Assembly (NCBI GenBank): GCA_024743355.1
Contig: JANSWS010000019.1
Coordinates: forward strand, 1 to 41,894
Direction: 5' to 3'
DNA from: a bacterium
Lineage (GTDB): Bacteria; Planctomycetota; Planctomycetia; Pirellulales; Pirellulaceae
DNA length: 41,894 nucleotides
The notes beneath the pieces are model-generated. The model searched no databases, was not told where the DNA came from, and was given only the letters and a program-made list of their open reading frames with translations. This document shows positions 1-41,894 of the stretch, one piece after another; the first letter of the stretch is position 1, and each line of letters starts with the position of its first letter. Both the position numbers and the translations under genes were made by a program.

Positions 1-5
1 GACAA

Positions 6-302
6 ATGCTCAAACTGGAACATCCTCCCTTTGTGGCCTATGGTCGCGCTTTTTGTTTGATCGTCAATGCGCTTGCTGGCTCTGTCGACGAGCCCCATGA
101 ATGGCTGGAAACCATCGATCAGCTTGAGCGATTCGGACACTCGCAGTTTGCAAATGCACTTCGCTGGCACGCGGGAATTTACCTGGAAGATCATCAATCT
201 TTATCCCATCAAGCTCGCGCCGCGCTGATTGAACAAGGTTGTGTTTCTCCGGAAAAACTCGTCGATGTAATCATCCCTCTGCCTTCGAAAGCAAAACGCT
301 AA
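6..302 (+). CDS. Hypothetical protein, possibly C-terminal part
   Basis: I do not recognise this 98-residue protein. The first ATG is only five bases into the window and the frame is open to the window edge, so it may be the C-terminal part of a longer protein. It is a soluble, mostly helical sequence with no signal peptide or membrane segment (for example GRAFCLIVNALAG and ALRWHAGIYLED). Its stop lies 6 bases before the start of the TrmH-like gene on the same strand, so the two are probably co-transcribed. No function is proposed. Confidence 0.5.
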   Translation: MLKLEHPPFVAYGRAFCLIVNALAGSVDEPHEWLETIDQLERFGHSQFANALRWHAGIYLEDHQSLSHQARAALIEQGCVSPEKLVDVIIPLPSKAKR

Positions 303-308
303 ACCAAA

Positions 309-809
309 ATGGGTCGTTTTCAGCACCTTCGACATCTCCCGCCATCACAGTTGTCGCAACCGCGCGAATTATGCATGGCTGTCAGCCCACTGCGGAGTAG
401 CGTGAATCTCAGCCGAATGGTGCGTCTGGCCGGCTGCAGCGGTATTCGCGACGTGCATTATTGCGGCGGCGGAAAAGTTGATCCCAACATAGCCCGCGAT
501 GCCGTTGACTATGTGAACGTCGAGTTCCGAAGAAGCCTGCCGCCTGTACTCAAGAAATTGAAGGATGCTGGCTTTCGGCTCGTCGGCCTCGAACAGACTT
601 CCAATTCTTGTTGTATCTACGACTATCGCTTCCAGCGTCGCACCGCCCTGGTGATTGGTTCGGAGCGAGAAGGACTGTCACAACCAGCCCTCGATTTGCT
701 GGATGACGTCATAGAGATTCCCGTCTACGGTCTACCGGCCAGCTACAATGTCGTGACTGCAACCACGATGGCCGTTTATGAGTACTGCCGCCAATTTCCC
801 CAGGGATAA
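309..809 (+). CDS. TrmH/SpoU-family RNA 2'-O-methyltransferase
   Basis: This 166-residue protein fits a minimal SpoU (SPOUT-class) methyltransferase, a family that transfers methyl from SAM to the ribose 2'-OH of tRNA or rRNA through a trefoil-knot fold. Motif 1 is represented by SSVNLSRMVRLAGCSGI (about residues 30-46) with the conserved Asn and Arg. Motif 2 is ALVIGSEREGLSQ (about 113-125). Motif 3 is IPVYGLPASYNVVTATTMAV (about 137-156), carrying the SAM-binding knot. There is no N-terminal substrate-binding domain, as in TrmL/TrmH-type minimal members. The start at 309 has no clear Shine-Dalgarno; Met22 at 372 is an alternative that keeps all motifs. It follows the upstream small gene by 6 bp. 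The RNA substrate cannot be deduced. Confidence 0.85.
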   Translation: MGRFQHLRHLPPSQLSQPRELCMAVSPLRSSVNLSRMVRLAGCSGIRDVHYCGGGKVDPNIARDAVDYVNVEFRRSLPPVLKKLKDAGFRLVGLEQTSNSCCIYDYRFQRRTALVIGSEREGLSQPALDLLDDVIEIPVYGLPASYNVVTATTMAVYEYCRQFPQG

Positions 810-863
810 AAAACCGGGATAAGAAACGTAGCCGTTCACGCTCCCGCGTGCCGAAGCCCGACA

Positions 864-889
864 GTCCACTGTCCACTGTCCACTGTCCA
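864..889. repeat. Heptamer tandem repeat (GTCCACT)n
   Basis: Three full copies of gtccact and a partial fourth lie head to tail between the convergent TrmH-like gene and gap. The array is bracketed by the inverted arms aagccc (854-859) and gggctt (890-895), so it could sit in the loop of a short hairpin. Confidence 0.85.
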
Positions 890-941
890 GGGCTTTGGTT
901 TTTCGACGCAGGTTAAATTCTACAAAGTCCAACTGTGCTGT

Positions 942-979
942 CCGATCCGATGCGTTTTGCAGCGGAAACTGCGGATCGG
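942..979. terminator. Intergenic hairpin downstream of gap
   Basis: Perfect 8-bp arms ccgatccg (942-949) and cggatcgg (972-979) enclose 22 bases. The hairpin sits between two convergent genes and is a possible transcription end, but no T-run follows on either strand, so it is not a classical intrinsic terminator. Confidence 0.35.
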
Positions 980-1031
980 GCTTCTTCACGCGGAGCGATG
1001 GTGGCTACTAACCGTCTGGGCGAGGCTGAGC

Positions 1032-2267
<1,236 letters not shown>

Positions 2268-2352
2268 TCAATCCCCGCAACGACCCCTGTTTGGGCTGTC
2301 GCTGCCGCCAAGACTCTCCCTCGACTCTCGACTCACAGAACGTGAAGATTTC

Positions 2353-3144
2353 ATGTATCGACCCTCCTGGCAACTGCCTCCCGGTGTCCATCAGGCTAGC
2401 TGGGATTACATGCAATCCACGGCAATAGCCCGCGAATACAACCAGGACCTGGCCGAACATCCTTTATTTCAGCTGGATCTGCAGCTGGTCAAAGAGCAAC
2501 TCGGCCGCGGTTCACCGAGCGCCGGCTGGGTCGTAGCAGATCTGGGCTGTGGAACGGGACGGGTCGCTCGTGCCTTGCTTCCCTTAGGCCACCGAGTCCT
2601 GAATATCGACCTGAGCCAGGCCATGTTCGACCAGTTTGAGCCGACCAATGCTTCCCATGAGAATAGCTTTCGATTGAGGGCAAATCTTGCTGAGCTGGGA
2701 TGCCTCAAAGATCACTCCCTCGATTTGGCGGTCTGCTTGTTCAGCAGTTTCGGCATGATACGAGGTCGAGAGCATCGTGCCAGTTTCCTGGCCCATGTGC
2801 GACGCTGCCTCCGCCCCGGCGCCAGCTGTATCGTGCATGCGCACAATCGTTACCACAGTCTGCAGGATCCCGGCGGCATGCTGTGGTTGCTACGTTCCCG
2901 GATCAGCAGTTTGACAGGTGGCAATGAGTTTGGTGACCGCTGGTATGCTTACCGCGGTCTCCCACGAATGTACTTGCATATCTTTAGTCGTCGCGAGTTG
3001 ATCCGAGAATTTCAGGCGGCAGGCTTTTCGCAAATTGAGATCTTACCGGTAAAAGCCGACTGTACCGGCTGGCTACCCGCCGGGCAGCATTTGCCGGACC
3101 TACACGCTGGAAGCTTCTTTGCCGTCGCCCGTTCCCCCGAGTAA
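2353..3144 (+). CDS. Class I SAM-dependent methyltransferase
   Basis: This 263-residue protein has a Rossmann-type methyltransferase fold. Motif I is VADLGCGTGR (residues 61-70), the SAM-binding glycine loop, followed by the acidic strand end RVLNIDLSQ. LRPGASCIVHAHN (about residues 155-167) resembles the motif region before strand 5 in methyltransferase type 11/25 families. The open frame extends upstream to 2113, but the ATG at 2353 is preferred because the upstream stretch covers the gap promoter and reads as unrelated sequence. No strong Shine-Dalgarno is visible. Its stop is 10 bp from the convergent end of hrpA. The substrate is unknown. Confidence 0.75.
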   Translation: MYRPSWQLPPGVHQASWDYMQSTAIAREYNQDLAEHPLFQLDLQLVKEQLGRGSPSAGWVVADLGCGTGRVARALLPLGHRVLNIDLSQAMFDQFEPTNASHENSFRLRANLAELGCLKDHSLDLAVCLFSSFGMIRGREHRASFLAHVRRCLRPGASCIVHAHNRYHSLQDPGGMLWLLRSRISSLTGGNEFGDRWYAYRGLPRMYLHIFSRRELIREFQAAGFSQIEILPVKADCTGWLPAGQHLPDLHAGSFFAVARSPE

Positions 3145-3154
3145 GCATTCCCAT

Positions 3155-6100
3155 TTAATGCTGGATCAATTGCAGCTGCTCTTTGAGCTTCTTTTCCGAA
3201 ACCGAGATTTTGGTGCCGAGTTGCTGTGCAAACACGGATATCCGATATTCCTCCAGCATCCAACGCAGCTTGTTCAGTTCACCGAATGCCTCGATATCGA
3301 GATTCGCTGTTTTAAGCTGCTGAATCGACTGACAGATATCTTCGATGAAAGCTCGCAGCTGACGATCTTTGGGGAGCCCGCCCTTAGACAGCTTGTCTAT
3401 TCGGAACAACATAGCCTGCAGAAATCTCGGATATTCGTTGAGCATTTGCCAGGGTGTGTCGCGCAACCAGCTTTCGCGGAATAGCTGGGCTTGTTGAACT
3501 CGAATGTCGTCGATCACTTCCTGCCACATGCTCGGCGCGGTTTCCGTCTTCAAACGCACTGCATGGTACTGTTCCGCCAACTTCGGCAACCATGTTGCAA
3601 CCTCCTGCGTTGCCATCGAGATGCTGCTGGTGGCAGCTGCATCGCGGGCTTCGAATTCCGTCCGCTCTCTTACCAGAGGGCGATTTTCGACGAACGCCAG
3701 ACGGGCAATCAGATCGCCCAGTTGGGCGTGCAGTATCTTGGTTGGCAGTAAATTCGCCAGTTGCACCGAGCACTTGTTTAAGTTGGGCAGGTGAGACACC
3801 TGCGAACGCAATGACTTGGCATGTTTCAGAGCAAACAGACGCACCAGACCAAGCTGACTCTGTTGCTGAGCCTCTCGGCTGGTATCCACTAGCCGCAGTT
3901 CCGCCGCCTCGCCGACATCGACCAGTGCGGGGTAAGCCGCAACCCTCAGTCCACCACGGCGAATCTCTATCATTTCTGGGATTTCGCTGAACGACTGCGC
4001 GGTTACCTTCTTGTTCTCCCACGCGTCATCGCTGCTGGCTACGGGCAACTCCCCGCTGTCTGTAGCCAGGCGATGCTGAAGTTGCTCCAACTGCCGAGCC
4101 TGGCCAATGACATGCCCCTGGTCATCAACAACCTGGATAAGGAATCGCAAGTGCTCCGGTAGTTTGTCCCAGCTAAAGTCGCTTGGCTGAATGCGTTCAC
4201 CACTGTATTCCTGCAGGGCATCACAAAGGGCTTTGCTAAAGGGAACGTCCCGCGACAGTCCGCGCATGTGACGGCTCAAACGTCGCGCTGCATCGGGTGC
4301 CGGTAGAAAATTGGTACGCAGATTTTTGGGGAGTGACTTGATCAGGAACAATATCTTTTCTTCCAGCATGCCGGAAACGAGCCATTCCAGCCGTTCCTGG
4401 CTTAGTTGCCTGAGCGCGGCCTGTGGTACCGTGATGGTGACACCATCTTGTGAGCCACCTGGTTCGTATTGATAGTTCAAAGGGAATTGATTGGCGCCTA
4501 CCTGCAGTTGATTGGGGAACGACTGCTCAACATCCAAATTTTCGGTTTTGGCTGGTAGTAGATCTTCGGCCGTTAGCCACAGCCTTTTTTCGATTTCGGT
4601 TCCGCGATTCTTGCTGACCCAGCGTTGCAAACTGGCCAGATCGACCACCTCGTTGGGCAAACGGCTGGTATAAAAATTGATCAGATCGTAGCGATCGACA
4701 ATGAACTCCCGCGAACGCGTTCGATGTGTGAGCTCCGTCATATCTTCCAGTAATTCCAGATTGTGCTGGTAGAACTCTTCCCGGCACTTCCACTGCCCGC
4801 CCACTAGTCCCTGTTCGATCATCCACTGCCGTGCGGAATCCGGATCGATCGGGGCCAGCCTGGTTCTCCTTCCGCTGACCACTGGCAGCCCAAACAGAGT
4901 GCTCCGCCGATAAACCATGCCGCATCCCTGCTTGCTGCTCCAATAAGGATCGTGATAGGAATGCTTGAGAAGTGTCTGGCCTGCGGCTTCGATCCACTCG
5001 GCTTCGATTTCCGCGACCGTACGTCCATAGCGACGACTGGTTTCAACAATTTCCGCCACCAGCATCCATTTCGGCGGCCGGCGAAACAATCCCGAGCCTG
5101 GCCAGATCGACAAGCTAAGTCCGCCCGCGCCTCGATACTCATGGCGATCACCCTTGAGAGCAATGTTTCGCAACAAACCCGCCAGCAGCGACTGGTGGAT
5201 CGCGTCGTAGCCCTTAGGTCGCTGCAGCTTCTTCTGCTTTGATTCCGACCTCCGATCGGAGGGATTTTCGCTTTGCTGTTTCTCTGCCGCGGCCACCGTC
5301 TCAGCGGGAATTAATTCGATACGTGCATGGCGATTCCAAAGCTTGCCTTGCACCAACAACTCCTTGAGTTGCCGGACCACGTCGGACCATTCTCGGTAAC
5401 CATGAAAGGACAGATAATTTTTTCGAAGCGCTTTTTCCAGCCTGGAACGACCCAGCTGACTTCGCAAGTTTTGATAGAAGTCCCACAGCCGCAAAAAACT
5501 CAAAAAATCACTGTGTGGATCCTTAAATTGAGCATGCACTTCGTCGGCTTGCGTTCGCTGGCCAGCCGGTCGCTGTCGAACGTCCTGGCACTCCATGGCT
5601 GCGGCAATGATGACAGCATCTGCCAAACAACCCCTGTCCGCGGCTTCGATCAATATCCGCCCAACGCGCGGATCGCAGGGGAGGGCCCCCAACTGTTTGC
5701 CTACTGGCGTCAGCCGGCCTTCGGCGTCGATTGCTTCCAGTTCCTGCAGGGTTCGCTTGGCATCCCTCAATGCATCCGGGTTTGGCGCATCCATCAAGGG
5801 GAAGTCTTCCAATGCTCCGAGCCTTAGCATGTGGCTCTGCAACAGCACGCTCGCCAAGTCACTTCGTCGAATTTCCGGTGTGGTGAATTTGGTCCTCGAC
5901 TGAAAATCCTCCTCGGAGAATAGTCGTATGCAGACGCCCGGCCCCAGTCGACCGCAGCGACCCGCGCGTTGATTGGCCGAGGCTTGTGAGATCGCTTCAA
6001 TGGGAAGTCTGCGTACCCCGGTGCGAGGCGCGTAGCGGCTGATTCGAACCAGTCCGCTATCGATGACGAAATGAATTCCAGGCACCGTCAACGATGATTC

Positions 6101-7195
6101 GGCGACATTTGTTGCCAAGATGATTCGCTGCTTGGCGTGAGCTGAAAAAATGCGATTTTGTTCGGCATGACTCAGACGTGCATAGAGAGGCAAAATCTCG
6201 GTCTGTCTGTCTTGACCCTTGTTGGCAAAATGACCTCGCAAATATTTAGCTGCTATTCGAATATGACGTTCGGTAGGTAAGAAGGTCAGCACATCACCGC
6301 TACCTTCGCTCCAAAGTTCATCAATCGCTTTGGCAATAGCGGTTGCCTGTTCCTGTTCCCCATCACCGGACGACTCGTCTTCATCGGCTTCCCGCAACGG
6401 CCGATAACGCACTTCAACCGGGTAAGTTCTGCCTGAAACTTCGACTATGGGAGCCGGTCCCTGATCATCCGCGAAGTGGTTAGCAAATCTCTCGGGATCG
6501 ATTGTGGCCGAGGTGATGATCAGCCGCAAAGCCGGTCGACGAACTAGAATCTTACGCAACAAACCCAGCAGGAAATCTATATTCAACGACCGCTCATGGG
6601 CCTCGTCGATAATGAGAGCATCATATTGATCCAAAAAACGATCGCTCTGCGTCTCAGCCAACAATATCCCGTCGGTCATGAGCTTGATCAGAGTTTGTTC
6701 GCTGGTGGTGTCTCCAAAACGAATCTTGAACCCAACCAACTGGCCAACCTGGCTGTGCAGTTCATCTGCCACTCGATCCGCTATTGCCCTGGCTGCTAAC
6801 CTGCGCGGCTGCGTGTGCCCAATCAGACCCGAGATGCCAAAGCCGGCCTCCAAGCAGAACTTGGGTAGCTGCGTGCTCTTCCCAGAGCCAGTCTCACCGC
6901 AGATAACCATCGTTTGCCGCGTTTTCAGCAGTTCGACGATCTGCTTGCGGTGCGAGGTAATGGGCAGTTCTTCGTCATAATCCCAGCTCGGAATCGATGC
7001 GGCACGCTGTAAGCGAAGTTGTCTGGAAGCTTCAGCCCGAGCATGCCATTGCTCTAACTCCAATTGCGACCTGTTAGCGGCTGACTGCTTCAGCGAGCGT
7101 TGTTGCAAACGCTGCCAAGCCCTTCGCAAAGGGTACTGATCTGCCTGCATTACCTGCTGCAAGATGGCAGGATAACTTACATCGGTTGCAGACAT
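3155..7195 (-). CDS. hrpA: ATP-dependent DEAH-box RNA helicase HrpA
   Basis: A DEAH-box helicase of about 1346 residues, close to the roughly 1300 of E. coli HrpA. The family unwinds RNA or remodels RNP, and E. coli HrpA has been linked to rescue of stalled or collided ribosomes. Motif I is GETGSGKST (residues 100-108), Ia TQPRRLAARA, II DEAH (197-200), III SATID, V ATNVAESSLTVPG and VI QRAGRCGR. The HA2 and OB-fold regions follow, then the long C-terminal DUF3418-like half that distinguishes HrpA from shorter DEAH helicases. The frame is open to a TTG at 7228; the ATG at 7195 is preferred because the protein then begins as homologues do. It is separated by 61 bp from the radical SAM gene upstream on the same strand. 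Confidence 0.95.
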   Translation of the reverse strand: MSATDVSYPAILQQVMQADQYPLRRAWQRLQQRSLKQSAANRSQLELEQWHARAEASRQLRLQRAASIPSWDYDEELPITSHRKQIVELLKTRQTMVICGETGSGKSTQLPKFCLEAGFGISGLIGHTQPRRLAARAIADRVADELHSQVGQLVGFKIRFGDTTSEQTLIKLMTDGILLAETQSDRFLDQYDALIIDEAHERSLNIDFLLGLLRKILVRRPALRLIITSATIDPERFANHFADDQGPAPIVEVSGRTYPVEVRYRPLREADEDESSGDGEQEQATAIAKAIDELWSEGSGDVLTFLPTERHIRIAAKYLRGHFANKGQDRQTEILPLYARLSHAEQNRIFSAHAKQRIILATNVAESSLTVPGIHFVIDSGLVRISRYAPRTGVRRLPIEAISQASANQRAGRCGRLGPGVCIRLFSEEDFQSRTKFTTPEIRRSDLASVLLQSHMLRLGALEDFPLMDAPNPDALRDAKRTLQELEAIDAEGRLTPVGKQLGALPCDPRVGRILIEAADRGCLADAVIIAAAMECQDVRQRPAGQRTQADEVHAQFKDPHSDFLSFLRLWDFYQNLRSQLGRSRLEKALRKNYLSFHGYREWSDVVRQLKELLVQGKLWNRHARIELIPAETVAAAEKQQSENPSDRRSESKQKKLQRPKGYDAIHQSLLAGLLRNIALKGDRHEYRGAGGLSLSIWPGSGLFRRPPKWMLVAEIVETSRRYGRTVAEIEAEWIEAAGQTLLKHSYHDPYWSSKQGCGMVYRRSTLFGLPVVSGRRTRLAPIDPDSARQWMIEQGLVGGQWKCREEFYQHNLELLEDMTELTHRTRSREFIVDRYDLINFYTSRLPNEVVDLASLQRWVSKNRGTEIEKRLWLTAEDLLPAKTENLDVEQSFPNQLQVGANQFPLNYQYEPGGSQDGVTITVPQAALRQLSQERLEWLVSGMLEEKILFLIKSLPKNLRTNFLPAPDAARRLSRHMRGLSRDVPFSKALCDALQEYSGERIQPSDFSWDKLPEHLRFLIQVVDDQGHVIGQARQLEQLQHRLATDSGELPVASSDDAWENKKVTAQSFSEIPEMIEIRRGGLRVAAYPALVDVGEAAELRLVDTSREAQQQSQLGLVRLFALKHAKSLRSQVSHLPNLNKCSVQLANLLPTKILHAQLGDLIARLAFVENRPLVRERTEFEARDAAATSSISMATQEVATWLPKLAEQYHAVRLKTETAPSMWQEVIDDIRVQQAQLFRESWLRDTPWQMLNEYPRFLQAMLFRIDKLSKGGLPKDRQLRAFIEDICQSIQQLKTANLDIEAFGELNKLRWMLEEYRISVFAQQLGTKISVSEKKLKEQLQLIQH

Positions 7196-7256
7196 GAGAA
7201 CGTGGAAACCAAATAATCTGAGTAGCAATCGGAGAGGGCGAACTGCTCACCGAGCC

Positions 7257-8582
7257 TTAAGGCCTCGCATTGTTTGCCGGATCGATCGAAGCCGTTGGAG
7301 TGTTTACGACCGGTAGACTGAGATTGGATTTCCCCTCGCTGGCCATCGGCTCCGCTTCCGGATCCACCCAATTGTCCGCCTTGAAATGTTTTGTATAGGC
7401 ACCGAAATCATTGAAGGCGAGCCATTTTGCAAATCGAACCGCCAAATTTCGCTCGGGTATCTCTCCCCCGGGAACATACTGTGAGCGTCTTGGTATCGTA
7501 GCCTCGAGCTCTGCGATGGCTCGCTTGCGTTGTGTGGTATCTCTGGCCCCGTGTTTCTCCGCTAGTTGTATCAGCAAGTCTGGGCGTTCCAAAACCACGC
7601 AGCCGCGTGTGCTTTCGGCTGCCAGCTGCCGAAAGTCCCTCAGGAATTGGCTTTGGTTAAAGGTATCTTTGAGGGGCTTGTCATCGTGAATGCTTTCGCT
7701 GGCCAGCTGAATAATGGGGCAGGGTTCAATATCTCCGGCGGGTCCAACATGATGCGTGAATCCGGTCGCCGCTGGGCACAGCGCTCGACCCTCTCCATCA
7801 TGGTACGCGTCGATGACGATGATCGGTTTGGAGGCTCGGGTGTCAACTACGAATTGACGGACACGACGCAGCTCGTCGGTATCAAGCGCTAATTCCGGCA
7901 TGGGATCCGGCCCCATGGGTCGGTAAACATGAAACCAGCAATACATGACTCCCATCTCGATCAATCGATCCACCCAGCGTTCCGAAAGCAGATCGTCGAT
8001 ATTCGTTTTGCAGACGCTCGTGCATACCCCCGTGAGCACTTTATTGTTCAAGCAGTTCTGAATTCCTTGCATGGTCCGGCTGAGAACTTCGGCCTTACCT
8101 CTCCGTTGATCGCTAACAATCTCACTGCCTTCCACACTGATTAAAGGCGTGACATTTCCCATGTCTCGCAATCGCTTGGCTACTTCATCGGTGATGAAAT
8201 GGCCGTTGGTGAATACTTGGAAATAGGCGTCTCTTTGTCCGTCCAGAAAATCCAGCAATTCCTTGTGCAAGAACGGCTCCCCGCCCAGAATACCGAAGAA
8301 CGAGTTCCCCATTTCCTTGGCTTCATTGACCGTGCGATTCAATGCATCCAAGTCAATTTTCGTTTGCTTGGCGGTGACATCGACCCAACATCCCTGACAG
8401 CGAAGATTGCAGCTATTGATGATCGACAAATATAGGAATGGCGGAAAGAACTCACCTCGCTTTAGCCTGCGGCGGTGCTTTTGCACGCTGCGGAAACCTT
8501 TCCAGCCCGCCAAATACATGAGCTTCCAGAGCAACCGCTTGTCGGTTTCCCACAGTAGTCGCTTGGTCATCTGAAGATACAT
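7257..8582 (-). CDS. Radical SAM protein with SPASM-like C-terminus
   Basis: A radical SAM enzyme of 441 residues counted from the chosen ATG. The 4Fe-4S ligands are C58, C62 and C65 in SCNLRCQGC (the CX3CX2C signature), followed by the GGEP motif (GILGGEPFLH), which contacts SAM. Later cysteines in ALCPAATGF and DIEPCPII (with GPAGDI between) suggest an extra SPASM/twitch-type cluster site, as in enzymes modifying peptides or other large substrates. The frame runs open to 8798. The extension is rejected because it crosses short palindromic repeats (gccac/gtggc at 8649-8664) and looks non-conserved, so the ATG at 8582 was taken; no strong Shine-Dalgarno supports either choice. No precursor peptide gene is apparent nearby, and the substrate is unknown. 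Confidence 0.85.
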   Translation of the reverse strand: MYLQMTKRLLWETDKRLLWKLMYLAGWKGFRSVQKHRRRLKRGEFFPPFLYLSIINSCNLRCQGCWVDVTAKQTKIDLDALNRTVNEAKEMGNSFFGILGGEPFLHKELLDFLDGQRDAYFQVFTNGHFITDEVAKRLRDMGNVTPLISVEGSEIVSDQRRGKAEVLSRTMQGIQNCLNNKVLTGVCTSVCKTNIDDLLSERWVDRLIEMGVMYCWFHVYRPMGPDPMPELALDTDELRRVRQFVVDTRASKPIIVIDAYHDGEGRALCPAATGFTHHVGPAGDIEPCPIIQLASESIHDDKPLKDTFNQSQFLRDFRQLAAESTRGCVVLERPDLLIQLAEKHGARDTTQRKRAIAELEATIPRRSQYVPGGEIPERNLAVRFAKWLAFNDFGAYTKHFKADNWVDPEAEPMASEGKSNLSLPVVNTPTASIDPANNARP

Positions 8583-8956
8583 GTCAGCAACCCAATCCGA
8601 ACGCTTTTCGTCTCTGTAAGCCAGTCTTCTTGGCGGTATGTGTTGTAGGCCACCAGCCTGTGGCTGTTTCGCCCTAACAAGTGGCTTTAAGCCCAACTTC
8701 GCTACCGCCTGATACCTGCAGCCACCCCGGCTGCTCCGTTTTCGCCATTTCTGGTCTATCAGCTCTGGCCTGTTAATTATCATCCCACGGATAGCCATTA
8801 ACCAGCCCTAAACCACTTTCAATCACACGCTTAGGGCTTTGGGACCATTTGATTTTCGGCTATTTGTCCTCTGCTTTGGGTTCGCTAGCGGTGGTGTACA
8901 ATAAGCCTGGTTGAGCTCTTCCACTCTTTGCTCCGGTTCTTTTCCACTGATTTCCC
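8583..8956. other. Divergent spacer, radical SAM gene / sigma factor
   Basis: This stretch of 374 bases separates the radical SAM gene (minus) from the sigma-factor gene (plus). It contains short palindromes, including gccac-cagcct-gtggc (8649-8664) and cagcc-accc-ggctg near 8720. An open frame crosses part of it, but I see no convincing coding sequence and no clear promoter. Confidence 0.4.
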
Positions 8957-9574
8957 GTGAATCGCAGTTATCATCAGCAGCTATTGGACCAAGCCCTGGC
9001 GGGCAATGCCGATGCTTTGGGCGAGTTGCTGGAACATTATCGTGCCTATCTAACGGTTCTCGCCCAACGCTATCTGGATCAACGCGTTCGCGGTCGGCTG
9101 GACGCTGCAGACGTCGTCCAAATCACTTTTTTGGAAGCTCAACGAGATCTTCCATCTTTCCGTGGACATCAGATCGAAGAACTGCTCGGATGGCTCCGCC
9201 ACATTTTGCGGAACAATGTCGCCTCCGCGCATCAGAAACACATCTACACGCAAAAGCGGTCGGCTGGACGCGAGGTGGTGAATAGCCCGACGGACAGCAG
9301 GCCCGCTTTCACCGATCTCGCTCCATCGGAGACTACTTCGCCTAGCCAGCGGATGATGCGCGATGAGGCCGCCGTATATCTGGCGAATTGCTTGGATGAA
9401 CTCCCAGAAACTCAGCGCGAGGCACTTCGCTTGCGGTATGTCGAAGGTCGTTCGCTCAAGGAAATCGCCGATTCGATGCACAAGACCGAGATGGCGGTAG
9501 CCGGGCTTCTCAAGCGAGGCCTCAAAGCTTTACGCACTCGAATGCTGACCGATAGTTCAACCGGCGGGACCTGA
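8957..9574 (+). CDS. ECF-type RNA polymerase sigma factor
   Basis: A 205-residue sigma-70-family protein with only regions 2 and 4, as in extracytoplasmic-function sigma factors. Region 2 includes RLDAADVVQITFLEAQRDL (about residues 46-64). Region 4 includes LPETQREALRLRYVEGRSLK (about 150-169) and the helix-turn-helix that follows (EIADSMHKTEMAVAGLLKRG). It would direct core polymerase to its own promoter set. The start is GTG at 8957, because this Met-equivalent precedes the conserved YHQQLLDQALAGNADALG segment. Planctomycete factors of this kind often sit beside a Ser/Thr kinase gene, but none is present here, and no anti-sigma gene is adjacent. What activates it cannot be read from the sequence. 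Confidence 0.9.
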   Translation: MNRSYHQQLLDQALAGNADALGELLEHYRAYLTVLAQRYLDQRVRGRLDAADVVQITFLEAQRDLPSFRGHQIEELLGWLRHILRNNVASAHQKHIYTQKRSAGREVVNSPTDSRPAFTDLAPSETTSPSQRMMRDEAAVYLANCLDELPETQREALRLRYVEGRSLKEIADSMHKTEMAVAGLLKRGLKALRTRMLTDSSTGGT

Positions 9575-9705
9575 GCTATCCCCACTGAAGGCTATGGTGA
9601 CTTTCCGGAGGGCGATGATTGTCGCCGCTTTGGATTTACTTCGAGCGTCGACCTCTGCAGAATTCGATGGGTGATTCGGCGAATAAGGAAGCCGTTGTGG
9701 TAGTC

Positions 9706-9722
9706 GGCGTTAGCCGCGGTTT
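9706..9722 (+). repeat. Copy of dispersed GGCGTTAGCC(C/G)CGG repeat
   Basis: The sequence ggcgttagccgcggttt lies between the sigma-factor gene and the minus-strand deoxyhypusine-synthase-like gene. Related copies occur at 20362-20389 (inverted) and 33577-33604. I find no gene in 9575-9810. Confidence 0.5.
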
Positions 9723-9810
9723 GCAACGGAAATCCAACGCTGCAACAAATCCAAAGCTCCGACGAGCCGGAGCACTTCTAACCGCGAGGATTCTCGCTGC
9801 GGGCCAGCCA

Positions 9811-10773
9811 CTATTGACCGAGCACGTAGGCAAAAATCAATGGCGCTACGATGGACGCGTCACTTTGAATCATGAACTTTGGTCCCTCTTTACTCAGTTT
9901 GGTCCACGTTATTTTTTCATTGGGTACCGCGCCTGAGTATCCACCATAGCTAGTCGTTGCGTCGCTGATTTGCGCGAAATACGACCAGAGTGGAATGTCC
10001 AAACCCAAGTCTTGAATCAACATCGGGACTGCGCAGATAGCGAAGTCTCCGGCAATTCCACCACCGATCTGAAAAAAGCCGATTGGACTCTTTTCGCTCT
10101 CCTGACGATACCAGTTGGCTATCATCTCCCTTTGCTCTGTGCCGCTTTTCAAGGCTGCGTGGGAAGCGACTTTTCCCTCCATCACCCGAGCGGCGAACAT
10201 GTTCCCAAGCGTACTATCCTCCACGCCAGGCGAGACGATCGGTATTCCCTTGTCCTTGGCCGCCTTGACCCAACTATCCTCGATGCGCGCCTGATAGTGT
10301 TGTTCGAGGTCCGCGTCGTCCAGAATCTGGAAGAAATACTCGTAGGCAAACCGGCTCTGCCCCTGTTCGGCCGCCTCCGACCAGTACTTCAGCAGCCGCG
10401 ATTCGATATGCCGCATGACCGTTTCCGGAATGCAGGTATCGGTAACGCGGTTAAAGCCTTGAGCCTGTAAGGCCACTTCATCATCGACGCTGAGCGCTCG
10501 CCAATCCTGGATCACCTTGTATTCATTCTGGGCGAAGAGATTGAATATGTCTTCTTCCAGGTTGGCCGCGGTACAGCTGATGGCATGCACTTTGTCCTGA
10601 CGGATCATCTCGGCCAACGATATTCCCAGCTCTGCCGTACTCATGGCTCCCGCCAGAGTCACCATCATCTTGCCCCCATCCTGGACAAATTGCTGGTACG
10701 CTTTGGCAGCCGCCAGTGTCTCGCGGGCGTTAAAGTGCCTGAAATTCCGCTCCATGAATGCCGATATTGTCAT
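9811..10773 (-). CDS. Deoxyhypusine synthase family protein
   Basis: This 320-residue protein belongs to the deoxyhypusine synthase fold family. In eukaryotes and archaea the enzyme transfers an aminobutyl group from spermidine to a Lys of eIF5A/aIF5A, using NAD. Bacteria lack that substrate, and bacterial homologues act or are proposed to act on polyamines (homospermidine-synthase-like) or on unknown acceptors. Visible family features are LAGAMSTAELG near residues 40-50, GVEDSTLGNMF, the glycine-rich GGGIAGD, and WTKLSKEG near the C-terminus, whose Lys292 lines up with the catalytic Lys of the human enzyme (SWGKI). The downstream SDASIVAPLI matches the family ADASLVFPLL. The length is close to the eukaryotic enzyme. 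It stands alone, 148 bp downstream of dnaN. Confidence 0.85.
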   Translation of the reverse strand: MTISAFMERNFRHFNARETLAAAKAYQQFVQDGGKMMVTLAGAMSTAELGISLAEMIRQDKVHAISCTAANLEEDIFNLFAQNEYKVIQDWRALSVDDEVALQAQGFNRVTDTCIPETVMRHIESRLLKYWSEAAEQGQSRFAYEYFFQILDDADLEQHYQARIEDSWVKAAKDKGIPIVSPGVEDSTLGNMFAARVMEGKVASHAALKSGTEQREMIANWYRQESEKSPIGFFQIGGGIAGDFAICAVPMLIQDLGLDIPLWSYFAQISDATTSYGGYSGAVPNEKITWTKLSKEGPKFMIQSDASIVAPLIFAYVLGQ

Positions 10774-10921
10774 GATCTAATGCCGTTCTCGTACTTCTTG
10801 CTGTCTTCTTGCTGTTTTACTGTTAATGGCCCGGTGATAACGCGAGCTGGACAAACAAGCATCCCTAGGTTCCGCTCGCACCATTTTTGCCAGCGCCCGT
10901 TCGCCTCGCTTGATCCTCCCG

Positions 10922-12037
10922 TCAAGCGTCCAAAGCCATGGGCATCACCACGTAGGCGTAGCCGTCGTCGGTAGTCATCAAAGCGGGTTGCGTTGCCGAG
11001 GCCACATCCATCCGGAATTTCGCATCGGGCTCTAGCACCTTCAGAAAGTCTCCTATGAAGCGGTAATCCAGCTTCATGCGGATCGACTCTCCCTCGTAAT
11101 CGATTGGCAACTCGACACGACTCTGTCCCAGATCCGCCGTGCTGGCTGTGAGCACCAGGGTGCCGTCGCCGAACTCCAAATCCAAGCCTCGCGTCTCCTG
11201 ATCTGCCACGATCGCTGCCTGGCGAATGACGTTGTAGAACGGCCCGACCACCATATCTATCACCACCGAATCGTCACGTGATGGTATGACCTGACGCCAG
11301 TTCGGGAACCGTCCTTCCACCAGTCGCGAATAAATTGTGCAGCGACTTGTCCGCAGCAAGACATCATTGTCCCGGGTGGCAATATGCACACTTTCTTCTC
11401 GATCGTCGATGCAACGCTCCATTAGCAGTAAGCTCTTGGTGGGAATGATCGTCGAATTCTCCGAGGATTCATGATCTCCGAAACTCTTGCCTTTACCCAT
11501 CATGCGAGCCAAGCGGCGTCCATCCGTGCCCACCGCCAACACATCATCGCCATGGAGCTCCAGCAGCACCCCGCCCAATGCAAAACGAGAGCTGTCCGGA
11601 TCCGTTGCAAAAGCGGTTCGCTTGACCATCTCTTTGAAGAGTCTGGCCGGAAGCTCGTGGTAGCTTTCCTCGCTGAATTCCACCACGTTGGGAAACTCAT
11701 CTGGGTTCGCACTGGGTAGTTTGAATTCGCTATGCAAGCCCTTGATCTGTATGCTTGCTCCATCGACTTCGAAATCCAGTCGATCGTCGCTGCTTTCCCT
11801 CAAAATCATGCCTACCCTGCCAACATGCAGTAGAGCCTTGCCAGGTGTCTGCACGTCGACGCCTTCTACATCGATGCGAATACCGGTTTCCATATCGGTA
11901 GCCATCAATGTCACTCGGTCACCGGAGGCGTCTATTTTGACATTCTGTAGCACCTCTTTGGGACTGCGCTGCTGAGCCACGCTGGCTGCCAACTGGAAGG
12001 CAGCGGCTAATTGTTCGCGGTTGCACGATACTCGCAT
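10922..12037 (-). CDS. dnaN: DNA polymerase III beta subunit (sliding clamp)
   Basis: A 371-residue beta clamp, the standard length. It forms the dimeric ring that tethers DNA polymerase III and other repair and replication proteins to DNA. The N-terminus begins MRVSCNREQLAAAF and reads into the first clamp domain (KEVLQNVKIDA, ATDMETGIRI). The middle domain has FALGGVLLELHGDDVLAVGTDGRRLA, typical of bacterial DnaN. The C-terminus YAYVVMPMALDA corresponds to the conserved YVVMPMRL end that contacts clamp-binding peptides; here Arg is replaced by Ala. It lies downstream of dnaA in the same direction, separated by the candidate origin, an arrangement common near bacterial oriC. Confidence 0.97.
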   Translation of the reverse strand: MRVSCNREQLAAAFQLAASVAQQRSPKEVLQNVKIDASGDRVTLMATDMETGIRIDVEGVDVQTPGKALLHVGRVGMILRESSDDRLDFEVDGASIQIKGLHSEFKLPSANPDEFPNVVEFSEESYHELPARLFKEMVKRTAFATDPDSSRFALGGVLLELHGDDVLAVGTDGRRLARMMGKGKSFGDHESSENSTIIPTKSLLLMERCIDDREESVHIATRDNDVLLRTSRCTIYSRLVEGRFPNWRQVIPSRDDSVVIDMVVGPFYNVIRQAAIVADQETRGLDLEFGDGTLVLTASTADLGQSRVELPIDYEGESIRMKLDYRFIGDFLKVLEPDAKFRMDVASATQPALMTTDDGYAYVVMPMALDA

Positions 12038-12155
12038 CTATTTTTCTCCTGCTTTGGTGATTGGCTGTTTTACCCCTAGACCAGCCATTACAGAAGAACA
12101 CGAAGGCAAAAATTCAGTCGGAAGCGTCTCTCTTACAACCCTCTATCTTAAAAAA

Positions 12156-12167
12156 TAGTAGTAGTAG
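12156..12167 (+). promoter_or_regulatory. Candidate DnaA-trio element (TAG x4)
   Basis: Four perfect tandem TAG triplets (CTA on the minus strand) are followed towards lower coordinates by six consecutive A bases, and on the other side by a GC cluster and a DnaA-box-like site. DnaA-trios are ssDNA-binding repeats of 3'-(G/A)AT-5' that direct DnaA filament growth during origin unwinding. Confidence 0.6.
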
Positions 12168-12187
12168 GAAGGGGACCGCCCGAGCTG

Positions 12188-12196
12188 TTTTCCACA
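12188..12196 (+). promoter_or_regulatory. DnaA-box-like site TTTTCCACA
   Basis: The 9-mer ttttccaca differs from TTATCCACA at one position. It is separated from the TAG triplets by a 20-base, mostly GC stretch. Confidence 0.6.
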
Positions 12197-12397
12197 TCGG
12201 CGAAGAAATAGCTAAGTCTCATGCTCAGCGAGCTTTGCGCGAGAAAATCAACCACCAACTGACAGCGGATAAATCGTTGGTTGGGAGTTTTCTGCGCGTC
12301 GAGAAGTGTTGACGCCCTGGCTGCTAGCCTACACGTCGATAAGCGGAGACAGCCGGCTGCCAAAGGCATGCACTCCGAGTGACAGTCGACGAACATC

Positions 12398-12406
12398 TTG
12401 TTCACA
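12398..12406 (+). promoter_or_regulatory. DnaA-box-like site TTGTTCACA
   Basis: The 9-mer ttgttcaca differs from TTATNCACA at one position and lies 22 bp past the end of dnaA. It is weaker support than the other site because a one-mismatch box is fairly common by chance. Confidence 0.35.
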
Positions 12407-12428
12407 GCCAGCGGTGCAACCGCAGCTT

Positions 12429-13514
12429 TCAGAAATTGAGTAACTCAGCCTGAAGCTCGGAAAGAGATTTCGAAAGCTCAGGATCATTTTCGATTTTCGA
12501 GGCCGTCGAGCGGCAGGCATGCAAAACGGTCGAATGATCTCGTCCACCAAAGAACTGACCAATTTCCTGCAAACTAGAGGAAGTCAAACTTCGCGCTAGC
12601 AACATGGCCAGCCCGCGAGCACGAACAATCTGGGATTGACGCGTAGAACCACGCAAGTCGGAGAGCTTAACGCGTAACTTCTTGGCAACCAGCCTGGCTA
12701 TATGCGCTACGCTTAGCTGGGATCCAAGCACGGACTGTTGGATCAATTGCGAGAGCAGCAACCCATCAAAACTACCATTGGCCGTACGGTTTTGGTGGGA
12801 AAGGGTCACTACCTGCATCAACTGACTGGCGGTCAAAAGGGTAGGGCATTGGTCGCAAACTTGGGCAATCGAGTGGGAATTTAATTCGGGATCGATCAGC
12901 GCAACCAAATCCTGGATGATCGAGCTCCGAGCCTCGCTCCCCGGCCGGCTCAAGCAAGTCGAGTAGCCAGCAGACAGGCGGCTGGATAACGATTCTTCGA
13001 TTCCATCCAAACTAGCCGGCAGCTTACCGCTGGTCACAATCAGCGGAACGCGTCCAGCCTGGAGGCAGTCGATGGTGTGCAGCAATTCGATCTGGGCGGC
13101 AGGTTTGGTGATGATGGGCTCCAAGTCATCAATGACCAAGAGCTTGGCTTGGCGATAGCGATTGCGAAACGAACTGACGTCATCGATCTCAATGGCCGCC
13201 AAATATTCCTCGGAGAATGAACGGCCAGTGGCAAAACACAAGGGTCTTTGACGCGATCTACGAGCCCAACAAACGGCCAGCGTAATTGCCAGGGCGGTCT
13301 TTCCGGTAGCTTTGTCACCGTATAGAACCACCGGTGACAGCAGAGCCAATTCATCGAGAGACCGGTCGGCAAAAAGATGACCGACAGCAGAGTTTTCATT
13401 GCCATAGACAAAATCCGGGATCATCCACCCTTGCGCTCCAAAATCCGGAAATTGCCTTCGGATGGAGGCGGGCTTTTCAAGCGGAATTCGTACAACGGTT
13501 GAGGTGGTAGTCAC
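12429..13514 (-). CDS. dnaA: Short chromosomal replication initiator DnaA
   Basis: A 361-residue DnaA with domains III and IV only. The AAA+ domain begins at DFVYGNENSAV (about residue 34), matching the family FVVGxSNxxA. Walker A is GDKATGKT (66-73). Walker B is LLVIDDLE (125-132). Sensor 1 is in VTSGKLPASLDGIEE. The box VII arginine is in SLSSRLSAG. Domain IV carries ARGLAMLLARSLTSSSLQEI and GGRDHSTVLHAC, the DnaA signature that reads the DnaA box. Typical DnaA has about 450 residues with an N-terminal domain I for self-assembly and helicase loading plus a linker; both appear absent, since only about 33 residues precede the AAA+ domain. The adjacent origin-like spacer and dnaN support a real initiator role rather than a Hda-like paralogue, which would lack domain IV. 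Confidence 0.93.
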   Translation of the reverse strand: MTTTSTVVRIPLEKPASIRRQFPDFGAQGWMIPDFVYGNENSAVGHLFADRSLDELALLSPVVLYGDKATGKTALAITLAVCWARRSRQRPLCFATGRSFSEEYLAAIEIDDVSSFRNRYRQAKLLVIDDLEPIITKPAAQIELLHTIDCLQAGRVPLIVTSGKLPASLDGIEESLSSRLSAGYSTCLSRPGSEARSSIIQDLVALIDPELNSHSIAQVCDQCPTLLTASQLMQVVTLSHQNRTANGSFDGLLLSQLIQQSVLGSQLSVAHIARLVAKKLRVKLSDLRGSTRQSQIVRARGLAMLLARSLTSSSLQEIGQFFGGRDHSTVLHACRSTASKIENDPELSKSLSELQAELLNF

Positions 13515-13592
13515 GGGTCAAAGGCACAGGGGGTCAGAACTTGCCAGAAATCCTTGGAAAAAACAGACACTTCTCGCTGAACAGCACCAACT

Positions 13593-13617
13593 GGTTACTA
13601 GGCTCAGCCTAGTAACC
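13593..13617. terminator. Strong intergenic hairpin between iscS-like gene and dnaA
   Basis: Perfect 11-bp arms ggttactaggc (13593-13603) and gcctagtaacc (13607-13617) enclose three bases. No T-run follows, so termination is only one possible role; it may equally be a mobile palindromic repeat. Confidence 0.5.
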
Positions 13618-13730
13618 GAATGTTTCGCAGGCTCAACCTGCCGTGATTGTGATCGCCGCAAAGAAGTCGCTTGGCCTGTCCGCCGAGGCAGGGCCTCGAA
13701 GACGAGGCGTTCCAAGGCAGAGCCCTGGAA

Positions 13731-13775
13731 CGAGGGTAACGCAAACGAGGGTAACGCAAACGAGGGTAACGCAAG
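13731..13775. repeat. 15-bp tandem repeat, 3 copies
   Basis: The unit cgagggtaacgcaaa occurs three times without gaps, the last base of the third copy being g. It directly follows the palindrome ttccaaggc/gccctggaa. Confidence 0.9.
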
Positions 13776-13851
13776 TTGGCGATCAGCGAGAAGTATCAAA
13801 AAATCATGCATCCTATGAGCGATAGATCGGTTCATGATTGGCTGCCGGTAG

Positions 13852-15018
13852 CTAAATAGTCTGTCGGCATCGAAGGACACACTCACTAACGATCTCGGCC
13901 GCGGTCAGAATGTCCTCCTCGAATGTGAAGCGAGACAAGCTGAAACGCAGAGAACCTTGAATCACGTCGTCCGCCAGCCCCATAGCCACGAGACTTCCAG
14001 AAGGCCTGCCGGATCCGCTTGAGCAAGCGGATCCCGTACTGCAGGCTACTCCCTTCAAGTCCAAAGCCATGTGCAAGGCCTGGCGATCAATGCCGGGAAA
14101 GGAAATATTGGAAGTATGCGGCAGTCGCGGAGCGTCGGCAGCCACAACGAACGCATCACAGGTCTCCACCAGTCGCTCTTCAAAACGATTTCGCAAATCT
14201 TCGATATGGCTGTAAGTACCAGACTCCAAGGCCAACATGATCTGCTCTAGGCAGCCGGCCAAGCCAACGGCGGGAATTACCGGTTCGGTCCCAGGACGTA
14301 GCCCGAGCTGCTGACCACCGCCGACCAACATGGGCTGCAGTGAAAAAGACGGTGAAACGATCAGCCCTCCGATGCCAACTGGCCCGTGAATCTTGTGGGC
14401 GGTCAAGGTAACCGCGGACAGGCCGAGAGCTTGCATGTCAACAGGAATCTTGCCGACCGCTTGGACGATGTCTGAGTGGACCGGAACCGAATACTCTTGG
14501 CAAAGCTGGCAGATTTGGGCAATATCCTGAAGCACACCGGTTTCGTTATTGCCAAGCATCACACTGACGAGAGAAACGCGATCGCCGGCGGCGTAAATCG
14601 AATGCAGCATTTCACTCAGGGCGTCCAGGCTGCACAGGCCGTTTTGGTCAACAGGCAAGATCTTGCATTTTTCAACCGGCACCGCGTGGCGGGCGGCCTC
14701 GATAACACTCGGGTGGTCAGTGGCACCAACAATGATGTAACCGGGACGTTTGGCCAGACTACCGAACAAGGCCAGGTTATTGGCCTCCGTACCACCGCTG
14801 GTGAGAATTACCTGAGGGGTCTCAAAGGTATCAAGAGGGCTGCCTACCGAGGCTAGAATCTGCGTTTTGGCCTGCTCCAGTAAATGCAGGGCTTCGCGTC
14901 CGGGACGATGTTGGCTGGCGGGATTGGCGACACCCCGTAACGCCAAATCGTACATATGTTTAGCCACCAACGGGTCCAAGTACGTCGTGGCATTGTTGTC
15001 GAGGTAGATAGGCTTCAT
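13852..15018 (-). CDS. Cysteine desulfurase (IscS/NifS family)
   Basis: A 388-residue PLP-dependent cysteine desulfurase, which removes sulfur from L-cysteine as an enzyme-bound persulfide for iron-sulfur cluster and thio-cofactor synthesis. The N-terminus IYLDNNATT is the family start. Asp183 in VHSDIVQAVG and Lys209 in TAHKIHGPVG form the PLP site, with Lys209 making the Schiff base. Cys332 in SACSSGSGRPS is the persulfide-carrying cysteine on its mobile loop, of the class I (IscS/NifS) type. No iscU, iscA or tRNA-thiolation gene is adjacent, so the acceptor is unknown. Its ATG overlaps the stop of the upstream membrane-anchored gene by 4 bp, indicating a two-gene operon. Confidence 0.93.
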   Translation of the reverse strand: MKPIYLDNNATTYLDPLVAKHMYDLALRGVANPASQHRPGREALHLLEQAKTQILASVGSPLDTFETPQVILTSGGTEANNLALFGSLAKRPGYIIVGATDHPSVIEAARHAVPVEKCKILPVDQNGLCSLDALSEMLHSIYAAGDRVSLVSVMLGNNETGVLQDIAQICQLCQEYSVPVHSDIVQAVGKIPVDMQALGLSAVTLTAHKIHGPVGIGGLIVSPSFSLQPMLVGGGQQLGLRPGTEPVIPAVGLAGCLEQIMLALESGTYSHIEDLRNRFEERLVETCDAFVVAADAPRLPHTSNISFPGIDRQALHMALDLKGVACSTGSACSSGSGRPSGSLVAMGLADDVIQGSLRFSLSRFTFEEDILTAAEIVSECVLRCRQTI

Positions 15019-15791
15019 TGTGGCGCTTCGCTCGCGTTCAGCTGTTGGACAATTTGTGTCAGCCGCGGATCCTCTCCATAAAGCAGTCCGACTTCGGCAA
15101 CACTTCTGGCTTCCTGGTTATGAGCCTCAGCCATCAACAAAGAAGCTCTTTCCAGGGTAGCCGATTGGAGACAGACGGCAATTTGCTGCTGAAACTCGTC
15201 CTCCGAAAGATCCGAAAGGGCCGCCTCGAAAAGTTCGGGCATAGGAGCATACAAACCCACACGAGCCAAATCCTGGACCGCGGGCCAAAACAAGCCAGCC
15301 TTGCGGGGATGAGATCTGGACCACTGGGTCCAGTAGGGACGATATTTGTCGTCCACTGCAGATAGTAGCTCAACCAAGATCGCAGCCCCACCCCGGTGGG
15401 TATTCGATGCGTCACGGACCAAATCCCACTTGGCTTGGGTAGACAGGTTGCCGCGGAGATGGCTGGTAATGGCGTTATTGAGAGTTGCAAGCTTTACAGC
15501 CGACTTCCAGGGTGGTAGATCGGGCGGTGCAGTGTGTACGATTCCGGTCAATTGGGTATTCGTGAGCGGGTCGCGGCGGAACGAAAACTGACGCATCTGC
15601 CAAGTTTGGTTATTCAGTTCGATTCCCGAAACGGCGGTAAATTGAAAATAAACGACGGCCAGCAACGAGCCAACAAGCAGAGCGGTGAGCCAATACACCA
15701 GCCGCGATGAACGTTTGCCGGAGGCGCCAACGGTTGAAGCGGGGCGTTCGGCAGCTTGTTTTCCAGGAATTGACGTAGCCGGTGAACTCAT
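15015..15791 (-). CDS. Membrane-anchored hypothetical protein
   Basis: I do not recognise this 258-residue protein. It begins with about 30 polar residues, followed by one hydrophobic segment (LVYWLTALLVGSLLAVVYF, about residues 31-49), after which the rest is soluble and probably outside the membrane. The C-terminal half is rich in Ala, Leu and Glu and likely helical (LFEAALSDLSEDEFQQQIAV). It precedes the cysteine desulfurase on the same strand with a 4-bp stop/start overlap, so translation is probably coupled. A role linked to sulfur metabolism is only suggested by this position. Confidence 0.6.
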   Translation of the reverse strand: MSSPATSIPGKQAAERPASTVGASGKRSSRLVYWLTALLVGSLLAVVYFQFTAVSGIELNNQTWQMRQFSFRRDPLTNTQLTGIVHTAPPDLPPWKSAVKLATLNNAITSHLRGNLSTQAKWDLVRDASNTHRGGAAILVELLSAVDDKYRPYWTQWSRSHPRKAGLFWPAVQDLARVGLYAPMPELFEAALSDLSEDEFQQQIAVCLQSATLERASLLMAEAHNQEARSVAEVGLLYGEDPRLTQIVQQLNASEAPQ

Positions 15792-15931
15792 AATGACACT
15801 AATTTAGGACACTTGCAGAACGCTGACTCGGGCCGCAAGAGCCCACAAAGATTCTAAACAATGCCCAAGGCCTCGCAGCATTGCACGCAGGCGATTTTCG
15901 ATGAACATGCGAATCGGCGGAAAGACCTACT

Positions 15932-17086
15932 ATGTTGGCGAGACCGAACCACACAATCGGACGGAAATTAGCGAGCCGATTCCAGAGTAGTGGTAGGCCC
16001 CAGAAGTACTGGTCGTTTATACACTATATGGTGGCGGCGCAGCCGGATGGCGAGTTCGTTACCCAGAGTCCAGCAGAGTCGGAGCCGACGTCGAAAATCC
16101 GCCGGGTGGAAGCGGTGCTGTTTGTTGCCCGCGAGGGTATTTCGAGCCGTAAACTAGCTAAGTTAGCTGGGTTGGCGGACGCCACCGAAGCACGTACACT
16201 GATCCGCCATTTGAATCAGCGGTATGTCGAAACGGGGCGAGCGTTTCGGGTCGAGGAAGTGGCTGGAGGCTTCGCTCTGATGACCGACGTTTCCTTCGCG
16301 ACGTGGCTACGTCGGCTGGGAACCGTGCCGGGTGTGCGGAAACTCAGTCAGGCGTCCCTGGAGACGCTGGCCCTAGTGGCATATCGGCAGCCGGTTCAAA
16401 GGGCTGAAATAGAGGCAATTCGCGGCGTCAGCTGCAGCGAAGTACTGAAACAGCTGATGGAATTGGAGTTGATAAGAATTTCAGGCCGCAGCGAGGAACT
16501 GGGACGACCGTATTTGTACGGCACAACCAAGCGTTTTTTGCAAATGTTCGGCCTGCGATCCGTCGATCGATTACCTAGAATGTCGTGGGTCAACGAACCC
16601 GTCTTACATTCATCCATTACACTCGATTTGGCAAGCACGCAATCGGAAGCAGAGGACTCCGCAATGACTCACAGCACTGTTGCAGATACCACGGAGAAAC
16701 AAGCAGTAACGGACTTGGCGAACACGGTTCTGCTCAGTGAAGCGTCCGAACTCGGTGATCTCGCACCCAACACCAAACCTCTTCGGTTGGAGGACGACGA
16801 CGAAGACTACTTCGACGACGAAGAGGATGAGGATTATGACGACGAAGACTACGACGACGAAGGCGACGATGCGGAAGAAGAAGAATGGGATGATGAAGAA
16901 AGCGAAGAAGGCGAAGACGAAGAGGAAGAGGATGACGATATAGAAGAGGGCGGAGAGTGGGAAGAAGTCGACGACGACGACGATGGTTGGGTCGACGATG
17001 ATGAGGAAGAGGAAGAGGATGACGAGGAAGAAGATGATGCTTGGGGTGACGACGATATAGATGACGATGAAGAAGAGTGGGACTAG
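15932..17086 (+). CDS. scpB: Segregation and condensation protein B with acidic tail
   Basis: The ScpB core lies at about residues 55-215: KIRRVEAVLFVAREGISSRK, then LSQASLETLALVAYRQPVQR and EIEAIRGVSCSEVLKQLMEL, forming the two winged-helix domains. ScpB bridges ScpA and SMC in the condensin complex that organises the chromosome. Ordinary ScpB has about 180-200 residues. Here about 170 more follow, and the final hundred (about 284-384) are almost entirely Asp and Glu with scattered Trp, Tyr and Gly. The start is uncertain: ATG 15932 has a weak purine-rich stretch upstream, and ATG 16028 (Met33) would also retain the core. No scpA lies beside it. It is divergent from the membrane-anchored gene. 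Confidence 0.88.
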   Translation: MLARPNHTIGRKLASRFQSSGRPQKYWSFIHYMVAAQPDGEFVTQSPAESEPTSKIRRVEAVLFVAREGISSRKLAKLAGLADATEARTLIRHLNQRYVETGRAFRVEEVAGGFALMTDVSFATWLRRLGTVPGVRKLSQASLETLALVAYRQPVQRAEIEAIRGVSCSEVLKQLMELELIRISGRSEELGRPYLYGTTKRFLQMFGLRSVDRLPRMSWVNEPVLHSSITLDLASTQSEAEDSAMTHSTVADTTEKQAVTDLANTVLLSEASELGDLAPNTKPLRLEDDDEDYFDDEEDEDYDDEDYDDEGDDAEEEEWDDEESEEGEDEEEEDDDIEEGGEWEEVDDDDDGWVDDDEEEEEDDEEEDDAWGDDDIDDDEEEWD

Positions 17087-17121
17087 GCTTTGAAAGCATC
17101 AGCACTTAGCCTAAAGGAATG

Positions 17122-17150
17122 GAAGCCGGCCCTGGAGGCTGGCTTCTTTC
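17122..17150 (+). terminator. Probable intrinsic terminator after scpB
   Basis: The arms gaagccggc (17122-17130) and gctggcttc (17138-17146) pair at eight of nine positions around a 7-base loop and are followed by a short T-containing tail (tttcgt). It lies 36 bp after the scpB stop. Confidence 0.6.
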
Positions 17151-17215
17151 GTATCTGCAGAAGTGTCCCCTATCCGTGTCTTTGGCAGCGGATCATTGCT
17201 ACAAATAGGTGATTC

Positions 17216-18103
17216 GTGTTCTCTGGCGTCACAGTATCTTGCTTTTTATTGAGCTACCTGATCGTGCTCGCCATGGAGGCTTCGCGGTTTTTCGGCAAAT
17301 TGCCAGGCCGCAATCTGCTGCTGATGTGCATGTTGGCAGCCGGTTTCTTGGCCCACAGTCTGTTTCTGATCGATCAGTTCACGTCGCGAGACAGCGGCAA
17401 TACACAGTTGCTAGCGAATTGGTTTCAGTGGTCTGTGCTCGCCGCTTGGGGATTGGCACTCGCCTATCTGGTGTTGACGGTCCGCAATGCGAATGGCGCA
17501 TTTGGACTGTTTTTAGTGCCACTGATTCTGGCACTGATTGGCCTGGGATTGCTACAGCGGGATTCGGTGCCCTTTAATGCCGAGACGACAGTCAGCGTGT
17601 GGAGAGTCATCCATGGAGTGAGTCTGTTAGTCGGGACGATGTTCATTTGCTTTGGGGCCGCCTTTGGAATCATGTACTTGATTCAATCCTGGCGACTCAA
17701 GAACAAGCGTAAATCTCGCAGTCCGCTTCGGCTGCCAACGCTGGAATTTTTGCAGTCGATGAATCGACTGAGTCTTTGTGCCACAGCGGTCGCTCTGACA
17801 GTTGGCTTTCTATCCGGAGTCATCTTAAACGCCAGTCAGGGTGGGCAAATCGCCTGGTTCAGTAGCGGTATTTTGACGACAGGCGCTCTCTTCGTTTGGT
17901 CGCTCGTGGCATCCACCATCGAGCTGGCAGCTCGCGGTTCTCTGGGCGGTCGCCGAAGCGCCTATCTGGTACTAGCCAATTTCGTATTTTTATTGCTGGT
18001 GCTGGGTATAGTTCTGTTTTCTTCCCATGGGCAGCAGGAACGAGTCGCGGAGTTCACGGAGCCGTTGTTGAACCAGTTGTCGGCCCAGGAGGTTGGCTCC
18101 TGA
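17216..18103 (+). CDS. CcsA/HemX-like integral membrane protein
   Basis: A 295-residue protein with about eight hydrophobic segments, belonging by pattern to the cytochrome-c-assembly/HemX group. WRVIHGVSLLVGTMFICFGA (about residues 123-142) followed by FGIMYLIQSWRLKNK matches the conserved His-containing helix and following basic segment of CcsA/HemX proteins. Family members handle haem for cytochrome c maturation or modulate glutamyl-tRNA reductase levels (HemX in Bacillus). Its TGA overlaps the hemA ATG by one base, which favours a HemX-like link to haem synthesis. The start is GTG at 17216 with GGTGA just upstream. The tryptophan-rich haem-binding loop of full CcsA is not obvious, so a true cytochrome synthase role is less likely. 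Confidence 0.75.
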   Translation: MFSGVTVSCFLLSYLIVLAMEASRFFGKLPGRNLLLMCMLAAGFLAHSLFLIDQFTSRDSGNTQLLANWFQWSVLAAWGLALAYLVLTVRNANGAFGLFLVPLILALIGLGLLQRDSVPFNAETTVSVWRVIHGVSLLVGTMFICFGAAFGIMYLIQSWRLKNKRKSRSPLRLPTLEFLQSMNRLSLCATAVALTVGFLSGVILNASQGGQIAWFSSGILTTGALFVWSLVASTIELAARGSLGGRRSAYLVLANFVFLLLVLGIVLFSSHGQQERVAEFTEPLLNQLSAQEVGS

Positions 18104-19383
18104 TGCAATGGTCGATGGTAGGTTGGAGTCATCATCGGACTCCCGTTGAAGTGCGAGAGCAATTGGCGTTTAGCAATCAACAGATTGGTGACGCTTTGCA
18201 GAAGCTCACCAAGCAATTTCCCAATTTGGAAGCAGTGCTGCTGAGTACCTGCAATCGGGTTGAATTGTATTGCGCAGCAGCAAGCGCCGATCAGCTTCCC
18301 ACACCAAATTTCCTGGGACAGTTTCTGTCGGAGTATCGGGGAGTTGATTACAGCGAGGTGGAATCGCAAGTGACCGCTCTGAGTGGCGAAGACACGATTC
18401 GTCACTTGTTTACGGTGGCAGCCAGCCTGGACAGCATGGTGCTGGGCGAAGCACAAATTCTCTCGCAGGTGAAGGCAGCTTATGAAACGGCCTGCGAGGG
18501 AGATTTTGCGTCCACCCAGATGCACCAAGCTTTTCAAAGAGCGACCATGGTCGCCAAGCGAGTTTCCAACGAAACCGAAATCCACAAACGGCGAGTCAGC
18601 ATTCCTAGTGTGGCGGTCAGCGAGATAGCCAGCGAGTTCTTCGAAAGCTTTGAGGATAAGCGGATTTTGCTCATTGGCGCCGGAGAAATGGGAACAGAAA
18701 CACTGCGGTATCTGATCGATCATGGTGCCAACCGAGTGTGTGTCGTCAACCGTAGTTTGGAACGGGCGGAGCAGCTAAGTCGGGAACTGGGCGCTACGGC
18801 AGCGGCTTGGGAAGAACTTTATCGACATCTGGTGGAGTCGGACCTGGTGGTTTCCACAACCGGCGCGTCACAGCCCATCGTGACTTTGGAGGACTTCCGC
18901 GCGGCACGTGCCCAGAAAGCGCCGCGCGCTGTTCTGATTTTAGATTTGGCCGTGCCTCGGGATTTTGAGCCGAGAGTGTCTGAACTGTCGGATGTCTACT
19001 TATTTACAGTCGATGATCTCCAGGAAGTCTGCGATCGCAATATTCAGGCCCGCCGCGACGAATGGCCCAAAGCCAAGCGGATTGTGGAAGAAGAAATGCG
19101 CAGGTTTCTTGATGAGTCCGCTCATCGTGGTAGCGGAGCAACCATCAAACAGTTGCGTGAACAAGCTGAGAGAATCAAGAGCGAGGAACTGAATCGGCTG
19201 CTCGGCAAACTCGAGGCCCGCGGACTGAAACAGGAAGTAGAGCGAGAACTCGAAATGTCCTTCGATCGCTTAGTGAATAAGCTCTTGCACCCACCCCTGA
19301 AATCACTGCGGGAGAACGCCAACAGCTCGCAGCACGCGAATCTGTTGGAGGCACTCCGACGGTTATTCCAACTTCGCGACTAA
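18103..19383 (+). CDS. hemA: Glutamyl-tRNA reductase
   Basis: A 426-residue glutamyl-tRNA reductase, the normal length. It reduces glutamyl-tRNA(Glu) with NADPH to glutamate-1-semialdehyde, the first committed step of C5-pathway tetrapyrrole synthesis. The catalytic Cys50 is in LSTCNRVELYC. The signature region GEAQILSQVKAAY follows. The NADPH domain has LLIGAGEMGTETLRYL and VVNRSLERAEQL. The C-terminal helical dimerisation domain ends LLEALRRLFQL. The frame is open to 17896, but ATG 18103 is chosen: a perfect AGGAGG (18087-18092) precedes it by 10 bases, it overlaps the upstream stop (TGATG), and VGWSHHRTPVE is the family N-terminus. It is translationally coupled to the HemX-like gene. Confidence 0.96.
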   Translation: MQWSMVGWSHHRTPVEVREQLAFSNQQIGDALQKLTKQFPNLEAVLLSTCNRVELYCAAASADQLPTPNFLGQFLSEYRGVDYSEVESQVTALSGEDTIRHLFTVAASLDSMVLGEAQILSQVKAAYETACEGDFASTQMHQAFQRATMVAKRVSNETEIHKRRVSIPSVAVSEIASEFFESFEDKRILLIGAGEMGTETLRYLIDHGANRVCVVNRSLERAEQLSRELGATAAAWEELYRHLVESDLVVSTTGASQPIVTLEDFRAARAQKAPRAVLILDLAVPRDFEPRVSELSDVYLFTVDDLQEVCDRNIQARRDEWPKAKRIVEEEMRRFLDESAHRGSGATIKQLREQAERIKSEELNRLLGKLEARGLKQEVERELEMSFDRLVNKLLHPPLKSLRENANSSQHANLLEALRRLFQLRD

Positions 19384-19475
19384 GCAGCTGCGATGACAAG
19401 CAACTCCCAGCAGCCCGACAAATCCACGGAAGTAAGCGCGGACAGGAACGCTCGCTTGGCAGTTCGCAAAACCAA

Positions 19476-19595
19476 ATGGATTTGACCCCGACTTCAAAGA
19501 TCCTGCTTGCATTGAACGACGCTAACGTTGATTATCTTGTAGTTGGCGCATATGCGGTTGCGGTACCGAGCGAATTGCAGATCGTTTACGCTTAG
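19476..19595 (+). pseudogene. Fragment of a nucleotidyltransferase-like gene
   Basis: A 39-codon reading frame encodes a peptide containing LLALNDANVDYLVVGAYAVA. This matches the N-terminal strand-helix start of MNT/DUF6036-type nucleotidyltransferases (typically ...LNxxxVxYLVVGAYALAFHG...), which continue with a catalytic GSxxxxxDxD region. Here the similarity stops after about 30 residues and a stop codon follows, with no later catalytic motif in any frame I could follow. It is probably a remnant of a toxin-antitoxin or similar accessory gene. The next frame (19596-19657) reads LRLALEEEKKSEDF straight into the azoreductase-like gene. Confidence 0.5.
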
Positions 19596-19657
19596 CCCTT
19601 GAAGAAGAAAAGAAATCCGAGGACTTTGCTAACGCCGACGTTATCGGAGAAGAATCC

Positions 19658-20314
19658 ATGACGACAATCCTCAAAATCGACGCTAGCGCCCGTGGTGAGC
19701 GTTCGCTTACGCGGCGTCTCTCTTCGCATTTCGTGCGAAACTGGCTGAAACATCGTCCGGAAGATGAGGTCGTCGAACGCGATGTTGGCCGAGATGCGCC
19801 TCCCCCCGTGACCGAAGAATGGATTGCGTGCGCTTTCACGCCTCCTTCGTACCGATCAGAAGAACAGGCAGAAATGCTTGCGCTGTCGGATATCCTTATT
19901 GCAGAGCTCGCGGCTGCTGACATCATTTTGCTTGGTACGCCGATGTATAATTACGGCATGCCTTCATCGCTGAAAGCCTGGTTCGACCAAGTCATACGAG
20001 TCAACAAGACCTTCTCTTTCGATCTGGATCGCGGAGACTTTCCGCTCGAGCCGATTCTATCTGACAAGACGCTCGTCATCCTTACTTCATCGGGTGAATT
20101 CGGATTCGAAATTGGAGGAGTGCGGGAGCACATGAATCACTTGGTGCCTCACATAAAGACTTGTTCTTTCTATCTTGGCGTAAATGGGGACGATTACATT
20201 CACCACATCGGGATTGAGTATCAAGAGTTTGGCGACGACCGCCATCGTAGATCCATTGACGAAGCGCAAAGTGGCGTTGCTACTCTCGTCGAAAAGCTGG
20301 TCCAAGCCGTGTAG
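19658..20314 (+). CDS. FMN-dependent NADH-azoreductase-like flavoprotein
   Basis: A 218-residue flavodoxin-fold quinone/azo reductase of the AzoR family. These enzymes use FMN and NAD(P)H for two-electron reduction of quinones, azo dyes or related electrophiles in the cytoplasm. The N-terminus TTILKIDASARGERSLTRRL carries the phosphate-binding Ser-rich loop in AzoR position. PMYNYGMPSSLKAWFDQVIR (about residues 97-116) is the AzoR flavin-contact motif, followed by NKTFSF. ILTSSGEFG is the second flavin loop. The start at 19658 has GGAGAAG about 6 bases upstream. It sits in an accessory-looking stretch between hemA and the HD-GYP gene, and no operon partner is evident. Confidence 0.85.
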   Translation: MTTILKIDASARGERSLTRRLSSHFVRNWLKHRPEDEVVERDVGRDAPPPVTEEWIACAFTPPSYRSEEQAEMLALSDILIAELAAADIILLGTPMYNYGMPSSLKAWFDQVIRVNKTFSFDLDRGDFPLEPILSDKTLVILTSSGEFGFEIGGVREHMNHLVPHIKTCSFYLGVNGDDYIHHIGIEYQEFGDDRHRRSIDEAQSGVATLVEKLVQAV

Positions 20315-20361
20315 CGCTTCGGTGCTCTGAAATGATGGGTAATCTATCCGAAAACCGAAAG

Positions 20362-20389
20362 GAGCCGCGGCTTACGCCCAAAGCGGCTA
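20362..20389 (-). repeat. Copy of dispersed TAGCCGC...GGCGTNAGCC repeat
   Basis: On the minus strand this reads tagccgctttgggcgtaagc followed by cgcggct, resembling the copy at 33577-33604. It also forms an inverted repeat, agccgc (20363-20368) with gcggct (20383-20388). Confidence 0.45.
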
Positions 20390-20415
20390 TTGATTTTAGG
20401 ATAGGTTTTGTACAA

Positions 20416-20438
20416 GGGACTTGCAACCGACAAGTCCC
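20416..20438. repeat. Perfect hairpin between azoreductase-like and DUF1772 genes
   Basis: The arms gggacttg (20416-20423) and caagtccc (20431-20438) are perfect and enclose 7 bases. No T-run follows. Confidence 0.7.
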
Positions 20439-20503
20439 AGTTCATGCCGGGCGGACGATGAACTCGAGTGCCGGAGCCGCGCTCACTTTGATATGTAGTC
20501 AAC

Positions 20504-20532
20504 TCACGGCGGCCGCGTCATTGCCGCCGTGA
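20504..20532. repeat. Second hairpin upstream of DUF1772 gene
   Basis: The arms tcacggcgg (20504-20512) and ccgccgtga (20524-20532) are perfect over 9 bp with an 11-base loop. Together with the opposite-sense sequence near 20470 it gives the spacer an imperfect palindromic look, as in cassette recombination sites, but no proven core site is present. Confidence 0.65.
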
Positions 20533-20566
20533 TGCATCGCTTGAACTTGAACCTCGCAATCATGCC

Positions 20567-21028
20567 ATGACAATTATTACCGTTGGAGCCATTGCTGGTG
20601 CTGGTGTAATAACTGGACTTTTGTTCGCATTCTCGAATTTCGTCATGCAAGCGCTGGCGAAGCTGCCCAACGAACAAGGCATGCATGCGATGCAGGAAAT
20701 CAACGAGAAGATTATCAATCCGATCTTCGTCGCGATCTTTCTGGGGACGCCATTGCTCTGTGCGGTGATCGGAGTGCATGCACTGATGAACCTCGACTTG
20801 GAAGGATCGGCATTTGCGCTCTGCGGTTCTGTTCTTTATCTGGTTGGTCCCTTCGGAATTACGATGCTATTCAATGTCCCGCTGAATAACCAACTGGCAG
20901 AAGCAGGTGCCTCAGATGCTGATATAGTTTGGCCAGACTACCAAGTACGTTGGCAACGCTGGAACCACACGCGAACTTACATCGGCATCGTTGCAATCGT
21001 GCTTCTGGCTCTCGGGCTCATCGGGTGA
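20567..21028 (+). CDS. DUF1772 (anthrone-oxygenase-like) membrane protein
   Basis: A 153-residue four-helix membrane protein of the DUF1772 family. Hydrophobic segments are at about residues 5-27, 50-70, 80-100 and 134-152. Family marks are FSNFVMQALAKLP (about 22-34), INEKIINPIFV, FNVPLNNQLA (about 104-113) and the Trp-rich WQRWNHTRT before the last helix. Fungal relatives oxidise anthrones, but most bacterial members have no known reaction. It is preceded by hairpins and is not tightly linked to any gene, in a stretch that looks like independently acquired single-gene units. Confidence 0.82.
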   Translation: MTIITVGAIAGAGVITGLLFAFSNFVMQALAKLPNEQGMHAMQEINEKIINPIFVAIFLGTPLLCAVIGVHALMNLDLEGSAFALCGSVLYLVGPFGITMLFNVPLNNQLAEAGASDADIVWPDYQVRWQRWNHTRTYIGIVAIVLLALGLIG

Positions 21029-21288
21029 CGCCGTGCGTACGCTACGAATTGCAAACGTGCGAAACCCGTTGCGGCGGCCGTTAAAATGGGAGACCTGCGG
21101 TCACTTTGCGGGCGAAAAATAAATATCTGATATTGTTGCTGTCCGACGTCCGATACTAGACATGAGAGGTGTGTACATAGCTTTTTACTTGGCCACCTCG
21201 ATGTAGATGAAGTCAGGATCCAGACTTCACATTTCTTGCGCAAGGACGACGCTCTCCTAGTAAAAGCGCAGCAAGCAGGTCGTCGCAC
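21029..21288. other. Non-coding spacer in accessory region
   Basis: I see no gene in this stretch. It includes an AT-rich patch (aaaaataaatatctgatatt, near 21116) and no obvious repeat of the families seen elsewhere in the window. Confidence 0.4.
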
Positions 21289-21381
21289 ATGTCACTCGAG
21301 TGGTTTCATGCCGTGATCGGTACGTTCTTCCTTTGCATTTGGCTCATCGTCGGTCAGATCATGGCTAGCGATAAACGTTAG
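21289..21381 (+). CDS. 30-residue single-pass membrane peptide
   Basis: This short frame encodes 30 residues: a polar start (MSLEWFHAV), one hydrophobic helix (IGTFFLCIWLIVGQIMA) and a charged end (SDKR). The pattern of a Trp/Glu-containing head, an uninterrupted apolar helix of about 17 residues and a basic tail is what small membrane proteins look like, and it is unlikely to arise from random GC-rich sequence. Only a weak AGG lies upstream. It ends 18 bp before the convergent end of the HD-GYP gene. No homologue is recognised and no function is proposed. Confidence 0.45.
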   Translation: MSLEWFHAVIGTFFLCIWLIVGQIMASDKR

Positions 21382-21399
21382 CCATCCCGTCAGGCCAAA

Positions 21400-22968
21400 T
21401 TACTGAATGAGGGTCATCACCGCTTGCATCAGCTGATCCGAGGGTGCCTGGTAGGCTATCGGGTTGTCCGCCGTGGCTGTGGTCGGTTGACGACCTTCTC
21501 GTCGCTGGTACCAACGCGTAAAGCACTCCACGATTTCGGCATCCCACTGGGATTGGGCACCCTCGCAAATAATCGCGTGGGCGCGATCGGGATCCATAGC
21601 CTGGCGGTAGGGACGACTGCTCGTCATCGCATCGTAACCATCGGCAACAGCGATGATCCGCGCCATGAGCGGAATGGAGAGGCCTTGCAAGCCGTGCGGG
21701 TAACCCTTGCCATCCCATCGTTCGTGGTGATAGAGGATGCCCGGAAGCGTGAAATGAAGGTGACCTAGACGCTGCACCATGCGGTAACCGATCTCGGGGT
21801 GTTGCCGAATAACTGCGAACTCCTTGTCATCCAAATGACCGGCCTTCAGCAAGACACTGTCTGGGATACCAATCTTACCGATGTCGTGAAGAATTCCGGA
21901 AAGGTAGATCTCCTGGCAGGCTGCTTCCGAAAGCCCTAAGATCTGCGCCAACTCATAGGACAAACGGGCCACTCGCTCGCTGTGTCCCTGCGTGTAGGGG
22001 TCGCGGGCATCAATCGCGCTACTCATGGCGAGCAAGGTACCCAGGAACAGCTCGTTGCTCTGCAGCAACAGATGCATATTCTGAGCTTGAGTTGTCAGCA
22101 ACGCGGCTGCTTCCTCGAGAAGCGCGACATCACCGCTGCCAAATTCGGTCGGCAGACCCGGGTGCCCTGGGTCCAGCGAGCGGTTTACCGCAACCAAGAA
22201 TCCGCGAGCTGACTTAACATCCGATACCACTACGGCCACCAAAGAGTCAATCGTTCCGTTATCCACAGGCCTTGCCAAATGGTTGCGGACCAGAGGGGCC
22301 GATTCACCGGTGAACTGCAATTCCTTGAGCAGCTGGGAGATGTCCGCAATGGAGAATTGCGAATGTCCGTATCGCGAACTCACCAGCCCGGAACGTCGTG
22401 TTTCTTCAGGAAACACAATCAGAAATACATCTTGTGCCCGCAAAAGGTAGCTCAACGGCTGCAGGATGCCGTCAGCGGCCTGATTGGCAGCAGTCACTTT
22501 GGTAAAGGTGGTGGCGTTCCGCGCAAATTCGCGTAGCCAATCCTGCTCTTCGAAGCTTTGCGCTAACTGTGCCGCGGATTCATCCAGAGCAGCCTGTGAA
22601 AGTTTCACTTGCGAGTGGAGCGTCCAACTTTCAATGGCGTTACTCACCAGCCCTCGAGCCAGGGTCGCGTCCCCGGAGATCAGAGCAAGCAAATACAAGT
22701 CACGGGCTTCCAAGTCCGGAAGAGGAGCCACGACCAGGCAATGACAGTCATCGATTTGCAAGGCGTGGATCCCGGCACGTAGCCGCATTTCGGACACTGC
22801 CGAAGCAATCCTCTGCGTCTCCTCGCGGCGGTGCGGCAGGCCAGCCGCTTGCAACAAGTCGCCGATTGGCCACGGCTCTGCGGATCCGCAAATGCGCACG
22901 CGATCACCAATCCGATCTCGCAGGTATCGGATCGATTCCGCACTCAGTGATTGTTGCAACTCGGACAT
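21400..22968 (-). CDS. HD-GYP domain protein, probable c-di-GMP phosphodiesterase
   Basis: A 522-residue soluble protein with a C-terminal HD-GYP domain. Metal-binding HD is at 361-362 in GILHDIGKIGIPD, preceded by HSERVARLS. The defining GYP is at 422-424 in HHERWDGKGYPHGL. Such domains hydrolyse cyclic di-GMP (sometimes cGAMP) to control motility, attachment or development. The N-terminal 300 residues are a likely sensory region. Residues about 150-300, with LSYLLRAQDVFLIVF and GFLVAVNRSL, resemble a GAF-type fold, but I cannot name a ligand. It is divergent from a single-domain response regulator across 249 bp, a plausible signalling pair. Confidence 0.92.
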   Translation of the reverse strand: MSELQQSLSAESIRYLRDRIGDRVRICGSAEPWPIGDLLQAAGLPHRREETQRIASAVSEMRLRAGIHALQIDDCHCLVVAPLPDLEARDLYLLALISGDATLARGLVSNAIESWTLHSQVKLSQAALDESAAQLAQSFEEQDWLREFARNATTFTKVTAANQAADGILQPLSYLLRAQDVFLIVFPEETRRSGLVSSRYGHSQFSIADISQLLKELQFTGESAPLVRNHLARPVDNGTIDSLVAVVVSDVKSARGFLVAVNRSLDPGHPGLPTEFGSGDVALLEEAAALLTTQAQNMHLLLQSNELFLGTLLAMSSAIDARDPYTQGHSERVARLSYELAQILGLSEAACQEIYLSGILHDIGKIGIPDSVLLKAGHLDDKEFAVIRQHPEIGYRMVQRLGHLHFTLPGILYHHERWDGKGYPHGLQGLSIPLMARIIAVADGYDAMTSSRPYRQAMDPDRAHAIICEGAQSQWDAEIVECFTRWYQRREGRQPTTATADNPIAYQAPSDQLMQAVMTLIQ

Positions 22969-23217
22969 CAGTCGCTATTCATACAACCGTTAAAAAGCTT
23001 TCGGAACTGACTAGCCATTTCGTCTATCGGGTTCGCAGCTGCGGCAGGCGATATCTGCCGGCCAAATCCAACTATCCGATGTTATTTCATTGCCGATCGT
23101 GTGGAGTAGGCTAAGTTTCACAGCGGAAGGTGAAAGACGACAGCTAGCATAAGAAGGGGTCGCAAAAGTACCGACGCGCACGCCCAAAATTCAAATTAAT
23201 TGTCAGAGGGACAGGAT

Positions 23218-23595
23218 ATGGAGAAGATTCTAATTGCCGAGGATAGTCCGGCTTTAGCAAATCTTCTTGAGTACATACTTTCCAAGGCCGGATTCCAGGT
23301 CTCGCTCTTTCGTAACGGGACACTGGCCTGCGAAGCGGCAGCTCGAGAGCATTTTGATCTGATCATGCTCGATCAGCAGATGCCGGGTATGACGGGGGTG
23401 GAAGTGCTTCGATCGATCCGATCAGCGGGTCCGAATGATACCACTCCGATTTTTCTGTGTACGGCCAAGACGCATGAACTGGATCTGCAGACTTTGGAAG
23501 ATACACGGCAGATCACGGGAATCTTTCACAAGCCTTTCTCTCCCAAGAAGCTTGTGGAGAAACTCCGCGGCGTGCTCAGCACACAGCAGCCCTGA
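23218..23595 (+). CDS. Single-domain response regulator
   Basis: A 125-residue receiver domain with no output domain (CheY/Spo0F-like). The acidic pair is E8-D9 in IAEDS, the phosphorylated residue is D52 in LIMLDQQMPGMTG, the switch Thr is T82 in FLCTAKT and the conserved Lys is K105 in FHKPF. It would pass phosphoryl signals to a partner by binding or phosphotransfer. The frame is open to a TTG at 23200, but ATG 23218 is chosen because EKILIAEDS is the normal receiver start and AGGGACAGG lies upstream. It is divergent from the HD-GYP gene, with no histidine kinase nearby. Confidence 0.92.
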   Translation: MEKILIAEDSPALANLLEYILSKAGFQVSLFRNGTLACEAAAREHFDLIMLDQQMPGMTGVEVLRSIRSAGPNDTTPIFLCTAKTHELDLQTLEDTRQITGIFHKPFSPKKLVEKLRGVLSTQQP

Positions 23596-23670
23596 AGTCG
23601 CTGCGGTCTGAGCGATGGAAGCTATCTATATCCAGCTTTGAAGCGTGCTGAAGTTAATCGCGGCGGACGA

Positions 23671-25044
23671 TCATTGAATGGGATCGGGAACACCGGTTTG
23701 GGGTTGTTGGCCGGCCGGCTTACTGGCCGCGGCGGATGCATCCAGGACAGCGATATCGATGTTGCGGAAGCGGACCGGATCGCTATGTCCCGCAAATCCA
23801 AAGAACCCCTGACTTCGATCTTTGCCGGGGTGTGGCGTATCCGCCATAAATTCCGTGACTCCACTCAGGTCCGCGTCCAAAATGGTCGTGCCGTTCAATT
23901 CCACTAAAATTTTGGAGCCGGTAACACGGACCTTTTGGAAATTCCATTCGCCTACGTCTCTCAGATAGCCTCGATGCGCGGCCACCATGCCGTAGGCAGA
24001 GCCATGGAATTGACGAGCATCAAGCTTGGCGTATTTGTCAGCTGAATTATCCAGAACCTGCAGTTCACACATACCGACATAGGCCGTATCACCCTTACCA
24101 GGATAGCGAATGGCCAGACCGTTGTTTCCACCGGGAGGCAGCTGAAACTCGAATCGAGCAACAAAATCGGCGTACTCTTCGGTCGTGTGCAACACGCCAC
24201 CCGCGCCCTCTTTGCACTGGATAGCTCCGTCGGTCACCGTATAGTTCTCGGTCGCTCCCGTCCATCCGCTGAGATCTTTGCCATTAAACAAGGATTCATA
24301 TTCGATGGAATCTTGTTGCCGCAACCATTGATTCGCTTCCTCACTGCTAAGTTCGCGTACGAATAAGTTGCGCCACTGAATTTCACCGCCGTGCGTTTGC
24401 AGCTGAATGGGCCCTTTTGCAAACAAGGGAATGGAACGATCCCAGAAATTCTCCATGGTGGCATGCTGCACAACTTGCTGACCGTTCAACCAAACGCTGG
24501 TCCGAGCTCCAACTTGGATAATGCGAAATGAATTCCATTCGCCGAAGGGCTTATCGGCCAGTACCATCGGGTCCTTGCCGGCAGCTCCTCGACTGTTGTT
24601 CCACAGCCCACCGCTGCCCTTATTGGCACCGAGGTTGAATTGCGACTCATTCGTGCTGTCCCAAATCTGCACCTGAGGAGTCCCTCGCAGATAGATTCCA
24701 CTATCAGCCTTGGGTACCGTTCGATAATCGATCAACAGCTCAATATCGCCGTAGTCCTTATCGGTTGTCAGAAAGACTCCTTCGCCGTCGTTGACCAGCA
24801 CACCGTCTTGGACGGTCCAGTGTTCGCGAGCGTCTTGATTCCAGGCATCGCGTTGTTCGCCGGTGGTTTCAGACCATTTTCGGGGATCCATTTGTGGACA
24901 ACCGTGCCATCCATCCAGGTTTTCAGCATTAAAGAGTGCGGTAAATCCAGCAGGCACCTCTGGGCTCTGAGCCAGGACAAGCTTGCTGGAAAATAGCGCA
25001 AGAGAAACAACCCAAATCGTTAGCCGCAGCATAGTAGGCATCAA
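23671..25044 (-). CDS. Secreted protein with two DUF1080 (3-keto-disaccharide hydrolase) domains
   Basis: A 457-residue exported protein. A signal peptide occupies about residues 1-26 (RLTIWVVSLALFSSKLVLAQ, with an AQ cleavage region). Two DUF1080 units follow: the first from GFTALFNAENLDGWHG (about 33) to IQWRNLFVREL, the second from YESLFNGKDLSGWTG (about 252) to the C-terminus. Both have the concanavalin-like beta-sandwich marks: LFNG/LDGW, DSGIYLRG or NNGLAIRYPG, and a WN-F/S-RI or WNFQKVRV strand. DUF1080 proteins are abundant in planctomycetes; some hydrolyse 3-keto-glycosides, others have no assigned substrate. It probably acts in the periplasm or paryphoplasm on sugars. Confidence 0.88.
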   Translation of the reverse strand: MMPTMLRLTIWVVSLALFSSKLVLAQSPEVPAGFTALFNAENLDGWHGCPQMDPRKWSETTGEQRDAWNQDAREHWTVQDGVLVNDGEGVFLTTDKDYGDIELLIDYRTVPKADSGIYLRGTPQVQIWDSTNESQFNLGANKGSGGLWNNSRGAAGKDPMVLADKPFGEWNSFRIIQVGARTSVWLNGQQVVQHATMENFWDRSIPLFAKGPIQLQTHGGEIQWRNLFVRELSSEEANQWLRQQDSIEYESLFNGKDLSGWTGATENYTVTDGAIQCKEGAGGVLHTTEEYADFVARFEFQLPPGGNNGLAIRYPGKGDTAYVGMCELQVLDNSADKYAKLDARQFHGSAYGMVAAHRGYLRDVGEWNFQKVRVTGSKILVELNGTTILDADLSGVTEFMADTPHPGKDRSQGFFGFAGHSDPVRFRNIDIAVLDASAAASKPAGQQPQTGVPDPIQ

Positions 25045-25117
25045 GATCTCCGCTTATAAATCGATTGATAAGCCACCAGGATACGCAGGTCGGTGGCGGT
25101 ACCGCAAGCATCCTGCT

Positions 25118-26743
25118 TCAATCCTTGGGTTTTTGCTCCGTCCAGAAAACAGGCCAGGCATAGCGTTCTGCCAGTCTCTGGGCTTGTTCTCGGGTTTCGG
25201 TAAAGAGGCGGATGGAATCGCGGGGCAGAGCGCTCAAGTCGACATCGCCAACCACCCTCCACTCCAGTTCTTGGGTCCAGTCCTGTTTCGTCCCCCGTGG
25301 CTGATAGAAGGGTCGCTGGTCCGCCGAAAGTTGGCGAAAATCAGCTTCCGATCCGTAGATTACCGGCTTGGCCCCCAAGGCTTGCAAGGCCCGCCGGGAG
25401 ATAAGTAGACCGAAGGGCTCCCAGTCCCAGCGGGCCAAATGGGAACGATAGGTGCGTCGCTCTAACAACTGCGGCAGTGGTACCGCCGAGAAACTTACAC
25501 AGCGCAGCTTGGATCGCATGAGCCGTCGGCTGCCCAGGATCCTGCCGTCACGACAAATCCGCTCGAGACTCGACAATGGATGCTGCTCGATCTCGCGTCC
25601 GGCCTGCCATAATCGCAAGCGCTGTACCGCCTCCGATTCATCCGGACCAGCCCCACTGGAGGAACGCGTGCAATGCGTCAACCAGCTCCAATCCTGGATA
25701 TCGTCGGTGGACCAAGCTCTAGGAATCGCGGACGTTAATTGCCGCAAACGCGGTCGACTCGTGTGGGTCGTTGCCCGACCGCATTCGGTGTGAATGAAAT
25801 GCTGCAAAGGAATCCAGGGAGCGTCGGGCGTTATCCGGGGCACATACCAACCCACTACGCCGCGGTTTAGCCATTCTCTGTCAGCGGGACTCGAATCCTC
25901 TGACAGGCGTAAGAAGATGGAGCCTGTCGCGTGCAAGCCCTCGCTTAAGCGTTTATCGAGCAAACGCTCAATGGTACCTCGCTGTCGGACCAATAGGCAG
26001 TAGAGACGTTCGGCAAGATAAATCGCGGCCCGGTCTTGGATCGGATCTCGTTTCTCTTCGGAACGATTCTCGAGAGCGACCGGTGAAAGCAAGATCATCG
26101 GTTGCGTCTGTTTACTCACCGGCTGCATCAGTACCTTTTTCATCCAAGCTGGCAGAGATTCATTCGCCTTGGGCAGCTGCAGCGACACCGTTGGGATTTC
26201 GGCTATGGCAGCGAAGTCTCGTATGGCATCCGCCAAGGTGCTGCCAGGAGTTAGCAAGAGTTGGCTGCGTGTCCTTGTGATATCTCTGAGAATCGATTCA
26301 AGCACCGTAGGCCACTCGGGAAGATGCGCGTGACGCCGCCCGAGTCTGGAAGACACGATGGCGGATATTCCGCGTGTTGGATTGAGACAGGAATGGTGGC
26401 CAAAACAATACCGTGGGCCGATCCATTCCAGACTACGCCCGCTCCATGGCTGAACGGCTTCGCCGTGCATGGGCAAATCGCAGGTTGCCAAGCGGAAGCC
26501 CGCCGCGAGTTGTTCGCGGAGCGCGCGTTTGACGTTCGGTTTCAATTCCGGGACAGCGACCAGCCACTGAAGCCAACAGGTTGAACTACGTGGAGCGGGT
26601 TCTAAGCCATCCCATGAATGGCCGAACGTCGGACCGGCCGCCTGCCCGGCGGCAAGGGCGTTGGAATACAGCCAGCCCAGTTGATGGCAGGCCTTCAACA
26701 GGGGCTGTTCGGGACAATTCGGATCGAAGACATCGGGCTTCAT
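25118..26743 (-). CDS. Uncharacterised 541-residue protein
   Basis: I do not recognise this protein as a named family. There is no signal peptide or membrane helix. The N-terminal half contains CFGHHSCLNPTRG (about residue 113) and a Rossmann-like stretch, RSQLLLTPGSTLADAIRDF (about 158-176). The middle has DRAAIYLAERLYCLLVRQRG (about 239-258). The C-terminal third has LRCVSFSAVPLPQLL (about 416), WDWEPFGLLISRRALQALGA, KPVIYGSEADF and ELEWRVVGDVDL. That last combination (F-S-x-x-P-L, Y/W-x-P-[FY]-G-[IL], G-A-K-P-V-I-Y, E-x-E-W-R) resembles, from memory, an unnamed domain that recurs in bacterial proteins near defence or nucleotide-linked genes. It lies 50 bp downstream of mrp on the same strand. 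Confidence 0.65.
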   Translation of the reverse strand: MKPDVFDPNCPEQPLLKACHQLGWLYSNALAAGQAAGPTFGHSWDGLEPAPRSSTCWLQWLVAVPELKPNVKRALREQLAAGFRLATCDLPMHGEAVQPWSGRSLEWIGPRYCFGHHSCLNPTRGISAIVSSRLGRRHAHLPEWPTVLESILRDITRTRSQLLLTPGSTLADAIRDFAAIAEIPTVSLQLPKANESLPAWMKKVLMQPVSKQTQPMILLSPVALENRSEEKRDPIQDRAAIYLAERLYCLLVRQRGTIERLLDKRLSEGLHATGSIFLRLSEDSSPADREWLNRGVVGWYVPRITPDAPWIPLQHFIHTECGRATTHTSRPRLRQLTSAIPRAWSTDDIQDWSWLTHCTRSSSGAGPDESEAVQRLRLWQAGREIEQHPLSSLERICRDGRILGSRRLMRSKLRCVSFSAVPLPQLLERRTYRSHLARWDWEPFGLLISRRALQALGAKPVIYGSEADFRQLSADQRPFYQPRGTKQDWTQELEWRVVGDVDLSALPRDSIRLFTETREQAQRLAERYAWPVFWTEQKPKD

Positions 26744-26793
26744 GCGACCACAGCACTGGCAATTCAGCGCTGTTTACCGCGCTGTCGAGTGCG

Positions 26794-27861
26794 CTAAAGC
26801 ACGGGCAGCGCCGGACCATGCGGAGTGGCCGCCGCCCGATCATTTATCTGTCGGCACGTGGCGCGGACAATCCTGTTCATGGCTGCACTGCAGATCGGGT
26901 CGTCGAGAGCAGCCTTGAGATTGCCCACGTCGGATTCTTGACGTAGCTGCATGTTCAACGGAACCTCGCCCAGGAAAGGCACTTCAATTTCCTCGGCTTT
27001 TTCCCGGGCTCCGCCATGACCGAAAATATCGTAACGTTTTCCACAGTCAGGGCAAATAAAGCCGCTCATGTTTTCGACGATACCCAACACGGGAATCTTG
27101 GTTTTTCGAAACATGGAAATGGCTTTAACGGCATCCAAGAGCGCCACTTGTTGAGGCGTACAAACTACCACGGCGCCAGCCAACGGAATCATCTGGGAGA
27201 GCGTCAAAGCGATGTCCCCAGTACCGGGAGGCATGTCGATCACCAGATAATCAAGGCTACCCCAGTAGGTGTCTCGCAAAAATTGAGTGATGGCTCCATG
27301 TAACATGGGACCGCGCCAGATAACCGCCTGATCTTCCTGGACCATGAAGCCCATCGAGATCACCGGAATATTCTCGAAGTAGATGGGCTGAATCTTGCCA
27401 TTGATGACCTCAGGCCGGCCTGAAAGTCCAAGCAGATGAGGAATACTGGGGCCGTACACGTCAGCGTCCATCAGGCCCACACGCGATCCAGCTTTGGACA
27501 GGCTGAGCGCCAGTGATGCGGCAATCGTGCTTTTGCCGACGCCACCCTTGCCACTGCCCACAGCGATCACACTCTTGACCGAAAGACCAACTTGACCCAG
27601 TGGAGGTATCGGGCGTTCCAATGGCGTAAATTCAACACGTACCTGCTCAGCGGTTGACTGCGCGCGAAGGCATTCTTCAATTCGTTCACGAAACTCGTCG
27701 GCCACTGGACGACTGTGAGTGGATAGCTTGATCCGACACTCGATTGCGGAACCGTTGTAATCCAACTGCTCGATCTGTTGTGTGGAGCCAAGCGGCCGTC
27801 CGGTTTCTGGATCCTTAAGTTCTGAGAGGTGCGCGCGAAGTGTAGCGATATCTTGTGACAT
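26794..27861 (-). CDS. Mrp/ApbC-family ATP-binding iron-sulfur carrier
   Basis: A 355-residue Mrp/NBP35-family P-loop ATPase. Family members bind a bridging iron-sulfur cluster between two subunits and deliver it to target proteins. An N-terminal MIP18-like region (about residues 1-80) is followed by the deviant Walker A VGSGKGGVGKST (101-112), MDADVYGPSIPHLLG, the ATPase DMPPGTGD (209-216) and the cluster ligands C270 and C273 in FICPDCGKRYDIFG. The frame is open to 27942; ATG 27861 is chosen because SQDIATLRAHLSELKDPETG is the normal family start. It follows the small 160-residue gene by 49 bp on the same strand. Confidence 0.94.
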   Translation of the reverse strand: MSQDIATLRAHLSELKDPETGRPLGSTQQIEQLDYNGSAIECRIKLSTHSRPVADEFRERIEECLRAQSTAEQVRVEFTPLERPIPPLGQVGLSVKSVIAVGSGKGGVGKSTIAASLALSLSKAGSRVGLMDADVYGPSIPHLLGLSGRPEVINGKIQPIYFENIPVISMGFMVQEDQAVIWRGPMLHGAITQFLRDTYWGSLDYLVIDMPPGTGDIALTLSQMIPLAGAVVVCTPQQVALLDAVKAISMFRKTKIPVLGIVENMSGFICPDCGKRYDIFGHGGAREKAEEIEVPFLGEVPLNMQLRQESDVGNLKAALDDPICSAAMNRIVRATCRQINDRAAATPHGPALPVL

Positions 27862-27910
27862 GTCGTCTAAACCATTGGCTGAAATGTGGCAACAGAGTCC
27901 AAAAGAGTAC

Positions 27911-28393
27911 TCAGTCAAGTTCCGGCCAGGGCAGGTACTCAACCAGACCGGTAGTCAACGGATGATAACCCTTTTCGGATAACGGGATTCTGGGCAGGAC
28001 TCGGCGAATGACCCGCTGTAAGGATGGTACCGACGAGACAACAAGCTGTGCACCCGCCTCGCACAGAATCGGTGCGTGCTGCCGCAAGGCGGCTTGGCAA
28101 TACACCACGCAGATCGGCTCGGTTAAGCGATGGCGGCAATGATTGACGGCTTGTCCAATGGCAGCCAGCTCTTCCAGCCGGCTAAATCGCCATAGGGCCA
28201 AGCCCAGCACCAAGTCTGGGCTCTCCGGGACCACCGCGGCGGCTTCGTGGGCAAGCATCAAATGGGCACGGCACTGTTTTTCGTCCAGTAAGTCATGCAG
28301 CATAGACTGCAGCGCCACGGCGACAACCTGGCTAGGGTCAAAGCAAAACCAGATCAGCGACCTTCCGGACAGCAATGCGGACACGAAACTCAA
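27911..28393 (-). CDS. Hypothetical protein coupled to the WD40/cytochrome gene
   Basis: I do not recognise this 160-residue cytoplasmic-looking protein. It has no signal peptide. Sequences such as AHEAAAVVPESPDLVLGLAL and CEAGAQLVVSSVPSLQRVIR suggest an alternating alpha/beta fold. The start is TTG at 28393, overlapping the TGA of the upstream WD40/cytochrome gene (TTGA on the minus strand), with GGAAGG a few bases before it; this implies coupled translation with a secreted electron-transfer-like protein. Unlike that neighbour, it seems not to be exported. Confidence 0.55.
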   Translation of the reverse strand: MSFVSALLSGRSLIWFCFDPSQVVAVALQSMLHDLLDEKQCRAHLMLAHEAAAVVPESPDLVLGLALWRFSRLEELAAIGQAVNHCRHRLTEPICVVYCQAALRQHAPILCEAGAQLVVSSVPSLQRVIRRVLPRIPLSEKGYHPLTTGLVEYLPWPELD

Positions 28394-31230
28394 TTGCCTT
28401 CCGAGGATGAACCGGGCGTTGCAGTGATGGGGAGCGACGCGATCAGCTTACCATCCTCGAGATTCCAGAAGGATAGCTTTCCGGCCTGCCCGCCAGCCAG
28501 AATGGACTTGCGGTCGCCGGCCACCGCGATTGCGAACAAAGCGTCGTCGGCGCCGCTGAAAGATCGAATTTGTTTGCCGTCATCAGCGTTATGAAGTCGG
28601 ACCAAGCCATCGGACCCCGAACTAACTAACTGATGCGAATCCCCCACGAATTGAAGTCCCGTAATTTCCTTTGGAAATCCGGTTATGGTGCGGAGCTGTT
28701 CCGCCGTGTCCACTTTCCACAACTTAATCGTGGCATCGGCACTGGCGGTCGCTAGCACTTGCCCATCGTCCTGCCAGGCCAAACCCAGGATGTGGTGCGT
28801 ATGGCCCTCGAAAGAGCGAAGTTTCTCTTTGGATGCCGAATCCAGCAGCCAGCACATTTTGTCAGCGCCCGCGGACGCCAATAGTCTTCCATCCGGTGAA
28901 AAACGAATCGCTAAGACCGTATCGCTGTGCAGTTCGCCGAAAGCATGGGAGATATCGCCGCTCTCGACATCAATCAAGGTGATTTCTCCGGAGCGACTGG
29001 GAGGACCGCTGCCAACAGCAAGTGTATTGCCATCGGGGCTGAAGGCCAGCGCGGTGACACGGTCACTAAAGGGAGATTCTTCAGGCGTTCCGAGCGTTCT
29101 TTCCAATCGCCATTGCTGGGTCGCAGGCCATGAGAAAAGTTGCCCTTGCTGCGTTAGTGCGGCGAATTCAGACGAGTCAATTCCATCCGAGGTCGCGGAA
29201 AGAAAGCGATTCACCACAGGGCTCACAAAAACACTGACAGGGGCTTGAGCCGTCCAGTTCGCAAGTGGTTCGCCATCCACAGCGGAGAAAGTGCGCAGTT
29301 CTTGATCCCCGCCAGCTAAGACCAGAATATTGCCATCCTGGGAGAACGTCCCAGCATGGCTGGCGGGCATCAGCTTGCTTTGCTCGAGTTCGGCCAGAGT
29401 ATTTTGCAACGTACTTAAGCGTTGATTCTCGGCATCGGTCATCTGTTCCAGCTCCGGAATCCGAGCAGCCGCACGGTCCGCACCTTCGCTCGCAGTTGTT
29501 AGTGCTTGTTGCTTTTTGTCGACCTCCAGCTGGGCTTCCTGCTGCTTTGCCAATGCATCTTCGAGCGCTTTCTTCTTGGATTCCAGTTCCATGGCGACTG
29601 TTTCCATGTGCTTCTGCGCTGCGGCCAGAGCGGCTTGAGCTTCTTGCAAGGAAGACTCGGTTTGCGAAACAGCAGCCGCGGCTTGTTCGCGTTCCATGAT
29701 CCTGGCAGCCAGTTGTTCCGCAGCTTTGCTGTGAGCATCGGCCAATTGCTTTTCGACCTCCCGTTCTTTGTCGAGTAACTTTTGCAATTCAGGCAAGCGG
29801 CCCTTCAGGGCTTCCACTCGGGCCGCCTGTCGGCTGACTGCCTGTGTGGAAGCTTGAATTCTTCGAGTCGACTTGTAATCGCGTTGCAACTCCGCAACCA
29901 ATTCTCCCGTTTTGCTGGACCACAGTTTGGTCGATTGCGGGCCACAGGTAACAAGCCGATTGCCTTGTTGGTCCAGGGCGAGTGTTTGCAACGCAGAGTC
30001 GGTCTGGATGGTACACAACGGCTCCCATGTCTCGCTCTGGTACAACGTCACGTTGCCATCACGGCTTCCCGCGGCAATCACGGCTGGATCCGCGCTTGAT
30101 ACGGCGAGTCGAGTGTAGGTTGCATCGGATGTGTTCAGCAATTGGGCTTGCAGGTGGAAGCCGTTACCCTCGGCTGGCTCACACGAGATTGAGATCAAGC
30201 GTCCCTCGGGAGATAAGCCGATCAGTTTTCGATCACGCAGTCTCTTCAACGTGACGGTCTGAAGAGGGTCTTGCGATATGGCCCCCAGGATCTTCTGATC
30301 TGCGACGTCAATGACATGCCATGCGGCGGATGCGTCGCAGACTAAAAAGTGCGTCGAGTCCATCCATTCCGCGGACGCGATGGTCTGCAATTCCTTGGTC
30401 AGGAAGCGAATGGCGATTCCCGTTTGCAAATCGATGATCTCACAGCCGCCTTTTGCGGTAACGGTTGCAATGTATTGGCCGTCCGGTGATGCGAGCGCTG
30501 ATTGCGTGTCGGCGGCCAGCCCGGCGAGCAGGGTGCGAGAAGGCAGCTCGCGTTTCCAGATCTTCACTGTGCGGAATCCGCCACTGGCAATCCGCTGGTT
30601 ATCAGGGCTGACGGCTAACGATTGAACAATGTCTAAATGGGATTTGCCGACAGCTTGAGAAGACAAATTCAGATTGGGGTCTGCCAGAGTCAGAATGCTC
30701 GAAGTCGGTTGCGGTTTCTGGGGCGCGACCCAGATCTGGTTGCCACGACCAAAAGCAACAAATTGCCCGTCCGATGAGGCAGCCAGAGCATAGATCGGTT
30801 GCAGATTGCCCGGCAGTTCCTGCCACTGGATGGAGTTCTTCGCAACCTGCATGCCCTGCGGTGCACCCGCAACAATCCATCGCTCCAGCGTCTGAAGCTC
30901 GGCCGGGGAGAGCGGCTTGGCACCCACCGCATTGTCTTCCGGCGGCATCAGGGGCTCTTCCTGTCCATTCACCCGGGCCAACAAATAGCTTTGCTCCAAC
31001 TGCTGGGCGACGATCGCATCGCCGCTGTCCCCACCCTGCATCAAGCTGGCGAACGACTCGAGATTCAAGCCGCCTTCCGTTTGATTCGCGTTGTGGCAGG
31101 CGATGCAATTCTGAGAGAATATCGGCAGGATATCCCGATAAAAGTCAGGCGTTTCCTCCGCAGCAGCCCCGTTGCCGGACACAAGCAAGGCAGTCAACAC
31201 TGTGAATACGCGCGCGGTTTTAGCTAACAT
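28390..31230 (-). CDS. Exported WD40 / cytochrome-c-like / coiled-coil protein
   Basis: A 946-residue exported protein with a signal peptide (about residues 1-24, ending GAAAEE). A planctomycete cytochrome-type domain (about 29-130) contains the haem motif C42-x-x-C45-H46 in NCIACHN and the PLMPPEDN segment. WD40 repeats follow (VAFGRGNQIWV, RIASGGFRTVKIW, LVTCGPQSTKLW). A coiled coil (about 465-615) is rich in Glu, Gln, Ala and Lys heptads. A second set of WD40 repeats (LAFSPDGNTLAVGSG, LLASAGADKMCWLL, LATASADATIKLW) fills the C-terminal third, so the coiled coil splits the propeller repeats. This family, common in planctomycetes, is found beside DUF1549/1553 and DUF1501 genes. It may be a haem-bearing scaffold at the cell surface; no reaction is established. 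Confidence 0.87.
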   Translation of the reverse strand: MLAKTARVFTVLTALLVSGNGAAAEETPDFYRDILPIFSQNCIACHNANQTEGGLNLESFASLMQGGDSGDAIVAQQLEQSYLLARVNGQEEPLMPPEDNAVGAKPLSPAELQTLERWIVAGAPQGMQVAKNSIQWQELPGNLQPIYALAASSDGQFVAFGRGNQIWVAPQKPQPTSSILTLADPNLNLSSQAVGKSHLDIVQSLAVSPDNQRIASGGFRTVKIWKRELPSRTLLAGLAADTQSALASPDGQYIATVTAKGGCEIIDLQTGIAIRFLTKELQTIASAEWMDSTHFLVCDASAAWHVIDVADQKILGAISQDPLQTVTLKRLRDRKLIGLSPEGRLISISCEPAEGNGFHLQAQLLNTSDATYTRLAVSSADPAVIAAGSRDGNVTLYQSETWEPLCTIQTDSALQTLALDQQGNRLVTCGPQSTKLWSSKTGELVAELQRDYKSTRRIQASTQAVSRQAARVEALKGRLPELQKLLDKEREVEKQLADAHSKAAEQLAARIMEREQAAAAVSQTESSLQEAQAALAAAQKHMETVAMELESKKKALEDALAKQQEAQLEVDKKQQALTTASEGADRAAARIPELEQMTDAENQRLSTLQNTLAELEQSKLMPASHAGTFSQDGNILVLAGGDQELRTFSAVDGEPLANWTAQAPVSVFVSPVVNRFLSATSDGIDSSEFAALTQQGQLFSWPATQQWRLERTLGTPEESPFSDRVTALAFSPDGNTLAVGSGPPSRSGEITLIDVESGDISHAFGELHSDTVLAIRFSPDGRLLASAGADKMCWLLDSASKEKLRSFEGHTHHILGLAWQDDGQVLATASADATIKLWKVDTAEQLRTITGFPKEITGLQFVGDSHQLVSSGSDGLVRLHNADDGKQIRSFSGADDALFAIAVAGDRKSILAGGQAGKLSFWNLEDGKLIASLPITATPGSSSEGN

Positions 31231-31315
31231 AGTCGATCAGGTGGGAGATAAAGAGAATTGTTGTTGCGCCAACTTTGGACGCCTTATTTATTCTAGTTGC
31301 CGAAGCAGGCTCGGG

Positions 31316-33532
31316 TCATTTCGCCAGCACTCGCACACGCAACGAATTGGTTGGAAGCCAGACGATCAAATTCTGTGGAGCCGTGCCCTGCTTGAGTGTC
31401 TCAAGCAGAGCTTCCGCAGCTTGGATGCGTTCTGTCAGGCTGGATCGCTGATCCTCCGAGCTGCTTTCCAGCTGCTGACGAAGTTCCATCAGGTGCTTTT
31501 CCGCCCGCTCCAAAGACTGCGGATTCTTACGCCAGGATAAACGCACTTCATTTTGCATCCAGAATGTGTAATCACCGGGCGGTGTGTTATCGGCAACCTG
31601 GAGTTCAGCGACTGCTTCGTTTTTGTCGGCTGCAACACTTACCTCCGGTAGCTTACAGTTAGGCGGCAGATCTTGAGCGCGCAGCACACAGGCAACTTTT
31701 CCGCTGTCTTCCCTGAAGATTCGAACGGGGATGCTAAGCTTGCTACCCTGTGCGGCTTCGTAAACCTGCTCTTGGCCCAGTTCCACTCGCAGGGGACAAA
31801 CATCGAGCGAAGTCGTGGAAACCCACAACTGTTGGGTGAATCGATTTTGAACCGCGTTGCGGACTGGGTTAGCCGCATGGATTACAGCTGCCGTGAACGC
31901 TGTCTGCTCATTTGTATTGGATTCGCTGGTCATACTGCGGCCAGTGACGGTCACAGCCGCGAACCATTCATCTACTTGCTGTCGGGCTTCGATAATGAGT
32001 GAAGTTTCGGTTGCTGAGGGCGGAATAATGCTTGGTCGACAGCTCAAGAATTCAGGCAGTCCAGACACACGCACTTCAATCGCCTGATCAAACCCGTCTT
32101 CGCGGATAGCCTGCACTCGGATAGCGGCGGTTCCATTGCCCATCAGGGCCGACCCAGCTGGTCGCGCCAACTGGCGATTGGAGTTGGCAACATCGTGAAA
32201 GGCCAGCAGCGAGAATCTTGGCCGGGCTGGGCGAACTCCCAGTAGAAAGCCGCGCGAGTCGAACGGACGCTGACCACTCTGCTGGTCGACAACCACGATT
32301 CGATACATGCCATCTTTGGCGGGTGTCCAATTCGCAACAGGATCGCGAAAACGCAATCGCATGTCAGGTCCGCCCATGGCCGGTGGCTCGTCATTCTCCA
32401 GCAGCTGATTACCGATCACAGGCTGGTTTCCTTCATCTGACGAGCTGCTGGCGGGTGCCGGCTGTTGCTCGGGGACTTCAAAGACAAGCATCCGCGGATC
32501 GGTAAGTTGTCCGGCACTGGCCGAGTAAACTTGAATCCAGTGCTGTTGACCTCCCTTGGCACGAAAATTGACGCTCGCGCTTGGAGAAGAACGAAAGTCT
32601 CCGGCAAACACGAAAGGCGCCTGCGTATCAGAGCTTCCGTGGTGAAGAACTTGCTCCCAGCTTGGCAGCCTGCGAATGGCGGTCGGATCTGCAAAGGCAA
32701 ATCGTGCCGAAGCGTCCAGCGCCGCTTCGACGTCAAGCTTTGGCCGCAACAACTGATCCAGTTCCAATTCAAGTTTTGGGATCTGTTCAGCTTGGGAGGA
32801 CGGTTGTAGATCGATGGAACACTCCAACGCGGATTGAAATCCTTGACCGCCACGATAGAGAAAGTCGTGGACAATCAACAAATAGTCACCTGTTTGCTCA
32901 GCCCTGAACTCGATTTCAGCAGGCCAATTCTGTATGGCTCGTCCCTGCCCAAGTTCGCTGCCGTCCGGATGCTGCAAAGTCAGAGCGGGAATCGCCTGCG
33001 AGTCGAGCTGATGCGCATAGGCAGCACAGCGAAAAAATTGTCCTTGCTCGAGGCGAACAGCCAAGTAAGTTTTGCGAGCAGGCTGCAAGTCAAGCAAATA
33101 GATGGTTTCAGCTTCGAGCATGATAGGCAGTGCCGCATCACTGCCGTCGCTGGCTGACAGAGATCGCACGGGATGCTGGGTGACGAGAAACGCTCGGGGG
33201 TTTGATATTCCGTGGCGTCCATGGACCCATGCCTCGTACAGACCCGGCGGTTGATCGGTGGGTATATGCAGATCAAACACGGGAGGTCTGCTCAGAATCA
33301 AGCTGGGATCATCTGAATTCGATGCAGCATGTTGTTGTGTTTCGCATCCCGCGGGAGTGACGACCATTTGGTCCAATTCAGCCAGATTGGAACCCTTCGC
33401 GCGAATCGTAACTTGGGAGCCCACTTGAGCGATACAAGGCGAAACCGCATGCAGTTCACAGGTGGGAAACTCAGCATAGGCGGACGGATACCACCAGGCT
33501 GTGCAGCCGAGCAGAAAAACTGCCTTCCGCAG
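31316..33532 (-). CDS. Exported planctomycete protein with PPC-like domain
   Basis: A large secreted protein of about 739 residues. The hydrophobic segment KAVFLLGCTAWWYPSAYAEF is a signal peptide near the start. The N-terminal part holds an IPT/Ig-like fold (CELHAVSPCIAQVGSQVTIR). A PPC-like beta domain follows, with FRCAAYAHQLDSQAIPALTL and GDYLLIVHDFLYRGGQGF. The C-terminus has a short coiled coil (about the last 70 residues) ending VRVLAK. The start is uncertain: the open frame reaches 33826, but that extension crosses dispersed and inverted repeats, and no ATG, GTG or TTG lies close to the signal peptide. CTG at 33532 is the best-placed codon and the start given here. It stands between the DUF1549/1553 gene and the WD40/cytochrome gene in the same direction. 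Confidence 0.7.
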   Translation of the reverse strand: MRKAVFLLGCTAWWYPSAYAEFPTCELHAVSPCIAQVGSQVTIRAKGSNLAELDQMVVTPAGCETQQHAASNSDDPSLILSRPPVFDLHIPTDQPPGLYEAWVHGRHGISNPRAFLVTQHPVRSLSASDGSDAALPIMLEAETIYLLDLQPARKTYLAVRLEQGQFFRCAAYAHQLDSQAIPALTLQHPDGSELGQGRAIQNWPAEIEFRAEQTGDYLLIVHDFLYRGGQGFQSALECSIDLQPSSQAEQIPKLELELDQLLRPKLDVEAALDASARFAFADPTAIRRLPSWEQVLHHGSSDTQAPFVFAGDFRSSPSASVNFRAKGGQQHWIQVYSASAGQLTDPRMLVFEVPEQQPAPASSSSDEGNQPVIGNQLLENDEPPAMGGPDMRLRFRDPVANWTPAKDGMYRIVVVDQQSGQRPFDSRGFLLGVRPARPRFSLLAFHDVANSNRQLARPAGSALMGNGTAAIRVQAIREDGFDQAIEVRVSGLPEFLSCRPSIIPPSATETSLIIEARQQVDEWFAAVTVTGRSMTSESNTNEQTAFTAAVIHAANPVRNAVQNRFTQQLWVSTTSLDVCPLRVELGQEQVYEAAQGSKLSIPVRIFREDSGKVACVLRAQDLPPNCKLPEVSVAADKNEAVAELQVADNTPPGDYTFWMQNEVRLSWRKNPQSLERAEKHLMELRQQLESSSEDQRSSLTERIQAAEALLETLKQGTAPQNLIVWLPTNSLRVRVLAK

Positions 33533-33862
33533 TACCTGTGGAAAGCAGAGACTAGTTGGACAGCGCCGCTTTCGATTAGCCGCAAGGGCGTTAGCCCCGG
33601 TTTTCGAAGGGCTTAGGCACCACTTGGCCAGAAATCGTGTTATCACGGTTAACCAAGGACTTGCCGGGAGCTTTATCGAAAGTGGCGCTGTCCAATTAGG
33701 CGGGGTTAGGAAATGGGGTGGAGACACGGCAGAAAGGTAGCGGTAAGGAGATTTTCGGCAGTTGAAAAAAAGGCAGCAGCTTGGCGGAGGCGGGGTGGTG
33801 AGGAAATCGGATCGTAAATCGGCCAAGTGAAAGCCAAGGGGATTGGATCGGTTTGGCCGACA
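33533..33862. repeat. Repeat-bearing spacer
   Basis: This 330-base spacer holds a 25-bp inverted repeat pair (33552-33576 and 33675-33699, two mismatches, 98 bases apart) and a copy of the dispersed TAGCCGC-GGGCGTTAGCC repeat (33577-33604) inside it. The open frame crossing it is judged non-coding. Confidence 0.6.
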
Positions 33863-36322
33863 TCAATGGTTGAACAGAAACTCCTTGGTGTTCATGACAG
33901 CCCACAATAAGTCTTCCCAGGCTGCTTGCCGATCCGTGGCGTTCGAATCGAGAAACTCTCGAGCCGCCAAAAGCTCGTTTGGTGTCGGCTGTCTCGAGAG
34001 AGCGGATAAATAAAGTTGCTCGATCAATTCTGAGTTCGATTGTGAACTAACGGCCGCCGCCGCCGCCCAGCCAGTCTGGCTGGCAAGCTTACCCTGAACT
34101 TCGACGGAATTCAGCAAATGGAGACTCTGAGCTAACGTGGCCTCATTGGAGCGTTCGCATTCACAGGCCGTGGTGGATGAGGGTTGACCAAACACGTCCA
34201 GAAAGTACGAGCTGAAGCCAGTGTCCGGAAGCGATACCGCCCGCGTGTCCACCGGCATACCGGCAAAGTCGGAACGGGTCATTGTCATCTGGTCGATAGC
34301 ATCCAGTAAGACTTCGGCGCCCAATCGCTTGGGATAGTATCGCGAGTAACTATGGGTATCGGCCAGGTTGTATTCATTGGGCTCGGAACTTAAGCGGTAA
34401 GTGCTTGAGTTGCAAATCAGTCGTAGGAGTTGGCGGGTATCGTATTTGTTCTCCACGAAATACTTCGCTAGAGCTTCCAGCAACTCCGGGTGCGAGGGCG
34501 GATTGGTAACTCGCAGATCGTCCTCGGGCTCGACCATACCGACCGCAAAAAAGTGCTTCCAATATCGATTGACCAGACTGCGGGCAAAAAACGGATTGTC
34601 TGCCGCACACATCCAATCCACCAAGGCATGTCGAGGATCTTGATGGGCAGCCAGATCGGGTGGAGCGGCGTCGAGGCCAGCCGGTTGGAGGGCCTGGCCG
34701 GATTTTGGATGCCGAGCCGTTGCCGCGCCGACACGGGAAACGAACACGGGTTCCTCCGGAACATCACCCTCTTTTCTCTGCACCTTGGAGAAAAAAGCCG
34801 CCATTTGATAGTAGTCTTGCTGACTCCATTTTTCGAAGGGGTGATGATGGCAGCGGGCGCATTGCAGGCGTTGCCCAAGGAACAATTGAGCCGCATCTTC
34901 CACTCGTGACTCGGTGGTTGCTACCTCGCGCCACCAGGTCACGGGCGGATTGGTGGCAATCGATCCCGATGCAGTTAGCAGTTGGCGAACGAGCACGTCA
35001 TAGGGCACATTCTCCAGGAACGCCTGACGCAGCCAGGCATGAAAAGCAAAACTACCCAACTGCTTGCCTGAGGAGTCGCGGCGATTTCTAAGAATCGTAA
35101 TCCACTTGCGGGCGAAATAGTCCGCGTGATCGCTGCTCTCCAAAAGACGATCGATGAGCAACGCGTGTTTATCAGCATTTTGATCGGTCAAGAAGCTGCG
35201 AGTCTCTTCCGCGGTCGGTAGGCGTCCGGTGAGGTCCAGGGTCACGCGGCGAATGAACGTGCCATCATCGCATGTCTGGCTCGGCGGTATTTCCAGTTCT
35301 CTTAGCTTGGAGAATATCAATTCATCAATCATATTCCTGGCGGGAGGCCAAGCAGCGATTTCGGAGATGTCTAAACCGAGTGGTATGCTAGCCCGGAAGA
35401 CGGCAACTTGACCCTGATAACGAACCATGACCGCCACATCGCCCGTGCTATCTCGCAAGGTGACAAGCCCCCGCTCGTCGACCTGTGCCAGGTCCGTATT
35501 GTTGGATTCGTATTGAGCGGTGCGAGTGATGTCCTCCCTATGCCCGTCGCTGTAATGAGCGATTACGGAAAGTTGCTGCTGGCTTTCCCGTGAAAGTTGA
35601 CGGGCTGAGGGCGTGACTTCAATGTGCGTTACCAGCGGGTCATCACTGCTACCGTAAGGCATTCCCATAGCGATCCAACGCTTCAGTAGATCGTATTCCT
35701 GGGAGTCGGCAGACAAACGTTTGCCGCCACCATGCGGAGATTCGTTGGTGGCTTTCTGCAAGAGCAGGCTCTTGTCTGGGACGGCTGGGAACAAACGGCG
35801 ACCGCGAGATTCTAGCAGCAGATGCTCGTAGTCCACACGCGGCTCGAAGCCCAGCAACGACAGCTTGAAACCAGCCTGTCCGGCTGCTTTGCCATGACAA
35901 CCACCGCCATTGCAGCCGAACTTTGTGAAGAGCGGAATGATTTGGTTTGGGAAATTGACAGCTGGCTGCGAGTTCATGTCTGAAATGTTTAGCGATAGCT
36001 TGGCGACATGCCCATTCTTATCGCTGGCAATCACCACTGCCTGTCCATCACGCACAGGTCGCAGGAATCCATGCTGGTCGATGTCGGCGATTGGCGGCTC
36101 CACCCGGTATTCGACCGTGCGTGTTGCATCGTGCAGATTGCCGTCATGCATTCGCTTGGAAACCAAGAGCTGCCAGCGAGAATCTTGCCCGCGCAGCGCA
36201 GGCGGTATCTCCTGGTGGTCAAATTCCAGAGTGTAAGAACGATCCTCTTGCGCTCCCGCGATGCCCAGCGGAACGAGGCAGATCAGGCATAGCAAGCTTC
36301 GTATTGAGCTGTTGTTGGCCAT
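33863..36322 (-). CDS. Exported DUF1549/DUF1553 (PSD1) cytochrome-like protein
   Basis: An 819-residue exported protein of the planctomycete PSD1 group. A signal peptide covers about residues 1-24. An Ig/bacterial-Ig-like region precedes a haem-type site with C137 and C142-H143 in FGCNGGGCHGK; the cysteines are four apart, not the usual two. A second Ig-like region (VTPSARQLSRESQQQLSVIA) follows. The DUF1549 domain starts near NMIDELIFSKLRELEI and has RRVTLDLTGRLPTAEE and a second motif, CARCHHHPF (standard CxxCH, near residue 500). DUF1553 starts near LVDWMCAADNPFFARSLVNR and runs to the end (MNTKEFLFNH). Such proteins are paired with DUF1501 proteins, as here. The catalytic role is unproven. 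Confidence 0.93.
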   Translation of the reverse strand: MANNSSIRSLLCLICLVPLGIAGAQEDRSYTLEFDHQEIPPALRGQDSRWQLLVSKRMHDGNLHDATRTVEYRVEPPIADIDQHGFLRPVRDGQAVVIASDKNGHVAKLSLNISDMNSQPAVNFPNQIIPLFTKFGCNGGGCHGKAAGQAGFKLSLLGFEPRVDYEHLLLESRGRRLFPAVPDKSLLLQKATNESPHGGGKRLSADSQEYDLLKRWIAMGMPYGSSDDPLVTHIEVTPSARQLSRESQQQLSVIAHYSDGHREDITRTAQYESNNTDLAQVDERGLVTLRDSTGDVAVMVRYQGQVAVFRASIPLGLDISEIAAWPPARNMIDELIFSKLRELEIPPSQTCDDGTFIRRVTLDLTGRLPTAEETRSFLTDQNADKHALLIDRLLESSDHADYFARKWITILRNRRDSSGKQLGSFAFHAWLRQAFLENVPYDVLVRQLLTASGSIATNPPVTWWREVATTESRVEDAAQLFLGQRLQCARCHHHPFEKWSQQDYYQMAAFFSKVQRKEGDVPEEPVFVSRVGAATARHPKSGQALQPAGLDAAPPDLAAHQDPRHALVDWMCAADNPFFARSLVNRYWKHFFAVGMVEPEDDLRVTNPPSHPELLEALAKYFVENKYDTRQLLRLICNSSTYRLSSEPNEYNLADTHSYSRYYPKRLGAEVLLDAIDQMTMTRSDFAGMPVDTRAVSLPDTGFSSYFLDVFGQPSSTTACECERSNEATLAQSLHLLNSVEVQGKLASQTGWAAAAAVSSQSNSELIEQLYLSALSRQPTPNELLAAREFLDSNATDRQAAWEDLLWAVMNTKEFLFNH

Positions 36323-36512
36323 TAGGTCGATGTTTGCCTCATGAAGATCAGAAACACGTTCTCTTTCTACCGATCAGCCCCTCGACAGTGCCAGCAGAAC
36401 GGGCGGCCGCGGTACTTTGGCAATAGTAGCCGGGTTTTCTACGTTACACGTTCGCGATTGCCAGCTGCCTACAAGATCTTAAACCGAAGTTGGGCCAGAC
36501 ACGGTTGTCGCT

Positions 36513-37871
36513 TCATATCAGCTCCCGCACCGGGGCGGCTTCCACCAGGTATTGGGGGCGCCCGGTTGGGTCGGGGATGGTGGTTGTCGCTGTGTTGATT
36601 CCCAGCTGATGGTACAGAGTCGCCATCAGTTCCTTCATATCCACGGGTCGTTCGGTAGCATATTCGCCCATCCGATTGGTAGCCCCAATGGCCTGTCCAG
36701 TCCGCAGCCCACCACCGGCGAGATGCGCGCAACTCACCTGAGTCCAATGGTCACGACCGGCAGCGTTGTTGATCTTTGGAGTGCGGCCAAATTCGCCCCA
36801 GGTAATCACGGTGACATCGTCCAAGATACCTCGTTGATCGAGGTCTTCGATTAAGGCGCTCAGGCACTGATCCAGCTTGCTACCGTGATCTCGAACAAGA
36901 TCAAAGTTCTGGCCATGGCTATCCCACCGCCCGTAGCTCAAGCTGACACAACGCGCCCCGGCCTCGACCAATCGGCGAGCGATGAGCAGATGGTCGTTGC
37001 AAGTCGGTGCGCCATCGTATTGGTAGCGATAGGGCTTGCCATCCCCGTACCTGGCTACAACTCTTGGATCTTCTTTGGAAATGTCTAGCGCATCCATGAG
37101 CTTACTGCTGGTGAGAACGTCGAAGGCTCTTTGTCCGAACGCATCCATGCCTTGCATGGCTCCCGTGGCATCGACGTCCCGTCGCATGCTATCCAGGCTG
37201 CTCAACAACTGGCGGCGATTGTGCAGTCGCTCGAGCGACAATTCATTGAGCTTCATGTTCTGCATTCCCGGTCCGTCAGGTTTAAAGGGCGCGAAACTAG
37301 TGCCCAAAAATCCCGCCGATCCGGAGTCGGACCAGGGTACGTGCTGAGTCCTTTCCGCCAGACCGACATAGGGCGGAACGGAGGGGTCGACAGCTCCCTG
37401 CAGTTTCGCAACGGCGGAGCCCAGTGAGGGTCGTCCTCCCAAAGTTCGCATCTCGGTCGATTCCCAACCGCTCATACAGGTCGATGATTCGTGACGGCCG
37501 TTGCAACCAACAACCGATCGAACGACGACTGATTTGTGCATGAGAGCAGCAAGCTTCGGAAAGACCTCGCAGATCTCGATACCCGGCACACTGGTCGGAA
37601 TCGCTCGAAATTCTCCTCGAATCTCCGCAGGCGCTTCCGACTTGATTTCCCACATATCCTGGTGTGGGGGTCCTCCAGCGAGAAATACATTGATGACAGC
37701 CTTGTGGCCGAGTCCCGTAGAACTGCCCAGGCTTGGGGCCTGCGCTTCCGCTCTCAAGATGTCCGCGAGCCCCAGGCCGGCAGCCCCGAAGGACAAGCCA
37801 CCGATGGTTAAAAAGCTGCGTCTGGAAAGGCCATCGCAATAACGCGTCGATCTGCCGTAGAGGGTAAGCAT
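36513..37871 (-). CDS. DUF1501 Tat-exported protein
   Basis: A 452-residue DUF1501 protein, an alkaline-phosphatase/sulfatase-like fold widespread in planctomycetes. A twin-arginine signal lies at residues 15-30: SRRSFLTIGGLSFGAAGLG, with Arg17-Arg18, so it is exported folded, perhaps with a metal or cofactor. Family segments include VFLAGGPPHQDMWEIKSEAP, YVGLAERTQHVPWSDSGSAG, DDVTVITWGEFGRTPKINN and AGRDHW. It is followed on the same strand after 190 bp by the DUF1549/1553 gene, its usual partner. The physiological substrate is not known for these proteins. Confidence 0.93.
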   Translation of the reverse strand: MLTLYGRSTRYCDGLSRRSFLTIGGLSFGAAGLGLADILRAEAQAPSLGSSTGLGHKAVINVFLAGGPPHQDMWEIKSEAPAEIRGEFRAIPTSVPGIEICEVFPKLAALMHKSVVVRSVVGCNGRHESSTCMSGWESTEMRTLGGRPSLGSAVAKLQGAVDPSVPPYVGLAERTQHVPWSDSGSAGFLGTSFAPFKPDGPGMQNMKLNELSLERLHNRRQLLSSLDSMRRDVDATGAMQGMDAFGQRAFDVLTSSKLMDALDISKEDPRVVARYGDGKPYRYQYDGAPTCNDHLLIARRLVEAGARCVSLSYGRWDSHGQNFDLVRDHGSKLDQCLSALIEDLDQRGILDDVTVITWGEFGRTPKINNAAGRDHWTQVSCAHLAGGGLRTGQAIGATNRMGEYATERPVDMKELMATLYHQLGINTATTTIPDPTGRPQYLVEAAPVRELI

Positions 37872-38021
37872 GGGATCGATCCGGCGAGATGGAGTTGGTC
37901 AGGTGGGAAAGACTGCTCGATTTCCAGGCATCGCCCTGAGTACCGCATAAGTGTGGTATACCGAACAGACATGTATTCCCCATTCTGACCCATCTCGAGC
38001 ATCAATTGCAAGTCGAGCATA

Positions 38022-38160
38022 GTGCTTTATCCAAATTAGATTTTGGGGTTACGAGGATCTCACTCTCCCACGAAAAAGTCTGATCGACGGTTGAAACTCA
38101 CCAGCCTGGCAGGGTGAGTTGTTTTCAGCTCACCCCAAAAATCAAAACTGGACAAAGCAC
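38022..38160. mobile_element. MITE-like element with TA target duplication (IS630/Tc1-type)
   Basis: The 139-bp segment begins gtgctttatcca and its reversed other end reads gtgctttgtcca. The two ends match along about 30 bases with a few mismatches and one gap (left 38022-38050, right 38131-38160). TA dinucleotides flank both sides (38020-38021 and 38161-38162), the target duplication typical of IS630/Tc1-mariner elements. No transposase fits, and the interior has a hairpin (aactcacc/ggtgagtt, near 38095-38120). It adjoins the 3' end of csrA. Confidence 0.75.
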
Positions 38161-38417
38161 TAGCCGCTCACAAGACTGGATGCATGTGTTCCGACGGGTA
38201 GGGCCATCTGTACAGGGGGCGGATTCTGGATGCCGCTTACATTCTCTGCATGATCCTCGCGAGGTTGTTGGGGAAGCAGCTCAGAGCGCAAGATGGCTAC
38301 TTCTGGTGGGGCCTCAATTCCGAGTTGTACCGAATTACCGCGGACCTTCACCACTTTCACCACGATGTCTTGCCCCAGATGTAATCGCTCACCCGTCTTG
38401 CGAGTTAATACCAGCAT
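38160..38417 (-). CDS. csrA: Carbon storage regulator CsrA with C-terminal extension
   Basis: An 85-residue CsrA/RsmA-type RNA-binding protein. The core starts MLVLTRKTGERLHLGQDIVV and continues KVRGNSVQLGIEAPPEVAIL, containing the beta strands that form the swapped dimer and bind GGA-containing leaders, usually to block translation. Typical CsrA ends after about 60-75 residues; here a Pro/Gln-rich tail extends it to 85. The frame is open to 38480, but ATG 38417 is chosen because AGGAG lies about 7 bases upstream and the family starts there. The stop codon TAG (38162-38160) is made of the flanking TA plus the last base of the inverted-repeat element, so the tail probably ends where the element inserted. 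Confidence 0.9.
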   Translation of the reverse strand: MLVLTRKTGERLHLGQDIVVKVVKVRGNSVQLGIEAPPEVAILRSELLPQQPREDHAENVSGIQNPPPVQMALPVGTHASSLVSG

Positions 38418-38901
38418 ATTCGGCTCCTGCTTGGTGGTTTTCAAATCGACGTCCGATGCAGGGGAGGAAATCCCATGCATGCGGACACAGCTGTTGCGAA
38501 GCCCGTGCCGAAACCAGCGGCAGGGAGCTCGCCATCGATGCCATCCAGCATAGTGGCCGGCAATTGGCCGACGGTTTCAGCTGCGGTTGTTCCGCTTACT
38601 CCTTTTTCTTCTGGCCTACGCGCCTTCGGGAAGCGGGTCTTGCTTGCGGTCGTGGCGGCCAAATGACTGTGAGATATTGCACACTCCCGGCACTGGGCGG
38701 TGGGAAAGCCAGGGAAGTTGTTACAAAGCACGTCGCAAATCTTGCAATCAGCACCCTAGAATGCATCCAGGGACAGAGGAACTTCCGACGCGGCGCTTCG
38801 CCTTCGAACTATGCTAGCCATTGCTAAAGCGATGGCTCGGGGCGCTGAACGAGCATTCGCTTCGGGAGTGTATTGAGAATTCGTATACAGTGAAGAACAA
38901 G
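38418..38901. other. Divergent spacer, csrA / thioredoxin-like gene
   Basis: These 484 bases lie between csrA (minus) and the thioredoxin-like gene (plus). Short frames exist (a 63-residue plus frame at 38475-38666 and a minus frame of 96 residues), but neither shows a recognisable domain or Shine-Dalgarno, so I do not call them. No repeat of the window's families is visible. Confidence 0.4.
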
Positions 38902-40020
38902 ATGATGAATCAAAAATCGCTGAGATCGCTGACGTTATGTACAGCGCTGGTGGCAAGTCTGCTGATGGGAGGGCAGTCGTCGGCGCAAGCGCCGTCCCAG
39001 CCAGCAGACTATAGGCAGTATATTCCCCAACAGCTATTGCCACTGATCCACGCACCAGAAGTTCAACAAGAGCTGAATTTAAGCCCAGGGCAGATCCAGA
39101 AGCTCAAAGAGTTGTTCTCCGAGATTGACGGAACGTGGTTTCGCGCTCGCAATTTGCCTGCAGAGAAGCGTATCAGCGTGGTAACCAAGCTCGAATCTCA
39201 GCTATGGCAATGGTTTCAAAAGTACGGCAGCGACGCGCAGCGAAAACGTCTGAAGCAACTCGAGTATCGATCGCAGGCCATACGCATGCTCTTGCGTGAT
39301 GATCTTGCACAGCAGTTGCGATTGGACGCCACGCAGCGAGCCGAGTTGGCCAAATTGGCCGAGGCTACCGACCAGGCTGCCAATCAGCTGCAAATGGCGA
39401 CCATGCGCGGAGAACAGTCTGAGGAACTCAAACAAGCTCTGCTGAAAGCCACCCAAAGTGAACAGGAGGCTTTGCGATCGCTCATCAGGCCAGAGCAAAT
39501 GCAGCAGCTGAGCCAGATTCTTGGAGAGGCTTTTGACACGAGCAAGCTCAAACGCATCTTTCCGATGGCACCCGAGTTAGTACCGGTCAAGCATTGGATC
39601 AATTCCCAGCCGCTGACACTGGAGGAACTGCGTGGCAAGGTGGTGGTACTGCATTTTTATGCTTTTCAATGCCATAATTGCCACGCCAATTTTGATCACT
39701 ATCGCAAGTGGCATGAGCAGTTCGGAGACGATGTGGTTGTACTCGGTATTCAAACTCCCGAGACGGCCATGGAACGCGATCCGGAAGCGGTCAAGAGCGC
39801 TGCCGGTGAACGGGATCTCAAGTTCCCCATCCTGGTCGATCTGGCATCCGACAATTGGAAGTCCTGGTCCAATACCATGTGGCCAACCGTCTACGTCATC
39901 GACAAAAATGGATACATTCGTCAATGGTGGCAGGGCGAATTGAACTGGAACGGAGCAACCGGCGATGAAGTGATCCAGAAACTGATTACCGAGCTGCTCG
40001 AAGAAGAACTCGATGCCTGA
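38902..40020 (+). CDS. Secreted thioredoxin-like (TlpA-type) protein
   Basis: A 372-residue exported protein. A signal peptide covers about residues 1-30 (LTLCTALVASLLMGGQSSAQ). A Gln/Glu/Leu-rich helical region (about 50-215), with repeated patterns such as LRLDATQRAELAKLA and LIRPEQMQQLSQILG, resembles LTxxQ-type sensor or scaffold helices. A thioredoxin domain starts near VKHWINSQPLTLEELRGKVV. The redox pair C257-x-x-C260 is in AFQCHNCHANF and the cis-Pro is P328 in MWPTVYVID. It likely reduces or isomerises disulfides outside the cytoplasm. The start at 38902 (Met-Met) is used because the longer frame from 38821 would add 27 residues before the signal peptide. Confidence 0.85.
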   Translation: MMNQKSLRSLTLCTALVASLLMGGQSSAQAPSQPADYRQYIPQQLLPLIHAPEVQQELNLSPGQIQKLKELFSEIDGTWFRARNLPAEKRISVVTKLESQLWQWFQKYGSDAQRKRLKQLEYRSQAIRMLLRDDLAQQLRLDATQRAELAKLAEATDQAANQLQMATMRGEQSEELKQALLKATQSEQEALRSLIRPEQMQQLSQILGEAFDTSKLKRIFPMAPELVPVKHWINSQPLTLEELRGKVVVLHFYAFQCHNCHANFDHYRKWHEQFGDDVVVLGIQTPETAMERDPEAVKSAAGERDLKFPILVDLASDNWKSWSNTMWPTVYVIDKNGYIRQWWQGELNWNGATGDEVIQKLITELLEEELDA

Positions 40021-40049
40021 GGACTTATATCCCGCGCGAAGTCATGGAC

Positions 40050-41072
40050 TCACTCGACGGAAAATCGGTGGATGGTCGTTTCTTGGAAGGTCTGGCCGGG
40101 ATCTAAGCGGGTGGTAGGAAACGCGGGCTTGTTGGGAGAGTCAGGGTAGTGCTGCGTTTCCATGCAGAAGCCACTGTAGGGAGGGTAAGCTCCTCCCAAG
40201 TGGTTGCCCGTATAGAGTTGAACGCCGGGTTGAGTTGTCAGCACTTCCATGACGCGACCGCTGACGGGGTCGCGGGCAATCCCGCATAAGCGTGGTGCTT
40301 CACCTGGATTGCCGTTGATGACGTAGCAGTGATCGTAACCCTTGGTGGCTGCGAGCTGCTCAATGCGTTCTCCCAGCCGATGAAATTCTTTGAAGTCCAA
40401 AGGTGTACCTTCGACCGGCAGATACTTGCCGGTCGGGATCAGCGTGTCGTCGACCTCCAAATAACGGTCGCAAAGCATTTTGACTTCATGGTTCAAAATA
40501 TCGCCGCTCTTCTCACCCCCAAGGTTCCAATACGAGTGATTCGTCATGTTGATGACGGTAGGAGCTGAGGTGGTTGCTTCGAAGCGATAGGACAGTTCAT
40601 TCGCGTCATTCCAGCTGTACTCGGCCACTAGATCCAGCTGCCCAGGATAGCCTTCTTGTCCGTCGGGGCTAACGGCGGAGAACCGCACCGCGCAGGCATC
40701 TTCTGTTTCGATCGGCTCGGCATGCCACAGCAATCGGTCAAATCCCACCAAACCACCGTGCAGATGATTGGGGCCATTGTTGATAGCCAAGGTATAGGTC
40801 TTCCCGTCTAGCTCGAACCGGCCTTTGGCGATCCGATTGCAAAATCGGCCCACGGTCGACCCCAAGTAGGGATGCCGCTGCATGTATGCGTCCAGTTCCG
40901 GTAGGCTGAGATTAATATTGGCGAGCGTGCCCTGCTTGTCCGGGACTTCGACGGCCGTAATGATCGCTCCATAGTTGATCAGGCGGACGATATGACCAAG
41001 GCGATTGCGGAGCTCAAATTGGGTCACCGGCTGATTTTCCACAGTTCCGAACGGCTTGGCTTCAATAGGCAT
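40050..41072 (-). CDS. galM: Aldose 1-epimerase (galactose mutarotase)
   Basis: A 340-residue aldose 1-epimerase, which interconverts alpha and beta anomers of galactose or glucose, feeding the Leloir pathway. The fold is a beta-sandwich. Substrate-binding residues lie in NGPNHLHGG (99-107) and NMTNHSYWNL (about 175-184), the latter with catalytic His179. The catalytic base Glu305 lies in CMETQHYPDSPN. The length is normal. It starts at ATG 41072 and ends 29 bp from the convergent thioredoxin-like gene. No galactokinase or uridylyltransferase gene is in the window. Confidence 0.95.
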   Translation of the reverse strand: MPIEAKPFGTVENQPVTQFELRNRLGHIVRLINYGAIITAVEVPDKQGTLANINLSLPELDAYMQRHPYLGSTVGRFCNRIAKGRFELDGKTYTLAINNGPNHLHGGLVGFDRLLWHAEPIETEDACAVRFSAVSPDGQEGYPGQLDLVAEYSWNDANELSYRFEATTSAPTVINMTNHSYWNLGGEKSGDILNHEVKMLCDRYLEVDDTLIPTGKYLPVEGTPLDFKEFHRLGERIEQLAATKGYDHCYVINGNPGEAPRLCGIARDPVSGRVMEVLTTQPGVQLYTGNHLGGAYPPYSGFCMETQHYPDSPNKPAFPTTRLDPGQTFQETTIHRFSVE

Positions 41073-41395
41073 GGAGTTTGTCCCGCAGGTTGCAAAGGTA
41101 AATTACTGGTCCGCTCCACAGAGTGAACTGAAATGGCCTGAAAAAATGCCGGGAGTCATCATTCCAGTCGCTTGAAAATGCAGCCAGTGTCCCAAGCGTC
41201 AACAACTCTCGGACGGGTCGGCAGGTCAGAATCTTGTGGAGATCTTTGGAGGACCCATTGGAGGACAAAAGAGTTAACAGGGCGATCGGCTGCCGGACAA
41301 GGGGGGCGTGTGGCACCGCTAATTAGAGGGGTGCAACAAGCTTTGATCTCCGGCAACCTACCCTGGACCGTCCACAACGCGACAAAAGCACATTC
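41073..41395. other. Divergent spacer, galM / second sigma gene
   Basis: A 323-base spacer with no gene I can support. Short frames on both strands here are shadows. I did not find a clear promoter, though one is expected for each divergent gene. Confidence 0.35.
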
Positions 41396-41894
41396 ATGAG
41401 TATTCCTGCAGTGTTCGATCCACTGGAAGCGTTGCCAGAGCACGAAGCTTGGCTGCGGACCACGCTGCTTGCGCGGTTGGGCAATCGGGATGAGGTCGAG
41501 GAGGTGATGCAAGAAGTTGCCGTCGCGGCAGCCAATCAGTCGGCCAAATCGGAACCCGTCGATCGCGTCGGTCCCTGGCTTTATCGGGTTGCCCTGCGGC
41601 AGATGATGCTGCTCCGCCGCAAGGCGGGCCGGCGGCGCAAGCTGATCCAGGGAGTCGCACAAGCGAAGCTGCCCACCGAGGAAGATGGATCGGCACGCTC
41701 GCCTCTCGAGTTTCTCATGGCTGAAGAGCGGCGCGAGGAACTTCGCAGGGCCATGGTGACGCTGACCGAGCGTGATCGGCAATTGCTGATGCTCAAGTAC
41801 GTCGACGGGCTGTCCTATGGTGAGATTGCTCAAAGAGTGGGGGTCACAGCCAGCGCGGTGCAATCGCGACTGCACCGCGCTCGAGGCCTCTTGC
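41396..41894 (+). CDS. Sigma-70/ECF-type factor, truncated by window end
   Basis: An open frame from ATG 41396 runs off the window at 41894, giving 166 residues. Region 2 includes LARLGNRDEVEEVMQEVAVA (about residues 26-45) and VGPWLYRVALRQMM. Region 4 includes LTERDRQLLMLKYVDGLSYG (about 122-141) and the helix-turn-helix VGVTASAVQSRLHRARGLL that ends at the edge. It is therefore an extracytoplasmic-function-like sigma factor; only the last residues are missing. In this lineage such genes are often followed by a zinc-finger anti-sigma protein or a large membrane protein; the window ends before this can be seen. It is divergent from galM. Confidence 0.85.
   Translation, partial: MSIPAVFDPLEALPEHEAWLRTTLLARLGNRDEVEEVMQEVAVAAANQSAKSEPVDRVGPWLYRVALRQMMLLRRKAGRRRKLIQGVAQAKLPTEEDGSARSPLEFLMAEERREELRRAMVTLTERDRQLLMLKYVDGLSYGEIAQRVGVTASAVQSRLHRARGLL

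Follow-up and report, generated by a model that had tools for sequence, protein, structure and literature searches.

A probable Bacillus-type origin unwinding element between dnaA and dnaN in a Pirellulaceae bacterium with two DnaA paralogues

Is the short spacer between dnaA and dnaN in this planctomycete the place where its chromosome would be opened for replication, and if so, which DnaA protein would open it? We use "the window" for the whole stretch of DNA analysed, a contig of 41,894 nt. An initial annotation had read in this spacer, on the minus strand, a DnaA-box-like site, a GC-rich block of about 20 bases, four CTA triplets and an AT-rich sequence, and had taken them for the basal unwinding system (BUS) of Bacillus subtilis, extended to a phylum with little-studied origins. 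We compared the spacer with those of relatives in the family and beyond, and the DnaA proteins with B. subtilis DnaA.

Layout, conservation and location of the element

Re-reading of the minus strand confirmed both the coordinates and the order of the parts. The DnaA-box-like site TGTGGAAAA (12196-12188) is followed by the 20 bases CAGCTCGGGCGGTCCCCTTC (12187-12168), by four CTA triplets (12167-12156) and, directly after these, by TTTTTTAA (12155-12148). The GC-rich block is present, but it is shorter than first described: its last three bases (TTC, 12170-12168) take the first trio position when the window is aligned to its relatives, so that the spacer proper measures 17 nt (Table 1). On the trio strand the window reads TAG four times, at least three trios with a middle A, and the tract TTTTTTAAGATAGA follows the trios.

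Table 1. Features in and around the dnaA-dnaN spacer of the window (distances are counted from trio 0)
Feature	Position	Strand	Basis or remark
dnaN, beta clamp	10922..12037	-	other flank of the element from short dnaA
AT-rich tract TTTTTTAAGATAGA, presumed unwinding element	12142..12155	-	A/T enrichment in relatives
DnaA-trio run, TTC + four CTA	12156..12170	-	trio strand (3'-GAT-5') is the window plus strand, 5'-TAGTAGTAGTAGGAA-3'
GC-rich spacer of 17 nt, CAGCTCGGGCGGTCCCC	12171..12187	-	box exactly 17 nt from trio 0 in 10/14 genus spacers
Proximal DnaA-box-like site TGTGGAAAA	12188..12196	-	opposite in orientation to the family consensus TTATCGACA, which would sit in register 12194-12186
Conserved TTA, -45 to -43	12213..12215	-	genus: T 12/14, T 12/14, A 9/14
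Conserved AA, -66/-65	12235..12236	-	genus: A 13/14 and 12/14
Distal, stronger DnaA box TTATCCGCT, end of array	12264..12272	-	family consensus TTTTCCAC
Three weak DnaA sites in 11-bp steps	12305-12297, 12294-12286, 12283-12275	-	upstream motif search and AC phasing
Further DnaA-box-like site TTATCGACG	12334..12342	-	by inspection only
Short DnaA, 361 aa, domains III and IV only	12429..13514	-	PF00308 and PF08299, no DnaA_N

The spacers of relatives were aligned as the initial annotation had proposed. The family set comprised 110 loci, 94 of them with dnaN next downstream; the 16 without dnaN beside DnaA were dropped. Ten further spacers from the genus of the window brought the set to 104, and dereplication (7 near-duplicates dropped) left 97. 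Three loci stayed outside the set, L115 as a locus from outside the family, and L120 and L114, whose retrieved sequence includes no dnaN. An expectation-maximisation (EM) motif search from random starts in the 97 spacers converged on c.c.TTacTACTACTACt.t.ttaaaaaa, a trio-plus-AT motif, with a log-likelihood gain of 1066 (60 starts) compared to 143 (40 starts) in spacers shuffled in two-base blocks. A reversed-sequence control was uninformative, the motif being merely mirrored. Confident sites were found in 93 of the 97 spacers, the remaining four having no confident element, and A/T was enriched from about +15 to +31 from trio 0 in the 79 spacers from outside the genus.

A matrix built only from these 79 non-genus sites had its best match on the same element in all 14 genus spacers, and none of 200 dinucleotide shuffles reached its score in any of them. 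In the window's spacer the best match fell exactly at the element (21.1, compared to a maximum of 7.4 in 200 dinucleotide shuffles). The full matrix, trained with the window's own site included, scored 23.8 at 12170 as the best position of the whole window, with 6.1 for the next non-overlapping match and a background maximum of 12.4 over 798,840 positions of the congener G119. A chance repeat or coding artefact was ruled out by the EM gain, the leave-genus-out matrix and the background scan.

Spacing is conserved together with order. In 10 of the 14 genus spacers a site within two mismatches of TGTGGAAAA stands at a distance of exactly 17 nt from the first trio, and in one at 18 nt; the other 3 have no box of that quality at that place. 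The pattern TGTGGAWAA-N17-TTMCTA occurs a single time in the 8.3-Mb assembly, at 12165-12196; across 15 genus genomes it gave one match each in 7 and none in 8, and the backwards control gave 0. Outside the family, 6 of 16 short-dnaA/dnaN spacers had no match above their own shuffles. The order of box, GC spacer, trios and AT tract is conserved in the relatives. The trios are indeed regular, as had been remarked, but not unusually so: in the family it is common to find 3-5 near-perfect triplets in a row.

Because the window's own assembly consists of 823 contigs, skew was sampled in the one-contig congener G119 (8.44 Mb), whose record itself starts at dnaA (short dnaA at base 13). Of the 10 samples between 0.4 and 4.0 Mb, 9 had positive GC skew; of the 10 between 4.4 and 8.0 Mb, 9 had negative GC skew. 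T-A skew behaved likewise (9/10 and 10/10 samples). The switch lies at the dnaA-dnaN end of the record, at a resolution of 0.4 Mb, in agreement with the skew check named in the initial annotation, and the cumulative GC skew of the window has its minimum at 11-12 kb. Since the motif is conserved beyond chance and the skew switches there, we believe the element is most probably the unwinding module of oriC, of the Bacillus BUS type. The larger region 12142-12342 is very probably the core of the chromosomal origin on the BUS plan, with binding, capture and unwinding assigned by homology.

That the triplets are instead a promoter or leader feature of dnaN, or chance, appears very improbable. They do lie upstream of dnaN, and they stay with it in 4 of 10 loci where it is apart from dnaA, but across the 93 confident sites they lie anywhere between 39 and 353 nt from dnaN, while the box-trio spacing is nearly fixed; the skew switch and the lack of a comparable match in the 798,840 background positions also speak against this reading. 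The 4 of 10 come from family genomes with dnaN separated from short dnaA. In all, 13 genomes were searched for dnaN, including three that are not counted here (see below); G098 had no dnaN match, and two more separated genomes, G074 and G106, were outside the search. The trio matrix rose above the background maximum in those four dnaN loci (three from one genus, one from another) and found no match above background in the other six. At the short dnaA loci of such genomes it did so in 0 of 11, with a best score of 9.4 (L015). Loci L255, L257 and L258 of G027, G051 and G096 (scores under 9, 9.9 and 13.0) are not counted, since it was by their long DnaA (described below) that these genomes had been retrieved; in G051 and G027 the short dnaA adjoins dnaN.

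Other features were seen nearby. The sequence GTAAAACA lies between the trios and dnaN (12066-12073, minus strand); by eye, 11 of 14 genus spacers carry it or GTACAACA in the same stretch, as do several other genera, and it is possibly the dnaN promoter or another DnaA half-site. Just upstream of dnaA is a perfect 15-bp tandem repeat, AACGAGGGTAACGCA, in 3.1 copies (13729-13774). A deoxyhypusine-synthase-family protein (PF01916; 9811-10773, minus strand) adjoins dnaN, and about 4 kb from the origin the plus strand encodes ScpB (PF04079; 15932-17086) with a long Asp/Glu-rich C-terminal tail.

DnaA-box-like sites upstream of the trios

When the EM search was applied to the DNA upstream of the proximal box (91 spacers, motif width 54), it returned ac........gAC.......caAC..gTTtTCCAC, in which AC recurs at exact 11-bp steps, with a gain of 1183 compared to 131 for shuffled sequences. 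Counted over 93 upstream regions (91 longer than 40 nt), AC dinucleotide pairs at lag 11 numbered 258 where 79 were expected (z = 23), and lag 22 gave z = 14; no other lag from 4 to 30 had z above 2.3. Counted from trio 0, 43 of the 91 spacers have the start of the array between -142 and -137 and 41 have it between -131 and -125, two positions about one helical turn apart. We interpret the array as probable DnaA half-boxes phased at 11 bp. Whole-turn changes in the spacing between boxes are reported to be tolerated in E. coli (PMC4285127). Between the array and the proximal box, the conserved AA and TTA spots (12213-12236, minus strand) are two helical turns apart; they are conserved in the genus and weakly so in the family, and are maybe a site for another origin protein.

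The proximal box of the window differs in orientation from that of most relatives. In the 79 non-genus spacers the commonest proximal site was TTATCGACA, oriented towards the trios. Of these spacers, 54 have a forward box with no more than two mismatches, 35 of them at 15 nt, while the reverse orientation reached this quality in 12 and shuffled flanks in 3. The genus thus carries its box the other way round from the family consensus. Boxes seen by eye in further families of the class are forward (TTTTCCACA in L216, AATCCACA in L200). In B. subtilis, boxes point as TTATCCACA to the trios. The B. subtilis element is inactive once box #6 or #6/7 is reversed (PMC6669920). The claim that the planctomycete uses the same element as Bacillus is therefore inexact, as the genus box is opposite to the family's usual one and reversal inactivates the B. 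subtilis element. What stood of that claim is the order of box, GC block, trios and AT tract, the place between dnaA and dnaN, the conservation and the skew.

Trio bases and two DnaA paralogues

Although every CTA triplet of the window has A in the middle on the trio strand, its relatives do not always keep to this base. In trios 1-4 of the 93 sites the middle base was A 281, C 71, G 12 and T 8 times (372 in total), so that G or T together account for 20. Mapped on a tree of 92 short DnaAs, the presence of C on the trio strand requires at least 28 changes, that of G at least 9 and that of T at least 8, although A-to-G would be the transition. A trio-strand C was never seen at the first trio base (0/368). 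In B. subtilis the first two trio bases are flipped into a pocket in which G is held by Arg202/Glu228 and A by Asn187/Glu183; in vitro the rate is kept when C replaces A and falls with G or T, and C also gives more frequent initiation than G or T in vivo (PMC10721633). Since the natural A/C middle bases fit these substitution data, the trios of the family appear to follow an A-or-C amino-base rule in nature. We found no report of a natural middle C in trios in the main texts of the open-access literature. The middle bases of 93 natural origins provide an evolutionary test of the nucleobase-capture model, which so far rests on B. subtilis mutants.

On this model, initiation at the window's origin would begin with DnaA gathering on the 11-bp array of weak boxes that ends in the stronger box (12305-12264) and on the proximal box (12196-12188). 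An ATP-DnaA filament would then extend onto the plus strand of the trios (5'-TAG-3' four times plus 5'-GAA-3') and flip out two bases per trio, G and an amino-bearing A or C. The TTTTTTAA tract would open, and the helicase would be loaded there. What the sequence shows directly is which elements are present, how they are spaced, that they are conserved and where the skew switches; DnaA binding, base capture, unwinding and helicase loading are assigned by homology.

The same assembly encodes two DnaAs that could carry out these steps. The short DnaA beside the element has the AAA+ domain III and the helix-turn-helix domain IV (PF00308, PF08299) and aligns to residues 141-445 of 8btg. It has no DnaA_N match that would indicate domain I, its AAA+ match starting at residue 34, and it scores 198 bits against the NCBIfam DnaA equivalog (cut-off 344). 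A second, long DnaA of 533 aa is encoded on another contig (C172); in G119 the corresponding gene lies at 4.86 of 8.44 Mb. Domains III and IV were found in the long DnaA of C172, in which Asp413 is replaced by Arg, and Pfam DnaA_N scored 14.2 bits (cut-off 24.6; E 0.036). DnaA_N exceeded its cut-off in 4 of 8 long N-termini tested (L114, L169, L225, L228), only one of them from the family. A profile iterated from the window organism's own long N-terminus recognised domain I in 69 of 72 long proteins.

At least two DnaA matches are the rule in these genomes. All 119 sampled family genomes matched the short DnaA at E <= 0.001, some only through the long paralogue; at least two matches, fragments included, were found in 107 of them, and a long-type match (E <= 1e-39) in 57 of 60. 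Across genomes of the class, 82 of 98 had at least two DnaA matches and 16 had one. Our search of the open-access literature found nothing relevant on two DnaAs in planctomycetes. A candidate third DnaA, a PF00308 match on contig C666, was rejected as IstB-like by inspection of its sequence and a transposase-like neighbour.

Among the named contigs scanned, relatives of the short DnaA were limited to two distant loci, in a Planctomycetota MAG (27% identity) and in a contig titled Burkholderiales (29%). The latter, L115 (JANXUB010000165.1), is a MAG contig with dnaN downstream and is possibly mis-binned. In locus L193 (G192:C19) a single contig carries two DnaA-family genes separated by about 8-9 kb; the second adjoins dnaN and has a trio-like match of 11.9 (shuffle maximum 6.5). 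This is perhaps a paralogue pair before separation.

We aligned 117 short and 61 long family proteins to B. subtilis DnaA (sequence from PDB 8btg; B. subtilis numbering), having removed from the short set L065, L106 and L112 (frames of 487-613 aa). L113 (a duplicate) and L140 (a 142-aa fragment) were dropped as well. Asp413, beside the box-recognition helix, is present in 117/117 short and 0/61 long proteins. We take B. subtilis residue 413 to be E. coli 433, where Asp presumably contacts the box; our literature search found no text on Asp433. The E. coli helix 434-451 reads TnCACA (PMC5742627). The residues for base capture are better kept in the long form. Glu183 is present in 60/61 long proteins and is not among the six commonest residues in short ones. 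Residue 187 is Asn 29, Thr 17, Ser 11, Ile 3 and Cys 1 in the long set, and Arg in 93/117 of the short set, where Asn occurs in none. Arg202, Lys222 and Glu228 are each present in 61/61 long proteins, compared to 99/117, 76/117 and 91/117 short ones. The Arg finger (Arg264; 61/61 long, 115/117 short) and the Walker Lys (Lys157; 61/61 and 112/117) are kept in both forms.

Our boldest reading is a possible split initiator, in which the short DnaA would read the boxes and form a platform, while the long DnaA would extend over the trios, capture bases and recruit the helicase via domain I. The invariance of Asp413 in short proteins and its absence from long ones, the capture residues of the long form (with Asn, Thr or Ser at 187 in 57/61), the ATPase residues kept in both, domain I confined to the long form and the presence of at least two DnaA matches in most family genomes all suggest such a division. 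It is less clean than this in some respects: the window's own short DnaA retains Arg202, Lys222 and Glu228, the long copy of the same organism stays below the DnaA_N cut-off, which only half of the tested N-termini exceed, and in class-level proteins Asp413 is present in 21/30 short forms and in 2/10 single long ones (Asn187 in 10/10). On account of the latter counts, clean complementarity is a feature of the family.

A middle C also goes with the long protein's residue 187. Counting only A and C on the trio strand, C occupied 42 of 104 trio-middle positions where residue 187 of the long DnaA is Asn (26 genomes) and 3 of 95 where it is Ser or Thr (25 genomes), as would be expected if the long form read the trios. 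However, on a tree of 52 genomes residue 187 shows two changes between Asn and other residues and there is a single origin of C-rich trios (2 or more), which amounts to one deep split with 2 independent pairs. With so few pairs the correlation is inseparable from shared ancestry; having failed this phylogenetic control, it was rejected as proof that the long DnaA reads trios and is kept as a hint.

Two single-protein readings must be weighed against the split initiator. It is rather unlikely, though a serious alternative, that the short DnaA alone initiates at oriC and the long one is a regulator or transcription factor. The short gene sits at the origin, and its protein keeps Lys157 and Arg264 almost throughout as well as an invariant Asp413; yet it would have to initiate without domain I, the helicase hub, and without Glu183/Asn187, and a pure regulator has no obvious need of the capture residues that the long form keeps. 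The converse, that the long DnaA alone initiates while the short one sits on the boxes as a brake or organiser, we consider improbable. The 16 class genomes with a single DnaA match point in this direction, the protein being of the long type in the 10 fetched. Inspection by eye of 14 dnaN loci from genomes in which only a long DnaA was matched revealed, in 7, trio-like triplets preceded at 13-14 nt by TTATCCACA or TTATCAACA. Of these 7 loci, six are from one genus, and 6 score below the matrix background maximum. Against it are the loss of Asp413 in all 61 long family proteins and the position of the short form beside dnaN in 94 of 110 family loci.

A larger picture is possible, and we put it forward with reserve: a two-protein initiator would have arisen by duplication, with a short box reader at oriC and a long trio reader and helicase recruiter, working on a natural 3'-G[A/C]T-5' code that the B. 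subtilis base-capture model predicts. If confirmed, the complementary DnaA losses would put box recognition and strand opening in two proteins, so that the roles of individual protomers could be asked about.

Comparison with known systems

With the B. subtilis BUS (incC, DnaA-boxes #6/#7, DnaA-trios) the window shares the order of box, GC spacer, trios and AT tract and the 3'-GAT-5' trio strand. The B. subtilis element likewise sits between dnaA and dnaN. The window's element differs from that of B. subtilis in its single, inverted proximal box (genus), in the middle A or C (family), in the upstream 11-bp array and in the adjoining dnaA, whose product has neither domain I nor Asn187. The initial annotation did not include the second DnaA, the phasing of the upstream array or the A/C variation of the middle base. 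Its reading of order and place has held, and the conservation and skew that it named as checks agree with it; its claims of identity with the Bacillus element, of unusual trio regularity and of an extension to a further phylum were overstated or unsupported. Low-affinity DnaA sites in E. coli lie 2 bp apart, whereas here one array contains 3 weak sites and 1 box at exactly 11 bp. E. coli arrays of weak sites are likewise anchored by a strong box (PMC4285127). The trios of B. subtilis read CTACTATTACTTCTACTA (PMC10201434). In oriC2 of the Firmicute C. difficile an CACCTACTACTATTACTACTATGA trio lies beside the DUE downstream of dnaA, with a middle T on that strand throughout as printed (PMC7561715).

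The reach of the BUS beyond Firmicutes had already been published: a BUS is predicted in 1755 of 2070 species and was demonstrated in vitro for the DnaAs of H. pylori, S. elongatus and D. radiodurans (PMC8287927). Planctomycetes are absent from the main text of that paper, and, according to PMC8235120, one of its supplementary figures shows trios of over 20 phyla. For a group on which we found no dedicated origin paper in the open-access literature, the window provides a concrete, phased map of oriC. Like the predicted systems of PMC8287927, it has at least three trios beside a DnaA box in oriC, with 3'-GAT-5' the commonest, and its location is supported by skew in G119 (0.4-Mb resolution) and in the window. 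For a trio run to be counted in that search, the middle base had to be A and the first box located had to lie no more than 16 bp away; the window's box, with 1 mismatch, is 17 bp from TTC and 20 bp from the first CTA. Deviant trios were suspected in the same paper (PMC8287927), and the family's relatives often deviate from the middle-A rule, given 281 A and 71 C among 372 middle bases.
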